Both the position numbers and the translations under genes were made by a program. A stretch of DNA of 64,000 nt from an uncultured Prevotellaceae bacterium (lineage in GTDB: Bacteria > Bacteroidota > Bacteroidia > Bacteroidales > Muribaculaceae), in assembly GCA_900318345.1 (NCBI GenBank), contig ONKD01000011.1:140355-204354 (forward strand). The letters run 5' to 3'. Each line of letters begins with the position of its first letter. The stretch's first letter is position 1. Positions 1-64,000 of this stretch are shown one piece after another. Below the pieces are notes generated by a model. That model did no database searches. It saw only the letters and a list, made by a program, of their open reading frames with translations, and was not told the DNA's origin.

Positions 1-2
1 AG

Positions 3-257
3 CTGTTCATCTCGCCGCTGGGTCTGTCGTTCGTATCCAAAATTGCTCCCAAGCACCTTCAGGGTATATGCCAGGGCCTGTGGCTGGGCGCTACGGCACT
101 GGGCAACCTGTTCATCTGGATTGGCCCGGTTATGTTGAACAAGATGCCCAAGCTGTGGATGTGCTGGGCCGTCTTCCTGGTTATCTGCCTCGTCGCCATG
201 GGCGTCATGTGGGGCATGGTCAACTGGCTGGAGCGCGTTACTGGCGAGAAAGAGTAA
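3..257 (+). CDS. POT-family peptide transporter, C-terminal part (5' end outside window)
   Basis: The reading frame is open from the window edge and stops with TAA at 255-257, giving the last 84 residues of an integral membrane protein. It contains LFISPLGLSFVSKIAP, which aligns closely with LLLSPMGISFVSKVAP near the end of the next gene, and both end in two hydrophobic helices and a short charged tail. It is therefore a paralogue of the downstream proton-dependent oligopeptide transporter, arranged in tandem. The function (proton-coupled uptake of di- and tripeptides) is inferred from the family. The N-terminal half, with the proton-coupling motif, is not visible. Confidence 0.85.
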   Translation: MFISPLGLSFVSKIAPKHLQGICQGLWLGATALGNLFIWIGPVMLNKMPKLWMCWAVFLVICLVAMGVMWGMVNWLERVTGEKE

Positions 258-284
258 TCCCAAGCTTCACATTAATTAATAATT

Positions 285-327
285 GAGAATCTAGAGGATC
301 TAGAATATCTAGGTTTTCTAGATTCTC
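285..327. repeat. 11-bp inverted repeat between the two transporter genes
   Basis: GAGAATCTAGA at 285-295 is perfectly inverted at 317-327, and CTAG/TCTAG motifs recur in the loop. It lies in the 90-bp gap between two same-strand transporter genes. No T-run follows, so it is not a textbook terminator. It may be a weak terminator or an mRNA-stability stem. Confidence 0.5.
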
Positions 328-347
328 TAGTTAAAAAGATAAATAAT

Positions 348-1889
348 ATGTTTGAAGGACAACCTAAAGGACTATTCGCGTTGGCACTAGCCAACACGGG
401 CGAGCGCTTTGGCTACTACACGATGATTGCCGTGTTTGCCCTCTTCCTCAGGGCCAACTATGGCCTGTCACCGGCTGTTGCCGGCACCATCTACAGTTCA
501 TTCCTGATGGTGGTGTATTTCCTGCCGTTGATTGGCGGCTGGATGGCCGATAAATTCGGTTTCGGCAAGATGGTAACCATCGGTATCATCATCATGTTCC
601 TGGGCTATCTACTCCTGGCCGTTCCCCTGGGCGGTAACACCTTTGCACTGATTGTGATGATCGGAGCACTGCTGCTAATTGGCTTGGGCACGGGCCTGTT
701 CAAGGGCAACCTGCAGGTGATGGTGGGTAATCTGTATGACGACACCCGCTATGCTGCCAAGCGTGACGCCGGTTTCTCGATTTTCTACATGGCCATCAAC
801 ATCGGCGCCCTGTTCGCACCGACTGCCGCTGTGAAGATCAAGGAGTATGCCGAGACGACTTGGGGATTCTCGTCTAACGACGCCTATCACTTCTCATTTG
901 CCGTGGCATGCGTTTCGCTGATTCTGTCGATTGCTATCTACTACGCCTTCCGCAGCACCTTCCGCCACTGTGAGGGCGGCAAGAAATCCGCTGCCAAGGC
1001 CGAGGACAATACCATCAAGGAACCCGAGTTGAGCAAGGAGGACACCAAGGCCCGAATCATCGCCCTGTGTCTTGTTTTTGCCGTGGTCGTATTCTTCTGG
1101 ATGGCATTCCACCAGAACGGTCTTTCACTGACCTTCTTTGCCGACGAGTTTACGGCCAACACATCGAAAGGACTCGAGAGCATGGCCTTTGACGTGTGGA
1201 ACCTTGTGCTGGTGATCTTCATCGTCTATGCCGGCTTCTCGCTGTTCCAAAGCAAGACGGCCAAGGGACGCTGTATCTCGGCCTCGATTATTGTCTTGGC
1301 GCTGGCCATTCTTGGTTACAAGTACAGCCAATCCATGGATACCATCGACATCTCAGCCCCGATTTTCCAGCAGTTCAACCCCTTCTATGTCGTGGCACTG
1401 ACGCCCGTGTCTATGGCCATCTTCAGTTGGCTGGCCTCTAAGGGCAAGGAACCCTCGGCACCCCGCAAGATAGCCTACGGTATGGTTGTTGCCGCCGTCG
1501 CCTATGCCATCATGGCATTTGCCTCGGTAGGTCTGCCCATGCCTGAACAGATTCAAGACGCCAGCGGCAACCTCGTCGGCAAGCACGTGGCCGACGTGAC
1601 GCCCAATCTGCTCATCAGCGTCTATTTGGTGCTGACCTTCGGTGAGTTGTTGCTCTCTCCCATGGGCATCTCGTTTGTCAGCAAGGTAGCTCCTCCCAAG
1701 TACAAGGGTGCTATGATGGGCGGTTGGTTTGTATCCACCGCACTGGGCAACCAGCTCGTTCTGGTGGGTGGTGCCCTGTGGGGCAAGGTGCCCCTGTGGG
1801 TATGCTGGTGCGTGTTCCTGGGCGTATGCCTCGTGGCCGCCATCTTCATGTTCGCCATGATGAAACGACTGGAGAAAGTCGCCAAGTAA
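348..1889 (+). CDS. POT/PTR2-family proton-dependent oligopeptide transporter
   Basis: This 513-residue inner-membrane protein has about 14 hydrophobic segments, the usual size for bacterial POT transporters. The first helix carries the family signature as NTGERFGYY. The canonical form is ExxERFxYY, so the first, proton-coupling-associated glutamate is replaced by asparagine. A charged loop around residues 208-230 (KKSAAKAEDNTIKEPELSKED) separates the two six-helix bundles. The ATG at 348 gives the best N-terminus, since it starts just before helix 1. It follows a paralogue by 90 bp, so the pair is a tandem duplication. The predicted substrate is di- or tripeptides; the altered motif makes the coupling mechanism uncertain. 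Confidence 0.88.
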   Translation: MFEGQPKGLFALALANTGERFGYYTMIAVFALFLRANYGLSPAVAGTIYSSFLMVVYFLPLIGGWMADKFGFGKMVTIGIIIMFLGYLLLAVPLGGNTFALIVMIGALLLIGLGTGLFKGNLQVMVGNLYDDTRYAAKRDAGFSIFYMAINIGALFAPTAAVKIKEYAETTWGFSSNDAYHFSFAVACVSLILSIAIYYAFRSTFRHCEGGKKSAAKAEDNTIKEPELSKEDTKARIIALCLVFAVVVFFWMAFHQNGLSLTFFADEFTANTSKGLESMAFDVWNLVLVIFIVYAGFSLFQSKTAKGRCISASIIVLALAILGYKYSQSMDTIDISAPIFQQFNPFYVVALTPVSMAIFSWLASKGKEPSAPRKIAYGMVVAAVAYAIMAFASVGLPMPEQIQDASGNLVGKHVADVTPNLLISVYLVLTFGELLLSPMGISFVSKVAPPKYKGAMMGGWFVSTALGNQLVLVGGALWGKVPLWVCWCVFLGVCLVAAIFMFAMMKRLEKVAK

Positions 1890-1903
1890 TCATCCCCCTT
1901 TTA

Positions 1904-1984
1904 CGAGCCTCAGGCTTGCAATACACCGCCACGCGCGGCCATCACAACTGCCAGCCAGTTGGAGTATTGCGAGCCTGTGGCTCG
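1904..1984. repeat. REP-like doublet: imperfect 21-bp inverted repeat
   Basis: The arm at 1904-1924 is inverted at 1964-1984 with 19 of 21 bases matching and a 39-bp spacer. Each arm is itself a small palindrome (AGCCTCAGGCT; GCGAGCCTGTGGCTCGC). Two short palindromes in opposite orientation in an intergenic gap is the architecture of REP/BIME elements. The right palindrome doubles as the terminator of the transporter gene. Confidence 0.55.
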
Positions 1985-1992
1985 CTTTTTTT
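1969..1992 (+). terminator. Rho-independent terminator after the POT transporter
   Basis: The stem GCGAGCC/GGCTCGC (7 bp, perfect) has a TGT loop and is followed directly by seven T residues. Confidence 0.85.
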
Positions 1993-2046
1993 ACCCATTT
2001 TATTAAAAAAGATAGCTGCTAAGCCCGATATATAAGGTCTTTTGAG

Positions 2047-2054
2047 TAACTTTG
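2047..2054 (+). promoter_or_regulatory. -7 box of hpt promoter
   Basis: TAACTTTG matches the Bacteroidetes TAnnTTTG element and lies 22 bp before the hpt start codon. A -33 TTG at the usual spacing is not obvious. Confidence 0.6.
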
Positions 2055-2076
2055 CAGTCTAATTCTCTATTACCAC

Positions 2077-2622
2077 ATGGAAGAAGTAACTTATCAGGGC
2101 CTTACGTTTGAGCCTTATATCAGACGTGAACAGATTGCTGGCCAAGTGCAACGCCTGGCCCAGGAAATCAAGCGTGACTATGACGGCAAAAATCCTTTAT
2201 TCTTGTGTGTGCTCAATGGAGCCTTCATCTTTGCCGCCGACCTGTTCCGTGCCTGTGACATGCACGATGCCGAAATCACTTTTATCCGTTTCAAGTCCTA
2301 TGAGGGCATGGCCTCCACTGGCGATGTCAAGGAAATCATGGGCCTGAATGAGGACATCACCGGGCGCCACATCATCATCGTTGAGGACATTATCGACAGC
2401 GGCGTGACAGCCGACCAGTTGCGCAAAGAACTGGCTAAACGCGACCCCGCGTCGGTCAAGATGGCATCCCTGCTGTTCAAGCCTGAAGCGCTCAAGGTGG
2501 GCACAGGGCCTGAGTATGTGGGCTTCGAGATTCCCTCAGAATTCATTTTGGGCTATGGTCTCGACCTTGATGGGCTGGCACGCAACTTGCCAGACATCTA
2601 TGTGCTAAAAGAGAAAAAATAA
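2077..2622 (+). CDS. hpt: Hypoxanthine phosphoribosyltransferase
   Basis: The 181-residue cytoplasmic enzyme transfers phosphoribose from PRPP to hypoxanthine or guanine in purine salvage. The PRPP-binding loop is clear in IIIVEDIIDSGVTADQL (about residues 105-121), and the length fits the Hpt family. The ATG at 2077 lies 22 bp after a good -7 box. The adenylate kinase gene follows after 44 bp without an obvious terminator, so the two nucleotide-metabolism genes are probably cotranscribed. Confidence 0.95.
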   Translation: MEEVTYQGLTFEPYIRREQIAGQVQRLAQEIKRDYDGKNPLFLCVLNGAFIFAADLFRACDMHDAEITFIRFKSYEGMASTGDVKEIMGLNEDITGRHIIIVEDIIDSGVTADQLRKELAKRDPASVKMASLLFKPEALKVGTGPEYVGFEIPSEFILGYGLDLDGLARNLPDIYVLKEKK

Positions 2623-2666
2623 GCAATACACATTATTTATAATATAAAATAGAATCTTAGCAAATC

Positions 2667-3239
2667 ATGTTGAACATTGTCATTTTTGGTGCGCCCGGTT
2701 CGGGCAAAGGCACCCAGAGCGATAAACTTATCGAACATTACAACCTGTATCACATCTCGACGGGCGACGTGCTGCGCGACAACATCCGCCGTGGCACCGA
2801 CCTGGGCAAGACAGCCAAGGGCTACATCGACCAGGGTCAACTCGTTCCCGATGAACTCATCATCGACATCCTGGCCCAAGTGCTTGACGACAACAAGGAC
2901 AAAGCCAGCCAGGGCGTTATCTTTGACGGTTTCCCCCGCACCATCCCTCAGGCCGAGGCATTGGAGCAGCTGCTGGCCGACCGTGGCACACAGATTGACG
3001 CCGTTGTTGGACTCGAAGTACCCGAGGATGAACTCATCAAGCGCATCTTGCTACGCGGACAGATGAGCGGCCGTTCAGACGACAACGAGGACACAGCCCG
3101 CAAGCGCCTGGAGACTTACCACAACCAGACGTCGCCCTTGAAGGCTTACTATGAGGAGCAGGGCAAGTACCGCGCCATCAATGGCCTGGGCAGCATCGAC
3201 GGCATCTTTGAGCTGATCAAGCAAGCCCTCGACGCTTAA
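2667..3239 (+). CDS. adk: Adenylate kinase (short-lid form)
   Basis: The 190-residue protein starts with the P-loop GAPGSGKGTQ (residues 8-17). It has the NMP-binding region (STGDVLR) and FDGFPRTIPQAEAL, and catalyses ATP + AMP = 2 ADP. The lid is short (RGQMSGRSDDNEDTARKRL) and has no zinc-binding cysteines, as in other Bacteroidetes enzymes. The start is fixed by the P-loop position. It lies downstream of hpt in a likely two-gene unit. Confidence 0.96.
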   Translation: MLNIVIFGAPGSGKGTQSDKLIEHYNLYHISTGDVLRDNIRRGTDLGKTAKGYIDQGQLVPDELIIDILAQVLDDNKDKASQGVIFDGFPRTIPQAEALEQLLADRGTQIDAVVGLEVPEDELIKRILLRGQMSGRSDDNEDTARKRLETYHNQTSPLKAYYEEQGKYRAINGLGSIDGIFELIKQALDA

Positions 3240-3336
3240 CCGCAAAAAACTGGCCAAACTCGTTGGACTGGCCCTAGATCCGAGCGATTTTGGAACAAAA
3301 AATGTGAGAAAAGATACTTCTTTTATCAAAAAGTTG

Positions 3337-3344
3337 TATCTTTG
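3337..3344 (+). promoter_or_regulatory. -7 box of tRNA-Leu promoter
   Basis: TATCTTTG matches the TAnnTTTG consensus exactly and lies 16 bp before the first base of tRNA-Leu. Confidence 0.65.
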
Positions 3345-3360
3345 CACCACATAACCGTGG

Positions 3361-3445
3361 GCCTGAATGGTGGAATCGGTAGACACGAGGGACTTAAAAT
3401 CCCTTGGCCATTGCGGCCGTGTGGGTTCAAGTCCCACTTCAGGTA
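3361..3445 (+). tRNA. tRNA-Leu (anticodon TAA)
   Basis: The 85-nt class II tRNA has acceptor strand GCCTGAA pairing with TTCAGGT (one G-T pair). The anticodon stem AGGGA/TCCCT encloses loop CTTAAAA (anticodon TAA), followed by a long variable arm and a GTGGG/CCCAC T stem around TTCAAGT. The discriminator base is A and CCA is not encoded. Confidence 0.96.
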
Positions 3446-3450
3446 CTAAT

Positions 3451-3486
3451 AACCGGGCTGATAATCATCTGATTATCAGCCCGGTT
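3451..3486. terminator. Bidirectional terminator between tRNA-Leu and the NAD(P)HX repair gene
   Basis: A perfect 17-bp inverted repeat (3451-3467 with 3470-3486) has a 2-nt spacer and lies between convergent units. A T-rich stretch follows on the plus strand. Confidence 0.85.
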
Positions 3487-3540
3487 GCTTGTTTGATTTA
3501 TTTCCACCCTCTAATCCCATCGCTGGGACCAGATTATGCT

Positions 3541-5061
3541 TTATTTCATGACTTCCATAATGGCTTTGCCCAGGTGCTCAACGATGTCACCAGCCACCAT
3601 GCCATAGGTGCCATGCTCCTGAGCTGCCAGGTCGCCGGCCAGTCCATGGAGATACACACCCAGCACAACCGACCAGTCGGCAGCATAGTTCTGGGCAATG
3701 AGTGCCGAGATCACACCAGTGAGCACGTCACCGCTACCCGGTGTTGCCATGCCAGGATTGCCACTGCTGTTGACATAGACCTTGCTGTCAGGGCGCACGG
3801 TCATCGTGTAGTGACCCTTGAGCACAATGGTGATCTTGTAAAGCTTGGACACATCAATCGCTTTCTTCAGGCGCTCCTCATCGGTGTTGTGCTCGCCAAA
3901 CAGGCGGTCAAACTCGATGGCATGAGGCGTGATGATCGAGCGCTGGGGAATGCTCTTGAGGAGCATAGGCCGACGGGCAATGCAGTTGAGCGCATCGGCA
4001 TCAAGGAGGCACGGACGCTTGAAATTCATGATGAAATGATGCACGGCATCAAGTGTCTCGTCGTTCACGCCCAAGCCGGGGCCAAGCGCTACCACACTAT
4101 AGGTGTGGCGCAAGTCGATGGCCGAGGTCATGATCTCGTTGCGGTCAGGCTCAAACAGGGCCTCAGGAACGGCGGTTTGCAGGACCTGATAGCCACAACG
4201 CGGCGCATGCACAGTCACCAGACCAGCACCAGTACGCAACGCACCACGTGCGGCCAGCACTGCGGCACCCATCATGCCGTAGCTGCCGGCAATGAGCAGC
4301 AATGTGCCATTATCATACTTGTTCATGAAGGGATTGCGCGGTCGCATCACCTCATGAACATCATCTCGCTCGATGAGATAAAAGTCGGTTGGCGTGCGAG
4401 CAAGGCTCTCGCTGTCCAACTCGATATCCAGCACTTTGCATTCGCCCACAAACTCGGCATTCTCGGCAAAGTAAAACGCCAGGCGCTTGCTCTGGTAAGT
4501 CAACGTGAGGTTTGCCCTGATGATGTTACGGCGGTCATTGCCCACATTCCACTCGCCAAACATACCCGAGGGTATGTCAATGGAAACAATGTAAGCGCCG
4601 CTGGAATTGATGTATTGCACCAGGGCGGTGTAACCACCCTTGAGAGGCGTGCGCAGCCCGTTACCGAACAAGCCATCGACCACCACGTCGTTCTCGTCGA
4701 GTGCAGGCGGGTCAAAGGTCTGGATCACCTCGATGAAGTTGATGTCATCGCCCACGGTAGCGAGCAAGCGGTCACGGTTAGTGAGACAGCACGGTGAAAG
4801 CTGTGCCGACTTGATATTAAACAGATAAACCTCAGGCCTGTAGCCCTGTTCGTACATCATGCGTGCCACGGCAAGCGCATCAGCGCCATTATCGCCGGGG
4901 CCAGCAAAAATGACGAAACGCTTGGAGGTCCTCCAGCGCGAGATAAGCTCATAAGAAACAGCCGACGCCGCCCTTTCAATGAGGTCGAGCGTCAAGATGT
5001 TCTCCTTTTCTACGGTACGGTCGCAGATGCGGCGCAGTCCATCATTGGTAAATATTTTCAT
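3541..5061 (-). CDS. nnr: Bifunctional ADP-dependent NAD(P)H-hydrate dehydratase / NAD(P)H-hydrate epimerase
   Basis: The 506-residue fusion repairs hydrated NAD(P)H. The N-terminal YjeF/NnrE epimerase domain (about 1-215) has FAGPGDNGADALAVAR. The C-terminal ribokinase-fold NnrD dehydratase domain (about 235-506) has AGSYGMMGAAVLAARGALR, ALGPGLG and GNPGMATPGSGDVLTG. In the last motif P replaces the more usual G of ATGGSGD. The usual TPHPGEF motif reads TPHAIEF, a mild divergence in the dehydratase half. It is monocistronic on the minus strand, convergent with tRNA-Leu, with a TAATTTTG -7 box 40 bp upstream. Confidence 0.93.
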   Translation of the reverse strand: MKIFTNDGLRRICDRTVEKENILTLDLIERAASAVSYELISRWRTSKRFVIFAGPGDNGADALAVARMMYEQGYRPEVYLFNIKSAQLSPCCLTNRDRLLATVGDDINFIEVIQTFDPPALDENDVVVDGLFGNGLRTPLKGGYTALVQYINSSGAYIVSIDIPSGMFGEWNVGNDRRNIIRANLTLTYQSKRLAFYFAENAEFVGECKVLDIELDSESLARTPTDFYLIERDDVHEVMRPRNPFMNKYDNGTLLLIAGSYGMMGAAVLAARGALRTGAGLVTVHAPRCGYQVLQTAVPEALFEPDRNEIMTSAIDLRHTYSVVALGPGLGVNDETLDAVHHFIMNFKRPCLLDADALNCIARRPMLLKSIPQRSIITPHAIEFDRLFGEHNTDEERLKKAIDVSKLYKITIVLKGHYTMTVRPDSKVYVNSSGNPGMATPGSGDVLTGVISALIAQNYAADWSVVLGVYLHGLAGDLAAQEHGTYGMVAGDIVEHLGKAIMEVMK

Positions 5062-5100
5062 TGCTAACGAGTGATTTCAAGTGTGAATGATATGAGGGAA

Positions 5101-5108
5101 CAAAATTA
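5101..5108 (-). promoter_or_regulatory. -7 box of nnr promoter
   Basis: The minus strand reads TAATTTTG here, 40 bp before the start codon at 5061. Confidence 0.5.
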
Positions 5109-5268
5109 CTTCATTTTTAGCTTATGGAGCACAAAAAATTTAAAAAATCTATCGTTTTTTAGATTCTTTTGCAACACCCCGATAATTCTTATTCCTGCTA
5201 ACACTCCTTTTTTAATAAATTATAACCGAAATAACTGCCCTTGAATGAGTTCATATAAACTTTTTTAC

Positions 5269-5276
5269 TATCTTTG
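5269..5276 (+). promoter_or_regulatory. -7 box of the CotH-kinase gene promoter
   Basis: TATCTTTG is an exact consensus match. It overlaps an in-frame TTG at 5274 that could be taken as a start, and so argues for the ATG at 5322. Confidence 0.65.
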
Positions 5277-5321
5277 CAGCCGCAAAAGTTAATGTTTAAC
5301 AACAGAATTACATATTTTTTT

Positions 5322-7064
5322 ATGAGGAAAAAGTTTCTCTTGGCTTCATTCCTAATGCTGACAGCTCTTGCCTCGTGGGCACAGGTATTTAGCATTGGAG
5401 GCCATCGAACAGTGTTTGACAGTCGCTACAACAGGTGGTTGTGCACCCTTCCACAGGAATACTTTGGAAATGACTGGACGACTACCATCAGCTATGTAGA
5501 CACACTTGTCACTGAGATTGAGATTGAGGGCAACGTCATCGGTGGCGGTGGCTCGGTCACCTTTGAGGGCCTCGTGGGTGGCAAAGAATATCCCACTAAC
5601 GTCTATGTGGGTGACAGCCTCATCAGCGGTAACATCACGTTCACGTGGCTCCCGATTGTGGAGTTGAATGGCACTATCGGTGATGAGTATGAATACGGTA
5701 CCGTAACCGTCAATGAACCCGACTCGGCAAACGCCGAGCCCCTGTTCGCAAAGTTGAAATGGCGCGGACAGACCACCAACCAAAGAGGTAAGCACAAGCG
5801 TAACTACCGCATTAAGTTTGTCAACGAGGAAGACAGCACTAAGGAGAATCACCGCTTCTTCGGTCTGCGCAATGACAACTGCTGGATACTGGATGCCGGC
5901 CAGGTGGACTTCCTGCGCGTACGCAATCGCGTGAGCACCGACCTGTGGCTTGACATGGCCCGTCGCCCCTGGTACAGCGACACCCTGCCCAATGCCCGCA
6001 ACGGTTCTCGTGGCCAAATGGTAGAAGTTCTGCTCAATGGCGAGTACGCTGGTATCTACAACATGTGTGAGCCCATCGACCGCAAGCAGATGAAACTCAA
6101 GCGTTATGACGAGGAGAACGGGGAGGCCCACGGCGGCTTGTGGATGGCCCACTATTGGAGCCGCACCGTCAGCATGAGCAATCCTTATTGGTTCTTTGCC
6201 GACAGGCCCACTTGGGACGGCTTTGAAATCAAGTATCCCGACCCCGACGAGATTGGCCAGACGATTTGGTCTGTACTTCCCAATGCCGTTTGGTTTGCCA
6301 ACAACGCAAACGACGACCATGTCCTATGCACCGACAGTTTGGCTTACTATTATGACATTCCCGTGCTGCAGGACTACTACATTTTCATTGCAGCGCTCCA
6401 GGCACTTGATAACGAGAGCAAGAATATATTCTATGCATGCTACGACGCTCAGGACCATCCCAGACTGACTATCGCACCTTGGGACCTGGACATCTGCTTA
6501 GGCCAGAACTATTCGCCCGGAGTCAACTTGCCCGACATGGTGAAGCCCGACCGCTATATGGATTGGATCAGCCATCTGCCCATGATTAACATGATCGGTA
6601 TTGAAGAGTACCATGACCAAATCAAGGAACGCTACAAGGAACTGCGACAGACCGTGCTCAACACCGACAGCCTCGTGAACCGCTATCGCAGCGTCATTGA
6701 CGAGTTGGAGAATAGCGGCGCCGCCGCGCGCGAGGAGCAGCGCTGGAGCCACGACACCGACCTGGTGCTGAAAAAGCTTGACCTGAGCGCTGAAATGGAT
6801 TATGTGGAAAACTGGATTCGTCGCCGCATGGAATTCCTTGATGATAATGATTGTGAGAATCTTTTCCCGCCCATCCCCGCCCCCATCTATCCTAGGGGTG
6901 ACGTGAACGGAGACTTCGAGGTCAACATTGCTGATGTGAATGCGCTCATCGACATCATCCTGGGTGGCGTTGACAACTCTGAAGGCCGATCGGATGTCAA
7001 CGAAGACGACGAGGTAAACATCAGTGACATCAACGAAGTCATTGACATCATCCTGAACAGTTAA
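5322..7064 (+). CDS. Secreted CotH-kinase-family protein with C-terminal dockerin-like module
   Basis: The 580-residue exported protein has signal peptide MRKKFLLASFLMLTALASWAQ and a beta-rich N-terminal part to about residue 140. A CotH kinase domain follows (about 140-480; KLKWRGQTTNQRGK, LDAGQVDFLRVRNRV, LLNGEYAGIYNMCEPID, APWDLDICLG). CotH proteins are atypical protein kinases first known from spore coats; the role here is unknown. The last 55 residues hold two EF-hand-like repeats (GDVNGDFEVNIADVNALID and SDVNEDDEVNISDINEVID), a type-I-dockerin-like module. The ATG at 5322 is chosen because it opens the signal peptide and lies 45 bp after the -7 box. A PPAD-like deiminase with the same module follows. 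Confidence 0.85.
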   Translation: MRKKFLLASFLMLTALASWAQVFSIGGHRTVFDSRYNRWLCTLPQEYFGNDWTTTISYVDTLVTEIEIEGNVIGGGGSVTFEGLVGGKEYPTNVYVGDSLISGNITFTWLPIVELNGTIGDEYEYGTVTVNEPDSANAEPLFAKLKWRGQTTNQRGKHKRNYRIKFVNEEDSTKENHRFFGLRNDNCWILDAGQVDFLRVRNRVSTDLWLDMARRPWYSDTLPNARNGSRGQMVEVLLNGEYAGIYNMCEPIDRKQMKLKRYDEENGEAHGGLWMAHYWSRTVSMSNPYWFFADRPTWDGFEIKYPDPDEIGQTIWSVLPNAVWFANNANDDHVLCTDSLAYYYDIPVLQDYYIFIAALQALDNESKNIFYACYDAQDHPRLTIAPWDLDICLGQNYSPGVNLPDMVKPDRYMDWISHLPMINMIGIEEYHDQIKERYKELRQTVLNTDSLVNRYRSVIDELENSGAAAREEQRWSHDTDLVLKKLDLSAEMDYVENWIRRRMEFLDDNDCENLFPPIPAPIYPRGDVNGDFEVNIADVNALIDIILGGVDNSEGRSDVNEDDEVNISDINEVIDIILNS

Positions 7065-7287
7065 CATAGTAATAACGTATAACTCCCATCCCGGTGGACT
7101 CCAAATCATGTTGGGGTCCACTGGTTCTTTCTCTCCGTGAGCCCGAATAACAATAAAGCACTGACAGCCCACACATCCTACCCATAGAGACAAAGATTTT
7201 GCGTCTCACAATACTATCCGGGCGATATCTCCTCATGACGCCATGCAAAATCATGCAAGCAAACATCATCAATTCATAAAAAAAATG

Positions 7288-7295
7288 TACCTTTG
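7288..7295 (+). promoter_or_regulatory. -7 box of the peptidylarginine deiminase gene promoter
   Basis: TACCTTTG matches TAnnTTTG and lies 21 bp before the ATG at 7317. The 7065-7287 gap upstream shows no gene. Confidence 0.65.
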
Positions 7296-7316
7296 CACTA
7301 ACTAATTCATGCCATT

Positions 7317-8942
7317 ATGAAAAGATTAAAATCATTTTTTACTTTACTTGTATTTGCTTCGATGATGTCGACTATGGGCTACATGAATGCCCAAGCACAG
7401 ACCCGTGAAGCACCTGACTGGAGAAAACTCCACTACCTGTCCGAAGAAGAAATGCATACCCCCGTGAGGAGGAGTATCAACTTCACGGAAACTCCCGCAC
7501 CAACCGAAGCACCCCGCTTCGTGGCAGAGTTTGAGCCCATGCAGGGCGTTACGATTCGCTATCCGCTGGGCATACCCGTTTCCTTGGTTAAATCGTTGGC
7601 CGAAAACTGCCAGGTGTACTGCATCGTGCAGTCGTCTCAACAGTCAAGCGCTCGGTCGAGTTTCACCAACGCGGGAGTAAACATGAGTCGTGTCACCTTT
7701 GTGATCGCAAATTCAGATTCCTACTGGGTGCGCGACTACGGTCCCTGGTATATCTTTGCCGGCAAGACTCCTGCCATCGTCGACAACGTGTATAATCGTC
7801 CTCGACCTTACGACGATGCAATACCTCAGACCTTTGCCACGTTCTGGGATATCCCCCTCTACAGCATGAACCTGCAACACACTGGAGGCAACATGATGGA
7901 GGACGGGCGCGGACACGGCGTTAGCGACGATCTGGTCATTAGTGAGAACAACAATAACGAGGCCAACGTGCGCCAGAAGATGCTTGACTACCTGGGCATC
8001 GACAACTACCACATCACCATCGACCCGCAGGGAGAATACATTGCCCATGTCGATTGCTGGGGAAAATACCTCGCCCCTGATAAAATCCTGATTGCAAAAC
8101 TGCCGAAATCCAACAGCCGATATCAGTACTATGAGGAAGTGGCCAACTATTTTGCCACAACCAACTGCTGCTGGGGCTATCCCTACAAGGTATACCGCGT
8201 TGAAGAACCCGGTGGCAACACCCTTGCTCCTTATACCAATAGCCTCATCCTCAATAAGTGCGTCTACGTGCCGCTGGGCAGCAACAGCACTTACAATGAA
8301 CGCGCCCTCCAGGTCTACAGGGACGCCATGCCCGGCTACGAGGTGATTGGCGTGTCCAACACATCCTACAGCATCGGTTGGCAAAACACCGATGCCCTGC
8401 ACTGCCGCACGCGCGGAGTGATGGACTTCAATATGCTGTTTGTCGACCACAGGAACGTGCTCTTCGGCACGCAGGAGTGTGGAGATTCTATCGCCGTGAC
8501 GAGCAAGTTCATTGCCTATAGCGGAAAGCCCTTGAAAGAGGACTCGCTACTGGTTTACTACAGCATTGACAACGGCCCCTACCAGACCGCACACATGACA
8601 GCCACCGGCAATCCCGATGAATATGTGGGCTACATCAAGGGCTATCACCAGGCGTCAGAGGTTGACTACTACGTCTTCGGTGCCGACGAGTCAGAACACC
8701 GCTATCAGCAACCTGTGTTCGGCGAATTGGACCCCCACCACTTCACGGTCAACATTGCCTTCAAACTGGGCGACGTGAACGAAGATGGTTTTGTGAATAT
8801 TGCTGACGTGACTACGCTGATTGATTACCTCTTGGGTGGCACTCCTTCGCCGTTTAACTTCACGGCTGCCGATGTGAACACCAACGGCGACATCAACGTG
8901 TCCGACGTCACTGCCCTGATAGATTTAATTCTGGCGAATTAA
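7317..8942 (+). CDS. Secreted peptidylarginine deiminase (PPAD-like) with C-terminal dockerin-like module
   Basis: The 541-residue exported protein has a signal peptide (about 1-28). Its PAD_porph catalytic domain (about 65-385) keeps the residues of Porphyromonas gingivalis PPAD in order: Asp140 in WVRDYGPW, an Arg pair in NRPRP (161/163), TGGNMM, His244/Asp246 in AHVDCWG, and Cys363 in LHCRTRG. In PPAD the Asp, His, Asp and Cys are catalytic and the two arginines hold the substrate's C-terminal carboxylate. Citrullination of C-terminal arginines is therefore the best guess, with agmatine deimination the alternative. An Ig-like region (about 390-480) precedes two EF-hand repeats (GDVNEDGFVNIADVTTLID, ADVNTNGDINVSDVTALID). 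PPAD itself ends in a type IX secretion signal instead. Confidence 0.88.
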   Translation: MKRLKSFFTLLVFASMMSTMGYMNAQAQTREAPDWRKLHYLSEEEMHTPVRRSINFTETPAPTEAPRFVAEFEPMQGVTIRYPLGIPVSLVKSLAENCQVYCIVQSSQQSSARSSFTNAGVNMSRVTFVIANSDSYWVRDYGPWYIFAGKTPAIVDNVYNRPRPYDDAIPQTFATFWDIPLYSMNLQHTGGNMMEDGRGHGVSDDLVISENNNNEANVRQKMLDYLGIDNYHITIDPQGEYIAHVDCWGKYLAPDKILIAKLPKSNSRYQYYEEVANYFATTNCCWGYPYKVYRVEEPGGNTLAPYTNSLILNKCVYVPLGSNSTYNERALQVYRDAMPGYEVIGVSNTSYSIGWQNTDALHCRTRGVMDFNMLFVDHRNVLFGTQECGDSIAVTSKFIAYSGKPLKEDSLLVYYSIDNGPYQTAHMTATGNPDEYVGYIKGYHQASEVDYYVFGADESEHRYQQPVFGELDPHHFTVNIAFKLGDVNEDGFVNIADVTTLIDYLLGGTPSPFNFTAADVNTNGDINVSDVTALIDLILAN

Positions 8943-8957
8943 TATTGAGTTTTACCA

Positions 8958-8999
8958 AAAAGAATAGCAGTCAACCAAATAGTTGACTGCTATTCTTTT
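8958..8999. terminator. Terminator after the deiminase gene
   Basis: A perfect 18-bp stem (8958-8975 with 8982-8999) has a 6-nt loop, with A-run and T-run inside the stem, so it can work on both strands. It abuts the left attachment site of the integrative element. It was probably also the terminator of tRNA-Lys before insertion. Confidence 0.9.
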
Positions 9000-9016
9000 A
9001 TTGTGATTCGCGTGGG
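9000..9016. other. Left attachment site (att core copy)
   Basis: This 17-bp sequence is identical to 14520-14536 at the 3' end of tRNA-Lys. Scattered matches continue for about 10 bp (AACCCA shared), as expected for a tRNA 3'-end remnant. Confidence 0.88.
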
Positions 9017-9068
9017 ATTATAACCCATAACTGATTATCAAGTAGTTACAAACGATATTAGCAAAAAA

Positions 9069-9085
9069 AGTACTATTTTAGTACT
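9069..9085. promoter_or_regulatory. Paired AGTACT sites, left end of element
   Basis: AGTACT occurs at 9069-9074 and 9080-9085, exactly 11 bp apart (one helical turn). The same spacing is found at the right end (14390, 14401). They are candidate integrase arm-type or directionality-factor sites. Confidence 0.55.
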
Positions 9086-9237
9086 AAAATTTCCCTACTT
9101 GCCAAAAGCATATCACGCGCCGCGGCCTTCATGTCAATTATTAGCCGGTCTAATCTTTCATACTTCATCGCATTTACCTCTGCTTGCAGATTGATGACTT
9201 CTTTGCGCAACTTTCTAATTTCGTTTCTTGTACTCAT
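9073..9237 (-). CDS. Small coiled-coil-like protein of the element (54 aa)
   Basis: This short gene starts with ATG at 9237 and ends with TAG at 9075-9073. It begins MSTRNEIRKLRKEVINLQAE and ends REILVLK. The sequence is strongly charged, with a heptad-like pattern (IRKLRKEVINLQAEVNAM) suggesting a coiled coil. Two -7 boxes on its strand lie 150 and 270 bp upstream. Its stop codon lies inside the left AGTACT doublet, so the coding end and the recombination end overlap. I recognise no family. It could be a small regulator or a recombination accessory factor. Confidence 0.5.
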   Translation of the reverse strand: MSTRNEIRKLRKEVINLQAEVNAMKYERLDRLIIDMKAAARDMLLASREILVLK

Positions 9238-9386
9238 GATATATTAAGTTTGAAATAAAGTGCCCTCTGTTTAGGTGTCCTCGGTCTTTTGAGTAACCGC
9301 GCGGGCGTTTACGCTGCCGCCACCATGCAAAGGGCAATTTATGACTATTCGACCGCCTGGGCGATCGCTCAAAAGTTTAGGGATTG

Positions 9387-9514
9387 CAAATGTAAGCAAT
9401 TCTCCATAGACACACCAAATTTTAGCGAGAAAAAGACCGGCGGGCCATTCCCTGGCGCGCCAGCCTACCGAAAAATGAAATACCCTTATGGCGGGTGTTT
9501 CGTCTGCAAAGGTA
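9387..9514 (-). promoter_or_regulatory. Two candidate minus-strand -7 boxes upstream of the 54-aa gene
   Basis: TACCTTTG (complement of 9507-9514) and TACATTTG (complement of 9387-9394) match TAnnTTTG. No convincing coding region lies between 9238 and 9760, so this stretch may be a long leader or unrecognised regulatory DNA. It includes the palindrome TGGCGCGCCA. Confidence 0.4.
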
Positions 9515-9757
9515 GTTATTCTTTCCCTTCCCACCAAACCGATGGGCAAAGAGAATCACGCCCTAATTATAACTATACCCCTGGAACAATTAAAGCGCGT
9601 TGCGGGCCTAATTTTCAATTTACGGGGTTATCGTGCCCCCTGCATCATGAGGCAGTGACCCTTGCCGTTACCTTGCCATGATCCTGGCCAGCTGCACCCC
9701 TCGCGCGCGCGCAGGTATGTCGGTTTTGTCGGTTTTGCCCTGGGGCGGTTGCCCTGC

Positions 9758-9975
9758 TTTAGTTTTTTTAGTTTTTTTAGTTTTTTTAGTTCGGCATCCA
9801 CTAAAGTAGTGGAAAAGTAGTGTGAGAAAAGTGAGAAAAGTGAGAAAAGTAACAAAAGTTGCAAAAGTTGCATTTTTTCGGACTTTTCGGATTCGGATTC
9901 GGATTTTTCACACACACTAAAAGGCTGATTTTCGGGAAATTACGGGGTGTTGATATTCCACTTTTTCCACTTTTT
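9758..9975. repeat. Array of 9-bp period repeats
   Basis: AGTTTTTTT repeats at 9761, 9770 and 9779 (partial at 9788). A palindrome CCACT-N5-AGTGG follows at 9798-9812. Then come six 9-bp units starting at 9822, 9831, 9840 (all GTGAGAAAA), 9849 (GTAACAAAA), 9858 (GTTGCAAAA) and 9867 (GTTGCATTT). A 6-bp CGGATT run comes next, and two CCACTTTTT units sit at 9958 and 9967. This could be a second iteron or protein-binding array. The rest of the gap to 10164 shows no gene. Confidence 0.6.
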
Positions 9976-10164
9976 CAACACACTAAATGTCACACCACTA
10001 AAGTACTGATATTCTTTGCTTTATGCCTTTTATTGGTGTGCGAAATGTCACACTTTTTACCCCCAACGGCAAAAAAAATTCCGTGCGCATGGAAAAAGGT
10101 TCGGGCGGGGTTTACTAAAAAGGGGTACCCCCTTAAAAAACTATGGCCCCCGGTCTTGGGTTGA

Positions 10165-10392
10165 TTAATCCGCGCCGCCATTACCTGGCGGGCCGCTATC
10201 AAGACGTTGCCAAATGTTTACTATCTCGCTGCCGGTTGTGACCTTGCCACCCACTCCAGGCCTACCCCAAAACCTTATAAGGCCCTGGGCGGCATACCTG
10301 GCCAGTGTGTGACGCTCCACCCCTAAAGCTGCTGCAGCTTGTTTTTGGTTATAAAGGCCGTCTAAATCCACATTCGGCTTGCTTACATTCAT
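10165..10392 (-). CDS. MerR/excisionase-type helix-turn-helix protein (DUF3853-like)
   Basis: The 75-residue cytoplasmic protein has a helix-turn-helix in YNQKQAAAALGVERHTLARY (about residues 14-33), followed by a short wing-like stretch. This small HTH type is common in Bacteroidetes mobile elements and may act as excisionase or transcription regulator. The start at 10392 lies 9 bp from an array of three CCTTAC repeats, which may be its own operator or part of the origin. The family is inferred from the HTH pattern only. Confidence 0.65.
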   Translation of the reverse strand: MNVSKPNVDLDGLYNQKQAAAALGVERHTLARYAAQGLIRFWGRPGVGGKVTTGSEIVNIWQRLDSGPPGNGGAD

Positions 10393-10400
10393 TTTACTTG

Positions 10401-10497
10401 TACCTTACTACCTTACAACCTTACAAATATTTAATACTATCACTCTATTAATCAAGCATATAAATTATTATTTGCGTAAGGGCGTAAGGGTGTAAGG
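10401..10497. repeat. Inverted iteron array around an AT-rich core: candidate replication origin
   Basis: Three 8-bp units ending in CCTTAC start at 10401, 10409 and 10417. Three units containing the complement GTAAGG start at 10474, 10482 and 10490. Both sets have an exact 8-bp period and face each other across 49 bp of nearly pure A+T. The array lies between the stop of the DUF3987 gene and the start of an HTH gene. Iterons flanking an AT-rich region next to a rep/pri gene is the layout of satellite origins such as those of SaPIs. An operator for the HTH protein is the alternative. Confidence 0.6.
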
Positions 10498-10498
10498 T

Positions 10499-11893
10499 CT
10501 AATTTAAATAACCGTGGATTGTTTGGCGGGTCACGCCTATAAATTTAGCTATTTCCGCCTGGGTCTTGCCTCTCTGTGCAAGATACTGGCAAACTTCCTT
10601 CATGCCTACCGACTGGCCGCGCTGCCTATCGTCACGAACTACCACGTTCAGCAAATAAAGCTGGTTTGCAATAAGGTAATTTGTTACGTCTATGGCGTAC
10701 CGCATGACGGGCGCGGTAATAATTCTCTCATCGTTCAAGACGGCGGCGGTCATCGCCATTCGGCAAAGGTGGTAATTTGCTTTGTAATATATTGAACTCC
10801 TTACATCGTCAAAATCATCGTCACTGCCATTTTCGTCTAACATATCGCCTAACCCTTCCCACCGTTCCACCGCCGCCCGGTGCAATTCCTGGGCCTGGGC
10901 GTTCACTGTCATCTCAAAGGGTTCTAAACGCAATAGGCGGTCTATATGTTCATGCCATACCCGTCTAACGTCATCGCCTATGATATTCGGCTCCTTGCGG
11001 CCCTTGCGTTTCTCCACATGGACAAACAAAAACCGCTCAAAGTACCCGCCGCGCCCCTTGACGTATTGCGCCATTAACTGCTTTAACTTGACCGGCTGGG
11101 TGGTTGAGAATATGTTAAGGGCGGGTTCTTTGACAAATATGGTGTTACCGCTTAGTGTGTCGCGCTGGAGCGTTGTGTGTGAAAATATATCCTCCAGGCA
11201 ACCCACAATCATACCCGCGCCGCCTTTGGCATATCTACCCATGCCGCCAAATAGGGCCTCTAACTCGCCATGTTTCCAGCATAGCGCACCGCCATTCTCT
11301 GCCAGCTTGTGCAATAATTTCTCATCTGTCATTAACCCCTCAACCCTCGACTGCCGCCGTGGTGGTTCCCCTCGTTGGTCTTTCGGCTGCCGGTTATATT
11401 CATCGCGGGCGGCGCAATAGTCCATGTACGATTTTTCCTCATAGTCCATTAATGGCTTATACACCCACTCCCCCGCGCCGGTCTTGCCGCTTGAAGCCTT
11501 GCCCACTATAACAAACCAGTTAGCGGGATAGTTCACATAGTTACCAAATACGCCTTTAACGGCCTTGCCTATGGCGGTACCCGCCGCGCTGAATATCGCC
11601 GCCGCCGGTATGCTTGGACTACATCTGTAACCGTCTGCCACCGTTTCTATAACCGTCTGCAAATCCTTTGGCAATCCCCATACCGGGAACACCTTTAAAT
11701 CCTCTTGCGGGGTTTCTGTGCCAGTGGGTTTCCATTCCTGGGGCGGTTGTTCCTGGAGCGCACCACTAATTAACACCCTGGGCGGCATACCTACCGGCGC
11801 GCCTAATGGCCGCGCCTGGCCTTCATTTTTCGGTACCTTCATATAACCTGCCCTCTCGTTATCTGCCCTTGACCTGGGCCACTCGTTCAACAT
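10499..11893 (-). CDS. DUF3987-type primase/helicase-like P-loop protein
   Basis: The 464-residue protein has a Walker A motif GKASSGKT (131-138) within YPANWFVIVGKASSGKTGAG. It shows the DUF3987 pattern (SIPAAAIFSAAGTAIGKAVKG, LCWKHGELEALFGG, RGGYFERFLFVHVEK). DUF3987 proteins resemble phage and plasmid replicative primase-helicases and are typical cargo of Bacteroidetes mobilizable elements. The C-terminus ends in a helix-turn-helix (GKTQAEIAKFIGVTRQTIHG, about 441-460) that could recognise the adjacent iterons. The first residues overlap the upstream HTH gene by 35 bp, so translation may be coupled. The Met at residue 18 (MKVPKNEG) is a possible alternative start. Confidence 0.8.
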   Translation of the reverse strand: MLNEWPRSRADNERAGYMKVPKNEGQARPLGAPVGMPPRVLISGALQEQPPQEWKPTGTETPQEDLKVFPVWGLPKDLQTVIETVADGYRCSPSIPAAAIFSAAGTAIGKAVKGVFGNYVNYPANWFVIVGKASSGKTGAGEWVYKPLMDYEEKSYMDYCAARDEYNRQPKDQRGEPPRRQSRVEGLMTDEKLLHKLAENGGALCWKHGELEALFGGMGRYAKGGAGMIVGCLEDIFSHTTLQRDTLSGNTIFVKEPALNIFSTTQPVKLKQLMAQYVKGRGGYFERFLFVHVEKRKGRKEPNIIGDDVRRVWHEHIDRLLRLEPFEMTVNAQAQELHRAAVERWEGLGDMLDENGSDDDFDDVRSSIYYKANYHLCRMAMTAAVLNDERIITAPVMRYAIDVTNYLIANQLYLLNVVVRDDRQRGQSVGMKEVCQYLAQRGKTQAEIAKFIGVTRQTIHGYLN

Positions 11894-12149
11894 CTGCCCG
11901 GCGGTAACGTACCACGCCGCCGATCCTCACGCGTGGCAAAAATCCCGTCTTACCCCAAACGTGTAGCGTCTTATCGGTAACACCTATAATCCCGCGCACT
12001 TCCTTTGCAGTCAGTAGGCCGTTATCCTCTGCGCCCTGGGCCGGTGCCTCTGCCTTCAGCTTGGCGGCGATCTTGTCGGCCATGTCTGCCAATACCTGGC
12101 TAAAATCGTCATAATCCATGACTATCTGCTTTGTCACTCGCTCTGTCAT
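11859..12149 (-). CDS. AlpA/excisionase-like helix-turn-helix protein
   Basis: The 96-residue protein has an N-terminal charged helix and a MerR-like HTH_17 domain (LLTAKEVRGIIGVTDKTLHV, then WGKTGFLPRVRIGGVVRYRR, about 45-85), the standard excisionase/AlpA fold. It is probably the directionality factor or activator of the element. It is the first gene of the replication block and overlaps the DUF3987 gene. Its own -7 box (complement of 12211-12218) and a 5'-leader hairpin lie upstream. Confidence 0.75.
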   Translation of the reverse strand: MTERVTKQIVMDYDDFSQVLADMADKIAAKLKAEAPAQGAEDNGLLTAKEVRGIIGVTDKTLHVWGKTGFLPRVRIGGVVRYRRADVERVAQVKGR

Positions 12150-12187
12150 ATCGTTTAAATGACACTTCCCGCCGCGGCGTGAAAAAT

Positions 12188-12218
12188 GCCGCTAACATCG
12201 TTGTCAGCGGCAAAGGTA
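12188..12218 (-). promoter_or_regulatory. Promoter and leader stem for the AlpA-like gene
   Basis: TACCTTTG is read on the minus strand (12218-12211). Directly downstream GCCGCT/AGCGGC form an inverted repeat (12188-12193, 12206-12211) that could be an operator or leader stem. Confidence 0.5.
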
Positions 12219-12284
12219 TTGCGGTGTTATATGACGGCTTTGGCGATTCTTGGCGCGCTGCCTACATCTGCCTATTTGTGCCTA

Positions 12285-13025
12285 TTACCGGGCCTTACAA
12301 ATCGCCCTTATCTTGTCGGCAATAGGCCCGCGGGTGTTTGGGTTCCCGTCTATGGCCTTGCGCGCACTCTCCACGCTGCCGCCATACCCGGCCCACGCTT
12401 TGCAATCCTTCCAGGCCTTGCCACCTTGACTGGCTACCCCTTTTTGCTCAAACAATTCTGTTACCAGGCAACCAAATTCGGCGGGCGATCCCTGCCACTG
12501 GCCACCTGCTATAATGCCCGCCTGGATCAAATCCTCTTTTAAGTCTTGCAGGGATTCCAGGCGCACCGCTGCCGCGCTCTTGGGCCTCTCTGCTTTCGGC
12601 CTGGCCTCTTGATGCGCTGCCGCCTCGACTGGCGGGAAATATTGATCAATCCAATATACCAACGTTTCGCACCTCCGGGCGATATCTTCTACAATTCCAA
12701 TAGTTTCGCCATGAAATCGTTTATCAAAACAAATAGTAAGCATTTTTCTTGCATACTCTGTCAGACGCGGAAAATCTTTACTCCTACTCTCTAACGCATT
12801 TTCCAGGAACTCCCGCAAGGCCTTGCGCAACTCCATGACTACTGGAGCAACTTCTTTACCTCTGCTCATATAGTCAATGACGTTAGCCTCAACTCCTAAA
12901 GTTCCTAAAGTTATAGATAATTCCTCTATTTGCTCCGGCCAAATATACCACTGGCTGCCCTCTTTGCAAAAATCGGCCAGCGCGTTCAACCGGCCGATTA
13001 ATACTATTATATCTTGTGTTGTCAT
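12285..13025 (-). CDS. Hypothetical protein of the integrative element (246 aa)
   Basis: The start codon lies 4 bp after the integrase stop, so it is almost certainly cotranscribed and translationally coupled. The N-terminal ~130 residues are helical (WPEQIEELSITLG, VVMELRKALREFLENAL). An Ala/Pro/Glu linker (about 133-150) leads to a C-terminal ~90-residue domain (GSPAEFGCLVTELFEQKGVA, KAWKDCKAWAGYGGSVESA). The C-terminal pattern resembles small domains that recur next to Bacteroidetes integrases, including RteC-like proteins. I do not recognise a defined function. Regulation of excision is a guess from position. Confidence 0.6.
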   Translation of the reverse strand: MTTQDIIVLIGRLNALADFCKEGSQWYIWPEQIEELSITLGTLGVEANVIDYMSRGKEVAPVVMELRKALREFLENALESRSKDFPRLTEYARKMLTICFDKRFHGETIGIVEDIARRCETLVYWIDQYFPPVEAAAHQEARPKAERPKSAAAVRLESLQDLKEDLIQAGIIAGGQWQGSPAEFGCLVTELFEQKGVASQGGKAWKDCKAWAGYGGSVESARKAIDGNPNTRGPIADKIRAICKAR

Positions 13026-13029
13026 TGCC

Positions 13030-14337
13030 TTACCCCTTCCACTGGTTCATGAATTGACGCTTTAATAATGCCGCGTTCTCTGCCTCGCTTACCTTGATGT
13101 AGGTTAAAAAACTTTTCTCGGTCTTGTGGCCAGTAATAGCCATTATCGCCAGGGTCGGGAATCCCCGTTTATACATATTAGTCGCAAACGAGCGGCGGGC
13201 GGTGTGTGCCGTAATCGCTTGCCATTTCGGGCGGCGTGTTTCCACGCGCCCCGGTGTGAACTCGCCCGCCTCTTGCTGGGTGTGTGCCGTCATGATCTCA
13301 TCTTCCAGGCCCGCCAGCTTGGCCACTTCCTTGATGTAGTCATTAAATCGCTGGTTGCTGATAGGGCGCGGCGGCTGGTAATCGTATTTCTCCAGTATCG
13401 GCACAATCGGCGGCAAGATAGGGATTACCACTTTTGCCCCGGTCTTTTGTTGCTCCAGGCTAAACACCTCATCGCCTTCGTCTGTGACGATATAGCGGCG
13501 TGTCAGCTTGCCCAAATCGCTATACCTGCAGCCAGTCCACGCCAGTAGCAAAAACTGGTCACGAACTCTATCCAGGTACGGCTGCCCCGACAAATCCAGG
13601 CCCGCCAGTGATTGCAGTTCCTTTTCGTTTAGATAGGTATTATCTATATCTTCCATGACGGCGGCGCACTTCTTAGGCTCCACGAACTCGCAATTAATCC
13701 GCTCTGCCGCCGGTAGCGCGTTGATGACAGATTTAATGCACTTGACGCGCGTGGCGATTGTGTTCTGCTTGTAACCTTCCCGGTACATATAGCGCACAAA
13801 GGAATCGTAAAACGTTTTATCTGTTTTGTCTATCGTCACGCCGTCTGCCCCCATGCCTTGCAGGTTCTTTAATACCTGCTTGTAGTGATTCAAGCGGGCG
13901 GCGCAAATCGGCCTACCCTTGTGGCGTATCGTGGTGGGTGCCGCGTCTATGAAATCCTTAACGGCCTGGATTAGCATCTTGGGGCCGCTCTGTTGCTCTT
14001 TCTCTGCCTTGACGGGGTGCAATACATCTTCAATAATTGCAGCCAGCCAGTCGCGGCTGATTTCGTTTGTTGGCGTGTCTGCTGCCTGGGCCTCTATCCT
14101 GGCCTTTAACGTGGCCAGTTTCTCATTTACTTCTATTACCTCGGCGCGGAATAGCGGATTAGCCAGCTTAACCGCGTGTGTCTGTTTCTTGTCGCTCCAG
14201 TAGTCGCGGAATCCATATAACCCGGTCTTGGAACTGATGCGCTTTTGCGGTGTGCCGTACCTTAAACGGGCCAGCAACTCCGGGCGGTCATTCTCTTTGC
14301 CACCCTTAACTGATAACTCAAATCTTACACTTGCCAT
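13030..14337 (-). CDS. Tyrosine recombinase / integrase
   Basis: The 435-residue site-specific recombinase has an N-terminal arm-type DNA-binding region (1-60), a SAM-like core-binding domain (about 120-215) and a catalytic domain (about 235-420). The catalytic set is visible: Arg271 (WTGCRYSDLGKL), His378-x-x-Arg381 (HTARRSFAT), His404 (TGHKTEKSF) and nucleophile Tyr413. The gene is oriented away from the tRNA-Lys it uses as attachment site, 183 bp from the right att copy. Its -7 box TATCTTTG abuts an AGTACT site, suggesting autoregulation by whatever binds that motif. Confidence 0.95.
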   Translation of the reverse strand: MASVRFELSVKGGKENDRPELLARLRYGTPQKRISSKTGLYGFRDYWSDKKQTHAVKLANPLFRAEVIEVNEKLATLKARIEAQAADTPTNEISRDWLAAIIEDVLHPVKAEKEQQSGPKMLIQAVKDFIDAAPTTIRHKGRPICAARLNHYKQVLKNLQGMGADGVTIDKTDKTFYDSFVRYMYREGYKQNTIATRVKCIKSVINALPAAERINCEFVEPKKCAAVMEDIDNTYLNEKELQSLAGLDLSGQPYLDRVRDQFLLLAWTGCRYSDLGKLTRRYIVTDEGDEVFSLEQQKTGAKVVIPILPPIVPILEKYDYQPPRPISNQRFNDYIKEVAKLAGLEDEIMTAHTQQEAGEFTPGRVETRRPKWQAITAHTARRSFATNMYKRGFPTLAIMAITGHKTEKSFLTYIKVSEAENAALLKRQFMNQWKG

Positions 14338-14363
14338 AATAATCTCATTTTTCGGTTATGATG

Positions 14364-14376
14364 CAAAGATAGTACT
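14364..14376 (-). promoter_or_regulatory. Integrase promoter -7 box overlapping an AGTACT site
   Basis: TATCTTTG is read on the minus strand (14371-14364). AGTACT (14371-14376) overlaps its upstream edge, and further AGTACT copies sit at 14390 and 14401. Confidence 0.6.
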
Positions 14377-14389
14377 TTTCAAGAAAAAA

Positions 14390-14406
14390 AGTACTAAAAA
14401 AGTACT
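14390..14406. promoter_or_regulatory. Paired AGTACT sites, right end of element
   Basis: AGTACT occurs at 14390-14395 and 14401-14406, 11 bp apart, as at the left end. Both pairs lie in long A/T runs. Confidence 0.55.
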
Positions 14407-14493
14407 ATTTTTTGTGATTTAGGGTAATATTCGGTAATATGCCAAATTGTAGCATATACCGCTAAATGCTTGGAAAACATGGGATTTATGGAT

Positions 14494-14522
14494 AAAAAAA
14501 TGACGGGCAATTACCCGTCATT
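14494..14522 (-). terminator. Element-borne terminator for tRNA-Lys
   Basis: The stem AATGACGGG/CCCGTCATT (14499-14507 with 14514-14522) is followed by a T-run on the minus strand (complement of the A-run 14494-14500). It starts within the att core, right after the tRNA 3' end. Confidence 0.8.
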
Positions 14523-14536
14523 GTGATTCGCGTGGG
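14520..14536. other. Right attachment site (att core copy, within tRNA-Lys)
   Basis: This 17-bp sequence is identical to 9000-9016. It covers the discriminator base, the 3' acceptor strand and the start of the T stem of tRNA-Lys. Confidence 0.9.
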
Positions 14537-14596
14537 GCTCGAACCCACGACCCCATCCTTAAAAGGGATGTGCTCTACCTGCTGAGCTAGCGAATC
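14524..14596 (-). tRNA. tRNA-Lys (anticodon TTT)
   Basis: The 73-nt tRNA has acceptor GATTCGC/GCGAATC, D arm GCTC...GAGC and anticodon stem CATCC/GGATG around loop CTTTTAA (anticodon TTT). The T stem is GTGGG/CCCAC with TTCGAGC, the discriminator is A, and CCA is not encoded. It remains intact because the element restores its 3' end. Confidence 0.96.
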
Positions 14597-14678
14597 TCCC
14601 AAAAAGCGGTGCAAAGGTATATCAAATTTCGCACGTGGCCAAATTATTTACTTTTTTATTCCCGCTTTGTTTTTGTTA

Positions 14679-15893
14679 TCACTCGGCGACCAGCTTGCAA
14701 ATCTCCACGATCGTCATCATGGCCTTCTCCATCGAGGGGATGGGAACGTACTCAAATCGGCCATGCATGTTCATGCCGCCAGCAAAGATATTGGGGCAAG
14801 GCAAGTTCTTGAACGAGAGTTGGGCGCCATCGGTACCACCACGAATGGGCTGCACCTTGGGGGTCACACCGGCGTTCTCCATTGCTTGCTTGGCAATGTC
14901 GATGATGTTCATCACCGGCTCGATCTTCTCGCGCATGTTGTAGTACTGGTCCTTAATCTCAGCGGTTGCACAGTCGGGGAACTCGGCATTGATCTTGTTG
15001 CACAGGTGCTCAATCTCGCGCTTGCGGCTCTCAAAGCGTGCATGGTCGTGATCGCGGATGATGTAGTTCAGCGTTGTCTGCTCGACACCGCCTTCCATGT
15101 GGATGAGGTGGTAGAAGCCCTCGTAACCCTCGGTGTGCTCGGGAGTTTCCCAGCGGGGCAGCATCATAGCGAACTGCATCGCAACACGCATCGAGTTAAT
15201 CATCTTGTGCTTAGCGGCACCAGGGTGCACATTCAAGCCCTTGAAGGTGATCTTGGCGCTAGCAGCATTGAAGTTCTCAAACTCCAGTTCACCCACGGCA
15301 CCGCCATCCATCGTGTAAGCCCAGTCACAACCGAACTTCTCAACGTCAAAGTGGTGTGCACCGAGGCCGATTTCCTCATCGGGGTTAAAGCCCACGCGAA
15401 TGTTGCCGTGTTTCACCTCGGGATGCTCTTGCAACCACTCGACGGCACTCAGGATCTCGGCAATACCTGCCTTGTCGTCGGCACCGAGCAGGGTGTCACC
15501 GCTGGTGACGATAAATTCCTGTCCCAGGTAATCGTTCATCTCGGGGAACTGCTTGGGGTCAAGCACGATGCCCGATTCCTCACTCAGAACAATAGGCTGT
15601 CCCTCATACTTGACGATGCGGGGCTTGACATCGTGGCCGCTCATGTCGGGCGCGGTGTCCATGTGGGCAATGAAGCCAATGGTGGGCACTGGCGCATCGG
15701 TATTGGCCGGCAGCGTCGCAAACAGGTAACCGTTATCATCAAGCGAGATGTCACTCAGTCCCATCTCGTGCAATTCCTTTTCCAGTTCCTTAGCAAACAC
15801 CATCTGGCCGGGTGTGGACGGCGTCAGGTTAGTCAGTTCGTCACTCTGGGTATCGAACTTCACATACTTCAAAAATCTGTCAACTAATTTCAT
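14679..15893 (-). CDS. pepT: Peptidase T (tripeptide aminopeptidase)
   Basis: The 404-residue M20-family zinc aminopeptidase removes N-terminal residues from tripeptides in the cytoplasm. Metal and catalytic motifs are present: [14 protein letters not shown] (His and Asp), [14 protein letters not shown] (bridging Asp) and [20 protein letters not shown] (catalytic Glu and metal Glu). [10 protein letters not shown] and FAGGMNMHG lie near the C-terminus. Length and order match the PepT family. It is monocistronic with a -7 box TATCTTTG 51 bp upstream, next to tRNA-Lys. Confidence 0.96.
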
Positions 15894-15943
15894 TGCGATA
15901 TCATTTGTTAATGGTTAAGTCTTTCTCTATTGATTGAGACCCA

Positions 15944-15951
15944 CAAAGATA
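15944..15951 (-). promoter_or_regulatory. -7 box of pepT promoter
   Basis: TATCTTTG on the minus strand is an exact consensus match, 51 bp before the start codon. Confidence 0.6.
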
Positions 15952-15976
15952 ACAATTTTAACTAAAATGGCCACAA

Positions 15977-16032
15977 GCATCACCGCTAGTTTTTTTGCGA
16001 GTGGCTCTCGCTAGCGGCTTTTATCGTGATGC
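15977..16032. repeat. Interrupted long inverted repeat between pepT and the beta-helix gene
   Basis: GCATCAC (15977-15983) pairs with GTGATGC (16026-16032), CCGCTAG (15983-15989) with CTAGCGG (16011-16017), and GCGAG with CTCGC inside. A T-run lies in the left part. It is a probable terminator of the beta-helix gene or a REP-like element. Confidence 0.5.
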
Positions 16033-16039
16033 CGTGCTG

Positions 16040-17548
16040 TCAATAGTTCCATGAGTTGGAACTGTTTATCAAATTATTTGTGTCGGTCGAATGTATGATT
16101 TCAGGAATGTTGTAATCACCTGTAATTTTATTTCCAACGATCACTATGTTCTGGCTATTGGTCACGTCAATAAAATAGTTGGGGGTCGTCGTGATGCTTC
16201 TCACCTGATTTTTAGCAATAATCGCATTATCGATATATACTCCCTCAAACAACGGGCCATTCAAGCCATCAATGTAGTTCTCTGATATCTGCAGGCCGCC
16301 GCCATGGGCAAGATTGCTGGCATTGAGGAAATCAAACACGCTGCTAGCGATGTTCCTGAACCAGTTGTTGCGAATAATCAGGTACTTGCCTGAGGAACCG
16401 TACTCCTCATCACTGCAGCCATGGTTAAAGGCTGAGATCTCGTTGTTATCCACAACAACATTTGTTACACTCTGGCAGCAGAAAACCCCGGCACCCCTGA
16501 TAGAGTTTCCGAACATCTTGTTGCCCGAAATCACGGCACCCGAGAATGTTGTCCCCATGTGGATGCCATGCATGGCACAATTCTTAATGATGCAGTCGGT
16601 GACAAACAGCCGTCCCTCGCCTTGATCGCTAATGGCGTCGAATGACGCATTGATGAGCAGGCAGCGCTCAATCGTGTGGTTATAAGAGTGCTGGTTGTTA
16701 TAGATGCCATTGCGCGGGATGGTTGAATAGGGGTCAAAATGGATGCAGGCATTGGTCCACTCCATGGGCTCCCCTTCTTGCCGGTTGCCGTCGAGACAGA
16801 TGTCATGAATATAAACCCCGATGCACTCATCACGTGTAGACCATGAGCGCATGATGGGATAAGATGTGCTGACGTAGCACCCCTTAGCATGCGCCTTGAC
16901 GGTGCCCGTTTTCATGCCCTCATAAGCGCTCACAAATGTGATCGTCTTGTTGACCGTGTCGATGGCTGTTATCTCACCAAAGGAGCAGTTCCTTGCCGAC
17001 GTAAATGTAGGGTTGGTAGCCGAGGCTATGTTAGTGATGAAAATATGGTCTCCCTTGTTAAACCCCATCACACTCTCGAGACGCAGGGTTGTGTCACCCT
17101 CGGCGGTTGCTCGGTGCAACTGAGACCACACGGCCGCCTTCTTCTTGATGACCGTATTCAAGCCATCGCCATATATTTCCATACCGCTCCTGATGGTCAA
17201 TGGACGGCGAATCAGATAGATGCCCTCAGGGATATAAATGGGCTGTTTCTTCTCAAACGCATCGGCGAACAGCGCTTCGAGCGCCGGGGTGTCATCAGTC
17301 ACCCCATCGCCCACCGCGCCATAGTCGGCGGCTGACAAGTAACCGGTTAACTCTTGAGGTTGAGGTAAGTCATCTCCAGGTCCTCCACCCTTAACAATGC
17401 GGTCCACCAGGGCATTCACATCTGCTATGTTGACCTCGCCATCGCCATTGACGTCGTAATACACAAACGGAGCAGCCACCGTACCCAGTGGCAACATCAG
17501 GAAAAGCAACAGCACAATTATGGTGATTGGTCGTGTGGCTATCTTCAT
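16040..17548 (-). CDS. Secreted pectate-lyase-type parallel beta-helix protein with N-terminal dockerin-like repeat
   Basis: The 502-residue exported protein has a signal peptide to about residue 25. A single EF-hand-like repeat (YYDVNGDGEVNIADVNALVD, about 30-49) follows directly, placed N-terminally rather than C-terminally as in its neighbours. From about residue 68 it has the Pectate_lyase_3 pattern (AADYGAVGDGVTDDTPALEA, PIYIPEGIYLIRRPLTI). Short beta-helix repeats follow (GAVISGNKMFGNSI, NVVVDNNEISAFNHG, NIVIVGNKITG). Such proteins bind or cleave acidic polysaccharides; I see no residue set that fixes the substrate, and a phage-tailspike-like lyase is also possible. A weak -7 box lies at 17658-17665. 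Confidence 0.8.
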   Translation of the reverse strand: MKIATRPITIIVLLLFLMLPLGTVAAPFVYYDVNGDGEVNIADVNALVDRIVKGGGPGDDLPQPQELTGYLSAADYGAVGDGVTDDTPALEALFADAFEKKQPIYIPEGIYLIRRPLTIRSGMEIYGDGLNTVIKKKAAVWSQLHRATAEGDTTLRLESVMGFNKGDHIFITNIASATNPTFTSARNCSFGEITAIDTVNKTITFVSAYEGMKTGTVKAHAKGCYVSTSYPIMRSWSTRDECIGVYIHDICLDGNRQEGEPMEWTNACIHFDPYSTIPRNGIYNNQHSYNHTIERCLLINASFDAISDQGEGRLFVTDCIIKNCAMHGIHMGTTFSGAVISGNKMFGNSIRGAGVFCCQSVTNVVVDNNEISAFNHGCSDEEYGSSGKYLIIRNNWFRNIASSVFDFLNASNLAHGGGLQISENYIDGLNGPLFEGVYIDNAIIAKNQVRSITTTPNYFIDVTNSQNIVIVGNKITGDYNIPEIIHSTDTNNLINSSNSWNY

Positions 17549-17735
17549 ATTACTATATCATTATCTTGATTCATACTTGTATTGAACTGAATGGCTCGAG
17601 GGCTATATCAGCACCACTTCATGATGGGAGCAGAACGGCCTCAAGCCCATTCGGCGGCAAAAATAAAAGAAAAATTTTTGATTAACATGGTTTTCACGTA
17701 TTTTTTGCCGAAAAAGAGTTAATTTCACCCAATTG

Positions 17736-17767
17736 TTTGCATATCAGCAAAAAAAGCAGTACTTTTG
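17736..17767 (+). promoter_or_regulatory. Promoter of the BspA-like gene
   Basis: TTTG (17736-17739), a 20-bp spacer and TACTTTTG (17760-17767) give a full Bacteroidetes -33/-7 promoter. It supports the ATG at 17841 over earlier in-frame codons. Confidence 0.75.
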
Positions 17768-17840
17768 CGCGATTTTTCGTGACGATGAGTCACCTCATGC
17801 ATTTAATCAACCGAAATTCGGTATCCACATCATAATAGTT

Positions 17841-19016
17841 ATGAAACAAAAATGCTGTTCTCTCCAAAGGGCTCTGTTGATCTTGATTGTGATCTGCAGC
17901 GCATTGCCCGCGTTTTCTTATAGTTATGACTTCTGCCTGAATGGTATATATTTTAATATTACCGGCAAAAATACCCTTAGTGTCACTCGAGGTACCACCA
18001 ATTATACCGACCATGTCGTGATACCCAAGAATGTGACTTACGGTGGGGTCACTTATACCGTGACCGCCATCGACCATTGGGGATTCTGGGAATGCACCAG
18101 GCTGCTGGGGGTGTATCTCCCCAGCTCGGTCACCGAGATCGGCGAATATGCTTTCGGTCACTGCAGGAGGCTGACAACCGTTGGCTTTTCCAACAACATC
18201 ACCCACATCGGCAATGCGGCTTTTGCCAATTGCACCAGCCTCAACAACATCCAACTGCCCAGCAAACTCACAAGCATTAGCGAAGCCACTTTCTCTAACT
18301 GCGTATCGTTAACTAATGTGACGATTCCCAACGCAGTAACCACCATCGGGGACTATGCATTCTCCTATTGCGAGAATCTATCGACGGTAACCATTGGCAG
18401 TTCAGTCAAGACAATCGGCATCGGGTCCTTTGCTTTGTGCACTGGCTTGACGAATATCAATATACCGCAATCAGTAACTGAGATCAAAGATTGGGCATTT
18501 GACTCTTGCTCAGGGTTGACCTCACTAGTTGTTCCTTCGTCGGTTTCGTCCATCGGCTATCAGGCTTTCCAGGGCTGCACCGGGTTAAAAGAAGTGACCA
18601 TCGGGAACAACGTAACCGCTATAGGCAGCAAAGCGTTTGACCAATGCAACGCATTACAATCGGTAACCTGTGAGGGTAATGTACCCCCGACCATCGAGAA
18701 TGGTAACTGCTTCACATGGACCTGCTACGTACACGCCACGCTCAAAGTGCCCAATGAGGCCTTAACGAGCTATAAATCGGCCGATTGCTGGAAACGCTTC
18801 GTCAACATTCAGGAAATGGGTGGAGTGACGCATGGTGACATGGACAGTGATGGCAAGATTAACATCACCGACGTCACATTGCTTATTGACCTGCTCCTGG
18901 GCAGTGAACCTGCCGATGTGCATCAACCCCTGGCTGGAGACACCGACCTTGATGGCAAGGTCAACATCACCGATGTCACAATACTCATTGACCAGTTACT
19001 GAACAGTACCAACTGA
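17841..19016 (+). CDS. BspA-like leucine-rich-repeat surface protein with dockerin-like module
   Basis: The 391-residue exported protein starts with signal peptide MKQKCCSLQRALLILIVICS (cleavage near ALPAFS). About eight LRR_5 repeats of roughly 23 residues follow (LTNVTIPNAVTTIGDYAFSY; LKEVTIGNNVTAIGSKAFDQ). This TpLRR/BspA family typically mediates adhesion. Two EF-hand-like repeats end the protein (GDMDSDGKINITDVTLLID and GDTDLDGKVNITDVTILID). The start is set by the signal peptide and the promoter 73 bp upstream. It is convergent with the next gene after 23 bp. Confidence 0.87.
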   Translation: MKQKCCSLQRALLILIVICSALPAFSYSYDFCLNGIYFNITGKNTLSVTRGTTNYTDHVVIPKNVTYGGVTYTVTAIDHWGFWECTRLLGVYLPSSVTEIGEYAFGHCRRLTTVGFSNNITHIGNAAFANCTSLNNIQLPSKLTSISEATFSNCVSLTNVTIPNAVTTIGDYAFSYCENLSTVTIGSSVKTIGIGSFALCTGLTNINIPQSVTEIKDWAFDSCSGLTSLVVPSSVSSIGYQAFQGCTGLKEVTIGNNVTAIGSKAFDQCNALQSVTCEGNVPPTIENGNCFTWTCYVHATLKVPNEALTSYKSADCWKRFVNIQEMGGVTHGDMDSDGKINITDVTLLIDLLLGSEPADVHQPLAGDTDLDGKVNITDVTILIDQLLNSTN

Positions 19017-19039
19017 TTTCATCTGACATTGCCGAACCG

Positions 19040-20734
19040 CTACCTCAACGGGAAGAACACGATATCTTCCTGGCTTGGGTCGTAACTGATGGGGAAAGCA
19101 ACATGAGAAACTGTTGCATCGACCAGCGGGAAAATCAATAAACGTTGACCTTGATACTCCAGTGGATAGAAACCCCATGGGGTATAATCGGTCACGAGGC
19201 CATATTGCCGGCGGCGGGACAGTTCCTCGGGTGCCAATGCCTCACCAGGTGAAGAAAGATAGTATCGGGCCACTTGGGGAGTGAGAGGCATTGTGTCGGT
19301 GCGCAAGAGGACAGCCATATAATCTTGGTCCCTAAATGCAAGAACCTCACCCATAACATCGGTGCGGGTGGTCTTGACAGGAACCGCTACAGCGCCATCA
19401 AGTAGCCGCCCCGAATGGTAGCGACTATAGACCGAGTCGCTGACAAACTGCACATTCTCCTTATTATAGTAGCCACAATAGACCACCTCATGACCAAAGA
19501 AATCGGTGGATCGGTAATTCATGGGCTTGATGAACCTGCTGTAGCCATCAAAATGCCGCTCTCGCAACACGGCTTGAAGTGGAGCGGTGCGTATCTCGCT
19601 CACCACCTGGTCATCATAGGCCTTATAGGCATCCAGCATCTTGATGCCGCGGGCAAAAGTGAATGCGGCTAACCCTAAGCACACCACAACCGCTGCCACG
19701 CGCGCCCACTGCCATCGCTGCAGCAGCCAGTCGGCAGCCGCCGCAACGATAAGGAAAGCAACTGTCACTAGCGGCGCATATGCACGCTCATGGATAACCC
19801 CCAAAGCGAACATGACCAAAACCAAGCAGAGGAAAATATAGGTCCACAGGTAGCGCTTGATAGAACTCCAGCCTTTCCATATCACAGCCACAACACCCAC
19901 AAGCGGTATTGCCACGGGGAGATAAAACCGCCACATTTTCTCGCTGAAGATGTGCCAACGGCTGGAGAACATGTCAGCGACACTCAAGTTGAGCACCAGG
20001 TCGCCCGCTGCCCGCTGCCATGCCCCTGGCGAAGCGACGATGAGCAAGATGCCCAGCAGATAGCCCGTGAGCACAGAAATAGCCCTGCAGTCAAGCCGAT
20101 CACGATTGAACGCATAATAGAGGCACCATCCCACAAAAAAGCCAAAGGATGTGGCCTCATTGAAACTGCCAGCGATAAATCCCGCCACCACCAGAGCAAT
20201 GGTCTTGCCCCACCCCAGCTGAGCATGATGCTGCCGTTGCAGATACAAGGCCAACACCAGTGACAACGTGATGGCCCACATGTAGTTGCAACTGCCGTCC
20301 AGCCACAGCATGGTCTCGCCTGGAACAGGGTAACACGTGCCCACCATGGCGAGAAACATTGATAGGGCCAGCAAGGAGCGGCGCCCCGTGGCCAAAAGGC
20401 TCAGCATGTGAGCCATGAGGCCAAACATCAGCGCATTGCATAGATTAAATGCCGTCTTACCCAGCAAGCCGCAAAAGAGCGAAGCGACCAGATTGGCTGT
20501 GCGGCCATTGCTGTCCACAAAGTGGTTACAATGTGACTTGCACAGGTCAAGCAGGGACTCAATGGGCCTCCACACGCCCTCGATGAGGGAAAAAGCCAAG
20601 TCATCCTCCTTGAATGTCGTCAACACATTCATCAACAGGAACACGGCACAAGCCACAGCCAGCACGCCCCAATAGGCGATGTCATGCCAACGTCTAGAGC
20701 GCAATAGTGAGTTATAGCTTGTGGTGCTCATCAT
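19040..20734 (-). CDS. Polytopic membrane protein, DUF6056-like (Gtr-type glycan modification)
   Basis: This 564-residue protein has about ten or eleven hydrophobic segments and a ~180-residue C-terminal soluble part. The loop after the first helix has TFKEDDLAFSLIEG, an acidic pair placed like the catalytic loop of GT-C glycosyltransferases, followed by GRTANLV and GSCNYMWAITL. It is a clear paralogue of the gene upstream (shared DGYSRFIKPM-like, ENVQFVSDSVY and YHSGRLLDGA segments). With GtrB-like enzymes nearby, a role in transferring a lipid-linked sugar to a surface glycan is inferred. It starts 27 bp after the preceding gene's stop, so they form an operon. Confidence 0.7.
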   Translation of the reverse strand: MMSTTSYNSLLRSRRWHDIAYWGVLAVACAVFLLMNVLTTFKEDDLAFSLIEGVWRPIESLLDLCKSHCNHFVDSNGRTANLVASLFCGLLGKTAFNLCNALMFGLMAHMLSLLATGRRSLLALSMFLAMVGTCYPVPGETMLWLDGSCNYMWAITLSLVLALYLQRQHHAQLGWGKTIALVVAGFIAGSFNEATSFGFFVGWCLYYAFNRDRLDCRAISVLTGYLLGILLIVASPGAWQRAAGDLVLNLSVADMFSSRWHIFSEKMWRFYLPVAIPLVGVVAVIWKGWSSIKRYLWTYIFLCLVLVMFALGVIHERAYAPLVTVAFLIVAAAADWLLQRWQWARVAAVVVCLGLAAFTFARGIKMLDAYKAYDDQVVSEIRTAPLQAVLRERHFDGYSRFIKPMNYRSTDFFGHEVVYCGYYNKENVQFVSDSVYSRYHSGRLLDGAVAVPVKTTRTDVMGEVLAFRDQDYMAVLLRTDTMPLTPQVARYYLSSPGEALAPEELSRRRQYGLVTDYTPWGFYPLEYQGQRLLIFPLVDATVSHVAFPISYDPSQEDIVFFPLR

Positions 20735-20761
20735 CGAGTGAGTGTCGCTTAATAACGCCTG

Positions 20762-22471
20762 TTATGGCGCGGTAGTGACCTGCTCTCGCCTCAAGATCAT
20801 CTCCCCTTCTGAAATGTCGCCCTCAAATGAGATGACCACACTGGAAACATCCTCCTCGGGGAGCGGGCAAATGAGCAGATGCTTGCCCTGGAAACGCAGG
20901 GGATAGTAGCCCTGGGGAGTGTAATCGGTTGAGATGGCATAATTGCGGCGACGCTCCACCTCTTTCTCGTCAAGGTCACCGTTTTGTTCATAGAAATAGT
21001 AGCGCGCGCCCTGATAAGTGGGTGGCATTGAGTCCACCTTGAGCACGATCGCCATGTAGTCCTGACCAGGGAATGACAATACCGTATCGGCCAGGTCTTT
21101 TCGGTCAATGGTCCAGGGCATCACAGTGGCGCCATCAAGCAGGCGGCCCGAGTGATAACGGTTATAGACCGAGTCGCTCACAAACTGCACATTCTCCTTC
21201 CCATAATAGCCGCGATAAACCAACTCACGATCAAAGAAGTCGGTGGATTCATACTTCATGGGACGAATGAAACGGCTATAGATCTTAAATTTGCGCTCAC
21301 GCAACACAGCCTGGCTTGGAGATGAAACAATTTCCTCGACCACCTGGTCGTCATAGGCCTTATAAGCCCGCAACGCCTGCAACGCGTAATTGCTTGTGTA
21401 GGCAAACAACGCCAGGCCCACGACAGCAACAGCCGCCCTAGCCCAAGGCCATCGTTCCAGCAAGGTGTCGACACCAATCGCTAAAACAAGGAAGCCCACT
21501 GTCGCCAATGCGGTATAAGGACGCTCCTGGACGATACCCAGAATGAACAAGAACGCCAACAGGCACAAGAAGATGTAAGTCCACGGGCTTCTCTTTAGCG
21601 ACTTGCTTCCTTTCCAGAACAACGCCACAAGGCCAACAACAATGGCAGCAACAGGCGTGTAGAAGCGCCATACTTTCTCGTGGAAGATATACCACCGGCT
21701 GGCCAACAGTTCTTTCCATCCCAAGTCAACAACGATATAGCCACTAGTCGCCCTATTCCACGTTGCAGGACAAACGGCAATGATCATGATGCCCAGCAGA
21801 TAACCAGTTAACACCAGCAGTACCGCGCGATCGAGTTTGTCTCGGTTAAACAGGTAGTACAGGAACAGACCGGCAAAAAAGCCGAGTGACGTTGCCTCAT
21901 TGAAGCTACCCGCCACAACGGCGAACAGCATTAACAAGAAACTCTTAACCCAACCCAGCGAGTCACTGCGGTGATGCAGCAGGTAATAAACCAGCAGCAA
22001 TGACAAGGTAACAGCCCACATGTAGTTGCAGCTGCCTGAGAGCCACAACATCGTCTCACCGGGAATGGGGAAGCAGCACCCGAAGAATGCCAGAAACATC
22101 GCCACCACCATGATGGAACGGCGACCAGTGCTCAGCAAACTCAGCACATGCAGCAGCAAGCCAAACATCAGCGTGTTGAGCACATTAAAGACCGGTTTAC
22201 CCAGCAAGCCGCAGCATATCTGTGAAACAATATCGGAGGTGCGGCCGTTAACCGTCAGGTAATGACAATAGTGTGACCTGAAAAAATCGGCAAGGGATTG
22301 CATGTGGGTCCACTCCCCCTCAATGAGCGAGTAGGCCAAATCATCCTCCTTGAGTGTGGTCAACACATTCATGGCAAAAAACACGGCACAGGCCAGCAGC
22401 AGCAAGACCCAGTAGCCGATGTCATGAGATAGTTTCCAGGATTTTGAGTCAAATAATCGAGATTGTTTCAT
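20762..22471 (-). CDS. Polytopic membrane protein, DUF6056-like, paralogue of the next gene
   Basis: From the Met at 22471 the protein has 569 residues. An earlier in-frame Met at 22516 exists but lies inside a GTTGCGGC/GCCGCAAC inverted repeat (22503-22510, 22532-22539), so the later start is preferred. It has about ten transmembrane segments with TLKEDDLAYSLIEG in the first periplasmic loop, GRTSDIV, GETMLWLSGSCNYMWAVTL and a C-terminal soluble domain with ENVQFVSDSVYNRYHSG. It has the same predicted GT-C-like role as its downstream paralogue. frr lies upstream, 124 bp away. Confidence 0.7.
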   Translation of the reverse strand: MKQSRLFDSKSWKLSHDIGYWVLLLLACAVFFAMNVLTTLKEDDLAYSLIEGEWTHMQSLADFFRSHYCHYLTVNGRTSDIVSQICCGLLGKPVFNVLNTLMFGLLLHVLSLLSTGRRSIMVVAMFLAFFGCCFPIPGETMLWLSGSCNYMWAVTLSLLLVYYLLHHRSDSLGWVKSFLLMLFAVVAGSFNEATSLGFFAGLFLYYLFNRDKLDRAVLLVLTGYLLGIMIIAVCPATWNRATSGYIVVDLGWKELLASRWYIFHEKVWRFYTPVAAIVVGLVALFWKGSKSLKRSPWTYIFLCLLAFLFILGIVQERPYTALATVGFLVLAIGVDTLLERWPWARAAVAVVGLALFAYTSNYALQALRAYKAYDDQVVEEIVSSPSQAVLRERKFKIYSRFIRPMKYESTDFFDRELVYRGYYGKENVQFVSDSVYNRYHSGRLLDGATVMPWTIDRKDLADTVLSFPGQDYMAIVLKVDSMPPTYQGARYYFYEQNGDLDEKEVERRRNYAISTDYTPQGYYPLRFQGKHLLICPLPEEDVSSVVISFEGDISEGEMILRREQVTTAP

Positions 22472-22595
22472 AACAGGGATGCTTCTTGATGAAATAAAAA
22501 ATGTTGCGGCGTGCATATATCATTATCCACTGCCGCAACCTTGTATGAGAACGGCTACAGCCGCATTCAAATCACGGAATCGTTTACTCTCTCTA

Positions 22596-23156
22596 CTATA
22601 CCGTTAAGATTTCTTTCTCCTTAGCGGCAAAGATCTCGTCAATCTTTTTCATGAACTTGTCATGGATCTTCTGGACCTTCTCCTCGCCATCCTTGGAAAC
22701 GTCCTCGCTCATGCCTTCCTTGACGGCCTTCTTCAGACCCTCGATGGCCTCGCGGCGGGCGTTGCGGATGCTCACGCGGGCTTTCTCACTCTCGGCCTTG
22801 GAGTCCTTTACCAGCAATTTGCGGCGTTCCTCGGTCAATGGAGGGATGTTGAGGCGGATTACCTCGCCATTGTTAACGGGCATGATACCGACATTGCTGT
22901 CGATGATTGCCTTCTCGATGGTCCCGATCATGTTGCGCTCCCAGGGCATGATGGCGATGGTGCGCTGGTCGGGGGTACTCACGTTAGCCACGTTGTCGAT
23001 GGGAACGGGGCTACCATAATAGTTCACGCGGATGCCATCCAAAATCTTGACATTGGCCTTGCCTGCACGGATGTGAGCCAGGGTGTCATCGAGGAAGTCC
23101 ACTGCTTCCTGCATCTTTTTCTCGGCGGCATCGAGATAAAATTTCACGTCATTCAT
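22596..23156 (-). CDS. frr: Ribosome recycling factor
   Basis: The 186-residue protein has the full RRF pattern: an N-terminal helix ending in LAHIRAGKANVKILDGI, YYGSPVPIDNVANVSTPDQR, IMPWERNMIGTIEKAI, and LNIPPLTEERRKLLVKD. With EF-G it splits ribosomes after termination. pyrH, its common partner, is not adjacent; the gene instead sits between glycan-modification genes. A TTTG-N19-TTACTTTC promoter-like sequence lies at 23207-23237 (complement). Confidence 0.97.
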   Translation of the reverse strand: MNDVKFYLDAAEKKMQEAVDFLDDTLAHIRAGKANVKILDGIRVNYYGSPVPIDNVANVSTPDQRTIAIMPWERNMIGTIEKAIIDSNVGIMPVNNGEVIRLNIPPLTEERRKLLVKDSKAESEKARVSIRNARREAIEGLKKAVKEGMSEDVSKDGEEKVQKIHDKFMKKIDEIFAAKEKEILTV

Positions 23157-23269
23157 AGTGTTGTCCTTTATTGTTGATGATTTGATGATTATCTATAAAA
23201 CGTCACGAAAGTAATTCATTTGGCGAAATCTTGCAAATATTTTGCCAAAAAACAAAAAATATGATGATT

Positions 23270-24208
23270 TCACAGCACCCGCTCGCCGTTGAACTCGCGC
23301 ACGATGTAGTCGGGGCGGTTCTTGGTCTCGTTGTAGATGCGGCCAATATATTCGCCGATAATGCCCAGTGACAACAGCTGGATACCACCCAGGAACAAGA
23401 TGAGCATCACCATTGAGGGATAGCCCCTCACGGGGTCGCCCCACACCAGTGCCTTAACATAGACAAACAGCATATAGATAAATGCCAGCAGTGAGACCAG
23501 ACACCCGATGACCGTAGAGATGCGCAGGGGCAGATTGGAGAATGAGGTGATGCCGTCAATAGCCAGCGAGAACAACTGCCTGTAATTCCATGACGACTGG
23601 CCGGCAATGCGGTCGCCGCGGTCAAATTCCACCTCCTTCTTCTTGAAGCCTATCCAGCAATACATGCCCTTGGTATATCGCTCACTCTCGCGCATGCGCC
23701 TCAAGGCATTGATACAGCAGCGGTCCAATAGGCGGAAATCGCCCACGTTCTGCAGCACGTCAAAACGCGATGAACTCTGTAACAACTTGTAGAACATCAG
23801 GGACAAGCGCTTACGCAACCAGCTCTCTTTACCGCGGGATTTGCGCTTGGCATACACGTCCTCATATCCCTCTTCCCAGTACTTGAGCATCTCGGGGATG
23901 AGTGCTGGCGGATCTTGCAAGTCGGCATCAATGATGATCATGCAATCGCCAGTCACGTAGTCAAAACCCGCGAGCATAGCAATTTCCTTGCCAAAGTTGC
24001 GTGACAAGTCCACATAATTGATGCGCGGGTCCTTCTCCCGCAATCGCCGCAACTCGTCCATGGTGCCGTCCACACTCCCGTCATTGACAAACATGACCTC
24101 CCATTCATATTGGTTGTTTTTTTCCATCAGCTTGGTCAACTCGGGATACAACATCGGCAGGGTCTTCTCCTCGTTATAGCACGGAATGAGTAATGAAATC
24201 TTCTTCAT
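23270..24208 (-). CDS. GtrB-like family 2 glycosyltransferase (polyprenyl-phosphate sugar transferase), copy 1
   Basis: The 312-residue protein has a cytoplasmic GT2 domain (IPCYNEEKTLPML, VMFVNDGSVDGT, MIIIDADLQDPP with the DxD motif) of the dolichol-phosphate-mannose-synthase type. Two C-terminal transmembrane helices follow (about 230-300), as in GtrB/YkoT/CsbB. These enzymes load a sugar onto undecaprenyl phosphate for use by a membrane GT-C enzyme. It is about three-quarters identical to the copy at 26111-27046. Two -7 boxes (24235-24242 and 24249-24256, complement) lie just upstream. Confidence 0.9.
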   Translation of the reverse strand: MKKISLLIPCYNEEKTLPMLYPELTKLMEKNNQYEWEVMFVNDGSVDGTMDELRRLREKDPRINYVDLSRNFGKEIAMLAGFDYVTGDCMIIIDADLQDPPALIPEMLKYWEEGYEDVYAKRKSRGKESWLRKRLSLMFYKLLQSSSRFDVLQNVGDFRLLDRCCINALRRMRESERYTKGMYCWIGFKKKEVEFDRGDRIAGQSSWNYRQLFSLAIDGITSFSNLPLRISTVIGCLVSLLAFIYMLFVYVKALVWGDPVRGYPSMVMLILFLGGIQLLSLGIIGEYIGRIYNETKNRPDYIVREFNGERVL

Positions 24209-24234
24209 ATTCTAGAGGTTTAAGTCGATTGTTT

Positions 24235-24256
24235 CAAAGATATTGGAGCAAAGATA
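24235..24256 (-). promoter_or_regulatory. Two tandem -7 boxes before glycosyltransferase copy 1
   Basis: TATCTTTG occurs twice on the minus strand, 14 bp apart (complements of 24235-24242 and 24249-24256). Confidence 0.55.
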
Positions 24257-24289
24257 GGCAAAAAAGCTCAATCAATTCCTAAGAAATCA

Positions 24290-25858
24290 TCACATTAAAG
24301 TAATTGTCTTTAAACGATAATCCTGGGTAGGATATAATCTGGGCACAAAAACGTAATCGTTTCCATATACCGACATGACTTCAACTTTGGTGAAATAATC
24401 GCTAGCGTGCTCGCCAAACAACAAATACTTGGCCGATGACCACCATCCCTGTTCTGGAACTGGATTAAATTGAACCTGAGCACCCTTTATGTCTTGACTA
24501 CCATCCAAACGCTTAGCATAAAACGGCAATGACCCAAGGCCTCGGAACTGCTCATAAGCATCTGGATTAGCCTTCAAGTCATCAAGGAACTCCTTGGGGA
24601 GAAATTTCACATCTTTATGACCATAGAAATTTGAGATTCTCAATAATTCACCATAGTACTTCTCATTTCGCACCACTTTAGAGAGAGAATAGTCAAGCAC
24701 ATAACGGTGAAATAATGGATATTGGATAGGCTGAACTGTAGACACGATGCAATGGTCTTTTGTTATCTGGGCCAACTCACTTTGAGCAATCTTATAACTG
24801 TTATGGCAAATTGTGACCATAAAAAAGCCAAAAGCCAGCACAACGACATTTGCCACCGTAACCAGCGTTTTACTCAAAGCATCCCAATTGATGAACCTTA
24901 ACAATAATAGCATTGAGAAAAATTCGATACCAAATCGAGAGCGCAAAACCGTGGTACCCGTCAAGAACACAAAGATTAATGAAACAATAATAGTTATCAC
25001 AAAGATCATCTCTTTCCTCATCCATTCGAGCAGGTTCATCTTTTTAAACAGGCAACGATAGGCAACGTAAAACACCAAGATGAAGAATAACCTCATATTG
25101 AACATGTGGATAAACCTACCATAAAAGCCAACATGGCCGGTCAATTTATCTCCTAATGCCCTGTTGATAGAGCCTGGCGCCAATGACATGATTAATACGC
25201 CAATAAAAAAGCCTGCCAACATATAAATGCGATGGCCATGCAACTCCTTGCGGTTTAGCGCATAATAAATAAAATATGCTGCAGCCAACCCCAAGACTAT
25301 GCCCTCATTGCTCCAACCGCAAATCACTCCCCAAATGAATAGAGGCACATAGGTCCATTTCTTCAGTTCCTCTTTAAACAATAGAAGATGGAAAACAAGG
25401 ACAGCTGTAATTACCCACAAATAGTTCAATGAGCCGCTCATCCAGAAGAACTCATGTTTGAACCCAGGCATCAATATGAAAAGAAGCATGAATGCAACCG
25501 AGGCAATCTTATAGTAGTGCGCTTTATTCTGCGATGTCACTACCGCTATAAGATAGAGGAAAACCTGGAAAAAGGCTGCATTAAATACATTAAAAACAGA
25601 CTTACCGATCAAGGCATCAAACACTTGATCGATAAAGTGCACAATAGAGCGACCGTGCAACTCAAAATAATGTATATACTGACTCAAAAAAACATCACCC
25701 AGAGATTTGATTGGAATAGTCGTGCCATAAATAAACACATAATGCCAATCATCGCTGAACCTTGGGGTGAAGCAGTTAAACAGATACATTAACACAAACA
25801 CCACCAACAAAAAAATGAAGAGAGGGGTCGTAAATATCTTTTTTAGAGGCTTAAACAT
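24290..25858 (-). CDS. Polytopic membrane protein, DUF6056-like, divergent third copy
   Basis: The 522-residue protein has about eleven hydrophobic segments. The first loop has TPRFSDDWHYVFIYG (acidic pair as in GT-C enzymes), then HGRSIVHFIDQ and WMSGSLNYLWVITAVL, the same motif order as the two DUF6056-like genes downstream but with low overall similarity. The coding DNA is visibly more AT-rich than its neighbours, which suggests separate acquisition. It lies between the two GtrB-like genes, so it may be the membrane transferase partner of one of them. The acceptor glycan is unknown. Confidence 0.68.
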   Translation of the reverse strand: MFKPLKKIFTTPLFIFLLVVFVLMYLFNCFTPRFSDDWHYVFIYGTTIPIKSLGDVFLSQYIHYFELHGRSIVHFIDQVFDALIGKSVFNVFNAAFFQVFLYLIAVVTSQNKAHYYKIASVAFMLLFILMPGFKHEFFWMSGSLNYLWVITAVLVFHLLLFKEELKKWTYVPLFIWGVICGWSNEGIVLGLAAAYFIYYALNRKELHGHRIYMLAGFFIGVLIMSLAPGSINRALGDKLTGHVGFYGRFIHMFNMRLFFILVFYVAYRCLFKKMNLLEWMRKEMIFVITIIVSLIFVFLTGTTVLRSRFGIEFFSMLLLLRFINWDALSKTLVTVANVVVLAFGFFMVTICHNSYKIAQSELAQITKDHCIVSTVQPIQYPLFHRYVLDYSLSKVVRNEKYYGELLRISNFYGHKDVKFLPKEFLDDLKANPDAYEQFRGLGSLPFYAKRLDGSQDIKGAQVQFNPVPEQGWWSSAKYLLFGEHASDYFTKVEVMSVYGNDYVFVPRLYPTQDYRLKTITLM

Positions 25859-25899
25859 ATCAGAATTCTTTTTGAGTCACATATATCATGACATCATCT

Positions 25900-25927
25900 C
25901 ATCACTGAGCCTTTTGGCTCAGTGATG
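25900..25927 (-). promoter_or_regulatory. Perfect 12-bp leader hairpin
   Basis: The stem CATCACTGAGCC (25900-25911) pairs with 25916-25927 around a 4-nt loop. No T-run follows on either strand. It lies between a minus-strand -7 box (25945-25952) and the start codon at 25858, so it would form in the 5' leader. Confidence 0.5.
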
Positions 25928-25944
25928 CAATGTCTATCACCTTG

Positions 25945-25952
25945 CAAAATTA
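25945..25952 (-). promoter_or_regulatory. -7 box of the third DUF6056-like gene
   Basis: TAATTTTG is read on the minus strand, 87 bp before the start codon. Confidence 0.45.
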
Positions 25953-26110
25953 GCTATTTTTTAGAATTTACGCCTCTTTATTCCAATAATACTTTAATTT
26001 GGCCATCTTGTAAACACCTTGACATAGATATAACGCATAGGCAATGCGGAACAAACCCTAACCATAGGCCTCGTTTCAGCCTTTCTTGCAGAACTATTGC
26101 TCCAATTGCG

Positions 26111-27046
26111 CTATTTTCTCTCGCCGTTGAACTCGCGCACGATGTAGTCGGGGCGGTTCTTGGTCTCGTTGTAGATGCGGCCGATGTATTCACCGATGAT
26201 GCCCAGCGACAATAGCTGGATACCGCCCAGGAACAGGATGAGGATGACCAGCGTGGGATAGCCCTGCACAGGCTCGCCAAAGAGCACCGCCTTGAAGAAC
26301 ACATAAATCATGTACAGGAACGCGCACATCGACACGATGAAGCCCACTACCGTCGAGATGCGCAACGGGGCCGTCGTGAACGACGTGATGCCGTCGATGG
26401 CAAACGAGAACAGCTGGCGATAGTTCCATGACGACTCACCGGCCACTCGGTCGCCCTGTTCAAACTCGATTTCTTTCTTCTTGAAGCCTATCCAGCTGTA
26501 CATGCCCTTGGTGTAACGCTCGCTCTCGCGCAGGCTCTTCAAGGCGTTGATGCAGCAGCGGTCCAGCAGGCGGAAGTCGCCCACGTTTTTCAGCACCTCA
26601 AAGCGCGACGAGCGTTGCAGGATTTTGTAGAACTCCAGCGACAAGCGCTTGCGCAGCCAGCTCTCCTTGCCGCGCGACTTGCGTTTAGCGTACACGTCAT
26701 CATAGCCTTGCTCCCACCACTTGATCATCTCGGGGATGAGCGTGGGTGGGTGCTGCAGGTCGGCATCGATGATAACCATGCAGTCGCCGGTCACGTGGTC
26801 AAATCCAGCCAGCATGGCATTTTCCTTGCCGAAGTTGCGCGACAAGTCCACATAGTTGACGCGCTGGTCCTGTGAGCGCAGGCGTTGAAGCACCTGCAAC
26901 GTGCCATCGGCGCTGCCGTCGTTGACAAACATGAGTTCCCATTCATAGGCCGTATTGCCATCCATGAGTTTCACCAGTTCGGGATAAAGCAGGGACAGTG
27001 ATTTCTCCTCATTATAACAGGGAATCAGTATTGAGATCTTTTTCAT
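26111..27046 (-). CDS. GtrB-like family 2 glycosyltransferase, copy 2
   Basis: The 311-residue paralogue of the protein at 23270-24208 has the same GT2 domain (IPCYNEEKSLSLL, LMFVNDGSADGT, VIIDADLQHPPT) and two C-terminal transmembrane helices ending in IIGEYIGRIYNETKNRPDY. The last ~60 codons are nearly identical to copy 1 at DNA level (26121-26181 against 23281-23343), while the middle differs more, which suggests gene conversion. Transfer of a sugar to undecaprenyl phosphate at the inner membrane is predicted. It starts 53 bp after the M16 protease gene on the same strand. Confidence 0.9.
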   Translation of the reverse strand: MKKISILIPCYNEEKSLSLLYPELVKLMDGNTAYEWELMFVNDGSADGTLQVLQRLRSQDQRVNYVDLSRNFGKENAMLAGFDHVTGDCMVIIDADLQHPPTLIPEMIKWWEQGYDDVYAKRKSRGKESWLRKRLSLEFYKILQRSSRFEVLKNVGDFRLLDRCCINALKSLRESERYTKGMYSWIGFKKKEIEFEQGDRVAGESSWNYRQLFSFAIDGITSFTTAPLRISTVVGFIVSMCAFLYMIYVFFKAVLFGEPVQGYPTLVILILFLGGIQLLSLGIIGEYIGRIYNETKNRPDYIVREFNGERK

Positions 27047-27099
27047 TACGCTATCTATTTTATTTCAATGTTAATAATCTATTTTTTTACAACAATGCC

Positions 27100-28326
27100 C
27101 TACTTGAACGTGAGCGATGACAGTTTCTCAGCGCTCAGGTAAGCCGCCGCCTGGGCGATGTCCTCGGGGGTGACGGCTTGGATGCGGGCAATGGTTTCAT
27201 TAGGCGTTGCCACCTGGCCCCTGTAGAGCAGGCCGCGACCAGCGTTCATCGCTAGGAATTCGGCGCTGTCGGCAGCGACAACCAGCTGTCCGCAGTACTG
27301 CCGCTTGTAGGCGTCCAGCCGCCGCTCTGGCAGCAATTCGTTGCTCAGGCGGTTGGTGATGCGGTCGATGACACGCATGCTGGAACGCACATCGTCAGGA
27401 TCGCACCCCAGGTAGATCGAAATCCAACCGCAGTCGCTAAGCAGCGTCAAGGTCGATTCAACCGAATAGACATACCCGCGGCGCTCGCGCAGCTCAACGT
27501 TCAGCAGCGAGTTCATGCCCGGACCGCCCAAGATGTTGTTGAGCAGCATGAGGGCATAACGCAAGGGGGAATTCCTGTCAGGCACCCGCGCGCCCACCAC
27601 GGTGTGGGCCTGATGAGTACCTATTTCTATCACCTGCTTGAAGGGGGCCACCGTGGGGGGCACTGAGCGGTGCCGCTCGGCTACTGAGTGGCTCATCGCG
27701 CCAAAGTACCGCTCCACCATGCTGAACACCCGTTCGGGGCGCTCGGGACCCACCGAGAAGAACACCATGTTGGTGGGCACATAGAGCGTCTTCAGGTAAC
27801 GCATGCAGTCCTCACTGGTCAGTCGTTCCAAGTCCTCCTTGACACCCAGGATGTTGTGGCCCAGCTGACTGCCGACAAACATCAGGTCCTCAAAATCGTC
27901 AAACACGGCATCGCTGGGCGTGTCGCGATAGCTGGCCGCCTCCTCGAGCACCACGTCGCGCTCGCGGTCGAGCTCTTCCTGCGGGAAGACCGACCACTGC
28001 ACCAGGTCGGCCAGCAGGTCAATCGCACGCTTGAGGTGCTGCTCGGGAAACACCGAGTAGAGCATGGTGCCCTCCTTGGTGGTATAAGCGTTCAACTCGC
28101 CGCCCACGCTCTCCATGCGGTTCAGGATGTGCCATGACCGGCGGTGCAAGGTGCCCTTGAAGATGGTGTGCTCCACAAAATGGGCCAGGCCATATTGTCC
28201 CTCGTCCTCGTCGCGGCTTCCCGCGTTCACGGCGAGGCCGCACCACGCCACCTGCGACATGGTCGCCACATGCACCATCGCCAGCCCATTGGGCAGTGTT
28301 TCGTAATATATCTTATTGTTGTTCAC
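27100..28326 (-). CDS. M16-family zinc metallopeptidase (insulinase-like)
   Basis: The 408-residue protein has the inverted zinc motif HxxEH in GLAHFVEHTIFKGT (about 46-59) and the distal metal glutamate in VVLEEAASYRDTPSD. It has the two-domain M16B layout of small bacterial mitochondrial-processing-peptidase-like proteins. No signal peptide is seen. It probably degrades peptides. It follows the S24 repressor gene by 18 bp on the same strand, so the two are likely cotranscribed, an unexpected pairing. Confidence 0.92.
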   Translation of the reverse strand: MNNNKIYYETLPNGLAMVHVATMSQVAWCGLAVNAGSRDEDEGQYGLAHFVEHTIFKGTLHRRSWHILNRMESVGGELNAYTTKEGTMLYSVFPEQHLKRAIDLLADLVQWSVFPQEELDRERDVVLEEAASYRDTPSDAVFDDFEDLMFVGSQLGHNILGVKEDLERLTSEDCMRYLKTLYVPTNMVFFSVGPERPERVFSMVERYFGAMSHSVAERHRSVPPTVAPFKQVIEIGTHQAHTVVGARVPDRNSPLRYALMLLNNILGGPGMNSLLNVELRERRGYVYSVESTLTLLSDCGWISIYLGCDPDDVRSSMRVIDRITNRLSNELLPERRLDAYKRQYCGQLVVAADSAEFLAMNAGRGLLYRGQVATPNETIARIQAVTPEDIAQAAAYLSAEKLSSLTFK

Positions 28327-28344
28327 TGGTTAGCTTCGTTTATT

Positions 28345-29034
28345 TTATAGTCTTGAATTGATGTGCAGGACATGTTGCACGAGCAGCATCTCGTGGATGT
28401 CGCTGCGGCGCACGTCCATGTCGTCATAATTGGGGTTCTCGCTGCGCAGCACCACCATGTTGGGGTCGGTGTGGCGGCGCAGGTATTTTACCAACCTGAA
28501 GTCATCGAGCTGGATGACATAGATCTGCCCCCAATAGATCTGCTGCGGGTTGCTCACCTCGCGAACGGCCACAAAGTCACCGTCCATGATCACCGGGGCC
28601 ATCGAGTCGCCGCTCACGCGCACGATGCGGCAGTTGGGACTCATGTTGGGCAGGTTCACCCACCCCACGATGTTCTCGCTCGAGAACAGCTCGGTGCGGC
28701 CCGATGCCATGCCCGCTGTGGCATCGACATCATAGACTGGGGTGCCACTCCCGGCAGCCGCCAGCAGCTGGTTAGCGTCCACACCATCGACGCGCACGAG
28801 CGATTTGCCGAACGGCAAGTCGGTGCCCTCGAGCAGCCATTCCTTGGACACGCCCAGGTTCACCACCATGCGGTTGAGGAACGAGTCGCTCAGCGGCATG
28901 TGGCCATTGAGGTATTTTGACAAGTTAGACGTGTCGATGCCGACGCGCTCGGCAAACTGCACCTGCCTAACTCCCATCTCTTTCATCAAATACTTGATTC
29001 GCGCTATGATTTCAGCGTTTTTCTCTGGTTCCAT
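28345..29034 (-). CDS. LexA-like S24 repressor (HTH plus self-cleaving peptidase domain)
   Basis: The 229-residue protein has an N-terminal XRE-type HTH (VRQVQFAERVGIDTSNLSKY, about 22-41) and a C-terminal S24 domain. The catalytic serine is in VSGDSMAPVIMDGDF and the catalytic lysine in FRLVKYLRRH. An Ala-Gly bond in DATAGMASG (about 105-112) is the likely self-cleavage site. This is the phage-repressor/LexA-like design, so it may respond to RecA and DNA damage. The promoter (29066-29097, complement) carries an AAATTG-N7-CAATTT palindrome suited to autorepression. Confidence 0.88.
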   Translation of the reverse strand: MEPEKNAEIIARIKYLMKEMGVRQVQFAERVGIDTSNLSKYLNGHMPLSDSFLNRMVVNLGVSKEWLLEGTDLPFGKSLVRVDGVDANQLLAAAGSGTPVYDVDATAGMASGRTELFSSENIVGWVNLPNMSPNCRIVRVSGDSMAPVIMDGDFVAVREVSNPQQIYWGQIYVIQLDDFRLVKYLRRHTDPNMVVLRSENPNYDDMDVRRSDIHEMLLVQHVLHINSRL

Positions 29035-29065
29035 TTGCTTGTTATCTTGGTGTTGATGTTCGCGG

Positions 29066-29099
29066 CAAAATTACCACAAAAAATTGTATTTTGCAATTT
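29066..29099 (-). promoter_or_regulatory. S24 repressor promoter with embedded palindrome (candidate operator)
   Basis: The -7 box TAATTTTG (complement of 29066-29073) is preceded, after 20 bp, by ATTG (complement of 29094-29097). The palindrome AAATTG (29081-29086) / CAATTT (29094-29099) spans the spacer and the -33 element. Confidence 0.55.
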
Positions 29100-29218
29100 C
29101 TACACCAACAAAATGCCCCTGCCACCATTCTTTTTACATGTAATTATCATGAATTATTCATTAATTATATGATCAATTCACGACAATTCACGTGAAATAA
29201 TTTTAAATGCGAATTGCG

Positions 29219-29333
29219 CTAATTGAACTAATTATCGCTAATTATTATATTATAAATGCTTGATAATTAGCGTAATCTGAATTTATTTAATGATTCGTGA
29301 AATTAGCATTCATTAATTCGTGAAATTAGCATT
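29219..29333. repeat. AT-rich intergenic repeats
   Basis: CGCTAATTAT (29236-29245) is perfectly inverted at 29263-29272. An 18-bp sequence (ATTCGTGAAATTAGCATT) is directly repeated at 29293-29310 and 29316-29333. They lie in the 435-bp gap between the divergent repressor and alcohol dehydrogenase genes, which contains no coding region. Confidence 0.6.
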
Positions 29334-29391
29334 AGCCCCGCAGGGTAAATGTTGTTGATAATAGTTTTATGTTGTTCCTGTTGTTTGAAAA

Positions 29392-29423
29392 TTTGCTGCT
29401 TATAACTACTTTTTGTAACTTTG
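29392..29423 (+). promoter_or_regulatory. Promoter of the iron alcohol dehydrogenase gene
   Basis: TTTG (29392-29395), a 20-bp spacer and TAACTTTG (29416-29423) match the full consensus, 46 bp before the start codon. Confidence 0.75.
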
Positions 29424-29469
29424 TGCCAACAAAAATCATCATCAATCAACTTAAATACAAATTATCATT

Positions 29470-30642
29470 ATGAACGGAAATTTTGTTTATTACAACCCAA
29501 CGAAACTGTACTTTGGCGAAGATTCACTTAACTACCTGATTGACGAACTCAAGAACTACGGCCCTGTGGTGCTGCTCAACTACGGCAGTGGCAGCGTGAA
29601 GCGCAACGGCATCTATGACCAAGTGGTGGCCATCCTGCAACAGGCTGGCAAGACCATCGTCGAGAATCCGGGCGTGATGAGCAATCCCACGCTCGAGAAG
29701 CTGCGCGAGGGCATCCAGATTGCTCGTGACAACAAGGTTGACCTGATTCTTGCCCTGGGCGGCGGCAGCGTGTGTGACTACTCCAAGGCCGTGGCCGCGT
29801 CGGTTTACTGCGAGGGCGACTATTGGGACAAGTTCTACCTCAAGCAGCAACAACCCGATGCCGGCCAAAAGATTCTGCCCGTGGGATGCGTCCTCACCAT
29901 GGCGGGAACAGGTTCGGAGATGAATGCCGGCACGGTGATCACCGATGCCGAAAACACCTTCAAGGTGGGCCACGTGTTTGACGCACGCCTGATGCCCAAG
30001 TTCTCGATCCTGAATCCCAGGTTCACGATGACGGTTCCCGAGAATCAGATGAAAGCGGGCATTTATGACATCATGAACCACATCATGGAGCAGTATTTCT
30101 CAGACTTTGACGACAACACCAGTGACTACCTGTCCGAGGGGCTGATGCGCGGCCTCATCGTGGCATCGCGCAAGGCCGTTAAAGACCCGCAAGACTATGA
30201 GGCCCGCTCCAACATCATGTGGACGGCCACGTGGGCGCTGAACACCCTCCTAGGCCTGGGCAAACGTGAAGACTGGATGGTACACATGATTGGCCACTCG
30301 GTGGGCGCGTGGACCCACGCTCCCCACGGCTACTGCCTGGCATCGGTATCAATGGCTTATTACAAGCGCGCCATGCAGCCAGGTATGGCCAAGTTCGCGC
30401 GCTTTGCCCGCAACGTGTGGGGCATCAACACCGAGGGCATGACCGACGAGCAATCTGCTACCGCCGGCTTGGAGGCCTTGAAGAGCTGGATGCTGGAAAT
30501 CGGCCTGCCGCTGACCATCAGCGAACTGGGTGCTACCCAGGACATGATTCCCGGCATCACCAAGGGCACGGTCATCTATCCCGCCGGCTATCTTGACCTC
30601 ACCCCCGAGGAGGTTACCGCCATCCTGCAAGAGAGCATGTGA
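29470..30642 (+). CDS. Iron-containing alcohol dehydrogenase (butanol dehydrogenase/YqhD type)
   Basis: The 390-residue cytoplasmic enzyme has GGGSVCDYSKAVA (nucleotide-binding motif, usually GGGSxxDxAK) and TMAGTGSEMNAGTVIT. The metal-ligand region is GIYDIMNHIMEQYF and VHMIGHSVGAWTHAPHGYCLA, with Asp and three His. The pattern fits NADPH-dependent BdhA/YqhD enzymes that reduce short-chain aldehydes. It is monocistronic with its own promoter. Its stop codon directly abuts the stop of the convergent AlkD gene with no spacer. Confidence 0.92.
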   Translation: MNGNFVYYNPTKLYFGEDSLNYLIDELKNYGPVVLLNYGSGSVKRNGIYDQVVAILQQAGKTIVENPGVMSNPTLEKLREGIQIARDNKVDLILALGGGSVCDYSKAVAASVYCEGDYWDKFYLKQQQPDAGQKILPVGCVLTMAGTGSEMNAGTVITDAENTFKVGHVFDARLMPKFSILNPRFTMTVPENQMKAGIYDIMNHIMEQYFSDFDDNTSDYLSEGLMRGLIVASRKAVKDPQDYEARSNIMWTATWALNTLLGLGKREDWMVHMIGHSVGAWTHAPHGYCLASVSMAYYKRAMQPGMAKFARFARNVWGINTEGMTDEQSATAGLEALKSWMLEIGLPLTISELGATQDMIPGITKGTVIYPAGYLDLTPEEVTAILQESM

Positions 30643-31410
30643 TCAATCCCGCTCATTAGGAGCACTCATCCAGTACTTGCGCTCGTCATCGGACATCTGT
30701 TCGATGGCGTAGCGCAATGCTGTGCGTGGCATCTCGTGGGCATGTTGCTCGAGGAACTGCCGCAACAGCTCCATGCTCCGTCGCTTACCCACCTCGCGCA
30801 ACATCCAACCCACGGCCTTGTGCATGAGATCGTGAGGATGGTGCAAATGGACCTCGGCATAGTGCAGGGCCCAAGAGGGGTCGCCCTGCTGGGTGGTTTT
30901 CCAGGTACACACCATGCTCATGCGCTGCTTCCACAGGCAGGGGCTGTAAGCCAACTGGTCCATGATTTCCCGTTTGTCCCCCAAGTGGGTGGGCAGCAAG
31001 AGCCATGTGCCCAAAATCTTGGGCGCCGACAAGTCCACCAGGTCCCAGTTGTTGGCCCTTTCAGCGTAATTGAGGTACAATTCCACGATGGCGTCTCGCC
31101 CGTTGATGGCCGCCTCGTCCTGAGCCAGGCGCTTGGTCGACAATTTGCTGAATTTCTCAACCAGCATGAGCAATCCACACAGCCTCACCTCGTGCCAGCG
31201 CGACGTGAGCAGCTGTGGTATCTCGTCAAGGGACGTGTCACGCACGGCCAGCTTGACCACCTCGCGCGTTTGCGGCACTTTAAGGCCCAAGAACTCGTCG
31301 CCCTCGCCATACTCGCCCGGACCGGTCTTGAAAAACCGCATCAACACCTGCCGCTGCTTGTCGTTTTGCAACGACTCCATATACCCAAGTATTTCCTTTG
31401 CCGTCATCAT
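30643..31410 (-). CDS. AlkD-like DNA alkylation repair protein
   Basis: The 255-residue HEAT-like-repeat protein of the AlkD family excises alkylated purines without base flipping. Typical segments are YGEGDEFLGLKVPQTREVVK, RWHEVRLCGLLMLVEKF, NNWDLVDLSAPKILG, and LMHKAVGWMLREVGKR. The gene starts with two ATG codons (31410 and 31407). A -7 box at 31415-31422 (complement) lies so close that the transcript may be leaderless or begin at the second ATG. It overlaps no gene but touches the alcohol dehydrogenase stop codon. Confidence 0.92.
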   Translation of the reverse strand: MMTAKEILGYMESLQNDKQRQVLMRFFKTGPGEYGEGDEFLGLKVPQTREVVKLAVRDTSLDEIPQLLTSRWHEVRLCGLLMLVEKFSKLSTKRLAQDEAAINGRDAIVELYLNYAERANNWDLVDLSAPKILGTWLLLPTHLGDKREIMDQLAYSPCLWKQRMSMVCTWKTTQQGDPSWALHYAEVHLHHPHDLMHKAVGWMLREVGKRRSMELLRQFLEQHAHEMPRTALRYAIEQMSDDERKYWMSAPNERD

Positions 31411-31414
31411 ATCG

Positions 31415-31422
31415 CAAAGTTA
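31415..31422 (-). promoter_or_regulatory. -7 box directly upstream of the AlkD gene
   Basis: TAACTTTG is read on the minus strand and ends only 4 bp before the first ATG. Confidence 0.55.
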
Positions 31423-31500
31423 CACCATAATTCCTCACCAACTCACAAATCATGAAAATTAATGATGAATGGCCGTTGAAAATGCTGGAATGCGGTGGAC

Positions 31501-31622
31501 GCCTCGCCTTGGCGTGGCCGATGGGAGACAGACGGTAATAGGCTTGCAAATAGCCATACCGGCATGGTCTAAAATCAGGGGCCATTGGTTATCCTGCAGG
31601 AGCGGCCACGCCAAGGCGAGGC
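31501..31622. repeat. REP-like element: perfect 20-bp inverted repeat
   Basis: The 20 bp at 31501-31520 (GCCTCGCCTTGGCGTGGCCG) are perfectly inverted at 31603-31622, separated by 82 bp. Each arm contains its own small palindrome (CGCCTTGGCG). No coding region is seen in 31411-31839 apart from this and the glmS promoter. Confidence 0.75.
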
Positions 31623-31745
31623 CCTACAGCAAAATGTGCCTGGATTGTATTGTTGATTAGCGGATTACGATGAGTTTAGGGACACTTTCCGCTGATGCGC
31701 TTGCGAACATAAAGACAATAAAATGCCATTATTAGTAGCATATGC

Positions 31746-31775
31746 TTGCTGGTTTCAAAATTAATTGTACTTTTG
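31746..31775 (+). promoter_or_regulatory. Promoter of glmS
   Basis: TTG (31746-31748), a 19-bp spacer and TACTTTTG (31768-31775) match the consensus, 64 bp before the start codon. Confidence 0.65.
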
Positions 31776-31839
31776 TAAAGCAATTGCGGAGAAATTCTGT
31801 CATTTGCTCATTTTTCAATTAACTATCAATTAATCATTC

Positions 31840-33687
31840 ATGTGTGGAATTGTAGGATATATAGGCAAAAATGAAGCCTATCCGATTTTAATCAAAGGAC
31901 TGAAAAGACTGGAATACCGCGGCTATGATAGCGCGGGAGTAGCACTCATTAACAACGATGGCGGCTTGAACGTTTATAAAGCCAAAGGCAAGGTGGCTGA
32001 CCTGGAATCCTATTGTGAAGACAAGGACAAGACAGGATGCGCCGGCATTGCCCACACCCGTTGGGCAACACACGGCGAACCCAACAGCGCCAATGCCCAT
32101 CCCCACTACTCGGCATCGGGCAGGCTGGCCCTCATCCACAACGGCATCATTGAGAACTACATGACGCTGAAGGAGAACCTGGTGGAACGCGGCATTGCCT
32201 TCAAAAGCGTGACGGACACCGAGGTGCTGGTTCAACTTATCGAGCACATCATGCTCAGCAACAATATTGAACTGCTCGAGGCAGTGCAAGTGGCACTGCA
32301 CCAGGTTATCGGAGCCTATGCCATCGCCATCCTCGACCGCAACCACCCTGACACCATCGTGTGTGCCCGCCAGAGTTCGCCCCTGGTAGTGGGACTGGGA
32401 AAACAAGGAGAATACTACCTGGGGTCTGACGCAAGCCCCATTGCCGAATATACCGACCGCGTGATTTACCTCAACGACGGCGACATCGCCGTGATGCGCT
32501 TGGGCGAGGAGTTGAAGGTCGTCAACATGGACAACGAGACCCAGCACCCCAAGGTAAAACAGATCGACATCACCCTCGGGCAACTCGAGAAGGGCGGTTA
32601 CCCCTACTTCATGATCAAGGAGATCTTTGAGCAACCGACATGCATGCGCGACTGTATGCGTGGACGCATCAATGTGGATGCCGACCGCATCACCCTGTCG
32701 GCAGTCATCGACTACCGCGAACGACTGATTACGGCACGTCGCATCATCATTGTTGCCTGCGGAACCAGCTGGCATGCCGGCCTCATCGGGAAACAACTCA
32801 TCGAGAGCATGTGCCGCATCCCCGTCGAGGTGGAATATGCCTCAGAATTTCGCTACCGCGACCCTGTCATCATGCCCGATGACGTCGTTATCGCCATCTC
32901 ACAGAGCGGCGAAACCGCCGATACACTGGCAGCCATCGAACTGGCGCGCCAAGCTGGCGCATTTGTATTTGGCGTGTGCAACGCCATCGGCGCCTCCATT
33001 CCTCGCCAGACGCAGACGGGCGTTTACATCCATGTGGGGCCTGAAATCGGTGTCGCCTCGACCAAGGCATTTACCGGGCAGGTCACCGTGCTGTCGATGC
33101 TCGCCCTGAGTATCGCACGTGAGAAACAGACCATCGACAACGAGACCTACAAGCGCATGGTTGCCGAACTCACCCGCATTCCCGACAAAATGGAGCAGGC
33201 CCTCCAGACCAATGAGCAAATCGAGCGCTTGGCACCCATCTTCACCTACGCCAAGAACTGCCTGTACCTGGGACGAGGATATAACTACCCCGTAGCCCTT
33301 GAAGGGGCATTGAAACTCAAGGAAATCAGTTACATCCATGCCGAGGGGTATCCTGCCGCCGAAATGAAACACGGTCCCATCGCTCTCATCGACTCAGAGA
33401 TGCCCGTGTTTGTCATAGCCACCCGAGATAAACTATACGAAAAGATTATTTCCAACATCCAGGAGGTGCGTGCCCGTGGAGGTCGAGTGACGGCACTGGT
33501 GACGCAAGGAGACACGCAGATACAGCAATTTGCCGATCATGTCATCGAACTGCCCGACACGATAGAATGCTTCCAGCCACTCATCGCCAGCATTCCGCTG
33601 CAACTGTTGGCCTACCACATCGCCGTGTGCAAGGGCAAGGACGTTGACCGTCCGCGCAATCTGGCCAAGAGTGTTACGGTAGAGTAA
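31840..33687 (+). CDS. glmS: Glutamine-fructose-6-phosphate aminotransferase (isomerizing)
   Basis: The 615-residue enzyme makes glucosamine-6-phosphate from fructose-6-phosphate and glutamine, the entry step of amino-sugar and peptidoglycan synthesis. The class II amidotransferase domain starts with catalytic Cys2 (MCGIVGYIGKNEAY), followed by THTRWATHGEP-like HTRWATHGEPN and GIIENY. Two SIS domains follow (VACGTSWHAG, AISQSGETADTLAA, GVASTKAFTGQV). It ends with the conserved DxPRNLAKSVTVE tail. No glmS ribozyme-like leader is evident; the leader is only about 60 bases. Confidence 0.98.
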   Translation: MCGIVGYIGKNEAYPILIKGLKRLEYRGYDSAGVALINNDGGLNVYKAKGKVADLESYCEDKDKTGCAGIAHTRWATHGEPNSANAHPHYSASGRLALIHNGIIENYMTLKENLVERGIAFKSVTDTEVLVQLIEHIMLSNNIELLEAVQVALHQVIGAYAIAILDRNHPDTIVCARQSSPLVVGLGKQGEYYLGSDASPIAEYTDRVIYLNDGDIAVMRLGEELKVVNMDNETQHPKVKQIDITLGQLEKGGYPYFMIKEIFEQPTCMRDCMRGRINVDADRITLSAVIDYRERLITARRIIIVACGTSWHAGLIGKQLIESMCRIPVEVEYASEFRYRDPVIMPDDVVIAISQSGETADTLAAIELARQAGAFVFGVCNAIGASIPRQTQTGVYIHVGPEIGVASTKAFTGQVTVLSMLALSIAREKQTIDNETYKRMVAELTRIPDKMEQALQTNEQIERLAPIFTYAKNCLYLGRGYNYPVALEGALKLKEISYIHAEGYPAAEMKHGPIALIDSEMPVFVIATRDKLYEKIISNIQEVRARGGRVTALVTQGDTQIQQFADHVIELPDTIECFQPLIASIPLQLLAYHIAVCKGKDVDRPRNLAKSVTVE

Positions 33688-33724
33688 TGACAAAGAAAAA
33701 TGATGGTTAAAAACAAAAAACTGT

Positions 33725-33755
33725 TTTGTTATCCGCTCGACTTGAACTACCTTTG
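33725..33755 (+). promoter_or_regulatory. Promoter of the uracil/xanthine permease gene
   Basis: TTTG (33725-33728), a 19-bp spacer and TACCTTTG (33748-33755) match the consensus, 33 bp before the ATG at 33789. Confidence 0.7.
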
Positions 33756-33788
33756 TAACGGTAAAAGTTAATCACGAGACGCTCAATC

Positions 33789-35003
33789 ATGAGTAAAACA
33801 ATGGAAACCAACCATCTAACCTTTGCACGAAAAACGATTGTAGGCATTCAGTTTCTTTTTGTTGCCTTTGGCGCTACAGTTTTAGTACCTCTGCTGGTGG
33901 GTCTTGATCCTGCTACGGCCTTGTTCACGGCTGGCCTGGGCACATTTATCTTTCATCTCATCACCAAGGGCAAGGTGCCCATCTTCCTCGGATCCAGCTT
34001 CGCCTTCATCGCGCCCATCATCTCGGCCTCCAAGCAATGGGGCATGTCGGGCACCCTGGCGGGCATGGCAGGAGTGGCACTGGTCTATTTTGTGATGTCG
34101 GCGCTCATCAAGTGGCAAGGACGGCGCTTGCTCAATCGCCTGTTCCCGCCAGTCGTCATCGGGCCTGTCATCATCTGCATCGGCCTGTCGCTGTCGCCCT
34201 CGGCGGTCAATATGGCCAAGGAGAACTGGCTACTGGCTTTCATCTCGCTGTTGACAGCCATTCTGGTGCTCGTCCTCGGACGCGGTCTCCTCAAGTTGGT
34301 GCCTGTGGTGTGTGGCATCATTGTGGGGTACATTGTGTCGTTTTGCATGGGACTGGTCGACTTTTCAAGCGTCATTAGTGCGCCGTGGTTTGCCCTGCCA
34401 TCAAGCATCAGCCATTTCCAGCTGCCTCAGTTTGATTGGGAGCCGTTCCTATTCATGATTCCTGTGGCCATCGCACCCGTGATTGAGCACATCGGCGACG
34501 TGTATGTGGTGGGGGCAGTGGCCAATAAAGACTTTGTAAAAAACCCCGGCCTGCACCGCACCATGCTGGGTGATGGTTTGGCATGTCTGGTTGCGGCCCT
34601 CTTTGGCGGCCCTCCCGTGACCACCTACAGCGAGGTGACGGGAGCCATGCAGATCACCCGCATCACAAGCCCCGCAGTCATCCGTATTGCCGCTGCCACG
34701 GCGATTGTATTCTCGATCATCGGCAAGTTGAGCGCATTGCTGCAAAGCATTCCCGCGGCCGTCTTGGGCGGCATCATGCTCATGCTGTTCGGCTCCATCG
34801 CTGCGGTGGGCATCCAGAATCTGGTGAACAACAAGGTTGACTTGAACCAAACGCGCAACATTATCATCGTTAGCGTGGTATTGACCCTGGGCATAGGTGG
34901 CGCCATCATCCCGATGGGTAGTTTCTCGCTGAGCGGCATCGGTCTGTCGGCTGTCGCTGGAGTCATCCTCAACCTGGTCCTCCCCAACGCGAAGAATGCG
35001 TAA
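33789..35003 (+). CDS. Uracil/xanthine permease (NCS2 family)
   Basis: The 404-residue inner-membrane transporter has about 14 hydrophobic segments. Family motifs are QFLFVAFGATVLVPLLVGL, FLGSSFAFIAPI, IPVAIAPVIEHIGDVYVVG (substrate-site glutamate) and GGPPVTTYSEVTGAMQITR. The pattern is closer to uracil transporters (UraA) than to xanthine ones, but the substrate cannot be fixed. It is monocistronic. The gap to the next gene holds a TTG-N19-TAAATTTA promoter for the carbonic anhydrase. Confidence 0.93.
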   Translation: MSKTMETNHLTFARKTIVGIQFLFVAFGATVLVPLLVGLDPATALFTAGLGTFIFHLITKGKVPIFLGSSFAFIAPIISASKQWGMSGTLAGMAGVALVYFVMSALIKWQGRRLLNRLFPPVVIGPVIICIGLSLSPSAVNMAKENWLLAFISLLTAILVLVLGRGLLKLVPVVCGIIVGYIVSFCMGLVDFSSVISAPWFALPSSISHFQLPQFDWEPFLFMIPVAIAPVIEHIGDVYVVGAVANKDFVKNPGLHRTMLGDGLACLVAALFGGPPVTTYSEVTGAMQITRITSPAVIRIAAATAIVFSIIGKLSALLQSIPAAVLGGIMLMLFGSIAAVGIQNLVNNKVDLNQTRNIIIVSVVLTLGIGGAIIPMGSFSLSGIGLSAVAGVILNLVLPNAKNA

Positions 35004-35048
35004 TTCAACCTCGCGCTGCGTCTTGATGGGTTTTTAACATAAAAACGC

Positions 35049-35078
35049 TTGGCGATTGGACGAATGTTAGTAAATTTA
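35049..35078 (+). promoter_or_regulatory. Promoter of the carbonic anhydrase operon
   Basis: TTG (35049-35051), 19 bp and TAAATTTA (35071-35078; final G replaced by A). A near-identical GAATGTTAGTANATTTACTG stretch precedes the gene at 39778. Confidence 0.5.
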
Positions 35079-35123
35079 CTGCCAGATATAATATAAATAT
35101 AGATATTCACCATATCCATCATT

Positions 35124-35669
35124 ATGATTGACCAAGTAATAGCATTCAATAGGGGCTTTGTGGAGCGCAAGGACTATGAGCAGTATGTGACCGACAAATA
35201 CCCCGACAAGCGCCTGGCTGTGCTCAGCTGCATGGACACGCGGCTGACCGAACTGCTGCCCGCCGCGTTGGGCCTAAAGAACGGTGACGCCAAAGTCATC
35301 AAGAACGCTGGCGGCCTGGTGATTTCACCGTTTGACTCGGCCATGCGCAGCCTCATCGTGGCCATCTATGAACTGGGTGTGCAGGAAATCATGGTAATTG
35401 CCCATTCCAATTGCGGTGCTTGCCGCATGAGCTATGACCATTTCCACCACGAGATGATTGCCCGCGGTGTGACCGACGAGACGCTCAACACCATCCGCCA
35501 CTGCGGCATCGACCTCGATGCCTGGCTCGAGGGTTTCAAGGACACCCCCGAATCGGTGCGCAAGACCGTCGAGACCATCAAGACCCACCCCCTTGTGCCC
35601 AATGACATTGTGGTGCGCGGCTTTATCATTGACTCGGTGACTGGAGCCCTTGAAGAAATCGTTGACTAG
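35124..35669 (+). CDS. Beta-class carbonic anhydrase
   Basis: The 181-residue enzyme interconverts CO2 and bicarbonate. The zinc ligands of the beta class are visible: Cys in LSCMDTRL (with the Asp-Arg dyad), then His and Cys in VIAHSNCGACRMSY. KNAGGLVISPFDSAMRSL is also typical. It is the first gene of a tight cluster (gaps of 9 and 6 bp) with a TIGR04076-like protein and an AlkZ-like protein. Confidence 0.93.
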   Translation: MIDQVIAFNRGFVERKDYEQYVTDKYPDKRLAVLSCMDTRLTELLPAALGLKNGDAKVIKNAGGLVISPFDSAMRSLIVAIYELGVQEIMVIAHSNCGACRMSYDHFHHEMIARGVTDETLNTIRHCGIDLDAWLEGFKDTPESVRKTVETIKTHPLVPNDIVVRGFIIDSVTGALEEIVD

Positions 35670-35678
35670 CTGCAAGCC

Positions 35679-35987
35679 ATGAACAAGGTAAGAATAACAG
35701 CCATCCGTCAAACGGTATATCACGACTTGATGGCGAGATTTGAGAACCCCATCGAGCACACCTGTGACGTGAAAGAAGGCCAGCAATGGATATCCATCGA
35801 TGGCCAGTGCCCTGAGGGGATGTGTCCGTCGGCATGGTCATCGATGAGGGAGTTTGTGGAGTCGCTTGCCCGTGGCGAGGGCAACTTCTATGATGGCTGG
35901 ATGAAGAATCCCATGAGTGCGATGATCAGCTGCAACGACGGCTTCCGCCCGTTCAGTTTCTATATCGAAGTGATTGAAGAACCTTGA
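35679..35987 (+). CDS. TIGR04076-like small protein
   Basis: The 102-residue cytoplasmic protein follows the carbonic anhydrase gene by 9 bp. It has the pattern of the TIGR04076 family from anaerobes: a start with MNKVRITAIRQTVYHDL, a middle with GQCPEGMCPSAWSSM, and an end with SAMISCNDGFRPFSFYI. Three cysteines may bind a metal or act in redox, but the family has no known function. The assignment is from pattern memory. Confidence 0.75.
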   Translation: MNKVRITAIRQTVYHDLMARFENPIEHTCDVKEGQQWISIDGQCPEGMCPSAWSSMREFVESLARGEGNFYDGWMKNPMSAMISCNDGFRPFSFYIEVIEEP

Positions 35988-35993
35988 GACTCT

Positions 35994-37034
35994 ATGAATC
36001 CCATTGCCATCAGACTGCTCAACCAGCAGCTTGCCGCGCCGCAATTCAGGGACCCCGTTGAGGTGGTGAGCCACATGGGCGCAATGCAAGCCCAGGAATA
36101 CCGCATGATGCGTTGGGCCGTGGCGATGCGCACCCGCCGCCCGTCGGCGCGAGCATTTAAAGCGGCTTTTGATAGCGGGGGGATCATCCGTTTGCACTTG
36201 ATGCGCGGCACTTGGCAGCTGGTGTCAGCCGAGGACTATTGGCCACTCATCGAGCTTTGTTCGCCCCGGGCCATTGCCGTGACCAAGGGGTGGATGCATA
36301 GTAACCGCATCACCATCCCCGATGAGGAGCAGAAGCGCATTGGTGATATCTTGGCGCAGACCGCTGCCGACAAGGGGAGCGTGACCAAAGATGATTTCGT
36401 TTTGGCGTTAGCCGCGAGAGACATCCGCATGGATGAGCATCGTCTGTCCTATCACATCCGCATGGCAGAGCTGACAGGAGTCATCTGCAGCGGCGACCTC
36501 CTGCCCATGCAAGCCACCTATGCGTTAACGGCCAACAAGGTGCCGACTCATGGCAAGACTGACCGGGACGAGACCCTGATGCATCTGGCGCACAAATATT
36601 TCCAAAGCCGCCAGCCTGCGACACTGGAGGATTTTGTCTGGTGGTCAGGACTGAACATCGGCGACTGCCGCCGGGGGATTGAGTTGCTGGGCAACACCAT
36701 TCATCTGGAAAAGCACAAAGGCAGGGAATTTTACATCACTGACGACTGCCGCACGCGGGGATTCCGCAAGGGTCACTATCAACTGATTCCACCCTATGAC
36801 GAATACCTCATCGCCTACAAAAGCCGCGACATTGTCCTAGCCCCTGAGCATAGCCATCGTGCCCACAACAAGACCGGCATCTTCCAGCCCATCATCGCCC
36901 ATGACGGCATCGTCTGCGGCAACTGGGCACCTTTTAAGGCCACTTGCCAGCCCGTTTTCTTCACCGGTGACCACAACAATGAGGCCGCCGTGCAAGACGC
37001 CTGGTCAACCTACCAGCGATTCCTAGAGAAATAG
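35994..37034 (+). CDS. AlkZ/YcaQ-like winged-helix DNA glycosylase family protein (HTH_42)
   Basis: The 346-residue protein is built of tandem winged helices. Near the N-terminus it has MGAMQAQEYRMM; QAQ matches the catalytic QxQ motif of AlkZ, which unhooks interstrand crosslinks and removes bulky alkylated bases. Further conserved segments are LHLMRGTWQLVSAEDYWPL, ATLEDFVWWSGLN and LIPPYDEYLIAYKSRD. It lies 6 bp after the preceding gene, within the carbonic anhydrase operon. The lesion specificity is unknown. Confidence 0.85.
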   Translation: MNPIAIRLLNQQLAAPQFRDPVEVVSHMGAMQAQEYRMMRWAVAMRTRRPSARAFKAAFDSGGIIRLHLMRGTWQLVSAEDYWPLIELCSPRAIAVTKGWMHSNRITIPDEEQKRIGDILAQTAADKGSVTKDDFVLALAARDIRMDEHRLSYHIRMAELTGVICSGDLLPMQATYALTANKVPTHGKTDRDETLMHLAHKYFQSRQPATLEDFVWWSGLNIGDCRRGIELLGNTIHLEKHKGREFYITDDCRTRGFRKGHYQLIPPYDEYLIAYKSRDIVLAPEHSHRAHNKTGIFQPIIAHDGIVCGNWAPFKATCQPVFFTGDHNNEAAVQDAWSTYQRFLEK

Positions 37035-37095
37035 CGACCGCTTGTCCAATCATGATTATTAATTGCTTGTAATGTCTAATTAACTGTTATCAATT

Positions 37096-37449
37096 ATGAA
37101 TATTGAGGAGGTGAGGGAGTTTTGTTTGAGCCTGCCGGGGGTGACTGAGGATTCGCCTTACGGGCCTGACATGATTGTGTTCAGGATTGAGGGGAAGATA
37201 TTCTTGCATCTTCCGCTGGAGTATGCCGACCCGCGCATCTCTATCAAGCTGCCGCCCGAGGAGGGCGTGGAACTGCGCGAGCGCTACAGTGCCATCCGTG
37301 CGGCGTTCCACCTGAACAAAACCCACTGGAACGAAGTCCTCATCGAACACACGTTCCCCAGGGAACAGCTTGAGGCTTGGATAGTGGAGTCCTATCAGAT
37401 CGTATTCAACAAGTTGCCCAAACGACTTCGAGATAAATATCAACCATGA
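37096..37449 (+). CDS. MmcQ/YjbR-family protein
   Basis: The 117-residue protein has the MmcQ/YjbR fold pattern: N-terminal helix EEVREFCLSLPGVTEDSPYG, a beta segment MIVFRIEGKIFLHL, and the C-terminal LNKTHWNEVLI plus helical tail ESYQIVFNKLPKRLRDK. The fold resembles CyaY-like DNA-binding proteins, but the function is not established. It follows the AlkZ-like gene by 61 bp and may share its transcript. Confidence 0.85.
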   Translation: MNIEEVREFCLSLPGVTEDSPYGPDMIVFRIEGKIFLHLPLEYADPRISIKLPPEEGVELRERYSAIRAAFHLNKTHWNEVLIEHTFPREQLEAWIVESYQIVFNKLPKRLRDKYQP

Positions 37450-37564
37450 AACACACGCTTCCATACTAGCCTGTAAAAGATTTTTCAAAAAAATATTGAG
37501 TTCCTGTAATTTTCATAACGGTTGCTGCATCTAACGGGCAAAACGTGAACAAAACGACGAGAAA

Positions 37565-38038
37565 ATGAATAATCAAGAACAACAATTCGCCCAACTGGTG
37601 CGGGAACATAAGAGTACCATCTACACGGTGTGCTACATGTTCTCTCATGACGAAGACGAAGTGAACGACCTCTTCCAGGAGACGCTGATCAACATGTGGA
37701 AAGGCATCGATAGTTTTCGCGAAGAAAGTAAGATCAGCACGTGGATCTATCGCGTTGCCTTGAACACATGCCTCCTGCAGGAGCGCAAGAAAAAGAGAGA
37801 GGTGCCCAAGGTGCCCCTGTCGATGAACGTGAACTTCTTTGAAGACGAGGACGCCAAAGTCGCTCAGGTTCGTCAGCTCCATCAACGCATCGGCAAACTT
37901 GGCCTAGTCGACAGAGCCATCGTGATGCTGTGGCTGGAGGGATCGAGCTATGACGAGATTGGCGCCGTCATGGGAATCTCGGCGCAAAATGTGGGCGTTA
38001 AACTTTACAGGATTAAAGAACAATTAAAAAAGATGTAA
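37565..38038 (+). CDS. ECF-type RNA polymerase sigma factor
   Basis: The 157-residue sigma-70-family factor has region 2 (about 10-75: IYTVCYMFSHDEDEVNDLFQ, STWIYRVALNTCLLQ) and region 4 (about 105-155: DRAIVMLWLEGSSYDEIGAV, then a helix-turn-helix with QNVGVKLYRIKEQL). The next gene, 2 bp downstream, encodes a membrane protein with two pairs of helices, a plausible regulator or anti-sigma partner. The target promoters are unknown. Confidence 0.92.
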   Translation: MNNQEQQFAQLVREHKSTIYTVCYMFSHDEDEVNDLFQETLINMWKGIDSFREESKISTWIYRVALNTCLLQERKKKREVPKVPLSMNVNFFEDEDAKVAQVRQLHQRIGKLGLVDRAIVMLWLEGSSYDEIGAVMGISAQNVGVKLYRIKEQLKKM

Positions 38039-38040
38039 GT

Positions 38041-38619
38041 ATGGAAGAAATGTATTTAGAGGAACTGCGCAACCAGTTTGCCATTCTCAAGGAGCAACTT
38101 AATAAACAGGAGATTGTCAACGACCATCTTCTCCGCAAAGCGATGAAATCCAAAAACAAAGAAATCAGCCGAACAAAGCGAGTAGTGTTTGTAAGTGCCT
38201 TGTCATGCCTGATTATCTTCCCTATGACCTATATGACTCACATGTGGAGTCTAGGATTTGCCATCGCCACGATTGCTATGGTAGCCTTTTCGGCAGCGGC
38301 TACCTATTACATCCACAAGCCGGTTGAGGAACTCAACTTCATGAAAGATGACTTTTCAACCGTTGCCCGCGTGATGGCCAAGTTCAAGAAGCAGTATGAC
38401 AACTGGCTGCGCTACGTGGCTCCCACGTTGATAATTCCTTGGCTTATCTGGGGCTGCTATGAGTTTGCTTGGAAAAACGCTCCCGACGGCATCAATCCTT
38501 GGCTCATGTCACTGCCCTTGATTGTTGGGGTTATCATTGGCGGTCTCATCGGCGTCAAGTTCCATTTCAAGGCCGTGAATGCAGCCCAAGACATCCTTGA
38601 CCAAATCGAAGAGTCATAA
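38041..38619 (+). CDS. Membrane protein coupled to ECF sigma factor (anti-sigma candidate)
   Basis: The 192-residue protein has an N-terminal cytoplasmic coiled-coil-like part (FAILKEQLNKQEIVNDHLLR), two transmembrane helices (about 45-90), a loop, and two more helices (about 128-180). It starts 2 bp after the sigma gene stop. No known anti-sigma zinc motif is seen, so the role is inferred from position. A short soluble N-terminus followed by membrane helices resembles other Bacteroidetes sigma partners. Confidence 0.65.
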   Translation: MEEMYLEELRNQFAILKEQLNKQEIVNDHLLRKAMKSKNKEISRTKRVVFVSALSCLIIFPMTYMTHMWSLGFAIATIAMVAFSAAATYYIHKPVEELNFMKDDFSTVARVMAKFKKQYDNWLRYVAPTLIIPWLIWGCYEFAWKNAPDGINPWLMSLPLIVGVIIGGLIGVKFHFKAVNAAQDILDQIEES

Positions 38620-38644
38620 TTCAGGTTTTAAAAATTGATAAGTT

Positions 38645-38681
38645 TAAAAGGATGGGGAAATTTACTTTCTCCATCTTTTTA
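38645..38681. terminator. Shared terminator between convergent genes
   Basis: An A-rich GGATGGGGA arm pairs imperfectly with TCTCCATC followed by five T residues on the plus strand. It overlaps the last codons of the minus-strand GNAT gene. Confidence 0.65.
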
Positions 38682-39543
38682 GTTTAGGGAAGAAGGCTAG
38701 CATCATCTGCTTGTATTCCTCGCGGGTCATGGGCTTGGGCATGTGTTTGTTGACCTCGTCCACAAACTGGCTGCAGTGTTCAATCATCTCCTCCATTGTG
38801 AAGTCCTGGAGGAAACGGCCATCATCATAGCAGTACTTGCAGTAATCAAAGTTAATGCTGCCGTCGGCATTGTGGCCGCAGTCATCGTTGCAGGTCAACG
38901 GCATGCCGCAGCTCTGGCAGAACTGTGGCAACTGGCCCGGTCGCAGGGTCTTTTCCTTGGGCGGGAATGTTGATTCATAGGCCTCAAAGGCTTCGGGATC
39001 CATATCGGCAACAAAGTAGCCCATGGGAGGCGTGTAAGTTCCCTCGATGCCGTCCAAATAGCCTGGGATAAGTTCCTGGGCGAGGAAATAAGGCACCACG
39101 GCGTTTTCGGCCTCGGCATGATAGTGGATGTTTAAGCTGCTGGCAAGTACAAATCCCGCATGCTTGTAGAAATCGATGTTGCCCTCCATGGTCAGCACAC
39201 CGATGCCCATCTCGCGGGCTTTCTCCAGTGCATACTGCAGCAGTTTCAGGCCATACCCCTTGCGCTTATAGTCAGGGTGGATGCTGATGGGGCCAAAGGT
39301 CCAGGAAGGCAGGGTGGTGCCGTCCTTCTTTACGATTTGGGCTTTAGAAAACATCACGTGGCCGATGATGCGCCCCTCCTCCTCCATCACCAAGTCCAGC
39401 TCGGGGATAAAATCGGGGTTATCACGGAATCGGTTAAGTACATAGTGCTCGGTGCATCCCGGGCGGTACACATTCCAAAACGCCTCACGGGTGAGGTTTT
39501 CCACCTCGCGGTAGTCCTGCGGTTGTTCTAATCTTATTTCCAT
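38662..39543 (-). CDS. GNAT N-acetyltransferase fused to a zinc-ribbon domain
   Basis: From the ATG at 39543 the protein has 293 residues. The start is chosen over an upstream in-frame ATG (39654) because the GNAT fold begins with MEIRLEQPQDYREVENL and a TAACTTTG -7 box (complement of 39582-39589) lies between them. The GNAT domain (1-160) includes the acetyl-CoA loop HPDYKRKGYGLKLLQYAL. The C-terminal part has a putative zinc ribbon, CQSCGMPL...CGHN...CKYCYDDG (about 205-240), and a helical tail. Standalone zinc-ribbon proteins of this type are common in anaerobes; the fusion suggests a metal-stabilised or substrate-recruiting module. The substrate is unknown. Confidence 0.85.
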   Translation of the reverse strand: MEIRLEQPQDYREVENLTREAFWNVYRPGCTEHYVLNRFRDNPDFIPELDLVMEEEGRIIGHVMFSKAQIVKKDGTTLPSWTFGPISIHPDYKRKGYGLKLLQYALEKAREMGIGVLTMEGNIDFYKHAGFVLASSLNIHYHAEAENAVVPYFLAQELIPGYLDGIEGTYTPPMGYFVADMDPEAFEAYESTFPPKEKTLRPGQLPQFCQSCGMPLTCNDDCGHNADGSINFDYCKYCYDDGRFLQDFTMEEMIEHCSQFVDEVNKHMPKPMTREEYKQMMLAFFPKLKRWRK

Positions 39544-39581
39544 ATTGCAATATGTTTTAAGCATTGAGGGTAATTGGTGAA

Positions 39582-39589
39582 CAAAGTTA
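39582..39589 (-). promoter_or_regulatory. -7 box of the GNAT fusion gene
   Basis: TAACTTTG is read on the minus strand, 38 bp before the ATG at 39543. Confidence 0.55.
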
Positions 39590-39727
39590 CTGCAATTTTC
39601 CCAATTACCATAGTGTTGACCAACAAAACGAGTATCGAACCCACACAAATTCAATCGTAGTGGCGGTAATATGTGACTGAAAAGATTGAAAAAAGGATGT
39701 CTTCTGCTTTTTCGCGGCCAGATATGA

Positions 39728-39757
39728 TTGAAATTTGAGCGAATGTTAGTACATTTA
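39728..39757 (+). promoter_or_regulatory. Promoter of the three-gene unit at 39778-41630
   Basis: TTG (39728-39730), 19 bp and TACATTTA (39750-39757). It is almost the same sequence as the carbonic anhydrase promoter. Confidence 0.5.
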
Positions 39758-39777
39758 CTGCGCTAAATACATGAGTC

Positions 39778-40212
39778 ATGAACATAGACGAATATCTCGA
39801 TAGGCCTTACTGGATTATAGACATCTTGCCAAAGCAGGTTCCTCAAGACGCTGGCGGGCAATATTTCGCGGTAGAGCGGTACTACCTCGACAGGATAGGC
39901 CTGCTGCGCGAGAAATATGCGCACATGCTGATCAAGCTGAACTGCTACTATGACCTAACCGTCAGCCACGATGGTGAGAACTGGAAGCGCAATCCCGACC
40001 CTGAAGACATGGAACGATGGCTAGGTGCCTGCCTGTCGGTTGTTCCCACAGACCCCTCGCTTTTTGTTATGGTCAAACAAGAGCACACCTTGATGATGGC
40101 AAGTCGGGAAAATACCCACATCACGGTCTATAACCCGACCGACGCGTTAATTGACTTGCTGCGCCAGTTGGCTAACGCCGAGGGATTATTCGTTTGGAAA
40201 GGTAACAATTGA
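39778..40212 (+). CDS. Hypothetical protein (144 aa)
   Basis: I do not recognise this cytoplasmic protein. It is mixed alpha/beta, begins MNIDEYLDRPYWIIDILPKQ and has no signal peptide or membrane helix. LTVSHDGENWKRNPDPEDME and THITVYNPTDALIDLLRQLA are its clearest stretches. It is the first gene of a unit with a ClbS/DfsB-like protein (12 bp downstream) and a secreted esterase. Bacteroidetes often place small uncharacterised proteins of this size beside DinB-like genes. Confidence 0.65.
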   Translation: MNIDEYLDRPYWIIDILPKQVPQDAGGQYFAVERYYLDRIGLLREKYAHMLIKLNCYYDLTVSHDGENWKRNPDPEDMERWLGACLSVVPTDPSLFVMVKQEHTLMMASRENTHITVYNPTDALIDLLRQLANAEGLFVWKGNN

Positions 40213-40224
40213 AACTGAAGTAAT

Positions 40225-40770
40225 ATGGCAAATCCAAAAACCAAACAAGAACTGCTGGCCGCAATGACTGACGGCTACACTAAACTTAAAGAACTAATTG
40301 CCAAGATGTCTCAGGACGAGATATCGACACCGTTTGATTTTGTGTCCGACCCTAAAAAATGCGGCGTGAGGTGGCAATATGATAAATGCCTCAGGGACTT
40401 GCTGATTCACCTCTATGAGTGGCAGGTGCTGATGCGTGAGTTTGTGCAGAATATCCGTGAGGGTCATCAGCGTGATTATTTGCCTGATGAATACCGCAAG
40501 AACTATCATGAGATGGACAAGATGCTGGTCGAGAAGCACCAGCAAACGCCGCTAGAGGACGCCACCCGCCTGCTGGACGAGACCCATGACGAGATGATGA
40601 GCCTGGCCGAAAGCTTCACCGAAGAGGAACTTTTCACTAAGGGTTTCTATAAGTGCACCTATACCACCACCATGGCGGCCTATTTTGTGAGCGTCACTTC
40701 CAGCCCTTATTCCCAGGCGGTGAAATTGCTCAAGACCCACCAGAAACAACTCGCTAAGGGTAAGAAATGA
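40225..40770 (+). CDS. ClbS/DfsB-family four-helix-bundle protein
   Basis: The 181-residue protein has the family opening KTKQELLAAMTDGYTKLKEL and the WQYDKCLRDLLIHLYEWQVL helix. It is a DinB-related fold. ClbS protects colibactin producers by hydrolysing the toxin's cyclopropane warhead, and DfsB-type relatives have unrelated or unknown roles. No colibactin-like cluster is nearby, so a general protective or metabolic role is more likely. Its stop overlaps the start of the esterase gene (ATGA). Confidence 0.85.
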   Translation: MANPKTKQELLAAMTDGYTKLKELIAKMSQDEISTPFDFVSDPKKCGVRWQYDKCLRDLLIHLYEWQVLMREFVQNIREGHQRDYLPDEYRKNYHEMDKMLVEKHQQTPLEDATRLLDETHDEMMSLAESFTEEELFTKGFYKCTYTTTMAAYFVSVTSSPYSQAVKLLKTHQKQLAKGKK

Positions 40771-41630
40771 CGTTGAGACGGGCTTTATTGGTCTTGCTGG
40801 CCTGCTGGTGTGCGTTGGCGTGCATGGCAGGGCGTTTTGTCGAGGACTCGGTCAAGGTGGATGGACACATGCGCCACTTGGTGATGTATTTGCCTGACGG
40901 ATTGCGGCAAGGTGCGCCAGTGGTGTTCGTGCTGCATGGCTACGGCGCTGGCATCTGGCGAGAGAACCCGATGGTCGCGACGGCAGATAGGCATGGCTTT
41001 GCGGTGTGTATCCCCGAGGGGCTCCGAGACCCCCAGGGCGAGCGTAGCTGGAATGTGGGCTACCCCTTCCAAGCGGGTTGGCAGGTGGATGACGTGAAAG
41101 CCTTGTGCCGCATGGCGCGCTATGTACAGAAACGCTATCACCTGAGTCGCGAAAACACCTTCCTCACAGGTATGTCCAACGGCGGCGAGATGTGTTACTT
41201 GATGGCCTATAGCAAGCAGAAGACATTTAAGGCGGTAGCGCCCATCGCTGGACTGACGATGGCATGGATGTATGAGCGCTTGGATGCTCCGCGCCCCATC
41301 CCACTGATGGAGATCCATGGCACCGAGGACCGCGTGTCGGAGTGGACAGGAGACATGGAAAACAAGGGCGGCTGGGGTGCCTACCTGCCCGTGCCCATTG
41401 CTATCGGTTATTGGGTGGCCAAGAACCGTTGCACCAGTGAGCAGGTCGAGCGCATCGAGAGCATTCAGGGACAAGAGGGTCACCCGATCATCAAGCACCG
41501 CTATAGCGGTAGCACGACAGGCTGCGAGGTTTGGCTCTATGAGGTAGTGGGCGGTGTCCACTCATGGTTCACCAGCGACATGGACACCGGCGAGGAAATT
41601 TGGCAATTCTTTGCCCATTATATCAAGTGA
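40767..41630 (+). CDS. Secreted alpha/beta-hydrolase esterase (PHB-depolymerase/feruloyl-esterase type)
   Basis: The 287-residue protein has a signal peptide (MTLRRALLVLLACWCALACM) that could be a lipoprotein type. The alpha/beta-hydrolase core has the oxyanion strand VVFVLHGYGAG, nucleophile serine in LTGMSNGGEMCYLM, Asp in IHGTEDRVSEWTG and His near GGVHSWFTSDMD. This is the LpqC/Esterase_PHB group, which often removes ferulate or acetate from plant polysaccharides. It is translationally coupled to the ClbS-like gene and convergent with the next gene at 12 bp. Confidence 0.88.
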   Translation: MTLRRALLVLLACWCALACMAGRFVEDSVKVDGHMRHLVMYLPDGLRQGAPVVFVLHGYGAGIWRENPMVATADRHGFAVCIPEGLRDPQGERSWNVGYPFQAGWQVDDVKALCRMARYVQKRYHLSRENTFLTGMSNGGEMCYLMAYSKQKTFKAVAPIAGLTMAWMYERLDAPRPIPLMEIHGTEDRVSEWTGDMENKGGWGAYLPVPIAIGYWVAKNRCTSEQVERIESIQGQEGHPIIKHRYSGSTTGCEVWLYEVVGGVHSWFTSDMDTGEEIWQFFAHYIK

Positions 41631-41642
41631 TGTGATGGTGAG

Positions 41643-42062
41643 TTACTGATTAGCAGATTTTTGCTGGCCCATCATAGAGCGCATTGTACTGATTTCCTGA
41701 ATGTTATTGAAAAGACTGATGGCGCCGAAGGTCATCAGCAACGAGATGGCACTGACGGTGATTAATCGGGAGTTACCGCAAAGCCATTCCAGGACAAAGA
41801 CGTTGTGTGTATTGAAGTTGAAGACTGGAACAGTGGTGGGCGACAAGAGGAGATAGGCGATGGCTCCACCTCCAACAATAAGTCCAGCAAGAAACGCGGC
41901 TACCATAGCCGTCTTGTAACGACGGATGGTCGCCTCCTGGTACTGCTTGATGTACTCCACTGCATCCAAGCGTTTGGAGAGTGATGCCATGAAGGCGTCA
42001 CTGTCATCGAAATGCGGTTTATTGGCGAGGAACAATTCCTCAAGTGCTTTATCTCTGTTCAT
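41643..42062 (-). CDS. Membrane protein, anti-sigma candidate (139 aa)
   Basis: The protein has an N-terminal soluble helix pair (RDKALEELFLANKPHFDDSD, AFMASLSKRLDAVEYIKQYQ) and two transmembrane helices (about 50-70 and 95-115). The N-terminus has the look of short anti-sigma domains in Bacteroidetes. It lies 68 bp downstream of an ECF sigma gene on the same strand. The function is inferred from the neighbour. Confidence 0.65.
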   Translation of the reverse strand: MNRDKALEELFLANKPHFDDSDAFMASLSKRLDAVEYIKQYQEATIRRYKTAMVAAFLAGLIVGGGAIAYLLLSPTTVPVFNFNTHNVFVLEWLCGNSRLITVSAISLLMTFGAISLFNNIQEISTMRSMMGQQKSANQ

Positions 42063-42130
42063 AACTGTAGTTTTGATAAATTAGGCTGCGTCTTGGGTTA
42101 AAAAAAGAATAAATCCTTTTTGTTCACCTC

Positions 42131-42610
42131 TCAACTTGCTCTAATTTTTGCTTTTAGTTTGTCACGTCCTCGCGAGAGTTGTTGTTTGACGGCGTCCTGC
42201 GATACATCGGTGATGGAGGCAATCTCCTTGATGCTGTAGCCGTTGAGGTAGAAGAGTGTGATGGCAGAGCGTTCCTTGGGCGGCAAGGTGCGCAAGGCGA
42301 GGTAGAGGTCCTGGTGTTCAAAGGAAGCATCGGCCTCGTTACCGCCGATGAGCCTGCGGGCTTCATCGATGCTCTCCATCGTGCGGCAACTCGCCTTATG
42401 GTTGAGGAAAGTGTTATGGGCAATCTTGAACAGCCAGGAGCGGAATTTCCCCTTGTCCTGATATCCTGCCAGCGAGAGGTAGGCCTTGACCAAGGTATCC
42501 TGTGCCAGGTCGTCGGCATCACTCTTGTTGCCGCAGCACAGGGCGAGCAAGAAACCTCGCAGGGCCTCTTGCTCTCGCTCCACATGCGCTATGAAGACTT
42601 CGCGGGTCAC
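42131..42610 (-). CDS. ECF-type RNA polymerase sigma factor (second module)
   Basis: The 159-residue sigma factor has region 2 with CGNKSDADDLAQDTLVKAYL and FRSWLFKIAHNTFLNHKAS, and region 4 with LPPKERSAITLFYLNGYSIK and an HTH (EIASITDVSQDAVKQQLSRG). It is the middle gene of three on the minus strand: a DUF6249-like membrane protein ends 3 bp before it, and a membrane anti-sigma candidate follows. The three together look like a self-contained signalling module. Confidence 0.93.
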   Translation of the reverse strand: MTREVFIAHVEREQEALRGFLLALCCGNKSDADDLAQDTLVKAYLSLAGYQDKGKFRSWLFKIAHNTFLNHKASCRTMESIDEARRLIGGNEADASFEHQDLYLALRTLPPKERSAITLFYLNGYSIKEIASITDVSQDAVKQQLSRGRDKLKAKIRAS

Positions 42611-42613
42611 AGG

Positions 42614-43060
42614 TTACGCTTGCTCAGTTACACCCTTCTCCTCAGCCTCTATCTCCTTGGTGAGCATCTTCTTGCCCACGAAATAATTCACAAGAAATGC
42701 AATGCCCACTCCCAGAGAAATGAGTCCAAAGCATATCGCAGTCATCGGGTCATCGGTACCGCCAAGTTGGTTCTCACCCAGGAAAATACCAAAGCCGATC
42801 AATCCTATGCCGAGCAGCGTGGTGAGGCAACCCCATAGCAGTTTGGTTAGCAGTTTCTCCTTCAATAGTTTCCCATTGCGCGAAATCTTCTTCATTAATT
42901 CTTCGATATCCATATCAGGATTCTTCTCAATAGCGGCCAGCAAGATTTGTGTGCGTTGGTTGGTCTCATTCATCTTCTTGCGAACAACAAACCACACGAG
43001 CATGATGGGAAGTACACAACAGATAGCAATTGGCACTAATATTTCAGAAATTGGATTCAT
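42614..43060 (-). CDS. DUF6249-like membrane protein
   Basis: The 148-residue protein has one N-terminal transmembrane helix (ILVPIAICCVLPIMLVWFVV), a charged segment (MDIEELMKKISRNGKLLKEK) and two C-terminal helices (about 70-120). The layout matches DUF6249 proteins that accompany ECF sigma factors in Bacteroidetes. It is the first gene of the sigma module and ends 3 bp before the sigma gene. Confidence 0.7.
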   Translation of the reverse strand: MNPISEILVPIAICCVLPIMLVWFVVRKKMNETNQRTQILLAAIEKNPDMDIEELMKKISRNGKLLKEKLLTKLLWGCLTTLLGIGLIGFGIFLGENQLGGTDDPMTAICFGLISLGVGIAFLVNYFVGKKMLTKEIEAEEKGVTEQA

Positions 43061-43216
43061 TTTTTTTGAATTATGACGTTATAATTTTGACTATTTAAAC
43101 TTACCCGGGTCCTGCGGCTTGCACCGCAGTTCACTCATATAACAAGCCCGGACGCCAAAAGGTAACGTCCAAGGCTATTTTTTCAAATATTTATGAACAG
43201 ATTGATCTAATAAAAA

Positions 43217-44338
43217 TTATGTTGTCTTTGTTGTTTGATTGAGCAGGCTGTGGATGAAGGTTGTCATCGTCTCGTCATGCTTGCGCACGTCGCGATACAG
43301 CGCCAGCTGGTTGCGTGTTCGGTCCAGGTTATGGGTGGGATACTTGATCTTGTAGTAGGTGTCGCCGTTGATATGATCGGCCAGGAAGCGCACGCACTGC
43401 ATGAAGGGGAACAGGGCTGCAGCATAGGGAAGCATCTCAATCTCGATGGGCGTGAGGAAGTCGCGGGCCGACTCCAGATAGCCTGTCGTGAAGGCCTTGA
43501 AGATGGCTTCGTTGAAGCCCACACGGGACAAGTCAGGATCATCCTCGGCAGTGAAGTTGGCACCGGTGCGTAGGAAGTCGCCGTAGTCCGAGAAGATGAA
43601 CGACGGCATCACCGTGTCCAGGTCGATGACGCACAGCACCTGGCCCTGCTGGTCAAACAGCATGTTATTGACCTTGGTGTCGCAGTGGCAGATGCGCTTG
43701 GGCAACTTGCCCTCGCGGTAGAGCCGTTCGGCCTGGCACATCTCGTCGGCATCGCGCTCCAACTCATCGACGATATCGCGCACCTCGTCAAGACGCCTTG
43801 CAGCATCGTTGGCGACGGCCTCTCGCAGTTGACGCATGCGCAGTTCCATGTTATGGAAATCAGGGATGGTCTCGCCCAACGGTTCGGGTACATCCACGAG
43901 CATTTTCTCAAAGTTACCGAATGCCTTGCCGCAGTCGTAGGCGCTCTCGGGCGTAACAGCCTCGTTGGTGACAGTATCGGGGATATACACCATCACGCGC
44001 CAGTAGCGGTCGGCCTCGTCGCGGTAATAGGTCTTGCCGTCGCGGGCTTTGACAAATTGCAGCACTTTACGGTCGATGTCATCGGTATCGCTGGTTTCCA
44101 ACTTGTGGCGGATGTGAGCCGTCACCACCTCGATGTTGTGTTGCAACAGGTCTACGTCCTGGAAAATGGCGTTGTTGATGCGCTGTAGCACATAGTCGGG
44201 TGAGTCGCCCTCAGTAACAACGTGATAAGTGTCGTTGATGAGTCCGTTGCCCAAGGGCTTAACTTCCTTGACCTTGCCTGATAGCTCAAATTGTGCCAGT
44301 ATGCTGGCTGTATCGATTGTTTCCATAAAAATATTCAT
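43217..44338 (-). CDS. Aminoglycoside-phosphotransferase-fold sugar kinase (NahK-like)
   Basis: The 373-residue cytoplasmic kinase has the APH fold: an N-terminal lobe with GNGLINDTYHVV and YVLQRINNAIFQD, the catalytic loop ICHCDTKVNNMLFD, and the metal site VIDLDTVMPSFIFSDYGDF. This arrangement is found in N-acetylhexosamine 1-kinases and their Bacteroides relatives. It starts 13 bp after the GH109 gene, so phosphorylation of the released GalNAc (or another hexosamine) is inferred. A Met at 44326 is an alternative start. The 43061-43216 gap contains two small hairpins and no gene. Confidence 0.82.
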   Translation of the reverse strand: MNIFMETIDTASILAQFELSGKVKEVKPLGNGLINDTYHVVTEGDSPDYVLQRINNAIFQDVDLLQHNIEVVTAHIRHKLETSDTDDIDRKVLQFVKARDGKTYYRDEADRYWRVMVYIPDTVTNEAVTPESAYDCGKAFGNFEKMLVDVPEPLGETIPDFHNMELRMRQLREAVANDAARRLDEVRDIVDELERDADEMCQAERLYREGKLPKRICHCDTKVNNMLFDQQGQVLCVIDLDTVMPSFIFSDYGDFLRTGANFTAEDDPDLSRVGFNEAIFKAFTTGYLESARDFLTPIEIEMLPYAAALFPFMQCVRFLADHINGDTYYKIKYPTHNLDRTRNQLALYRDVRKHDETMTTFIHSLLNQTTKTT

Positions 44339-44351
44339 TAATCACTAATCT

Positions 44352-45893
44352 CTAATCAGCATCTTTAGATGCTTTCTTCCAATACTTAGCACCTTTGGCC
44401 TTCAGTTGTTTGGTGAAGGCCACGGCGGTGGCGCGTGCAGCGGCCTCGTCCTCGGGCTTGGCCCAGGCGTGGCGGTATCCACGGAACCTGCTCCACTCGC
44501 CTCGGGTGAAATCGGGCACCTGTACCGGCTTGTTGCCGTTGTTCATCGAGAGGCTGCCCAGTTCGGCCAGACAGCACCATTCGGCCAAGTCATACACGTC
44601 GATATCGAGGGGCAATCCGTTCTGCAGGCAATACACCAGTCGCGAATCCATAATGAAATCCATGCCTCCATGGCCACCCACTTCCTTGGCCTCCTCGCCA
44701 TAGCGTTTCACCATCGGTGAGGTGAAAGACTTCAAGAGAACCTCGGTATCCTCTTTGCTCAGGTAGGAATGGCCCGTATAGTCCTTGCTCACATTCACTC
44801 CAGCTTTGGCCATCACGTCCTTGGCCAGTGCGAACCCCTCAACGGGATATTTATTGACAAAGCCCTTGGTGCCGGTGAGCTGGTACATGCGGTTATAGGG
44901 TTGCGGCGTCATCACGTTGTGATGAATCTCGATGACCTTGCCCTTCTCGGTTGAGATAAGTGTAGTGGTGTGGTCACCGTTCTTGAAGTCGGAGCAATAC
45001 TCGCCTGTGCGAGCCTTGAACAGTTCCTGGCCATTAAAGGAGCGGGTATCCATCGCCACTAGCGTTCTCATGCGGTCACCACGGTGAAGATTAAGCACTT
45101 GGGCAATGGGCCCCAGTCCATGGGTGGGATACACATCGCCGCGGAACTTGCTATTGTAGTCCAGGCGCCAACCCAGTTGGTCGTCCGCGCCATTTTTCCA
45201 ATATTCGTCCCAATAGGGCGATAACTCGTGGCGATAAGCCCCTTGTACATAGATGACTTCGCCCAGCAGACCCCTCTGAGCCATGTAGAGCGAGTTGAGT
45301 TCAAAGAAGTCATAGCAGCAGTTCTCGAGCATCATCACGTGCAGGCGCTTGCTCTCGCTCAGGTTGATGAGCGACCATATTTCGGTCATGTTCATCGCCG
45401 AGGGCACCTCGATGGCGACATGATGGCCATGCTCGAGGGCTTCGCGCGCCACCAGATAGTGGTGGAGCCAATCGGTGGCGATATACACCAAGTCGATGTC
45501 GTTGCGTTTACATAGATCCTTATAACCATCCTCGCCGTAATAAATGTCGGCAGCGGGCATTGACGCCTTGCGCAGGATGTTCTGGCAAGCCTCGGCGCGG
45601 TCACGCTCATGGTCACACAGGGCCTTCACCTCGATGCCCGGGATATGGGTCCAGCGCTCCACTGCGTCGGGTCCGCGCATGCCCAGCCCCACGAAGGCCA
45701 CCCTCACGACAGGTATCTTCTCCACCGCCAGCCCCAATGCCGACTGTTGTCCGGCTGGGCGCTCAGGTACTTGGGTAATAATCGTACCGTTCTGGATAGT
45801 GTATGGCCAATTGAACTGTGCCCATGTGTTTACAGGCAATAGGGCGGCAACAGCCATTGCTAGTGCTACTAAAAAATACCTCAGTCTATTCAT
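44352..45893 (-). CDS. GH109-like exported glycosidase of the Gfo/Idh/MocA fold
   Basis: From the ATG at 45893 the protein has 513 residues. The start is chosen because it begins a signal peptide (MNRLRYFLVALAMAVAALLP) and a full promoter lies 36 bp upstream. The NAD-binding domain has VAFVGLGMRGPDAVERW and VKALCDHERDRA, followed by LVYIATDWLHH and AIEVPSAMNMTEIW. GH109 enzymes cleave alpha-N-acetylgalactosamine by an NAD-dependent oxidation/elimination route; YPTHGLGPIAQVLNL holds the family histidine. A NahK-like kinase is the next gene, consistent with mucin-type GalNAc use. Confidence 0.9.
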   Translation of the reverse strand: MNRLRYFLVALAMAVAALLPVNTWAQFNWPYTIQNGTIITQVPERPAGQQSALGLAVEKIPVVRVAFVGLGMRGPDAVERWTHIPGIEVKALCDHERDRAEACQNILRKASMPAADIYYGEDGYKDLCKRNDIDLVYIATDWLHHYLVAREALEHGHHVAIEVPSAMNMTEIWSLINLSESKRLHVMMLENCCYDFFELNSLYMAQRGLLGEVIYVQGAYRHELSPYWDEYWKNGADDQLGWRLDYNSKFRGDVYPTHGLGPIAQVLNLHRGDRMRTLVAMDTRSFNGQELFKARTGEYCSDFKNGDHTTTLISTEKGKVIEIHHNVMTPQPYNRMYQLTGTKGFVNKYPVEGFALAKDVMAKAGVNVSKDYTGHSYLSKEDTEVLLKSFTSPMVKRYGEEAKEVGGHGGMDFIMDSRLVYCLQNGLPLDIDVYDLAEWCCLAELGSLSMNNGNKPVQVPDFTRGEWSRFRGYRHAWAKPEDEAAARATAVAFTKQLKAKGAKYWKKASKDAD

Positions 45894-45928
45894 TGTTTCA
45901 GTGGATTGGATGTTGTTGATAACGGCTT

Positions 45929-45960
45929 CAAAAATAGACAAAAAAAACGAAAAGAGCAAA
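45929..45960 (-). promoter_or_regulatory. Promoter of the GH109-kinase operon
   Basis: On the minus strand TTTG (complement of 45957-45960), a 20-bp spacer and TATTTTTG (complement of 45929-45936) give the full consensus. Confidence 0.7.
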
Positions 45961-46034
45961 AAAAGCGGCAAAATGCGGGAATTGACCGCACTTTGCCACT
46001 CCTTATCATCTATCATTGCCACACGCGAGTCAGG

Positions 46035-47345
46035 TCACTCGATGCGCGTGATCTTGGCCCCGATGGCATTGAGGCGCTCATCAATCCTGGTGTAACCGCG
46101 GTCTATCTGCTCAATGTGGTCGATGCGGCTCACGCCATCGGCGCTCATGGCGGCTATCAACATGGCAATACCGGCACGGATGTCGGGTGAGACCATGTGG
46201 TTAGCGCGCAGGCGGATGTGGTGGTCGTGACCAACGACCACGGCGCGGTGCGGGTCACACAGGATGATTTGTGCTCCCATGTCAATGAGTTTGTCCACAA
46301 AGAAGAGACGGCTCTCAAACATCTTTTGATGAATCAATATGCTGCCTTGGGCTTGCGTCGCCACCACCAGCAGCACGCTCAGCAGGTCGGGAGTGAGACC
46401 TGGCCAAATCGCATCGGCCAGCGTCAGGATTGAGCCATCCATGAATCGTTCCACCTCATAGTGCGCTTGCTGGGGAATGAACATGTCGTCTCCCCTCTTT
46501 TCCAACTGCAAGCCCAAACGGCGGAAACTGTCGGGGATGATACCCAAGTCTTTCCAGGAAACGTCCTTGATGGTCAACTCGCTGCCAGTCATGGCTGCCA
46601 TGCCAATGAAACTGCCCACTTCAATCATGTCAGGGAGAATGCGGTGGTGCGCCCCATGTAATTGATCCACACCCTCGATGGTCAGCAGGTTGGAAGCGAT
46701 GCCAGTGATTTTAGCCCCCATCTGGTTCAGCATACGGCACAATTGCTGGATATAGGGTTCACAAGCCGCGTTATAGATGGTTGTCGTGCCCTGTGCCATG
46801 ACGGCGGCCATCACGATGTTGGCCGTTCCGGTCAAGGATGCCTCGTCGAGCAGCATGTAGGTCCCTTGCAGACGGCCCGCGGTCTCAAACTGATAGGCTC
46901 GCTTTTCGGCGTCAAGCGCATATTCCGCTCCCAGATTGCAGATGCCTCGAAAATGGGTATCCAAACGACGGCGGCCAATCTTGTCTCCGCCAGGGTTGGC
47001 AAAATACATTTTGCCCAGCCTGCTCAGCAGTGGGCCAATCAGCATGACCGAGCCTCGCAGTCGGGCGCATTTATTCATGAAGTCTTGGCTCTCGATGAAC
47101 TCGGTGTCGATGTTTTCGGCCTTGAAACTATAGGTATTGTCGCCCTGCTGCTTGACATTGACACCCATGTCGCTGAGCAAGTGGATGAGATTGTTCACGT
47201 CCAGAATGTCGGGGACGTTCTCGATGACGACCTCTTCGGTAGTCAGCAGGGTTGCGCAGATGACTTCCAGCGCTTCATTTTTGGCTCCTTGAGGCGTAAT
47301 CTCGCCATGCAGGCGGTGGTTACCTTCTACGATGAATGATGCCAT
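46035..47345 (-). CDS. murA: UDP-N-acetylglucosamine 1-carboxyvinyltransferase with Asp at the fosfomycin-target position
   Basis: The 436-residue enzyme catalyses the first committed step of peptidoglycan synthesis. It has the EPT repeats (GAKNEALEVICATLLT, ARLRGSVMLIGPLL, HFRGICNLGAEY). The active-site loop reads PGGDKIGRRRLDTHF, with Asp121 in the place of the catalytic Cys115 of E. coli. That Cys is the residue alkylated by fosfomycin, and Cys-to-Asp variants are active and resistant in other bacteria. It follows murB by 22 bp on the same strand and shares its transcript. Confidence 0.97.
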   Translation of the reverse strand: MASFIVEGNHRLHGEITPQGAKNEALEVICATLLTTEEVVIENVPDILDVNNLIHLLSDMGVNVKQQGDNTYSFKAENIDTEFIESQDFMNKCARLRGSVMLIGPLLSRLGKMYFANPGGDKIGRRRLDTHFRGICNLGAEYALDAEKRAYQFETAGRLQGTYMLLDEASLTGTANIVMAAVMAQGTTTIYNAACEPYIQQLCRMLNQMGAKITGIASNLLTIEGVDQLHGAHHRILPDMIEVGSFIGMAAMTGSELTIKDVSWKDLGIIPDSFRRLGLQLEKRGDDMFIPQQAHYEVERFMDGSILTLADAIWPGLTPDLLSVLLVVATQAQGSILIHQKMFESRLFFVDKLIDMGAQIILCDPHRAVVVGHDHHIRLRANHMVSPDIRAGIAMLIAAMSADGVSRIDHIEQIDRGYTRIDERLNAIGAKITRIE

Positions 47346-47367
47346 GATATTCAGATTTATTTATGTA

Positions 47368-48393
47368 TTAGATGTAATTAACTTCTGGTTCTAGTTGTAT
47401 GTGGAATTTATTGAAAACACTCTGCTGGATGAGACTGGCCAGTTCCATGATGTCGCCTGGTGTCGCTTGGCACTCGTTGACCAAAATCAACGGTTGCTTG
47501 TCATAGACGGCCGCCCCGCCATGGCGCTTGCCCTTCCACCCGCATTGCTCGATGAGCCATGCGGCGGGTATCTTGATGTGACGGTCATCGACCACATAAT
47601 GGGGAACATCGGCATAAGAGGCCGCAATATGCTGATAAACCTCAACTGGAACTACCGGGTTCTTAAAGAAACTGCCGGCACTGCCCTTCTCACTGGGCTC
47701 GGGCAGTTTGGAACGGCGGATGTCGATCACCGCGTCGCGGATAGCCTGGGCCGAGGGTTTCACGCCACGCGAATTGAATTCCCGCAACGGACCGTAATCC
47801 AAATGGAACACAGGGATGAGCGACAACTTGTAGACCACAGCCGTGACGATGTATTCCCCCTTCAAGCGATGCTTGAAGATGCTGTCCCGATAGCCATACT
47901 CACATTCTTTGACTTGGAATACCCGTGGCTGGCCAGTGGCGACTGCAACAGTTTCCACCTCATGGATGATGGACTCCACCTCCACGCCATAGGCGCCGAT
48001 GTTTTGGATAGCTGAAGCGCCGACTTCACCGGGTATGTAGGACAGGTTCTCGGTCCCGTAATAGTCGTCCCGAGCCATTTGGGCACAAAAGTCATCCCAC
48101 ACCACGCCCGCACCCACACGAAAGAATATGTGCTGGTCGTCGCGATACATCTCCTCGATGAACTTGATGTCGGAATGCAGGATGGTACCATCAAAGTCCC
48201 TAGTGAACAGCAGATTACTGCCGCCACCAATGTGCAAAATCCGTTCCCCACAGTCTCTAAGGGCAGCCAAGACCTCAACAAGTTCATCCACTGTTTTGTA
48301 ACTGATGAACTGCTTGGCCTTCACATCCATCCCGAAGGTGTTGTGCTCTCGCAGCGAGTAATGATGATGTATGGTGATGGGCATGTCTCTCAT
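47368..48393 (-). CDS. murB: UDP-N-acetylmuramate dehydrogenase
   Basis: The 341-residue FAD enzyme reduces UDP-GlcNAc-enolpyruvate, the step after MurA. The FAD-binding half shows REHNTFGMDVKAK, ILHIGGGSNLLFTRDFDG and YIPGEVGASAIQNIGAYGVE. The C-terminal domain has the catalytic serine in KGSAGSFFKNPVV and a final Glu in LEPEVNYI. Met4 (48384) is an alternative start. It is the first gene of murB-murA and is preceded by a duplicated promoter cassette. Confidence 0.97.
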   Translation of the reverse strand: MRDMPITIHHHYSLREHNTFGMDVKAKQFISYKTVDELVEVLAALRDCGERILHIGGGSNLLFTRDFDGTILHSDIKFIEEMYRDDQHIFFRVGAGVVWDDFCAQMARDDYYGTENLSYIPGEVGASAIQNIGAYGVEVESIIHEVETVAVATGQPRVFQVKECEYGYRDSIFKHRLKGEYIVTAVVYKLSLIPVFHLDYGPLREFNSRGVKPSAQAIRDAVIDIRRSKLPEPSEKGSAGSFFKNPVVPVEVYQHIAASYADVPHYVVDDRHIKIPAAWLIEQCGWKGKRHGGAAVYDKQPLILVNECQATPGDIMELASLIQQSVFNKFHIQLEPEVNYI

Positions 48394-48414
48394 TGTCTTA
48401 TTGATTTAAGACTG

Positions 48415-48516
48415 CAAATTTAGTGCAAGAAGAGCGATTTGCCAAATTTGTTTGAGCAAATCCGAAGCGCCGCCTAAATTATCCAAATTTAGTGCAAGAA
48501 GAGCGATTTGCCAAAT
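48415..48516 (-). promoter_or_regulatory. Tandem duplicated promoter of murB (33-bp repeat)
   Basis: A 33-bp sequence at 48415-48447 is repeated exactly at 48484-48516, 69 bp apart. Read on the minus strand each copy is TTTG, 20 bp, TAAATTTG: a full -33/-7 promoter with only one extra base. Confidence 0.75.
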
Positions 48517-48559
48517 CTATTTGGGATTGGATGAATTTTTTCAACCTTTTGGCTCAAAA

Positions 48560-48592
48560 TTGCTCATCGAGTTGATAAAAACACTATCTTTG
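48560..48592 (+). promoter_or_regulatory. Promoter of the GH97 gene
   Basis: TTG (48560-48562), 22 bp and TATCTTTG (48585-48592), 30 bp before the TTG start codon. Confidence 0.6.
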
Positions 48593-48621
48593 CGCATAAT
48601 AACTAAAAAAAGAGTAATAAA

Positions 48622-50568
48622 TTGAAACAGAAACTCTTGCTTGTAGCGCTATTGGCAGCCTTCGGTTTGCTCGCCATGGCAGCGCCCAGGGTGGAGACCA
48701 TCTCCTCACCCAATGGAAATATAAGAATTGAAGTGAGCATTGGCGACCAGTTGCTGTACAGTGTCTATAACGGTGATGAGTTGGTGCTCAAGGATAATGT
48801 ATTGACCCTGCAGATGAGGAATGAACGGTTTGGCGATAAACCGCAACTCAAGGGCTGCAAGCGGTCCCGCATCGATGAGATCATCAGGCCTGTAGTGCCG
48901 ATGACGTATGCCGTGGTGCCCAACAAAGCCAATCAGATGTCGCTCACTTTTAAAGGCGGCATTGGTGTCGACTTCCGAGCCTATGACAACGGTATCGCTT
49001 ATCGGTTCAATATCAACAAAGGCAAGAAAAAGGTTGATGTCGTGGACGAAGGCGTGGAACTGAATTTCCCAGCGCCGTTTATGGCTCATATCTCCAAGAC
49101 AGATACTTATGCCATGTCATGTGAGAAGCCCTATACACACATCTCTACCAGCGAGTTGCAGGAGGGTGACCAGATGACTTACTTGCCCATCTTGTTTGAA
49201 AGCCCACGGGGTACCAAGGTGCTCTTCTCAGAGAGTGATGTGCGCGACTATCCCCACATCTTCCTGACGCCTAATGGCAAGAACGGGTTCTCGTCCATTT
49301 TTCCCAAGTCACCTGAGACCTGGGAACCCAGCGGTGACCGTGGTTGGAAGATTACTAAGGAGCGTGAATGTATCGCAGCCCAGATTGACGGGCGCCGTTC
49401 GTTACCGTGGCGCTTTGCCGTCATCGGTGACGATGCCACCATCGCGGGGAATCAGATGGAAGTCGTGCTCGCTGGCCCATGCGAACTTGATGACGTGTCG
49501 TGGATTAAGCCTGGCCAGGTGAACTGGGACTGGTGGAATCACTGGACCGTGTGGGGAGTGGACTTTGAAACGGGCATCAACAACGATACCTACAAATACA
49601 TCATCGATGTTGCTTCAAAATTTGGGGTTGAATATATCCTACTCGATGAGGGCTGGAACAAGAGCGTGAAAGACCCCTTCACCACCCGTGATGAGATCAA
49701 CGTTCAGGAACTGGTGGATTATGGCCGCCAGAAAGGTGTGGGCGTCTGGCTATGGCTGTCATGGCTCACCGTCGAGCATCACATGGACCTGATACCCTAT
49801 TATGCCAAAATGGGTGTTAAGGGTTTGAAGATTGACTTCATGGATCATAGTAACCAGTGGATGGTCAACTACTATGAGCGCATCGTCCGCGAGTGTGCCA
49901 AGTATAAGCTGATGGTCGATTTCCACGGTGCCTTCAAGCCATCGGGACTTGAGCAGCGCCTGCCTAACCTGCTGTCCTATGAGGGCGTGCTTGGACTGGA
50001 GCAATGTGCTGGTTGCGAACCCAAGAACAGCATCTGGTTGCCGTTTATGCGTAACGCTGTGGGAGCAATGGACTTCACGCCTGGAGCGATGCAGAATGCC
50101 CAACCTGAGGACAATTGGGGAACCGGTTCCCTGCCGATGGGCGGTGGCACGCGTGCCTACCAGATGGCCCTATACGTATGCTTCGAGAGTGGCTTGCAAA
50201 TGCTGGCCGACAGTCCCACGCGCTACCTGCGCGAAGCTGAATGCACCGAATTCATCGCATCGGTGCCCACCACTTGGGATGATACCCGAATCCTTGCCGC
50301 CAAGGCTGGCGACTACTATGTTGTCGCCAAGCGCAAGGGTGAGCAGTGGTTCATCGGCGCGATCACCGGCGAGCGCAAGCAACCGCTTGACTTGACTATC
50401 TCGCTCGATTTCTTGACCAAGCCAGGCCAACTGACCTATTTCCAGGACGGTCGCAACGCCCACCGCATCGCCGTCGATTACAAGAAGGGCGAAAAGGCCG
50501 TCACCCCGCAGACCACGTTGCAGCTGCACATCGTCCGCAACGGTGGCTGGTGCGGCGTCGTGAAATAA
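48622..50568 (+). CDS. Glycoside hydrolase family 97, probable retaining alpha-galactosidase
   Basis: The 648-residue exported enzyme starts with a TTG codon; no ATG fits, and the TTG opens the signal peptide KQKLLLVALLAAFGLLAMAA. It has the N-terminal beta-sandwich (about 30-270), a central (beta/alpha)8 barrel (about 285-560) and a C-terminal beta domain. The barrel has QVNWDWWNHWTVWG, VEYILLDEGWNK and GLKIDFMDHSNQ. Asp405 in KIDFMD corresponds to the nucleophile of retaining GH97 alpha-galactosidases such as BtGH97b; inverting SusB-type members lack it. Glu454 in SYEGVLG is the candidate acid/base. It is followed by an exported FAD oxidoreductase. Confidence 0.9.
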   Translation: MKQKLLLVALLAAFGLLAMAAPRVETISSPNGNIRIEVSIGDQLLYSVYNGDELVLKDNVLTLQMRNERFGDKPQLKGCKRSRIDEIIRPVVPMTYAVVPNKANQMSLTFKGGIGVDFRAYDNGIAYRFNINKGKKKVDVVDEGVELNFPAPFMAHISKTDTYAMSCEKPYTHISTSELQEGDQMTYLPILFESPRGTKVLFSESDVRDYPHIFLTPNGKNGFSSIFPKSPETWEPSGDRGWKITKERECIAAQIDGRRSLPWRFAVIGDDATIAGNQMEVVLAGPCELDDVSWIKPGQVNWDWWNHWTVWGVDFETGINNDTYKYIIDVASKFGVEYILLDEGWNKSVKDPFTTRDEINVQELVDYGRQKGVGVWLWLSWLTVEHHMDLIPYYAKMGVKGLKIDFMDHSNQWMVNYYERIVRECAKYKLMVDFHGAFKPSGLEQRLPNLLSYEGVLGLEQCAGCEPKNSIWLPFMRNAVGAMDFTPGAMQNAQPEDNWGTGSLPMGGGTRAYQMALYVCFESGLQMLADSPTRYLREAECTEFIASVPTTWDDTRILAAKAGDYYVVAKRKGEQWFIGAITGERKQPLDLTISLDFLTKPGQLTYFQDGRNAHRIAVDYKKGEKAVTPQTTLQLHIVRNGGWCGVVK

Positions 50569-50594
50569 GAATCACCTCTCACACAGTTCCGACG

Positions 50595-51941
50595 ATGACT
50601 ATCTGTAGAAGGTTTGTTATTACGCTTTCACTCATGCTGCTGGCTCTTGTTTCTTGGGGTCAGCAGCTGCCGCTTGTGACCAGTGACGTGAAGGTGAACA
50701 GACCAATCTATGATGTCGTCGTTGTTGGCGGTGGCCCTGCCGGCATTGGCGCTGCGCTCGCGGCTGCCCGGGTCGGGGCACAGACGGCGCTCGTGGAGCG
50801 CGATTCCAGGATAGGCGGAACGACAGTTCAAGCCGAAGTGTGTGATATGGGGCTTTTCTATGCGTGGCGGCGACAGATTATTGCGGGTCCGGTTTGGGAC
50901 TTGGTCACCGAGGCGGTCGCCGCAGCTCATGGTAAACTGCCCGATTTTTCCAAGCAGGAGCCAGACAAGTGGGTGGAGAGTTGTGTCCATGTTGACCCCG
51001 TTATTTATTCCCGCGTTGCCGAGGAAACTTTGCGTAAAGCGGGTGTGGACCTCATCTTGAATGTTGAGGTGACCACTGTCAAGCGTGTGGACTGCGGCTG
51101 GCAGGTTGGGCCAGTCAAGGGCCGGCAGGTGGTGGACGCGACGGGAAATGCGACGGTGGCTGCATTGGCGGGTGCCGAGCGCGTTAAGCCCTCAGACGAT
51201 GTCCGTCAACCAGGCTCTTATTTCTTTTGGATTTCTTCGCAGGGACTGGACTTCGACGCCGATGCCGTGAATAGCGCCCACAAACAGGCGATCGCCGATG
51301 GCGAACTGTTGCCGACGGATGTCTATGTGGGTATGCCGTTTTTTATTCGTAAGGGAGGCGGTTCCGGGTGTTACATCTCGCTGGCCGATAATTCCACACC
51401 TGAGGCACGTGCTGAAACGAACCGCCGCGGTGTGGAGGCGCGGGATCGCGTCTTGGCATTTATCCGACGCCAGAAAGGACTGGAAAATGTCGAACTTGTG
51501 GCCTGCGCAAGCGATGTGGGTGTGCGCGAGACCTATCGTGTCGTCGGCGAGAAGACAATAACCGAGAGCGAGTATCTTGAGGGCTACGTGCCCGACGATG
51601 CACTCTCGTGGTCATACTGGATGGTGGACGAGCACAACGCAGGGAGCAGTGGCGCCCGTCTTGTCTTCCATGAGAACGGCCGCGTCGGCGCGGTGCCGCT
51701 GGGTGCCATGTTGCCAAAGGGTGTGCCTGACATGCTTGTCGCTGGGCGCGCAGTCTCGAGCGACCATGGCGCAAATTCTGCCTTGCGTGTCCAGACGTCA
51801 TGCATGGCGATGGGGCAGGCTGCCGGTGTTGTCGCCGCCCTAGCGGCTGCCAGCCAGGTTGATCCCCGTGAGGTTCCTCTTGACCTTGTTCGCCAGCGCC
51901 TGACCGATATCGGGCATATCGTCCCTGATAAAGACCATTAA
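50595..51941 (+). CDS. Exported FAD-dependent oxidoreductase (FAD_oxidored family)
   Basis: From the ATG at 50595 the protein has 448 residues. This start opens the signal peptide MTICRRFVITLSLMLLALVS, while an upstream in-frame ATG (50550) would overlap GH97. The dinucleotide-binding motif is VVVVGGGPAGIGAALAAARV, followed by the FAD-ribose acid ALVERDSRIGG and a C-terminal PDMLVAGRAVSSDHGANSAL motif. Such proteins often accompany glycoside hydrolases in Bacteroidetes and may oxidise sugars or glycan decorations. The substrate is unknown. It probably shares the GH97 transcript (26-bp gap). Confidence 0.87.
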   Translation: MTICRRFVITLSLMLLALVSWGQQLPLVTSDVKVNRPIYDVVVVGGGPAGIGAALAAARVGAQTALVERDSRIGGTTVQAEVCDMGLFYAWRRQIIAGPVWDLVTEAVAAAHGKLPDFSKQEPDKWVESCVHVDPVIYSRVAEETLRKAGVDLILNVEVTTVKRVDCGWQVGPVKGRQVVDATGNATVAALAGAERVKPSDDVRQPGSYFFWISSQGLDFDADAVNSAHKQAIADGELLPTDVYVGMPFFIRKGGGSGCYISLADNSTPEARAETNRRGVEARDRVLAFIRRQKGLENVELVACASDVGVRETYRVVGEKTITESEYLEGYVPDDALSWSYWMVDEHNAGSSGARLVFHENGRVGAVPLGAMLPKGVPDMLVAGRAVSSDHGANSALRVQTSCMAMGQAAGVVAALAAASQVDPREVPLDLVRQRLTDIGHIVPDKDH

Positions 51942-52379
51942 CAGATGCAGATAAATAGTAATCATTCGCACCCAATCTCTATGTCACGAGAGGGAAAGGG
52001 AGACCGTGAGGTGATTGAAAGAGAGCAGAATGCTGGGATGGTCCCTTGAAGAGGTGCTGCAAAAGACCCTCGACGCCATGTGGGATTGTGAAACCCAGGT
52101 AGCAAGCGAGATGACGGACGGCCTCAATGGCAATGGTTAAATGTTCCCCCACTAAACCAAACGACAAAACACTTTGTCAAGCAACAAGGACAATTATTTT
52201 ATATTTCTGTTGTCTTTTATTAGTCAATTATTATATTATAATTCTCTGAAAAACAATAAATTAATAAAATAACTATTTCGGAAACTTTAACCGAATTTAG
52301 CAGAAAAAATTCTTTTGTTCGCCGATATTTTTTGACCTTTGCTGCCAACGGTTAAAAAGAATAATTGAACGAAAGGAAT
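51942..52379. other. Intergenic stretch, possible small-gene remnants
   Basis: No convincing gene is seen in these 438 bp. A 36-codon plus-strand frame (MLGWSLEEVLQKTLDAMWDC...) and a 22-codon frame before it look like pieces of one degraded gene. From 52190 the sequence becomes very AT-rich. A weak GACCTTTG -7-like box at 52332-52339 precedes the deiminase-family gene. Confidence 0.35.
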
Positions 52380-53207
52380 ATGATTACCAATTTTGAAACC
52401 AACAAAGTTTTTTTGGCACAAGGATTAAGTTCACCAGTATTTGAGAATGCGGCTAATTCCCTTGTTTTTGCCTTTCATGACCCTCATGTTAATTGGGCCA
52501 AAATTCCGTCCACTCATTCACCACAACATATTTGGGTACGTGACTATATGCCTGTTCAGGTGAGTAAGGACAGGTTTATTCAGTTCCGTTATGAGCCAGA
52601 CTACTTAATGAAAAGTCCTGCGTATAAGCCGGATGTTCATTGCATTCTAAGTCAACTAAACATCGATGCCTGCCGCTCTCCCATAAATCTTGATGGTGGG
52701 AATATAATCAGTTGTGGCGACAAGGTCATAATGACTGACAAAATCTTTAGTGAGAACCCACAATATAGCCACAACAGGCTAATAGAAGAACTGACTGAAT
52801 TGTTGGAAGCTGAGCCTGTTTTGATTCCCTGGGACATCTATGAAGAATACGGACACGCCGACGGCATGGTGCGGTATATGGGAAGCGGGAACGTGCTGCT
52901 CAACAATTATTGCGATTTTGACAAAGCCCTGCGCAAGAAACTGTTGGCGGCGCTTAGTCCTCATTTCAACATCACCGAGCTGCATTATGGCCATTACACT
53001 GACAACAGCTGGGCTTACCTCAATTTCCTGCACTTGGGCCAGCATATCTTTGTCCCTATGATTGACGACAAACTCGGTGAGACCGCATTCAGACAGATCG
53101 CCGAGGCATTCCCTACCTGTGAATGTCACTCAGTGCAAGATTGTAAAAGTGTTGTCAACGAAGGCGGCGCCCTAAACTGCTGTACGTGGAATATCCTTAT
53201 GAATTAG
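52380..53207 (+). CDS. Agmatine/peptidylarginine deiminase family protein (cytoplasmic)
   Basis: The 275-residue protein has no signal peptide. The ATG at 52380 is preceded by a rare clear Shine-Dalgarno (GAAAGGA). Guanidine-group-modifying residues are in place: Arg54-Asp55 in IWVRDYMPVQ, NLDGGNI (104-110), His159 and Asp161 in YGHADGMVRYM, and Cys267 in GGALNCCTW. In agmatine deiminases the last motif usually reads GGGxxHC, so the His before Cys is Asn here. It is shorter than typical agmatine deiminase (about 340-370 residues). Agmatine or another guanidino compound is the likely substrate. It marks the left border of the AT-rich island. Confidence 0.82.
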   Translation: MITNFETNKVFLAQGLSSPVFENAANSLVFAFHDPHVNWAKIPSTHSPQHIWVRDYMPVQVSKDRFIQFRYEPDYLMKSPAYKPDVHCILSQLNIDACRSPINLDGGNIISCGDKVIMTDKIFSENPQYSHNRLIEELTELLEAEPVLIPWDIYEEYGHADGMVRYMGSGNVLLNNYCDFDKALRKKLLAALSPHFNITELHYGHYTDNSWAYLNFLHLGQHIFVPMIDDKLGETAFRQIAEAFPTCECHSVQDCKSVVNEGGALNCCTWNILMN

Positions 53208-53214
53208 ACTGTAT

Positions 53215-53886
53215 TCATTTTGGCTTTTTCCAATAATAACGATATTTACATTTGCTGAAATGATCAAGCAGCTCTTCTAATTCGTTCATATCAGATTCAG
53301 AATAGCCGACAAAAGATGTCTTAAGGTTATTATCAGCTTTGGCTTTGGCCTTCTCCTTGTCAGTGGTACCTTTGTAGCTCCCCAAAAGATTGACTCTTTC
53401 CGTCGGCTCCATAAAGTCTATCGGGTTAATTGTCCTCATCTTTAAAATGGGATTGCTCTGCATTTGGGATGCAGCATTGAATACTCGAAATAGCTCTGCG
53501 ACCTTCCAAGGACCATCGTAGAGCGTTCCATCTTTTATGTTCTGAATTTGTCGAATAAGGATACCGCCAAAGTAGGAATTCTCAGAGAGCCTGTATTTTA
53601 AAGAATTCTTCGCTTCCTTTTCAATTCTACTTTCAAAGTTTAAATCTATTCCTCCAAAATCGTTGAAGTACCAGCATAAAGCATCAGACTTCCTGGGATG
53701 AACCGAAATATCCCGATGGTTTTTGTTATAGAAATAGAATTCAAAATCCAGGATTCGGTACTCCTCATTCTCAAATTCTATAACGCAACACTTCTTTAGG
53801 ATTTCTGCAATTTGTTCAAATCGATCCTCTATGTTGATAGCATCAAAAGGGATACGCATTAAATTCTTAAATTCTTCAATTTTCAT
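53215..53886 (-). CDS. Hypothetical protein of the AT-rich island (223 aa)
   Basis: I do not recognise this protein. It is cytoplasmic, rich in Asn, Lys, Glu and Phe, and begins MKIEEFKNLMRIPFDAINIE. Notable stretches are ILDFEFYFYNKNHRDISVHP, WYFNDFGGIDLNFE and ENSYFGGILIRQIQNI; the acidic/aromatic beta segments could form an enzyme-like fold, but no catalytic motif is clear. The upstream 132 bp are repeated before the GIY-YIG gene, so both may share regulation or arrival history. Base composition is clearly lower in G+C than the chromosome to the left. Confidence 0.7.
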   Translation of the reverse strand: MKIEEFKNLMRIPFDAINIEDRFEQIAEILKKCCVIEFENEEYRILDFEFYFYNKNHRDISVHPRKSDALCWYFNDFGGIDLNFESRIEKEAKNSLKYRLSENSYFGGILIRQIQNIKDGTLYDGPWKVAELFRVFNAASQMQSNPILKMRTINPIDFMEPTERVNLLGSYKGTTDKEKAKAKADNNLKTSFVGYSESDMNELEELLDHFSKCKYRYYWKKPK

Positions 53887-53904
53887 AAGCTCAAAAATGA
53901 CTCG

Positions 53905-54036
53905 ATTATTTGCCGATGCAAAAGATGCAACTTATTGATAATCAGTTGATTATTTATTTAACGGTACAAATGTGGTAGAGTTTTGTAGTACAATTTTCAA
54001 AGTCTTCACATTTAACAATTTTGACTTAGTTTAACG
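53905..54036. repeat. 132-bp upstream repeat, copy A
   Basis: It aligns without gaps to 56225-56356 at about 85% identity by eye, with the distal 54 bp most conserved. It ends 18 bp before the start codon at 53886 (minus strand). Both copies include a TACCA-ATTTGTACCG-like motif on the minus strand. Confidence 0.8.
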
Positions 54037-54058
54037 CCATTTCCCCCATAAAGACTGA

Positions 54059-55486
54059 CTAAATAGCAAACAAGTCGTCAAGCTTCACTTGACTTTGTAT
54101 CATGCCTGTGTATTTACCTTGTGCCACACCTGCGGTGGTTATCATGGTAATCCAAGGCGCATGACGGAGTCCTGTCTCTTGAATAAACGCATTGCTTCGT
54201 TTGCAAATCTTGTCATATTCATCTTTCTTCAGTTCATATTCTCCATGGCTATACTTCACTTCGCAAACGTTGACTATTCTGTCGGCACGTTCAATGATGA
54301 TATCTATCTGTACGGCAGGCTTAGCTATTTTACTTCGCCAAGAATAGCTGAGCGTAGATATAGCATCTATTCGCAGTGCGTGTTTAATCTGCTGTATATG
54401 GGCCAGACAAATTCGCTCGTAGGTGAGTCCCATCCAGGAATTGATTTCAGGCGTATTGATATGGTGAGCCCAATATTGTTGTTCTACCTCTGCCCTGTCT
54501 ATAAAAGTAAGGTAGAACAGACTGAAAAAGTCGCATAGCTGATAGATTGCATCTTTCCGCTTGATTTCCTTTTCGCGCACAACATTTTTGCGTATGAGGT
54601 CACAATGGACGAGATCCTCCAATCGTTTTCCCAGATGGCCGTTATTGGCACTTTTCAATTCTTTTGCCAATTCCTCTCGTGTCATTCCTCTGCGGCTTTT
54701 GCCCAAGGTCCTAATGATATCAATGTATTTATCTGGATTCTTATAGAGGGTATTGAATAGACGGCGGAACTCACGGCGCATCTGCATGTCCTGACTGAAA
54801 AATAGACGATCTACATTCTGCACCAAACTTTCTTCAGGATCTAACAAACTTAGGTAATAGGGTATGCCCCCAAAGACCATATAGGCTTGGAGTATCATTT
54901 GACGGTTCCATACGAAATGCCTACTTTCAAGATAAGACTCAACCTCCTTTAGAGTAAAAGGATGGATTGGCATTTCAACTGTGATGCGGTCATGCAACCC
55001 TCCCTTGCTGTCAATGACATTGGTTATCATCCAGCTTGTTGCGCTTCCGCAAATGATGAAAATGATGTTATCGTACTGACTTGCCCAGCTATTCCAAAAA
55101 TAGCCGACTGCACCAGCTACGTTCGAGCCCTCTGCATCAAGGGCCGGCAATTCGTCAATAAAAATCACGCATTGTTCGCCACTTTCCACTTTCTGTTTCA
55201 ATGCATGTTTCAGCATGATAAAGGCCTGCATCCAGCCCTTCGGCTGTTCCGGCATATCAAATCCGTAGTCACACATAGCATCGGCAAATGCCGTGAACTG
55301 GTCTCTCAGTTTACCCTCGATAACGCCAGTCATCTTGAAGGCAAACTGATTCTTGAACATCTGGTTAATCAAGAAAGTCTTGCCGACACGCCTGCGTCCA
55401 TACAATGCCACAAATTCAGGCTTAGCACTCTCAACGGCAGCTTTCAGCCTCTTTATCTCCGATTCCCGTCCAATGATCGTCTCCAT
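54059..55486 (-). CDS. Archaeal-type P-loop ATPase with C-terminal DUF234/nuclease-like domain
   Basis: From the Met at 55486 the protein has 475 residues. The start is set by the family opening METIIGRESEIKRLKAAV; an earlier Met (55516) overlaps a promoter-like CAAAGTAA. The ATPase domain has Walker A YGRRRVGKTFLINQMF, Walker B CVIFIDELPALD and sensor IIFIICGSATSWM. A winged helix (about 255-330: SRRGMTREELAKELKSANN) and a C-terminal DUF234 domain follow, with IDIIIERADRIVNVCEVKYS, a PD-(D/E)xK-like strand. Such ATPases are common mobile or defence-associated genes in Bacteroidetes, with no proven role. Alternating palindromes lie upstream. Confidence 0.88.
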   Translation of the reverse strand: METIIGRESEIKRLKAAVESAKPEFVALYGRRRVGKTFLINQMFKNQFAFKMTGVIEGKLRDQFTAFADAMCDYGFDMPEQPKGWMQAFIMLKHALKQKVESGEQCVIFIDELPALDAEGSNVAGAVGYFWNSWASQYDNIIFIICGSATSWMITNVIDSKGGLHDRITVEMPIHPFTLKEVESYLESRHFVWNRQMILQAYMVFGGIPYYLSLLDPEESLVQNVDRLFFSQDMQMRREFRRLFNTLYKNPDKYIDIIRTLGKSRRGMTREELAKELKSANNGHLGKRLEDLVHCDLIRKNVVREKEIKRKDAIYQLCDFFSLFYLTFIDRAEVEQQYWAHHINTPEINSWMGLTYERICLAHIQQIKHALRIDAISTLSYSWRSKIAKPAVQIDIIIERADRIVNVCEVKYSHGEYELKKDEYDKICKRSNAFIQETGLRHAPWITMITTAGVAQGKYTGMIQSQVKLDDLFAI

Positions 55487-55552
55487 AGATGATATCCATT
55501 TTGTTTTCCATCGCAAAGTAACTACAAACCTTCGAGATAAACAAGGTATTTT

Positions 55553-55640
55553 GGGCGAAATCTAACTAAAAATCGATAGATTTCGCCCGAAACCTGAATA
55601 ACTCAGGCGAAATATGCCAGTTTATTAGCAGATTTCGCCC
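55553..55640. repeat. Alternating palindromic motif array (52-bp period)
   Basis: GGGCGAAATCTA (55553-55564) is inverted at 55577-55588. GGCGAAAT recurs at 55606-55613 and AGATTTCGCCC at 55630-55640. The four motifs alternate in orientation with a 52-bp repeat period. The array lies between the GIY-YIG stop and the ATPase start. Confidence 0.7.
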
Positions 55641-55672
55641 AATTTACTTTGGCCTATATAGAAGTAGTGCTA

Positions 55673-56197
55673 TTACTCTTCTATGTCTCCAATCCACCAA
55701 GAAGGAGATTTAATAATATTTTGATGTTCCCTATTGTCTATTAGAGCTGGAATACGGTCATGCTTACCAATATTTTTAATTTGAAGAGCATACCATCGTG
55801 TATATGCATTTCTTTGAGAACAATTACACTTTGGGCCAACTTCCGTAATTAATGCGCTCTCTATAGTCAAAAGTAATCTATTATAGTGATAAACTTTCTG
55901 GTAATTGATAGGGGAAACGATTCTCCCAAAACGAACTCTAAATTCGCCATATTCGTTCAAAAAAGGAGTGTTTGAGTCATTTATGTGGTGTTGACAGATT
56001 CTTTGGGATATCCTCCTTTTAGTTTTTCCAATATATATGGGAGTCTCATTGTCTCCGTTTGCTCGATGAATAATTCTTGTTATGTAATAAAAACCTCCTT
56101 CCCAATCTTTGTTATAAAGATTTATATTATCCCAAGAAATAGGATTACTCCAATTTATGACAACCGTATGTAGACGATATGGATCATTTCCTTTCAT
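55673..56197 (-). CDS. GIY-YIG nuclease-like protein
   Basis: From the Met at 56197 the protein has 174 residues. A Met at 56254 is possible but lies inside the 132-bp repeat. The GIY-YIG core reads GGFYYITRII and PIYIGKTKRRISQRI, with the family arginine in RRISQRICQH and a catalytic-type glutamate in LLLTIESALITEVG. The domain fills most of the protein, with a short aromatic tail (SPSWWIGDIEE). Small GIY-YIG proteins occur in homing, restriction and repair contexts. It is AT-rich and sits in the presumed defence island. Confidence 0.75.
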   Translation of the reverse strand: MKGNDPYRLHTVVINWSNPISWDNINLYNKDWEGGFYYITRIIHRANGDNETPIYIGKTKRRISQRICQHHINDSNTPFLNEYGEFRVRFGRIVSPINYQKVYHYNRLLLTIESALITEVGPKCNCSQRNAYTRWYALQIKNIGKHDRIPALIDNREHQNIIKSPSWWIGDIEE

Positions 56198-56224
56198 ACC
56201 AAAATACTTAATAGTTAATAATTT

Positions 56225-56356
56225 ATTATTTGCCGATGCAGAAAATGCAACCATATGATTATCAGATATTTATATGCTAAACGGTACAAATATGGTAGAG
56301 TTTTGCAGTACAACTTTCAAAGCCTTCACATTTAACACTTTTGACTTAGTTTAACG
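56225..56356. repeat. 132-bp upstream repeat, copy B
   Basis: It is a gap-free match to 53905-54036, lying upstream of the GIY-YIG gene on the same strand and at a comparable distance. Confidence 0.8.
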
Positions 56357-56386
56357 GTGCGCGAATTCAACTGGCAACTGCAATTT

Positions 56387-56546
56387 CTATTGCATAGAGT
56401 CTACTTCGTCTTCCAGGATGTCCTTCACTGTGGCGGAAAGGATGTCCGTGCAGGCGTTCAGGATGCATTCCTTTTACCAATTATCTGTCTGAGGTATATC
56501 AATCTCCAAGAACTTCATATAGAAAAGAGGGCTGTTTGCTGTTTGC
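56387..56546 (-). pseudogene. Possible gene remnant downstream of the GTPase operon
   Basis: The minus strand reads a short frame ending MKFLEIDIPQTDNW, stop, then an in-frame KECILNACTDILSATVKDIL...SMQ, stop at 56387-56389. The two pieces look protein-like but are too short to be genes. They may be the broken C-terminus of a former operon member. Evidence is weak. Confidence 0.3.
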
Positions 56547-56966
56547 TTAAGATAAAGAAATGGGCAATCTATTTCTCAATCTTGTTTTTAAGAAAAGCAT
56601 GCCCGATGTCGGGTCACATTCAAACACTCCTTTATTGATTAAAAAATCAATTAACTTTGAAGCCCGTTCTTTTGTAATGCCCTCAAACTGTTTTATTAAA
56701 ATCTCCACAAGTTCATCAATTGTTGGATTAATTCTTGTATCAGGCTCCTGCAAACCAATTGGATTAATTACGGATAAATTCTTATTTTGAGGAGCGATGC
56801 TAATCTGCAGCAGATCAGAAAGAACTCCATTGACTATAGAATCAACATCTTCAGTAGGGCAACCGGCATTAAGCGCTAGCTGATTGAGAACTGCGACCTG
56901 ACATACGCCAGGATGAGTTCTGATAAAACCTTCAACTGGTTCGAAAAAATGTGATGGATGAATCAT
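56547..56966 (-). CDS. Small terminal protein of the GTPase-centred system (139 aa)
   Basis: I do not recognise this protein. It starts 10 bp after the GAP1-like gene stop and is the last gene of the operon. It is largely helical: an N-terminal ~55 residues (VEGFIRTHPGVCQVAVLNQL) resembling a small adaptor or winged-helix unit, a linker, and a C-terminal helical hairpin (IDELVEILIKQFEGITKERA). By analogy with related predicted systems it could be an adaptor between GAP1 and an effector, but that is inference. Confidence 0.65.
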   Translation of the reverse strand: MIHPSHFFEPVEGFIRTHPGVCQVAVLNQLALNAGCPTEDVDSIVNGVLSDLLQISIAPQNKNLSVINPIGLQEPDTRINPTIDELVEILIKQFEGITKERASKLIDFLINKGVFECDPTSGMLFLKTRLRNRLPISLS

Positions 56967-56976
56967 ATTACAATTT

Positions 56977-58944
56977 TTATAATAAATCTATCAAAGTTTT
57001 ATTCAACTGCTGATCAGGAGTAAAAGACTCAATATAATTCTTTGATACTTTTAGTGCCTTTAATCGTTCAACAACTCCTTTTCTGAGTTTCTTACATTTA
57101 TCCCATTCTTGCCATGGCAAAACACTGCCTGTATACGACCTTATTTTATCCCAACTACTCCAACTGAGAGCACTTTTAGCTGCCAACTGATATATTGGGT
57201 AGAATGCCTTTTTTAGATAAGCTAAGGCAATTGCATCATTCCAATTATATGATAGCAAGAAAAGGAATGTATAGTACTTATCAGGACCGTCATAAGAACT
57301 ATTTGCAAATGCTTTCCAAGCAGAACTTGAGCTTTGTTTTACGTCTATAGAATTTGGAGAGACATTCGTCATAATAAATTCAACAACAACTTTATTTAAT
57401 GAATCGCGTCCATTCATCCAATCTGCAATCTGATCAAAATGAGTAAAACAATAAACACGTAAGCTATTATCCAAGATATATTGAACACTAGCACTAAGAT
57501 ATTCCATAACAAGATATACCAGATCAGGTACAACAGAAATGAAACGATCCTTCATCGTTTCATCAATATGATAATGCTTATACAATACTACTAAGAATAA
57601 CTTATCCCACTTATCGAAATAAATATTACTGTTCTTCTGGAAGATCTCATATGTTGATAAGAACCTGTCCTCTGGAAAATCAACCCATATAGATACAGAT
57701 AGTAATTGAGGGCATAAAGTCACCAATGATATGTAAGTTGGCCAATCCTGTGATGATATTTTAACCAAATCATCCAATTGAAGAAACTTGTATGAATTTT
57801 CTAAGGTTCTTTTGCCATACTGATTGAAATAATCTTTTTGCAACAAATTTGATAAGAGACGAATGTATGAGTCCTTATCTTCACGGGCATGTCTAATTAC
57901 GCGTTGTTCAAATTCGTTGAGACTATAATCAAGAGATTGTGATGCTTTAAATGTGGCAATGTCAAGAAGTATATTTTCCTCGCTGTCGAACACCCTAGAC
58001 ACGCGTTCGCTCATGAAAGATTTTTTTACGTTCAATCCCTCACCACTAGGAAATGACTCTGCTATAATTGACAATATGTCCTTGTAGCGTAAGGCAGACG
58101 AATCCGCAGACATAGCCTTATCCAAACATTCTGATAAGTAAGCTACGGAACATAATTTAGAAATACTACTGCCAATATCTCCAGAGAATAATCGCAAGAA
58201 CTTTGGCATACCTTTGTCATTATTCAGAATTGCATGGCCCAGTGATCTTATTCCTTCATTGAAATTGGATGTCTCTAATCCTCCTACATCATTCGCAGTT
58301 AATAAAGGAACTGAATTGTGATTCGCAAACTGTAATGAGGATTTAACTCTTGGGAAATGACGTCCTGATGCTGAACCTGAGCAAAAAGCTACTCTTGCTA
58401 AGATGCCTACAGGAAGATACTGTACAAGGCACAAACATAGATTCTGATAGAAATCGGATGAGCGCTCTATAGCAAAACATCTGGATGATTGTAGAAGTTG
58501 AACAAGTATATACATTATTTGCACCTGGGAGATCTGATTGCTTGCAAGAAAGCCCGCATCCATATGAGATTGATCACCAGATAGTTCAAATGCATAATTA
58601 TAGTTGTGATGGCTGTCATTATTAGGTCGTTGAAAGAGAGGTAACAGTTGACGGAAATCAAAATTAGTTTCCAAATTTTCCAAATCAACAAGGAATGTGT
58701 GCGTCCACACACACCCAGGGCGAGGCATCTCATTGGCATACCAACTCTTAGCAATAGCATAATATTTGCCATCGGGGAGGGGATAGCCCATAATATAAGA
58801 ACTATCACCATTCGCATCACCACTATACTCTGTCCAATCGCTCATCACTTTTAACAAGTCGTCATCAATACTTGGTAGTGTTAATGACGAAGCCAAAAGA
58901 GTGTGCCCTTGGTTATAGCCGTGTAGTGCCTGATGAATGATCAT
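56977..58944 (-). CDS. GAP1-like large protein (GTPase-associated protein with GAP1-N1-type N-terminus)
   Basis: The 655-residue protein opens with MIIHQALHGYNQGHTLLASS, the signature of the GAP1 N-terminal domain, then YYAIAKSWYANEMPRPGCVW and THTFLVDLENLE (about 63-95). The remainder is alpha-helical with no enzymatic motif that I can see. GAP1 proteins were named from their constant association with pairs of GTPases in predicted NTP-dependent conflict systems; they are thought to regulate or scaffold the GTPases. Here two P-loop GTPase genes precede it directly (9-bp gap). AT-rich composition sets it apart from the host genes. Confidence 0.8.
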   Translation of the reverse strand: MIIHQALHGYNQGHTLLASSLTLPSIDDDLLKVMSDWTEYSGDANGDSSYIMGYPLPDGKYYAIAKSWYANEMPRPGCVWTHTFLVDLENLETNFDFRQLLPLFQRPNNDSHHNYNYAFELSGDQSHMDAGFLASNQISQVQIMYILVQLLQSSRCFAIERSSDFYQNLCLCLVQYLPVGILARVAFCSGSASGRHFPRVKSSLQFANHNSVPLLTANDVGGLETSNFNEGIRSLGHAILNNDKGMPKFLRLFSGDIGSSISKLCSVAYLSECLDKAMSADSSALRYKDILSIIAESFPSGEGLNVKKSFMSERVSRVFDSEENILLDIATFKASQSLDYSLNEFEQRVIRHAREDKDSYIRLLSNLLQKDYFNQYGKRTLENSYKFLQLDDLVKISSQDWPTYISLVTLCPQLLSVSIWVDFPEDRFLSTYEIFQKNSNIYFDKWDKLFLVVLYKHYHIDETMKDRFISVVPDLVYLVMEYLSASVQYILDNSLRVYCFTHFDQIADWMNGRDSLNKVVVEFIMTNVSPNSIDVKQSSSSAWKAFANSSYDGPDKYYTFLFLLSYNWNDAIALAYLKKAFYPIYQLAAKSALSWSSWDKIRSYTGSVLPWQEWDKCKKLRKGVVERLKALKVSKNYIESFTPDQQLNKTLIDLL

Positions 58945-58953
58945 ATTATCAAG

Positions 58954-59742
58954 TTAAATCAGTGAACTCAAAGGAAGTGTCAAGTCATATGACTTAATGC
59001 CATCTTCAGTAACAACGAATGAACGTTGCCCGTTTTCGGTTTTCTCGATAAGTGATTCCACATTTTCAGTAGAATAAATATCTCCTTGAGCACTAATACC
59101 AAACAATTTTGCATCAGGAAAATACCTCTTGATAAAATTGTTCATGAATCTTGAATTCTGCTTAAGATACTCACGCGGATTGGAATAATCATTCTGATAC
59201 ACATCCCACGCTGTGAAACAAATAGCGAGTTTCTTCCAAGGAAAGAGGTTGTGTAGTTCTTTCAAGATTAGAACATTCTGTACTTCATTTGAAATGTCCT
59301 TCATATCAAATGATGGTAGTTTTGTGTCCTTTATTGTATCATCATTTTGAAATTGATCAGCAAAAACAGATGAATTAAGGTCCTTTATAAACAGCATCAA
59401 TGAGTCTGGTTCGCTATCCCAGTCTTTAATAAGTTGAGACTGTTTTTGGACAATAGCCTGAAAGTTCTCTCCGGCTATATCGGGAAGGGATACAGAAATG
59501 ACATTTCCATCGGTATTGCGCTTAAGGCTTAGCTCAATGTTTGTGGCTCCGCCAATTTGCGTTCTATCAACTTCCTTGATGCTTAGCCATGGTTGCTGGA
59601 GTCTATTGAGATAAGAAAAGTCTGCAGGGATTTCAGCAAATGAAAGAGCTTGGCCCTCAACAGGATTACTCAGTAGATAAGACAGAGCTCCGATAAATGT
59701 GGTTTTACCAGTACTTGGCATGCCTGCTATTAAACACTTCAT
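58954..59742 (-). CDS. P-loop GTPase of the conflict system (DO-GTPase-like, 262 aa)
   Basis: The protein opens with Walker A GMPSTGKT (7-14), has DIAG (88-91) as the G3/Walker B motif and TAWD (177-180) in the place of the G4 NKxD motif, so base recognition by Asp180 is plausible. GIS followed by AQGD (about 210) may be the G5 region. The sequence ends right after the fold. With the upstream GTPase it forms the paired-GTPase arrangement of GAP1 systems. Switching or nucleotide-dependent assembly is inferred. Confidence 0.82.
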   Translation of the reverse strand: MKCLIAGMPSTGKTTFIGALSYLLSNPVEGQALSFAEIPADFSYLNRLQQPWLSIKEVDRTQIGGATNIELSLKRNTDGNVISVSLPDIAGENFQAIVQKQSQLIKDWDSEPDSLMLFIKDLNSSVFADQFQNDDTIKDTKLPSFDMKDISNEVQNVLILKELHNLFPWKKLAICFTAWDVYQNDYSNPREYLKQNSRFMNNFIKRYFPDAKLFGISAQGDIYSTENVESLIEKTENGQRSFVVTEDGIKSYDLTLPLSSLI

Positions 59743-59744
59743 AG

Positions 59745-60644
59745 TTATTTCTTTTTATTAATCATTTCATTAACCCAGTCAAGACTTGATGCCTGAGGCT
59801 GGTTCGAGGTTTCTTCAACCGTATGCAGTATAATATCTTCGAAAAGACTTATAAGCTTGTTGTTGTTTTTCAAACTATTTGCACGAATTTCAAAGGTTTG
59901 ACCAATCTTAAGATTAATGATATCCTCAAAATTTGTAATCAGCTTCTCCTTTTCTTTTCCAAATTTGTTTTCATCATTAACCTTATCAATCTTATTGAAC
60001 ACCAATTGCAATTTGGTTTTACGAACAAACAAGCCGTTTTCCTTCATATTCCTGAGGAGCTGCTGGTATTGAGTGGTTAGCGAAAGCCGTTGTTCATTGC
60101 AAAGCTTTTCAGAATCAACAAAGAACATGATTCTATCAGCATTCTTGATTAAGATATCATCTGCAATTTTACCCTTTTTTGCAGCATAGTCCGCATAATC
60201 CTCACCAGAATGATCGGAAATGACAACAAGCTTATCTCCATACTGTGGATGACTGAGATGAAATGTAAGCAAATAAGGTTCGCCAAGAACAGTACGCTTG
60301 GTTTCTGGGGCTATTTCAATATTGCGGTCATTCAATCTACGAAGGAAAGATCTTCGTTCTAACCCTACCAAGGTCTCAGAATCATAGAAAGCATATCCTG
60401 CAATATCTTCTTTTTGAAGTAGAGTCTGGTAAAATGAAGAAACAAATGATGTTTTACCATAGCCAACAAATCCCACAAGAACGGTAATCTCTGGTTTGCT
60501 TGATGACATCAAGGCATTGATCTTCTGGTCGTCACTCATAGCTTCTCCTATGAATTGACCAATATTATCAGCTCTTTCTGCTGGCTTTACAGCAGGCACT
60601 TCAGCTGGATTTACACCTGTAATAAGTTCTATCTTGTCGTCCAT
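59745..60644 (-). CDS. P-loop GTPase of the conflict system, partner (299 aa)
   Basis: The G motifs are all visible: Walker A GFVGYGKTS (58-66), DHSG (144-147) as G3, and NKID (217-220) as a canonical G4. A ~50-residue N-terminal extension and a ~40-residue C-terminal helical tail frame the domain. The start codon overlaps the preceding stop by one base and the next GTPase begins 2 bp after its stop, so the two are made together. This pairing is the hallmark of the GAP1/double-GTPase systems. The membrane or target partner is unknown. Confidence 0.85.
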   Translation of the reverse strand: MDDKIELITGVNPAEVPAVKPAERADNIGQFIGEAMSDDQKINALMSSSKPEITVLVGFVGYGKTSFVSSFYQTLLQKEDIAGYAFYDSETLVGLERRSFLRRLNDRNIEIAPETKRTVLGEPYLLTFHLSHPQYGDKLVVISDHSGEDYADYAAKKGKIADDILIKNADRIMFFVDSEKLCNEQRLSLTTQYQQLLRNMKENGLFVRKTKLQLVFNKIDKVNDENKFGKEKEKLITNFEDIINLKIGQTFEIRANSLKNNNKLISLFEDIILHTVEETSNQPQASSLDWVNEMINKKK

Positions 60645-61579
60645 TATTCTTCTAATTTTTCAATCATTTGTTCAGTAAGCAGTTCATAATAAAGATATAT
60701 GCCAAACTCAATAACATTTAGCTTCCTCTGTAAAAGGAAATCTGAATTTTTAACTTGTTCTTTATTTATCAATCTCAAAAGTACTGATGTGCCAGTATTG
60801 ATGTCTCTTGATAATGGCTCGATATCTTTCAATATATTAGATAGCATTTTATTTTTTTTCTCGCCATTAGCACTTTGGATGATATAAGCTTCTGCATCAT
60901 AATTATAATATAAATATTGATAACTATCTACTAGTCTTGTTATGATGCTATACACTCTGACAAAAGGATTTGAGATATTGAGTAATTCCTGATTTTTCAA
61001 TAGTTCGTCACATCTATAGTAAGCTGCATCTTTCGCAATTGTTTGTAAGTCTTTGATTTGCAGTTTATTAAGCTTGTTTTCGTCGTTGCCTGTGCGAAAT
61101 TTAGCAATGATACTGATAATAGATGTGGAAAGCACCTCTCCGGTTGTGTCATGCTCTGACAAATAGTTTGTAATATGGAATTTATATATTTCCCTAATTA
61201 CCACTTCATTAGACAGCTCATTCCAACGTCCTTTAGCCAAAATCATTGCATTCATGAACATTGTTGCATAGAGATGCTGCTTCAAATCATCGCTTTCTTC
61301 AAGAACTGTAAGATAGACAGAGAACAGAGATAGACGTGCTATGACATTGGTTGGAAGGGTTGTTAATTCTGAATCATTATCTTTTAAAGTATTAGCGACA
61401 TAATCAGAAAAATCTTCAGAAACAATACCCGTGATAAATGATAAAGAACATTCATCTATCTTAACGAACAAATCGTTTTCTTTATAAGAACGGCATATAG
61501 TGACAAGTTGTGTCAACAACTCGTTGTCATATGGAATTGCTACAGCTCCATCTAATATTATAGCTAATTTTCGTTCCAT
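60644..61579 (-). CDS. Helical protein of the GTPase-centred system (GASH-like)
   Basis: The 311-residue protein is almost entirely alpha-helical with no enzyme motif (IARLSLFSVYLTVLEESDDL, NPFVRVYSIITRLVDSYQYL, FGIYLYYELLTEQMIEKLEE). It lies 4 bp after the phosphoesterase gene and overlaps the GTPase start by one base. Its size, position and all-helical nature fit the GTPase-associated system helical domain described for such operons, but I assign it by context rather than by sequence motif. Confidence 0.65.
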   Translation of the reverse strand: MERKLAIILDGAVAIPYDNELLTQLVTICRSYKENDLFVKIDECSLSFITGIVSEDFSDYVANTLKDNDSELTTLPTNVIARLSLFSVYLTVLEESDDLKQHLYATMFMNAMILAKGRWNELSNEVVIREIYKFHITNYLSEHDTTGEVLSTSIISIIAKFRTGNDENKLNKLQIKDLQTIAKDAAYYRCDELLKNQELLNISNPFVRVYSIITRLVDSYQYLYYNYDAEAYIIQSANGEKKNKMLSNILKDIEPLSRDINTGTSVLLRLINKEQVKNSDFLLQRKLNVIEFGIYLYYELLTEQMIEKLEE

Positions 61580-61583
61580 AAAA

Positions 61584-62840
61584 TTATTTCATGTTATTCC
61601 ACAACTCAATAAGGCGACCTTCATCCTCCATCTTATTTAAGAAGCGTATGCTATTTTCATTTATCGTTTCATTTTCATCAAAATCGGCACCAATTAAAGC
61701 TTTGCGATTCTTGCTCTGCAAGAATTTTACTCTAATCTGACGCAATGTTATTCCTTCTGGTAAAATCACCTTGGGTGCAGGAGACTCCTGTTTCCACCTA
61801 TTGACATGTTTTTTCAAGTCAACAATATACGTATTGCAGCTTTCTGCATCTTCCTCAAACTTATCATCTTCCTCGTTGTATTTCTGTACTCTGAGTGCAA
61901 CATGAAGCTCGTCGGATTTGTCATCTTTTGGCATAACATTCAATTCTAAAATATTATATATGCTGAAATAATCATTACTTCCCTCTGCTGATGGTGGTTG
62001 AAGTGCTCCTGACTCAATTCGCACAGCATTGTGAGCAGAAGAAGCGGAACGATGGAGATGCCCATAAATCTGCAATTGGAAATTCTGATCTAATGTGGCT
62101 TCAATCTCATCGTTGTCAACCAAGTATGTCAAAGGATGGTGCATCATTACAATATTGATGCATCCTTCTGTATCCGCAATAGCGTTATAACTTAATGATG
62201 GGAGGAACTGTTTGTGCCCATTGCCATTATCTTTTAAATCATCCCAATCAGAAATGAGCGATGTATTTAAGCAAAATAAATAAACATGATAATTCCCCAG
62301 ATCCTTTAACGGTGATTTCAAATATAATTTATCTGTTGTTATATCAAAATTTGTTTCATTTGGATGAACAACAATCTTCTGCATCATTGGTTCTGCGCTA
62401 TCAAAGCTAAAGGCAAAATCATGGTAGTCCGTGAAAGGACGATAAAGCAGTTTGAAACTATTGAAGTCTTTATAAAGTAATTGAGTAAATTTCTCATCAG
62501 GATTTGCTGATTCACATGAAAGCCCTGCATTAATCAGATGTCGTAATTCGGGATTATGAGATACGAAATTCTTGTCATGATTGCCAGGTACCACATAAAC
62601 ACAATCAGTAGTGCATTTAACGATATCGCAGATTCTTTTAATTAATTTGAAAGCAATATCAAATTCGTCTTTTGCGCCCGTATTAGCAACATCACCACTA
62701 ATCAGGATATAGTCAAAGCCTCCTTTTTCTGTAACATAATCCTCCAAATCTTTCAAAAAAGCTCTACGCATCTTAGCGTTAGGATCTTGCTCTTCAGGAG
62801 CAGCAATGAAATGAATGTCTGATAAAATAAGGAATTTCAT
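61584..62840 (-). CDS. Calcineurin-like metallophosphoesterase of the GTPase-centred system
   Basis: The 418-residue protein has the complete two-metal phosphoesterase set: SDIHF (7-11), ISGDVANTG (GD at 49-50), PGNHD (85-89), IVMMHHPLTY and LQIYGHLHRS. The N-terminal ~270 residues form the catalytic domain; the C-terminal part (RVQKYNEEDDKFEEDAESCN and onward) is a system-specific extension ending in helices. In conflict systems these domains are predicted nucleases or cyclic-nucleotide phosphodiesterases, so this is the likeliest effector. It is the first gene of the tightly packed operon. Confidence 0.9.
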   Translation of the reverse strand: MKFLILSDIHFIAAPEEQDPNAKMRRAFLKDLEDYVTEKGGFDYILISGDVANTGAKDEFDIAFKLIKRICDIVKCTTDCVYVVPGNHDKNFVSHNPELRHLINAGLSCESANPDEKFTQLLYKDFNSFKLLYRPFTDYHDFAFSFDSAEPMMQKIVVHPNETNFDITTDKLYLKSPLKDLGNYHVYLFCLNTSLISDWDDLKDNGNGHKQFLPSLSYNAIADTEGCINIVMMHHPLTYLVDNDEIEATLDQNFQLQIYGHLHRSASSAHNAVRIESGALQPPSAEGSNDYFSIYNILELNVMPKDDKSDELHVALRVQKYNEEDDKFEEDAESCNTYIVDLKKHVNRWKQESPAPKVILPEGITLRQIRVKFLQSKNRKALIGADFDENETINENSIRFLNKMEDEGRLIELWNNMK

Positions 62841-62940
62841 ATATTTAAAAATATATAAATGATTTTTTAAGACTCTTGAAACTATGGCAAAATACTATTA
62901 GTTCAGATCCTTGGTTTCTCAAACTTAAAAAACGATGTGT

Positions 62941-63165
62941 TTATATTAAAACCGTATATCTTGATTCATAAATATTTACCATGCGTGGGTAAAAACTGCA
63001 AAACTCGAATGCACAAGAATAACTAAAGAAGTTTTTAACAAAGACCGTTTTGCTTAAACGATGGCGTTCAAAGACCTGTGTGAATCCAGCTTCTATTGAA
63101 TTTAAAAGGGCATCGAGGAATTCTCTAGCCTTTTTGCCTAAAAATATATCGATATCCTTATCCAT
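62941..63165 (-). CDS. Small hypothetical protein at the head of the operon (74 aa)
   Basis: The protein begins MDKDIDIFLGKKAREFLDAL and ends in an aromatic and Cys-rich stretch (FFSYSCAFEFCSFYPRMVNI). I recognise no family; the helical start followed by a different-looking end could mean a frameshifted or truncated gene. A full consensus promoter lies 30 bp upstream. The operon's first gene starts 100 bp downstream without an obvious promoter of its own, so this frame may lie on the operon leader. Confidence 0.5.
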   Translation of the reverse strand: MDKDIDIFLGKKAREFLDALLNSIEAGFTQVFERHRLSKTVFVKNFFSYSCAFEFCSFYPRMVNIYESRYTVLI

Positions 63166-63194
63166 AAAGATGCCATTTTTATATTAATGAGTTA

Positions 63195-63225
63195 CAAAGA
63201 TAGCTCTAATTCTTGAAATAGACAA
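63195..63225 (-). promoter_or_regulatory. Promoter upstream of the GTPase-centred operon
   Basis: On the minus strand TTG (complement of 63223-63225), a 20-bp spacer and TATCTTTG (complement of 63195-63202) match the full consensus. Confidence 0.7.
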
Positions 63226-63900
63226 GGGAAATGTAATCTTTTGGACTAATCTGATTTGAAAATGTAGATTTAGTCTCTATCAAAAGACCTTTTCCATCAA
63301 TTAATTACACCTAACTTGGGTTATCCTAAGTAGATTAAAGATGTATGGCGGGAATAGATCTACAGTGACATATATTTCAATTGTGGAAATGTCTACCTAT
63401 AAGGATTGTTTGATGCGAATATCAAAACGAGATGAATACCATTGGGCATTCGAGAGATAGTTAGGATTAAAAAGTCTGACTTGGTGCCTATATGGTTTTT
63501 TATGTTTTAAAACTCATGGCTTGTCGCGAGAAAATTGTATCTATGTGTAGCGGTTCTGAAACACAATTGATTACGATATCATATTGCTATAAAGAGGTGT
63601 AGCGATTCTGTCGCCTTATGTAGCAAAGTGTAACTATAATTGTTTAAAGTGTGTGTTGAATGGAGCCTGAGCTAGAGAATGCTCATTCAACCTTTCTCGC
63701 TATATTGTTTTAATTATATTCGCGTCCATCTTTATATATTTTTCTCTCAGCCATTAGTATCTGTAACTAGTTGTATTTCAATTGACTAGGATTGAAAAGA
63801 TGATGACGTGATAGTGGTTGTTTTATGGGGAGAGAAAATAGTGCAGGTTTAATGTTTTAAACTTGTTCAGGCGTGGGTAAATACAATTGCAATAAGATTT
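63226..63900. other. Non-coding AT-rich stretch with a hairpin
   Basis: I see no gene in these 675 bp. GTTGAATGGAGC (63655-63666) pairs with GCTCATTCAAC (63681-63691) with one bulge. GTGTAGCG-TTCTG occurs twice about 50 bp apart. It separates the operon from a gene entering from the right. Confidence 0.5.
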
Positions 63901-64000
63901 TTATTTGAGTGATTTTTGATATTCCTCCTGGTATGGTCGTATGAAGTCGTCAAGCGAGGTGATGCCCATCTTCCTGGCTATCTTTTTCTTCTTGTTCGAG
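63901..64000 (-). CDS. C-terminal end of a minus-strand gene (5' part outside window)
   Basis: The frame is open from the right edge and stops with TAA at 63903-63901. The visible 32 residues include KKKKIARKMGITSLDDFIRP and end in YQKSLK. They are too few to assign a family. The basic start and G+C content nearer to the chromosomal average suggest it may lie beyond the AT-rich island. Confidence 0.5.
   Translation of the reverse strand, partial: SNKKKKIARKMGITSLDDFIRPYQEEYQKSLK

Follow-up and report, generated by a model that had tools for sequence, protein, structure and literature searches.

Operon organization and gene content

What kind of system is encoded by six minus-strand ORFs (62840-56547) in the 64,000-nt stretch of DNA analysed here (the window), and what does its first gene, a phosphoesterase, do in it? 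We consider it probable that they form a defence operon of the GTPase-centric GAP1-N1 type that is divergent and was acquired horizontally, and whose phosphoesterase would be switched by the GTPases. The features of the locus are as follows.

61584..62840, minus strand: calcineurin-like phosphoesterase, 418 aa (Pfam Metallophos); first gene, predicted effector
60644..61579, minus strand: GASH-position protein, 311 aa; divergent, no detectable GASH domain
59745..60644, minus strand: DO-GTPase2, 299 aa (Pfam PF19993, 1.3e-28)
58954..59742, minus strand: DO-GTPase1, 262 aa (Pfam PF19975, 1e-42)
56977..58944, minus strand: GAP1 with N1-type N-terminal domain, 655 aa (Pfam PF20012); predicted coordinator/sensor
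56547..56966, minus strand: 139-aa ORF 3' of GAP1; likely a passenger rather than a core component
63195..63225, minus strand: possible Bacteroidales-type promoter TTG-N20-TATCTTTG, weak, upstream of the operon (pattern scan)
56205..56357, minus strand: conserved direct-repeat element on the 3' side of the operon, with a second copy at 53905-54036

Along the gene order, neighbouring ORFs are 4 bp apart, overlap by 1 bp, and are then 2, 9 and 10 bp apart; the GC content is 0.34-0.38 across the operon, while most of the window is at about 0.5. An earlier reading by a model from the letters alone (the sequence-only reading) had described a tightly packed six-gene operon in AT-rich DNA, and our coordinates, strand, lengths, spacing and composition agree with it. 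Its list of components held in part: Pfam confirms the phosphoesterase, the two GTPases and GAP1, but the "helical protein" (311 aa) has no GASH match and the "small adaptor" (139 aa) finds no support. Likewise, among the families it proposed to search for, GAP1-N1, DO-GTPase1 and DO-GTPase2 were matched by Pfam and GASH was not. The promoter pattern TTG-N20-TATCTTTG, which we take to be the Bacteroidales-type consensus, had 3 matches on both strands of 50-64 kb (63195..63225 minus, one inside GAP1, and one at 53345 plus); single-base shuffles of 53-64 kb averaged 0.8 matches.

The two P-loop GTPases with G3 and G4 motifs claimed before are a DO-GTPase1/DO-GTPase2 pair by Pfam (PF19975 and PF19993, both over cut-off). 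DO-GTPase2 contains Walker A GFVGYGKT, DHSGE and the G4-type NKID, DO-GTPase1 contains Walker A GMPSTGKT, DIAGE and the G4-type TAWD, and the Walker B glutamate (DxxGE) is present in both. The sequence-only reading had staked itself on a GAP1 match of the 655-aa protein, and it was obtained: PF20012 (GAP1-N1) matched residues 3-103 at 5.7e-29 (100.8 bits; cut-off 27). Among GAP1's N, M and C domains, Pfam gives N1 alone in the window protein, and likewise in the relatives at loci L004, L016 and L048.

A divergent variant of the GAP1-N1 type

As the sequence-only reading noted, GAP1 with paired GTPases is a predicted conflict architecture; the prediction is that of Kaur et al. 2020 (eLife, PMC7159879), who define a GAP1-N1 type of GTPase-centric system with the calcineurin-like phosphoesterase as its commonest effector. 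The window shares GAP1-N1, two DO-GTPases and the calcineurin phosphoesterase effector with these systems. Unlike them, it has a slot protein with no detectable GASH, an effector with no detectable GAAD, a DO-GTPase2 without zinc-ribbon cysteines and an extra 139-aa ORF.

It turned out that the 311-aa slot protein has no family match in Pfam. The Pfam GASH model, which finds 6 of the 8 slot proteins scanned, did not match it, nor did a search of the window's genome with this model. An HMM built from 12 slot proteins did not place it within the best 12 of 186 targets, hhalign against GASH aligned only a C-terminal stretch of 26-27 columns (E 0.02-0.07, probability 1-2%), and global alignment to GASH failed. 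The C-terminal tail of the window phosphoesterase sits where several relatives have the GAAD adaptor. Pfam detects GAAD in 6 of the 9 effectors scanned and in none of those from the window, L004 and L049; home-made models gave E 0.08-0.13 for the window effector in small searches, and in the second of these an unrelated window protein outscored it. Besides, the window DO-GTPase2 has no Cys before Walker A, where the N-terminal zinc ribbon is expected. Four or more Cys precede the DO-GTPase Walker A in 13 of 18 loci (9 of 12 plasmid loci, the ribbon being missing in the other 3), and because the remaining 5 of 18 have 0-2, the zinc ribbon is not universal among relatives. With GASH and GAAD undetected and no zinc ribbon present, the window operon may therefore depart in part from the standard mechanism.

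All three variant features recur in the Phocaeicola vulgatus ATCC 8482 operon (NC_009614, locus L004 5976-11980), which has five genes in the same order as the window and no relative of the 139-aa gene (BLAST). By BLAST, the identity between the two is 34% for the phosphoesterase, 31-32% for the GTPases, 32% for GAP1 and 18% for the slot protein (5e-13). On sequence grounds, the window and P. vulgatus operons are a divergent variant of the GAP1-N1 type, which is new here. Near L004 lie what are presumably a helicase-like gene and a gene for a tyrosine recombinase of the kind carried by integrative elements. The variant is thus present in a gut strain that can be cultured, and therefore GTPase gating and the phosphoesterase substrate are directly testable.

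Gene order and effector exchange among relatives

We compared 18 informative loci, namely the window, P. vulgatus L004, 12 plasmid loci and 4 other Bacteroidota genomes, with 13 of the 29 plasmid records with a match examined in detail. L045 (under the Pfam cut-off, no operon gene by BLAST) and L050 (truncated where its record begins) were left out of the order count, and L002 and L037, near-identical copies of the window operon, were not counted separately. The order GASH slot, GTPase2, GTPase1, GAP1 is kept in all loci (18 of 18), while the effectors are a phosphoesterase in 13, a phosphorylase in 3, SEFIR/TIR in 1 and an alpha/beta-hydrolase in 1. The 13 phosphoesterases were called by Pfam in five loci (window, L004, L011, L015, L016), by BLAST and annotation in L012 and L014, and by annotation alone in six (L051-L056). 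The first-gene position is occupied by PNP-GAAD in L043, SEFIR/TIR-GAAD in L048 and alpha/beta-hydrolase-GAAD in L013; in L044 PNP is fused to GAP1, and L049 has a separate downstream PNP with a sub-threshold EAD1 on GAP1. For three of the four effector kinds, known relatives act on nucleotides or NAD. This exchange of effectors supports the phosphoesterase as effector, as had been proposed.

Plasmid GASH systems (Caballeronia, Bradyrhizobium, Rhizobium, Pantoea, Aeromonas, Aliivibrio and others) show effector, GASH slot, GTPase, GTPase and GAP1 together in a single operon in 12 of 12 loci, with a metallophosphoesterase effector, as in the window, in 11 of the 12 loci counted. Unlike in the window, 11 of 12 carry a GASH annotation, Pfam detects GASH in both slot proteins scanned (L011 and L016), and GAAD is present in the four plasmid effectors scanned (L011, L013, L015, L016).

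Predicted role of the phosphoesterase

The 418-aa protein matched Pfam Metallophos (1.3e-15), and all metal motifs noticed in the sequence-only reading are present: DIH, GD, GNHD, HHP and GHxH are unchanged in 7 of 7 aligned proteins (window plus 6 homologues). NCBIfam DS8_antiphage matched residues 6-327 at 8.6e-28, spanning only model positions 2-292 of 994 and staying under the model's whole-protein cut-off; DS9_1 (3.3e-13) is also under its whole-protein cut-off, and PADLOC PDC-S60 reached 3.9e-21. A PDB sequence search gave no match at E<=0.01. According to the DefensePredictor paper (PMC13092281), DS-8 depends on its metallophosphatase site for phage defence, and the metallophosphatase domain, homologous to the window's, is joined to a NACHT domain in DS-8 and to a HAD phosphatase gene in DS-9, whereas the window encodes it in one operon alongside DO-GTPases and GAP1. 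The one-protein architecture of DS-8 is not that of the window protein, in which Pfam matched no NACHT domain. The conserved block, the effector exchange and the tie to the experimentally supported DS-8 metallophosphatase lead to concrete, falsifiable predictions.

In the reading that we favour, the DO-GTPase pair and GAP1 would keep the phosphoesterase inactive in the resting state, the 311-aa protein taking the place of GASH. An infection cue, presumably from phages and probably perceived through GAP1, would switch the GTPases and thereby release or activate the phosphoesterase. As the putative killing step, the enzyme would hydrolyse an essential nucleotide or nucleotide-derived signal, and the cell would stop supporting the invader (abortive infection).

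Two other roles of the enzyme have to be weighed. As a regulator, it would degrade a nucleotide second messenger and keep the system off, the output coming from GAP1 and the GTPases. Kaur et al. (PMC7159879) list a calcineurin-superfamily phosphodiesterase among the cyclic-nucleotide-cleaving enzymes of related systems, and the DefensePredictor paper (PMC13092281) names SMPDL3A, a human homologue which cleaves cGAMP, for DS-8. However, SEFIR/TIR, PNP and alpha/beta-hydrolase with GAAD in first-gene position (L048, L043, L013) and the PNP-GAP1 fusion (L044) are the pattern of an exchangeable output, and Pfam gave no match to a nucleotide-cyclase family for any operon protein; we regard a regulator as rather unlikely. 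It is similarly doubtful that the enzyme is an SbcD/Mre11-like nuclease cutting invader or host DNA or RNA. The calcineurin superfamily includes DNA nucleases, and PADLOC PDLC00736, described as an endonuclease, matches residues 2-113 at 2.6e-12, but the SbcD model, like CpdA, reached only about 2e-3 in the NCBIfam search, far weaker than DS-8 at 8.6e-28, and Pfam matched no Rad50/SMC-like ATPase family in the operon.

Distribution, mobility and neighbourhood

Rather than a fixed, syntenic core locus, the operon is accessory in the genus, where GAP1-N1 occurs in only 2 of 101 genomes, the window's own included. Counts are equally low in the samples of the family (2 of 347) and the class (4 of 396), the window's own genome being one match in each, and of the phylum (4 of 394, own genome among them and one match below cut-off). 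The copy in congener G067 has 99.43% identity over 7366 bp, versus 85% in the shared flanking gene, and by this comparison the operon is recently transferred. Relatives were found in 29 plasmid records, and 28 of the 29 are conjugative or mobilizable plasmids. Phage records gave no match and viral contigs no close relative, a result that counts neither for nor against the defence reading. The neighbours, which are indirect evidence, are of defence type: RADAR adjoins the Aliivibrio copy, AriA/AriB-like and PDC-S01 genes adjoin the G067 copy, and in G054 type IIG R-M and HEF_HK/Response_reg_2 genes adjoin the same flanking gene. The host of the window operon is a rumen gut bacterium, and its contig ends at position 64000 of the window.

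A GTPase system for stress responses or housekeeping, with no connection to invaders, would fit with the open-access literature searched, where we found no experimental test of GAP1/DO-GTPase systems, predicted in 2020, or of an anti-invader role, but the rare and patchy occurrence, the plasmid-borne relatives, the defence-type surroundings and the recent transfer make it very improbable.

The 3' end of the operon and its flanks

The last gene, offered in the sequence-only reading as a possible new component, did not stand. The 139-aa ORF begins 10 bp past GAP1, its codon-position GC (0.48/0.34/0.29) resembles that of other operon genes, and Pfam gives a weak match of DEP type that stays under the cut-off (E 0.047), which would suit a genuine sixth component, e.g. 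a winged-helix regulator. Against this, the protein has no family over cut-off in Pfam and none in NCBIfam, PADLOC or PHROGs. BLAST gave no relative among ORFs of at least 80 aa of P. vulgatus and 9 other distinct loci (one chance-level match, E 0.34), plasmids gave only two weak Streptomyces matches at E<=1, and congeners none beyond the G067 copy, where the ORF is shortened to 113 aa and the window-G067 identity stops within it. Because no relatives were found beyond near-identical copies and the ORF is truncated in the congener, it was rejected as a component; the gene is probably only a passenger of the operon, and a sixth component is most unlikely.

Downstream lies the direct-repeat element. 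An Rfam search of 50-64 kb gave nothing up to E 1, and the idea of an integron attC site was rejected, since an alignment of 20 copies shows 0 consensus pairs. In a bolder reading, which we think quite unlikely, the window and P. vulgatus operons would be a Bacteroidales subtype in which GASH was replaced by, or diverged past recognition into, a different coupling protein, with no zinc ribbon or recognisable adaptor; in the genus, the operon would travel within a cassette-like defence array, each module closing with a conserved element of about 130-150 bp that has no conserved RNA structure and is not an integron attC. The idea that one gene borders the far side of the island in both the window and G054 was rejected, as the translated ends give different proteins; the similarity there is confined to a 186-bp noncoding stretch with 85% identity.

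Family identity and gene order of the operon

The six ORFs at 62840-56547 all lie on the minus strand, neighbours being separated by 2 to 10 bp except for two ORFs that share 1 bp, and the GC content of the operon is 0.34-0.38 versus about 0.5 in most of the window.

Genes of the window operon (62840-56547, minus strand), in order, with Pfam results
Phosphoesterase, 418 aa, minus strand: Metallophos, 1.3e-15
Slot protein (in the GASH position), 311 aa, minus strand: no family over cut-off
DO-GTPase2, 299 aa, minus strand: 1.3e-28
DO-GTPase1, 262 aa, minus strand: 1e-42
GAP1, 655 aa, minus strand: GAP1-N1, 5.7e-29
Last ORF, 139 aa, minus strand: no family over cut-off

The sequence-only reading had described a GAP1-like protein with paired GTPases and a calcineurin-like phosphoesterase with complete metal motifs, and these matches bear it out; of the family searches it proposed, those for GAP1-N1 and the DO-GTPase pair succeeded, while the one for GASH gave no match to the 311-aa protein. 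The metal-site motifs are unchanged in 7 of 7 aligned phosphoesterases (the window's counted), and Walker A, DxxGE and a G4-type motif are present in each of the two window GTPases. According to excerpts of Kaur et al. 2020 (PMC7159879), GAP1 is accompanied in predicted GAP1-N1 systems by two DO-GTPases (one bearing a zinc ribbon), by a GASH helical protein and by an effector that varies. This effector is most commonly a calcineurin phosphoesterase, and GAAD, EAD1 or fusion to GAP1 provides its coupling. In GAP1, GTPase pair and effector type the window operon resembles this description, and in our judgement it almost certainly belongs to the family. GAP1-M and GAP1-C had no Pfam match in GAP1 of the window, Phocaeicola vulgatus ATCC 8482 (L004, NC_009614), plasmid locus L016 or Bacteroidota locus L048. 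Among the open-access matches listed, only Kaur et al. was found to treat GAP1/DO-GTPase systems; DO-GTPase is named once in the excerpted text of PMC11237479.

We compared 20 loci: the window, P. vulgatus, 13 plasmid loci taken from 29 plasmid records with a GAP1-N1 match, and 5 other Bacteroidota genomes. L045 (match under the Pfam cut-off, without an operon) and L050 (truncated where its record begins) were left out of the order count. The order GASH slot, GTPase2, GTPase1, GAP1 was found in all 18 remaining loci, with assignments of varying strength: the window, L004, L016, L044, L048 and others were assigned via Pfam or BLAST, while the GTPases of plasmid loci L051-L056 are in-place ORFs, unnamed or generally named, with Walker A motifs. 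By simple patterns, GTPase1 has both Walker A and DxxGE in 18 of 18, and in GTPase2 Walker A is missed once (L012) and DxxGE three times (L015, L052, L054). An IS30 transposase gene splits the slot gene of an Aliivibrio salmonicida plasmid (L014, 3892-6123), and the GAP1 match of L055 lies mostly ahead of the annotated start. Besides, small genes starting MKIxILGWGSL lie directly 3' of GAP1 in two Bacteroidota loci (L048 11327-11887; L044 5794-6327, weakly ChaC-like), which are a possible recurrent downstream partner.

Divergence of the window variant

Compared with the systems predicted in the excerpts of PMC7159879, the window operon has no detectable GASH, GAAD, or Cys before the DO-GTPase2 Walker A. 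The Pfam GASH model detects 6 of 8 slot proteins scanned (one barely above cut-off) and matches neither the window protein nor its 315-aa P. vulgatus counterpart (18% identity). With an HMM built from 12 slot proteins and 186 targets, both fell outside the best 12; hhalign against GASH aligned only 26-27 C-terminal columns (E 0.02-0.07, probability 1-2%), and global alignment failed. GAAD was found by Pfam in 6 of 9 effectors scanned and had no match in those of the window, L004 or L049. In our first GAAD model the window effector ranked top, weakly (E 0.08); in the second (E 0.13) it was outranked by an unrelated window protein (E 0.10). The window DO-GTPase2 has 0 Cys ahead of Walker A, versus at least 4 in 13 of 18 loci; counts are also low in L004, L052, L053 and L054, so the trait is not peculiar to Bacteroidales.

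The phosphoesterase as an exchangeable effector

A phosphoesterase is the effector in 13 of the 18 loci (5 called by Pfam, L012 and L014 by BLAST and annotation, L051-L056 by annotation alone). The others carry PNP-GAAD (L043), alpha/beta-hydrolase-GAAD (L013), SEFIR/TIR-GAAD (L048), PNP fused to GAP1 (L044), and a separate downstream PNP with sub-threshold EAD1 on GAP1 (L049); these couplings match those in the excerpts of PMC7159879. Since the effector is swapped among loci, the phosphoesterase would be an exchangeable output, and we consider it likely to be the effector.

The NCBIfam models DS8_antiphage (residues 6-327, 8.6e-28) and DS9_1 (residues 3-99, 3.3e-13) match the phosphoesterase under their whole-protein cut-offs, and CpdA and SbcD reach only about 2e-3. 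In the excerpted DefensePredictor paper (PMC13092281), mutating predicted catalytic residues of the metallophosphatases DS-8 and DS-9A came at the cost of phage defence. On this basis we favour a nucleotide or nucleotide signal over nucleic acid as substrate, and give a nucleotide substrate an even chance or slightly better. The likeliest mechanism would be a switch gated by infection, made up of GAP1 with the two GTPases, which would turn on a predicted nucleotide-hydrolysing phosphoesterase. That the operon acts against invaders we judge likely.

Distribution and transfer

Far from being a fixed, syntenic core locus in all relatives, GAP1-N1 was detected in only two of the 101 genus genomes (2 of 48 of good quality), and the family sample of 347 yielded the same two. 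The class sample gave 4 of 396, and the phylum sample 4 of 394, one of these being under cut-off; each count includes the window's own genome. The copy in the congener G067 shares 99.43% identity across 7366 bp, with 4 differing positions in GAP1, both GTPases and the slot protein combined, and 14 in the phosphoesterase (9 synonymous, 5 nonsynonymous). The two genomes share an agmatine-deiminase-like (PAD_porph) flanking gene at 85% identity, which has the operon on the same side in each, and the intervening genes are largely different. A 7.8-kb contig filed under Eubacterium (JAFOIV010000116.1) is 99.8% identical to the window across 7.7 kb and has the same gene end past the operon; it is probably misbinned rather than transferred. 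Among plasmid records with GAP1-N1 matches, 28 of 29 are conjugative (23) or mobilizable (5), and close to the P. vulgatus copy lies what we take, from a visible motif, to be a tyrosine-recombinase gene.

The 139-aa ORF begins 10 bp past GAP1 and has coding-like composition. It had been put forward as a possible new component, which we reject: in G067 it is shortened to 113 aa, identity with the window stopping within the gene, and beyond that copy no relatives were found in the 101 genus genomes (three chance-level matches, E 0.02-0.09), in plasmids (two matches at E 0.3) or by BLAST among ORFs of at least 80 aa at the other compared loci.

Neighbouring genes and a downstream repeat element

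Defence-type neighbours and copies of the conserved element
Window 54059-55516: PDC-S27 ATPase near the operon, PADLOC 4.6e-182
G067: AriA/AriB-like genes (8.2e-32, 1.8e-22); PDC-S01 ATPase; RhuM/PDC-S05 gene
Genome G054, beside the same flanking gene: type IIG restriction-modification gene; HEF_HK and Response_reg_2 pair
Aliivibrio, adjoining GAP1, opposite strand: RADAR genes (annotation)
Window 53905-54036, 56205-56357: conserved element
L037 (near-identical operon copy) 3149-3274, 4757-4889, 7563-7701: conserved element
L038, L039, L040, L042, L061-L066: conserved element

Just 3' of the operon, a 193-aa protein (window 55673-56254) has what we take to be a GIY-YIG-like motif and, in Pfam, only a weak Pre-SET match.

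The element, about 130-150 bp, has 42 invariant columns across 20 aligned copies, among which no conserved fold was found, and Rfam had no match to it in the window part. It matches 18 of 61 genus genomes (three only short). The copies lie head to tail in loci with several, and 20 of the 24 listed lie 3' of a same-strand ORF, the other 4 having none of at least 90 aa just ahead. The preceding ORF is a PDC-S01/PDC-S27-type ATPase gene in 14 of 24 (7 scanned with PADLOC, the rest by sequence likeness). In G067 the element is not directly 3' of the GAP1 operon. The element looks like a cassette boundary.

ATPase_2-type ATPase genes lie near GAP1-N1 operons both in L048 (3722-5140) and in the window (54059-55516), whose genomes belong to different Bacteroidota families.
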